A stretch of DNA of 6,245 nt from a bacterium (lineage in GTDB: Bacteria; CSSED10-310; JAJRTK01): NCBI GenBank assembly GCA_024278345.1, contig JAJRTK010000199.1, positions 1 through 6,245 on the forward strand. Reading direction: 5' to 3'. The position numbers were made by a program, and so were the translations under genes. The notes below the pieces were generated by a model. The model saw only the letters and a list, made by a program, of their open reading frames with translations. It ran no database searches and was not told where the DNA came from. Positions 1 through 6,245 of this stretch are shown here, piece by piece; the first letter of the stretch is position 1; every line of letters begins with the position of its first letter.

Positions 1-38
1 CCCTTCCCGGGCTTGAGACACCTACGAAAACCTATACG

Positions 39-3000
39 ATGGGTCGCGACATGACGTCCGAAAGCGGCACCCCCCGAGAGGGCCGCCCGTGGACTCTCCT
101 GCTCGGACCCGGCGTACGCCTGGAGGCGGCCTTCCCGCTCTTCCAGGGACTCTTGACGGTCCCCACGACGGACGACCCCGCGACGGGGAACACCTACCTC
201 GAGCAGCTGGAGGACCTGGGCGCGCTAATTTGCGAGTTCCCGGAATCCGGCAGGCTGCTGCTGGATGCGGACTGTATTCCGCTGGAAGACGTGGGCCTCG
301 TGCGACGCTTCCAGGGCGGCCACCCGAGCTGGGAGCTGCACCTGGTCGGCAGCGACCCCGGCCGAGCCGCGGCCCGCGCGCTGCGTCAGCTGCCCGGCAG
401 CCGCTGGTGGCCGGCACCGCTGGAGGTCGAGAGCCTGTACAGCCTGGCGACCCTGGACGTGGGCGGCGCGCCGCCCCGCGAGGACCCCACCGCGGCAGCC
501 GAAGCGGCCGACGAGGGCCCCGACCCCAGATCCGAGGCCGGACCGCGGAGCGCGCAGCGCGGCGACTCCTCACTCCTGGCGCGGGTGGAGGCGCCGTCGC
601 GGGAAGAGGTGGCCGACGCGCTCTCCGGCACGTATTGCCGCTGCACGGGCTACGAGCAGGTCTTTGCGGCCGTGGAGCTGGCCCGGAGGCGGATGGCGGA
701 TCCGGAGTTCACCTGCGAGCTGGCGCCTGAATTCCGGAAGGAGCTGAGGCATATCGGCAGCGTGAGGCCGAAGGTGGATGGCCCGCGGCTGGCTCGTGGG
801 GAGAAGGCCTACGTGGAAGACATGGTCCAGCCTGGCAGTTGTCACATGGCCATGCTCCGGAGTCCCCACGCCCACGCCTACATCCGGCGCATCGACGCCG
901 AGGCGGCTCGGGCCATGCCCGGCGTTCTCCTGGTGTTGACCCACGAAAACTGCCCCGATGTCTACTACAACCAGGCGGGCCAGGGATTCCCCGAGCCATC
1001 GCCGTATGACCGGAGGATGTTCGGGCAAAAGGTGCGTCACGTGGGGGACCGCGTGGCGGCGGTGGTGGCCGAGACGCCGGAGATCGCCCGGGCGGCGCTG
1101 GAAAAGATCGCGGTGGAATACGAGGTGCTGCCGCCGGTCCTCACCGTCGATGAAGCGGCGGCGCCGGGCGCGCCGATCCTGCACGACAGCGTGGTGGAAT
1201 ACGTGGTGGGCGCCCCGGAAGACCTGGACAACAGCGGCGCCGATCCCCGGGACGGCAAGGTCATCTACCAGTTCCCCATCCACGGGGATCCTCGTCGGAA
1301 CATCGCCGCGGCGGTGAGCGGGGGCATCGGGGATTTGGAGGCCGGCTTCCGGGAAGCCGACCTGGTCATGGAGCGTGAATACCAGACCGGCCGCATCCAA
1401 TGCACTCCGCTGGAGCCCCACGTCTCCTATGCGCGCCTGGAAGGAGGGCGCCTGGTCATCCACGCGTCCACGCAGGTGCCGTGGCACCTCAGGCGCATCG
1501 TGGCCCGGGTGCTGGGGATCGGCGAAAACAAGATCCGAGTCATCAAGGAGCGCGTGGGCGGCGGATTCGGAGCGAAGCAGGACATCGTCATGGACGAGGT
1601 CGTGGCGTATGCCGCCTGGACCACGGGCCGGCCGGTCTTTTTCCGGTTCACCCGGGAAGAGGAATTCATCGCGTCGCGCACCCGGCACCCCCACAAGATC
1701 CGGGTCAAACTGGGAGCGAAGCGGGACGGCAAACTGACGGCCATGTACATGAACGTCAAGGCCAATACCGGGCCGTACGGCGCCCACTGCCTCACCGTCC
1801 CCATGAACTCGTGCGGCAAGACCCTGCCTCTTTTCCTTTGCGACAACGTGAAGTTCGATGTCACCTCCTACTACACCAACATCTCGCCCACCGGGGCGTA
1901 CCAGGGTTACGGGGCGCCCCAGGGCTCCTTCGCGGTGCAGATGTGCGTGGCCGAGCTGGCCGACGCGCTGGGGATCGATCACCTGGAGATGCTGGAAAAG
2001 AACCGCGTGGACGATGGGACCATGCTGGAGATCCTCCGCTGCCTGGGCGAAGGGCGGGAGGGCAAGGCGGAGCGGATTTCGAGCTGTGGCCTGGGGCCGG
2101 CGCTGGAAAAGGGATCCAAGCTCATGAGCTGGGGCGTCAAGGAGCCGGCGCCGGAACCGGAGATCCGCATCGGCCAGGGCGTCGCCACGGTGCAGCAGGG
2201 GTCGGGCCTGCCGGGCCTCGATTCGGCGAACGCCTCCATCACGCTCCTGAGCGACGGATCGTTCATGCTCCTGAGCGGCGGCGCCGACATCGGGACCGGT
2301 CTCGATACGGTGACCACGAAAATGGCGGCGGAAGTCCTCTGCGTGCCCATGGAACGGGTTTCGGTCATCTCGGCCGACACCGACGTGACGCCGTTCGACG
2401 TGGGCGCCTACGCCTCCAGCGGAACCTTCTTCTCCGGCAGCGCCGCACTCAACGCAGCCCGGGACCTGGAACGGCAGATCCGGGAGGTGGCGGCCCAGCT
2501 CATGGGCGAATCCGCGGAGAACCTGGCCCTGGTCTATCCCGGCCTGATCCGCGGCAAGAAGGGGGAAATCCCCCTGGAAGAGGTGGCGAGGCACGCGGAA
2601 AAGGGCGACGGCTGCGGGCAGCTCATGGGCTTCGGTCGCTTCACGACCGACAAGGCCGCGTTTCCCTACGGCGCCCATTTCTGCCAGGTAGCCGTGGATA
2701 CCCGGACCGGAGAGGTGCAGATCCAGAAATACTACGCGCTCCAGGATTGTGGAACCCCCATCAACCCGGAACTCGCACTGGGCCAGATCTACGGGGGCGC
2801 CCTCAAGACCATCGGCCACTCGCTGTACGAAGACCTGGTCCTGGACGAAAAGGGTGTCCCCCTGAACCCGACCCTCCGGGACTACGCCGTCCCCATGATC
2901 GGCGACCTCCCGGCGGACTTCCGCGCCGAGCTCATCGACGTCCACGACCCTCACGGCCCGTTCGGAAGCAAGTCCATCGCGGAAATCTCCTGCAATGGAG

Positions 3001-3143
3001 CCGCGCCGGCCATCGCCGCCGCCATCCACGATGCCGTGGGCGTCTGGATCCGGAGCTGGCCGTTCACGCCGGAGAAGATCCTCCGGGCCCTGGGGAAGCT
3101 TCCCGACGACAACCCGAAATGGGAAACAACGGAAGCCACATAA
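39..3143 (+). CDS. Xanthine dehydrogenase/aldehyde oxidoreductase family molybdopterin-binding subunit with atypical N-terminus (possibly 5'-partial)
   Basis: This protein of 1034 residues from ATG 39 belongs to the molybdenum hydroxylases, which hydroxylate N-heterocycles or oxidise aldehydes at a Mo-molybdopterin centre. Residues 240-370 look like the a/b hammerhead domain; about 430-990 form the two cofactor-binding domains. Visible motifs are VGGGFGAKQD (506-515), GAYQGYGAPQG (619-629), DIGTGLDTVTTK (750-761) and GSKSIAEIS (976-984), whose E982 matches the catalytic base glutamate. CRCTGY (200-205) is the tail of the second [2Fe-2S] domain, but the rest of the iron-sulfur module is absent. 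Residues 15-137 instead resemble a diverged receiver domain, followed by an Ala/Asp/Glu/Pro/Arg-rich linker (about 143-178). Substrate cannot be told. No FAD subunit is nearby. The start is doubtful: no clear ribosome site precedes 39 or the ATG at 51, and the frame stays open to base 3, so the true start may lie upstream. Family call sure; N-terminal interpretation inferred. Confidence 0.9.
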   Translation: MGRDMTSESGTPREGRPWTLLLGPGVRLEAAFPLFQGLLTVPTTDDPATGNTYLEQLEDLGALICEFPESGRLLLDADCIPLEDVGLVRRFQGGHPSWELHLVGSDPGRAAARALRQLPGSRWWPAPLEVESLYSLATLDVGGAPPREDPTAAAEAADEGPDPRSEAGPRSAQRGDSSLLARVEAPSREEVADALSGTYCRCTGYEQVFAAVELARRRMADPEFTCELAPEFRKELRHIGSVRPKVDGPRLARGEKAYVEDMVQPGSCHMAMLRSPHAHAYIRRIDAEAARAMPGVLLVLTHENCPDVYYNQAGQGFPEPSPYDRRMFGQKVRHVGDRVAAVVAETPEIARAALEKIAVEYEVLPPVLTVDEAAAPGAPILHDSVVEYVVGAPEDLDNSGADPRDGKVIYQFPIHGDPRRNIAAAVSGGIGDLEAGFREADLVMEREYQTGRIQCTPLEPHVSYARLEGGRLVIHASTQVPWHLRRIVARVLGIGENKIRVIKERVGGGFGAKQDIVMDEVVAYAAWTTGRPVFFRFTREEEFIASRTRHPHKIRVKLGAKRDGKLTAMYMNVKANTGPYGAHCLTVPMNSCGKTLPLFLCDNVKFDVTSYYTNISPTGAYQGYGAPQGSFAVQMCVAELADALGIDHLEMLEKNRVDDGTMLEILRCLGEGREGKAERISSCGLGPALEKGSKLMSWGVKEPAPEPEIRIGQGVATVQQGSGLPGLDSANASITLLSDGSFMLLSGGADIGTGLDTVTTKMAAEVLCVPMERVSVISADTDVTPFDVGAYASSGTFFSGSAALNAARDLERQIREVAAQLMGESAENLALVYPGLIRGKKGEIPLEEVARHAEKGDGCGQLMGFGRFTTDKAAFPYGAHFCQVAVDTRTGEVQIQKYYALQDCGTPINPELALGQIYGGALKTIGHSLYEDLVLDEKGVPLNPTLRDYAVPMIGDLPADFRAELIDVHDPHGPFGSKSIAEISCNGAAPAIAAAIHDAVGVWIRSWPFTPEKILRALGKLPDDNPKWETTEAT

Positions 3144-3189
3144 AGCGGGCCGCCGGAAATCGAGACCCGAATAGAGTCCCCGGATCGCT

Positions 3190-3227
3190 GCCGCGCTGAG
3201 CGCGGCCGCGCCTGAGGCCAAGTTTTT
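3190..3227 (+). terminator. Possible rho-independent terminator of the molybdoenzyme gene
   Basis: A perfect 7-bp GC stem with a TGA loop (GCCGCGC at 3190-3196, GCGCGGC at 3200-3206) starts 46 bases after the stop codon. It overlaps a second short GGCC/GGCC pairing (3204-3207 with 3216-3219) followed by AAGTTTTT (3220-3227). The arrangement suits termination, but the first stem is separated from the T run and the second stem is only 4 bp, so it may be just one more of the palindromes in this region. Confidence 0.4.
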
Positions 3228-3268
3228 CCCCCGGCGGCGGGTCACGCCGCGCGTTACTCGAAGGTCGT

Positions 3269-3311
3269 CCGGGGATTCCATCCCCGGTCCCCTGGCAGGG
3301 CTTTGCCCCGC
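3269..3311. repeat. Two adjacent small hairpins at 26-bp spacing
   Basis: The first hairpin has arms CCGGGGAT (3269-3276) and ATCCCCGG (3280-3287) with loop TCC. The second has arms 3295-3301 and 3305-3311 with loop TTT and one A-C mismatch. Their left arms start exactly 26 bases apart. Stem length, three-base loop and period match the hairpin run at 3405-3501, so I take both as parts of one repeat family. They lie downstream of a gene and contain no plausible ORF. Confidence 0.55.
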
Positions 3312-3336
3312 ACTCACCAGGGAGCGTGCTCAACTT

Positions 3337-3360
3337 CCCGTTGCAACAAAGGGCAACGGG
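3337..3360. repeat. Hairpin with CCCGTTGC/GCAACGGG arms
   Basis: Perfect 8-bp arms (3337-3344 and 3353-3360) enclose an 8-base loop. The right arm is part of an 11-bp sequence (3351-3361) that recurs at 3558-3568, on the far side of the large inverted repeat. The left arm can therefore pair either locally or with 3560-3567. Confidence 0.6.
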
Positions 3361-3568
3361 ACTCGGTCATGGTACCGGCCACGGTTCAGATTTCAGACGC
3401 CGCCCCGGGGCTTCCAGCCCTGGAACCCGGCGGAGGCTCCGCCTCCGGACCTCCGATGGGAGCGCCGCTCCCAGACCCACGCCAGGGAGCCAGCTCCCTG
3501 GGCCCCTCTTTGTGCGCTGCGTGCTTTTTTCGGGTGGCCGGTACCATGACCGAGGCCGGGCAACGGGA
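3351..3568. mobile_element. MITE-like foldback element: 21-bp inverted repeats flanked by an 11-bp direct repeat
   Basis: The sequence at 3362-3382 is the exact reverse complement of 3534-3554 (21 of 21 bases; each arm contains GGTACC). The 11-mer GGGCAACGGGA lies directly before the left arm (3351-3361) and again at 3558-3568, three bases after the right arm. Terminal inverted repeats inside short direct repeats, with about 196 bp between the direct repeats and no transposase, are what is expected of a non-autonomous miniature transposable element. The interior (3383-3533) holds four tandem hairpins and a T6 run (3525-3530). The caveats are the three extra bases on the right side and the fact that part of the direct repeat also forms a local hairpin. 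A structured RNA is the main alternative. Confidence 0.5.
3405..3501. repeat. Array of four hairpins with about 26-bp period
   Basis: Four palindromes follow each other. First, 3405-3412 with 3416-3423: loop TCC, one G-T pair. Second, CGGAGGC 3431-3437 with 3441-3447: loop TCC. Third, TGGGAGC 3457-3463 with 3467-3473: loop GCC. Fourth, CCAGGGAG 3482-3489 with CTCCCTGG 3494-3501. Left arms begin at 3405, 3431, 3457 and 3482. The spacers are 7-9 bases and share an ACC(C/T) core (AACCCGG, GACCTCCGA, GACCCACG). Stem sequences differ between units while pairing is kept, so this is conserved structure rather than a simple tandem repeat. It is not a CRISPR array, because units are too short and not identical. 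Confidence 0.65.
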
Positions 3569-3832
3569 TCCCAGCCCACATTGATGTACGGCGGTGGGCC
3601 TCGCTTATGCTCGGCATCTCGCTGCGCTCGGCACTCCGTCTTTTTTCTTTGGTCACATGTCCCGTATTGCGTGAATGCCCGGCACAGCGCCAGGACCTGG
3701 AGTCCCCTCCGCCGACCACCGATGACCGGTGCTATTTTTTTAGGAATGGTCCCAGGTATCGTATTTTTGGGGTCCTTTCTCGCCCACGCTCCCCTGAAAA
3801 CCAGAAAAACTGAAAAAACATCCAAAGAATAC
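3568..3832. other. Gene-free stretch between the foldback element and the hsp20 promoter
   Basis: I see no supportable gene here. The contents are a 6-bp stem (GCCCAC 3574-3579 with GTGGGC 3594-3599), an imperfect tandem repeat at 3600-3634, several T or A runs (around 3641, 3735, 3763 and 3814), and a gradual drop in GC toward the promoter at 3833. Confidence 0.5.
3600..3634. repeat. Imperfect 17-18 bp tandem duplication
   Basis: CTCGCTTATGCTCGGCAT (3600-3617) is followed directly by CTCGCTGCGCTCGGCAC (3618-3634). The copies differ by a one-base gap and a few substitutions. A pyrimidine-rich run follows. It has no coding context and its function is unknown. Confidence 0.5.
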
Positions 3833-3865
3833 TTGACAACCAGTCGCTCACATCTTATCTATATA
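3833..3865 (+). promoter_or_regulatory. Probable promoter of hsp20
   Basis: A perfect TTGACA (3833-3838) is followed after 17 bases by TATCTA (3856-3861), which overlaps TATATA (3860-3865, spacer 21). The AT-rich -10 area stands out from the GC-rich surroundings. This looks like a housekeeping-sigma promoter. The preceding C makes CTTGAC, close to the -35 of heat-shock sigma factors, but the expected C-rich -10 is not evident. No CIRCE (HrcA) inverted repeat is seen. It would give a leader of roughly 155-165 bases before hsp20. Confidence 0.6.
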
Positions 3866-3882
3866 GGTGAGGAAGGAAACCA

Positions 3883-3897
3883 ATGCTTTCAATCTAG
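3883..3897 (+). other. Minimal upstream ORF (M-L-S-I-stop) in the hsp20 leader
   Basis: GGAAGG (3871-3876) stands six bases before ATG 3883, a good initiation signal, but the frame ends at TAG 3895-3897 after four codons. This frame is the same as that of hsp20 and is open from 3898 through the end of hsp20. It may be a regulatory mini-ORF, a decayed original start, or chance. Confidence 0.3.
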
Positions 3898-3989
3898 ATT
3901 TCGCCGCGTCCATACGAAGCGCAGGGCCTTATGGCACGAATCAACGCTTCCGGGCGACAAACGGCGATCAGCTCAACATCCCATGACAC

Positions 3990-4007
3990 CGGCTCCCGAA
4001 GGAGCCG
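3990..4007 (+). promoter_or_regulatory. Leader hairpin containing a Shine-Dalgarno sequence upstream of hsp20
   Basis: Perfect 7-bp arms CGGCTCC (3990-3996) and GGAGCCG (4001-4007) close a CGAA loop. AAGGAG (3999-4004), the ribosome site that would serve the ATG at 4015, sits half in the loop and half in the stem. Small heat-shock genes often have RNA thermometers that hide the ribosome site. Here a second, apparently free AAGGAG (4018-4023) serves ATG 4030, so masking would affect only the longer start. Confidence 0.4.
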
Positions 4008-4029
4008 ATCCACAATGAAGGAGAAGGAT

Positions 4030-4467
4030 ATGTTGACCCGATGGAATCCCTATCGAGAATTTGCACTGCTCCAGGAAGACGCCAATCGCCTTTTCGACAT
4101 TTTCACCCGACGAGGCAGCGGTACCACGCCCATGACCGGCTGGAATCCCGCAGTCGATATCTTGGAAGACGAAGACGCCTACACCATCACGGCGGAGCTT
4201 CCAGGACTGGACAAGGATGATGTGGAAATCCACCTAGAAAACCGCACCTTGACCATCCAAGGTGAAAGGGCGCGGGAAAAAGAAGTGAAAGAGGAATCCT
4301 ACCACCTGACGGAGCGCTTCTTCGGCAGGTTCTCCCGCTCCTTCACGCTCCCCTCCAGCATCAATCAGTCGAAGATCGCGGCAAACTTCAAGGAAGGTGT
4401 CCTCCAGATCACGCTTCCCAAGATGGAAGAAGTGAAGCCGAAGCTCATCGAGGTGAAGTGCGGCTGA
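4030..4467 (+). CDS. Small heat-shock protein, Hsp20/alpha-crystallin family
   Basis: This is an ATP-independent holdase chaperone of the cytoplasm that keeps unfolding proteins soluble for later refolding by DnaK/ClpB. The 145-residue product has the usual length. Its N-terminus MLTRWNPYREF (1-11) is typical of bacterial class A proteins. The alpha-crystallin domain runs from about 38 to 132, with AELPGLDKDDVEI (55-67), ERFFGRFSRSFTLP (95-108) and the signature AANFKEGVLQITLP (117-130). A C-terminal I-E-V (140-142) matches the IXI motif that docks on neighbouring subunits. I chose ATG 4030 because AAGGAG (4018-4023) lies six bases upstream and the N-terminus fits the family. ATG 4015 would add MKEKD; the ATG at 3931 lacks a ribosome site and adds an unlikely Ser/Arg-rich leader. 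It stands alone behind its own promoter, convergent with the HPF-type gene. Confidence 0.95.
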   Translation: MLTRWNPYREFALLQEDANRLFDIFTRRGSGTTPMTGWNPAVDILEDEDAYTITAELPGLDKDDVEIHLENRTLTIQGERAREKEVKEESYHLTERFFGRFSRSFTLPSSINQSKIAANFKEGVLQITLPKMEEVKPKLIEVKCG

Positions 4468-4603
4468 GCTTTTTGCACGGGCCGGTCCCGCGGGCAGCCG
4501 ACGGTGAGTGTCCGGTTTTCGGGCATCGGTGGTGACCGGGGCCCAGCGGAGCGAAAGCTGGAAGAACAGGACCGGTGGCCACCGTCGCCGCCGTACAGAT
4601 CTT

Positions 4604-4637
4604 GGGCCAGGATGCATGCATCCTGGCCCTTTCTCTT
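4604..4637 (+). terminator. Terminator-like 26-bp perfect palindrome between convergent genes
   Basis: Bases 4604-4629 form a perfect palindrome: left half GGGCCAGGATGCA, right half its reverse complement. It is followed by TTTCTCTT. It lies 137 bases after the hsp20 stop and 36 bases beyond the stop of the minus-strand gene, so it could end both transcripts. Only the plus-strand side has a T-rich tail. The unpaired apex would be about four to six bases. Confidence 0.6.
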
Positions 4638-4664
4638 GTGGATAGCTGAAACCCTTTCCGCGGG

Positions 4665-5213
4665 TCAGGCGACTGGATGGAGACTCGTGGCCTGGGGTCC
4701 TCGGTCTCCCGGCCCTTCCGAGAAGCGGGCCATTGTGCCGATTTCGAGTTTATCGAAACTTCCCGTGGCAACGCTGTTCTTGTGGAAAAAGATCTCGCGA
4801 CCATCGGGCGTCTCAAGGAAACCGTAGCCCTCATGATAGAAGAGCTGGCTTACCCGCCCCATGACGGGATCGTCGTGGCCCTTCACCTTTCGTCGGCGCT
4901 CCTCGGAATGATCCATGAGCTGGCGTTTTGCTGCCTTGAAGGCGTTTTTGACGGCAATGTAGGGATCCTCGTTCGCCTGGTTCTCCGTAGGTTCACGGTT
5001 CACGACGATCTCACGGCCGGGAACACGGAGGATAATCTTGACGTGAAACAGTTTGCCGCTTCGTTGGTGACGATGCGGAAGCTCCAGAACCACCCGACAA
5101 CCCAATATCCGGTCATAGTATCGTTTGAGAGCCTCGACCTTTTGCCGAATCCTCTCCTCGACGAACTCTGAAGGCTGCATTCCGAGGAACACGACTTCAA
5201 CGGGTGTCTGCAT
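4665..5213 (-). CDS. HPF/RaiA-type ribosome hibernation factor fused to a C-terminal cold-shock domain
   Basis: This 182-residue protein has two parts. Residues 1 to about 108 form an S30AE/HPF (sigma-54 modulation) domain, including VEVVFLGMQPSEFVEERI (5-22) and the strand-helix end YIAVKNAFKAAKRQL (85-99). Such domains bind the 30S decoding centre and stop translation or protect idle ribosomes. Residues about 117-180 form a cold-shock domain: GRVSQLF (119-125), an RNP1-like EGYGFLE (128-134) and an RNP2-like IFFHKNSV (141-148), which bind single-stranded RNA. A charged hinge (HSEERRRKVKGHDD, 102-115) joins them. The start at 5213 is set by a strong ribosome site (5220-5226); the frame continues upstream and ATG 5255 would add 14 unconvincing residues. 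It is too short for the long HPF dimerisation tail, which the cold-shock domain replaces. No clear promoter was found. Confidence 0.9.
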   Translation of the reverse strand: MQTPVEVVFLGMQPSEFVEERIRQKVEALKRYYDRILGCRVVLELPHRHQRSGKLFHVKIILRVPGREIVVNREPTENQANEDPYIAVKNAFKAAKRQLMDHSEERRRKVKGHDDPVMGRVSQLFYHEGYGFLETPDGREIFFHKNSVATGSFDKLEIGTMARFSEGPGDRGPQATSLHPVA

Positions 5214-5219
5214 AGTCTT

Positions 5220-5226
5220 CTCCTCT
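5220..5226 (-). promoter_or_regulatory. Ribosome binding site AGAGGAG fixing the start of the HPF-cold-shock gene
   Basis: Read on the minus strand, AGAGGAG lies six bases before ATG 5213-5211. It settles the choice against the in-frame upstream starts at 5255 and 5474. Confidence 0.8.
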
Positions 5227-5380
5227 ATTTTCACGAACCTTTGGGGATCTTTCATCCATGCCCAACCCGGATCTCCATCCGAATCCAGACCTTGGAGCTG
5301 CTCCCGCTTCAGACAGCCATCCGCCTGTGGAACTTCGGAGGATAAAAGCACCGCACTCGAAAAGAAGGAAGGGGTCCTGC

Positions 5381-5397
5381 CGCCAGCGGAGCTGGCG
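5381..5397. repeat. Isolated palindrome upstream of the HPF-cold-shock gene
   Basis: Arms CGCCAGC (5381-5387) and GCTGGCG (5391-5397) with a three-base loop GGA. It resembles the units at 3405-3501 in stem length and loop size. It lies about 170 bases upstream of the minus-strand start, so it could be within that gene's leader or before its promoter. Confidence 0.5.
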
Positions 5398-5837
5398 TCT
5401 CTGGCCCGGGTGGATCGCAAAGTGCGGGTGCAAAACCAACGATGAACTTTAGGCCGGACGCGCTGGGATTCCATGGAAATCCTTGGGGAGAGTTTCCCGG
5501 CAGGTCAGTGTGGTGTGTCAAGGAACTTCCTACCAAAAAAAAAGTGGAAGCTCCATTCCGCTAAGCCCTGCATCGGGCCAAATCACACAATCCTCTCCAA
5601 TGGTGGTGGAGTAAAAGCATGTCCATCAAGCCAACATCCCCCCGTAAAGAGATCCAACCAGGCTCAGGGGAAAAGGGTTGCTCCTCCCTCTTACACGCCA
5701 ATCGAAAATGGAACCGCAAAGTCCCTGTTATCGGGGAACGACAGCCAGATCCAGGACTCTGTTTCAAGAGTGATCGGCTCCAGATAACCAAACTTTTGGC
5801 CCACCCACACTGACGGCGGAAGAAATCCTTCACCTGA
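5398..5837. other. Gene-free stretch, nothing recognisable
   Basis: No reading frame here encodes a recognisable protein or has a convincing ribosome site. Visible items are a small palindrome (AGGAA-C-TTCCT, 5521-5531), a run of nine or more A (about 5535-5543), and a minus-strand TTGACA (5521-5516) with no matching -10. The composition is less GC-rich than in the genes. Confidence 0.45.
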
Positions 5838-5925
5838 ACTCGGTCATCGGCTCGGTCACCGAATCCGGCCACGGCCCCAGGGCCACCGACCCTGAAACCC
5901 ATCGGTGGCGGCCTTCGGACCTCCG
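5838..5925. repeat. Degraded relative of the 3361-3501 element
   Basis: ACTCGGTCAT (5838-5847) and CCGGCCACGG (5875-5884) are the two halves of the left arm found at 3361-3384, here separated by 27 bases instead of 4. They are followed by a perfect 8-bp hairpin (GCCACCGA 5882-5889 with TCGGTGGC 5902-5909) and by CGGACCTCCG (5916-5925). That 10-mer also occurs at 3446-3455, spanning hairpin 2's end and the following spacer. The order of parts is preserved. Confidence 0.45.
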
Positions 5926-5969
5926 CCAGAAGCGCTGGTTTATGATCTTACCGTGAAAGTACACGCCTA

Positions 5970-6042
5970 CATGGAGGCCGGAAGGCCTCCATGCAAAAAA
6001 ATCGGGGAATGAGTTTGTGCGCAGGCCTTCCGGCCTGCGCAC
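5970..6042. repeat. Pair of strong hairpins with a shared apical core in opposite orientation
   Basis: Hairpin A: arms CATGGAGGCC (5970-5979) and 5984-5993, loop GGAA. Hairpin B: arms GTGCGCAGGCC (6017-6027) and 6032-6042, loop TTCC. Both stems are perfect. Read on the minus strand, B has the same 14-base apex AGGCCGGAAGGCCT as A, while the lower stems differ but still pair. An A7 run follows hairpin A. Arrangement and size recall the paired inverted units of REP-type extragenic palindromes. Confidence 0.6.
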
Positions 6043-6166
6043 GCTCTTGGCGGCGGAGACGTATTGGGGCATCCACGTAAAGCGGGACACTCCATGGATT
6101 GTGGCACTGCCGAGACCTATCAGATTCGGTTGACAACTTCACCGCTGGGGCGGGCCTCCTTCCCGG

Positions 6167-6209
6167 CTCCGTGCAGCCCGGAGGGCGCTACACCGGCAAG
6201 ATGCCGGTG
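6167..6209. repeat. Two adjacent hairpins about 25 bp apart near the right edge
   Basis: A weaker stem (CTCCG 6167-6171 with CGGAG 6179-6183) is followed by a perfect 8-bp stem CACCGGCA (6191-6198) and TGCCGGTG (6202-6209) with loop AGA. Spacer length (7) and centre-to-centre distance (about 25) match the array at 3405-3501. No gene is evident from 6043 to the window end. Confidence 0.5.
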
Positions 6210-6245
6210 CCACCGTTTCGGCGAAGAAAATTGTGAAGCAAAAAC

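Follow-up and report, generated by a model that had tools for sequence, protein, structure and literature searches.

QMITE2 and Chunjie are the described elements whose anatomy comes closest to that of the repeat reported here. QMITE2 of Coxiella burnetii is ~190 bp long, with 23-29 bp terminal repeats, a very stable hairpin structure, variable direct repeats of 7-9 bp (up to 11) and ~50-78 copies, full and truncated (PMC10969869, PMC5896051). Chunjie of Geobacter uraniireducens spans 178-235 bp and has conserved ends, direct repeats and many partial copies in one genome, and the Correia elements of Neisseria (~204 bp) exceed 120 copies (PMC10969869). The repeat that we analyzed is of this well-known kind, the MITE, and is a new family of it, because the collections searched gave no sequence match; the comparison with QMITE2 and Chunjie is by their published descriptions. 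QMITE2 has a GTAG REP targeted by IS1111, whereas our element differs in its ends, carries a G+C-rich array of four hairpins and reaches ~115 copies. Chunjie, as described, has 38 copies with conserved ends. Correia elements are similar in length and copy number but insert at TA, and the present element differs by its 8-9 bp duplications and GG ends.

The window, that is, the whole 6,245-nucleotide stretch analyzed, corresponds to contig C123 in the genome bin (MAG) of an uncultured bacterium; the bin comprises 6.06 Mb in 550 contigs and is 87.9% complete. Its MITE copy is flanked by a molybdopterin-binding and aldehyde/xanthine dehydrogenase-domain gene (39-3143) and an Hsp20 gene (4027-4467), as assigned by Pfam; the window had no match in Rfam. 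A sequence-only reading had described a perfect 21-bp inverted repeat (3362-3382 and 3534-3554) bracketed by the 11-bp direct repeat GGGCAACGGGA (3351-3361 and 3558-3568), with a span of ~196 bp lacking a transposase gene. The 21-mers are indeed exact reverse complements, the 11-mer is present at both places, and the short span is too short to hold a transposase gene. However, comparison of copies shifted each boundary. Alignment of 30 copies with unrelated flanks, together with arm pairs bearing target duplications, set the family ends at GGCC...GGCC and the consensus at 201 bp, and the window copy is 199 bp (3359-3557, plus strand). Its terminal inverted repeats are 24 nt, not 21, with one mismatch at position 3: the left one (3359-3382, plus strand) is GGACTCGGTCATGGTACCGGCCAC, and the right one (3534-3557) reads GGCCTCGGTCATGGTACCGGCCAC on the minus strand. 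The family ends at GG, with the tip GGCCTCGG in the consensus versus GGACTCGG in the window copy, whose third base is A where the family has C. By chance, therefore, the true 8-bp target duplication GGGCAACG (plus strand, 3351-3358 and 3558-3565, delimited by flank comparison) reads as the 11-mer; the additional GGA belongs, on the left side, to the mutated tip of the element and, on the right side, to ordinary target DNA.

A search for further copies, which the sequence-only reading had proposed as a check, showed that the window copy is one of many. A DNA search of the same genome returned at least 40 interior matches at 93-99% identity, the window among them. The 24-mer arm GGCCTCGGTCATGGTACCGGCCAC matched 233 times with at most three mismatches (115 forward and 118 reverse), compared with 0 for the reversed-pattern control, which bears out the earlier view that the arrangement lies beyond chance; we therefore estimated ~115 copies, or roughly 0.4% of the bin. 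Flanks of the 30 aligned copies are unrelated except at a few sites held twice. The copies differ by a mean of 3.5% pairwise, vary little in their arms and range from 174 to 201 bp; lengths of 199, 200, 201 and 174 bp disrupt any common reading frame. Apart from a demonstrated autonomous partner, all MITE features tested were thus found: a length under 500 bp, terminal inverted repeats, duplications of constant length and variable sequence, many copies and no transposase gene. The element adds a large MITE family to a sparsely sampled bacterial lineage. Searches of 144 other genomes, 7 of them from the same phylum, and of plasmids and phages detected no copy. A Lamprocystis GTDB contig (L096), among the matches listed, had neither a second end nor a transposase and looks like chance; two viral-contig matches of a relaxed end pattern had one common surrounding sequence without the MITE interior and were likewise taken as chance.

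Flanks of other copies bear direct repeats that differ in sequence between sites and are 8 bp, sometimes 9 bp, long. Neither result that the sequence-only reading had named as refuting it, an absence of further copies or copies with no direct repeats at their flanks, was therefore obtained. Ten complete assembled copies have a perfect 8-bp flank match (one site, C282/C413, being counted twice), for example GAACCTCC, CAGGTTTG, GCTGAAAG and GAAGGATC, and L020 and L023 have perfect 9-bp duplications. When 142 arm flanks were paired, 19 complementary 8-mer pairs were obtained, whereas shuffling gave a mean of 0.6 such pairs and at most 3.5. Of the 19, 9 link arms on different contigs, and two of these 9 involve C282 and C413. 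The 142 arms are a non-random set, half of them retrieved with a pattern in which the first base of the flank had to be G or C, and we therefore drew no conclusion on target preference. Several assembled copies have no matching flanks. The C278 copy shows no duplication as assembled, and its matching 8-mer sits on C424, which indicates that mis-joining or recombination between copies explains at least some of the copies that lack duplications. The copies at C282:15652-15852 and C413:37-237 share identical flanks and duplication and differ slightly in element sequence, which suggests strain variants within the bin. Of 30 sampled arms, 22 are no more than 200 bp from the end of a contig, so the repeat contributes notably to the fragmentation of this genome; contigs could be rejoined by means of complementary target duplications.

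An empty site with a single target copy, which the sequence-only reading had also proposed to seek, was found as a paralog in the same genome. When the window flanks are joined via one GGGCAACG, they match an uninterrupted stretch of C373 (L102) at 91% identity over 165 bp (...CCCGTTGCAACAAATGGCAACGGGATCGCAGCCCAC...). The flanks belong to an older dispersed hairpin repeat (3263-3358 plus 3566-3634, plus strand) with weaker matches at L084, L038 and L109, and the target of the window copy is a palindrome inside it. At L073, another copy of the older repeat carries an insertion that arose independently at almost the same position in the palindrome. Gene interruptions were observed as well. The C5 copy, which has 9-bp duplications, interrupts an ISL3 transposase gene whose product matches profile positions 53-161 before the element and 161-235 after it, and the L021 copy interrupts a reading frame that, without the element, is continuous for 357 aa.

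The same genome also holds older relatives of 71-235 bp with the common end GG-N4-GGTCATCGT. A pattern largely excluding the young family gave 37 further ends, many from older, diverged elements. Those with duplications include 132-bp (L077, L097), 194-bp (L123), 232-235-bp (L063, L137) and 71-bp (L116) elements; their duplications are 8-9 bp, L063 matching at 7 of 8 positions. Among 15 termini, for which the search pattern biased one end per pair and left the opposite end free of bias, positions 1-2 (GG), 7-8 (GG) and 10-11 (CA) are invariant, positions 9, 12, 14 and 15 are nearly so and positions 3-6 vary. Several older relatives also share hairpin modules. Because the relatives have ends, duplications and some hairpin modules in common with it, the young 201-bp form represents a recent burst of an old superfamily, and the genome keeps a record of several element generations. 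Within the window, GCCGACCACCGATGACCGGTGC followed by a T tract (3706-3735) resembles the right end of an older relative with a terminator-like tail.

The interior of the window copy is an array of four hairpins, all on the plus strand: hairpin 1 (CCGGGGCT-tcc-AGCCCTGG, 3405-3423), hairpin 2 (CGGAGGC-tcc-GCCTCCG, 3431-3447), hairpin 3 (TGGGAGC-gcc-GCTCCCA, 3457-3473) and hairpin 4 (CCAGGGAGC-ca-GCTCCCTGG, 3482-3501). All four were identified by folding; hairpin 3 is kept in copies, and hairpin 4 is also seen in the alignment. The span folds 4.9 (DNA) and 4.6 (RNA) standard deviations below dinucleotide shuffles. Nine superfamily sequences gave one double-changed base pair in each of two stems: a T-A pair of hairpin 1 is C-G on both sides in three of the nine, and a G-C pair of hairpin 2 is A-T on both sides in one relative. 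Because only nine sequences were compared and shuffles often reach this count of double changes (85 of 500), we made no strong claim of structural selection. A scan of the consensus placed a terminator-like hairpin with a T6 tract near the right end (3512-3530, plus strand), a weak signal, as two such structures were found in the region compared with 0.8 expected in shuffles. The 174-bp copy L051 (C58:214-387) lacks hairpin 4, as if by deletion between ACCCAC direct repeats.

Overall, the data support the sequence-only reading of a non-autonomous mobile element whose direct repeat is a target duplication. The repeat is almost certainly a MITE copy with a target duplication of ~8 bp, part of a young burst in an older superfamily and apparently inserted by an outside DDE-type transposase. 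We infer a DDE transposase acting in trans because an enzyme of this type leaves ends, a duplication of fixed length and a copy number like those observed. Such an enzyme, encoded elsewhere, would recognize the 24-bp ends, excise or copy the element and join it to a staggered cut of 8 bp (sometimes 9 bp), repair of which would duplicate the target bases. The 201-bp form would thus have risen to its present number within the GG-N4-GGTCATCGT superfamily, and the palindromic modules, common to older relatives, would be carried along, and deletion between short direct repeats could remove them.

The matching transposase that the sequence-only reading had placed elsewhere was sought, and none with the family ends was found among IS256, DDE_Tnp_1, ISL3, IS1595 and IS1 or with three end patterns, in a bin that is 87.9% complete and broken at the repeat. 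IS256 was not found in this genome. Genes or fragments of DDE_Tnp_1 (by eye, an ISAs1-like fragment), ISL3, IS1595 and IS1 are present, and their ends differ where readable. A literature search for the core GGTCATCGT together with a transposase returned nothing. Variant ends with other interiors, followed as transposase leads, proved to belong to older MITEs, group II introns or ordinary genes, and no transposase was recognized among them. The driver may have died out or may be encoded outside the bin.

A more specific form of this explanation, in which an IS1- or IS6/IS26-family transposase drives the MITE, is possible, and we put it forward tentatively. Duplications made by IS1 are 8-9 bp, the length observed here, and the genome has two IS1-domain genes. 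The older relatives mostly end in GGCCTTG, with positions 3-6 variable and positions 1-2 and 7-8 fixed. GGnnnTG ends are reported for most IS6/IS26 elements and IS1, and an 8-bp duplication is recorded for IS6 (PMC6807381). Both families are comparable to the MITE in GG tips, duplication length and, in part, tip signature. However, the signature holds only in part: GG is invariant, but T at position 6, and with it TG at positions 6-7, occurs in only 8 of the 15 ends, and the young family has C there. By eye, the IS1 copy on C400 seems to end in GGTAGTGATGACACGG, not GGTCATCGT, and no GGTCATCGT end lies beside the two IS1-domain genes in this incomplete bin. The MITE also differs from these families in having no internal transposase gene, and no full-length element with its ends was found. 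Nevertheless, the GG tips, the 8-bp duplication and the GGnnnTG-like tip suggest relatives of IS6/IS26 or IS1 as the first place to look for the driver.

We think it rather unlikely that the GG-N4-GGTCATCGT superfamily (71-235 bp, with interiors built in part from interchangeable hairpin modules) owes its mobility to an undescribed transposase family and that the hairpins help the element. If this were true, the modules might serve, for example, as enzyme landing sites, in single-strand protection or in transcription ending. It is improbable that another IS of the bin drives the MITE via divergent ends. The IS1595, ISL3 and ISAs1-type families give duplications of ~8 bp, and genes or fragments of all three occur in the bin, but two IS1595 copies end in GGCTCTATATGCGATCC, unlike the MITE, ISL3 ends by eye in AAGAGCC and the ISAs1-type fragment has an unrelated end. 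Spread of a REP/BIME-type palindromic repeat by a RAYT (single-strand, HUH-type) is very improbable: the hairpin modules and high copy number look alike, but the terminal inverted repeats of the MITE are long and exact, its two ends are bordered by duplications of 8-9 bp that vary in sequence, and HUH-driven REP spread is not known to produce such a target duplication. That the repeat is a dispersed structural one, spread by recombination or segmental duplication with no transposition, has next to no probability, since modules that recur in many arrangements and assembled copies without duplications are outweighed by the sharp ends, unrelated flanks, target duplications and interrupted ISL3 gene.

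Other repeats accompany the MITE in this genome. At L067, L069 and L070 (C36, C96 and C206), a hairpin-forming MITE-type end (GGTCATAGTACCGGCCATGACC) is followed by a sequence starting with GTGAGAGAGGG. This start looks like the 5′ end of a group II intron, and both L070 and L066 have a group II intron domain according to Rfam; intron insertion beside such hairpins would fit class C behavior. At L008, L016 and L061, MITE copies appear inside the 5′ part of the GTGAGAGAGGG intron-like sequence, with GGGTGGCGTGGGAAGCTGGGAG preceding the element. In the window, positions 5840-6050 contain the REP-like palindromes GGAGGCCGGAAGGCCTCC and GTGCGCAGGCCTTCCGGCCTGCGCAC, with a decayed GGTCATCGG end nearby. 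Another dispersed repeat, TTTCGGCGAAGAAAATTGT(G/A)AAGCAAAAAC with hairpins, is present at window positions 6110-6245, at L060 (the far end of C80) and at L126; it sits at the contig ends of C123 and C80 and also occurs in C198. Additionally, window positions 4668-5222 (minus strand) encode a ribosome hibernation-type (S30AE) domain fused to a cold-shock domain, as identified by Pfam.
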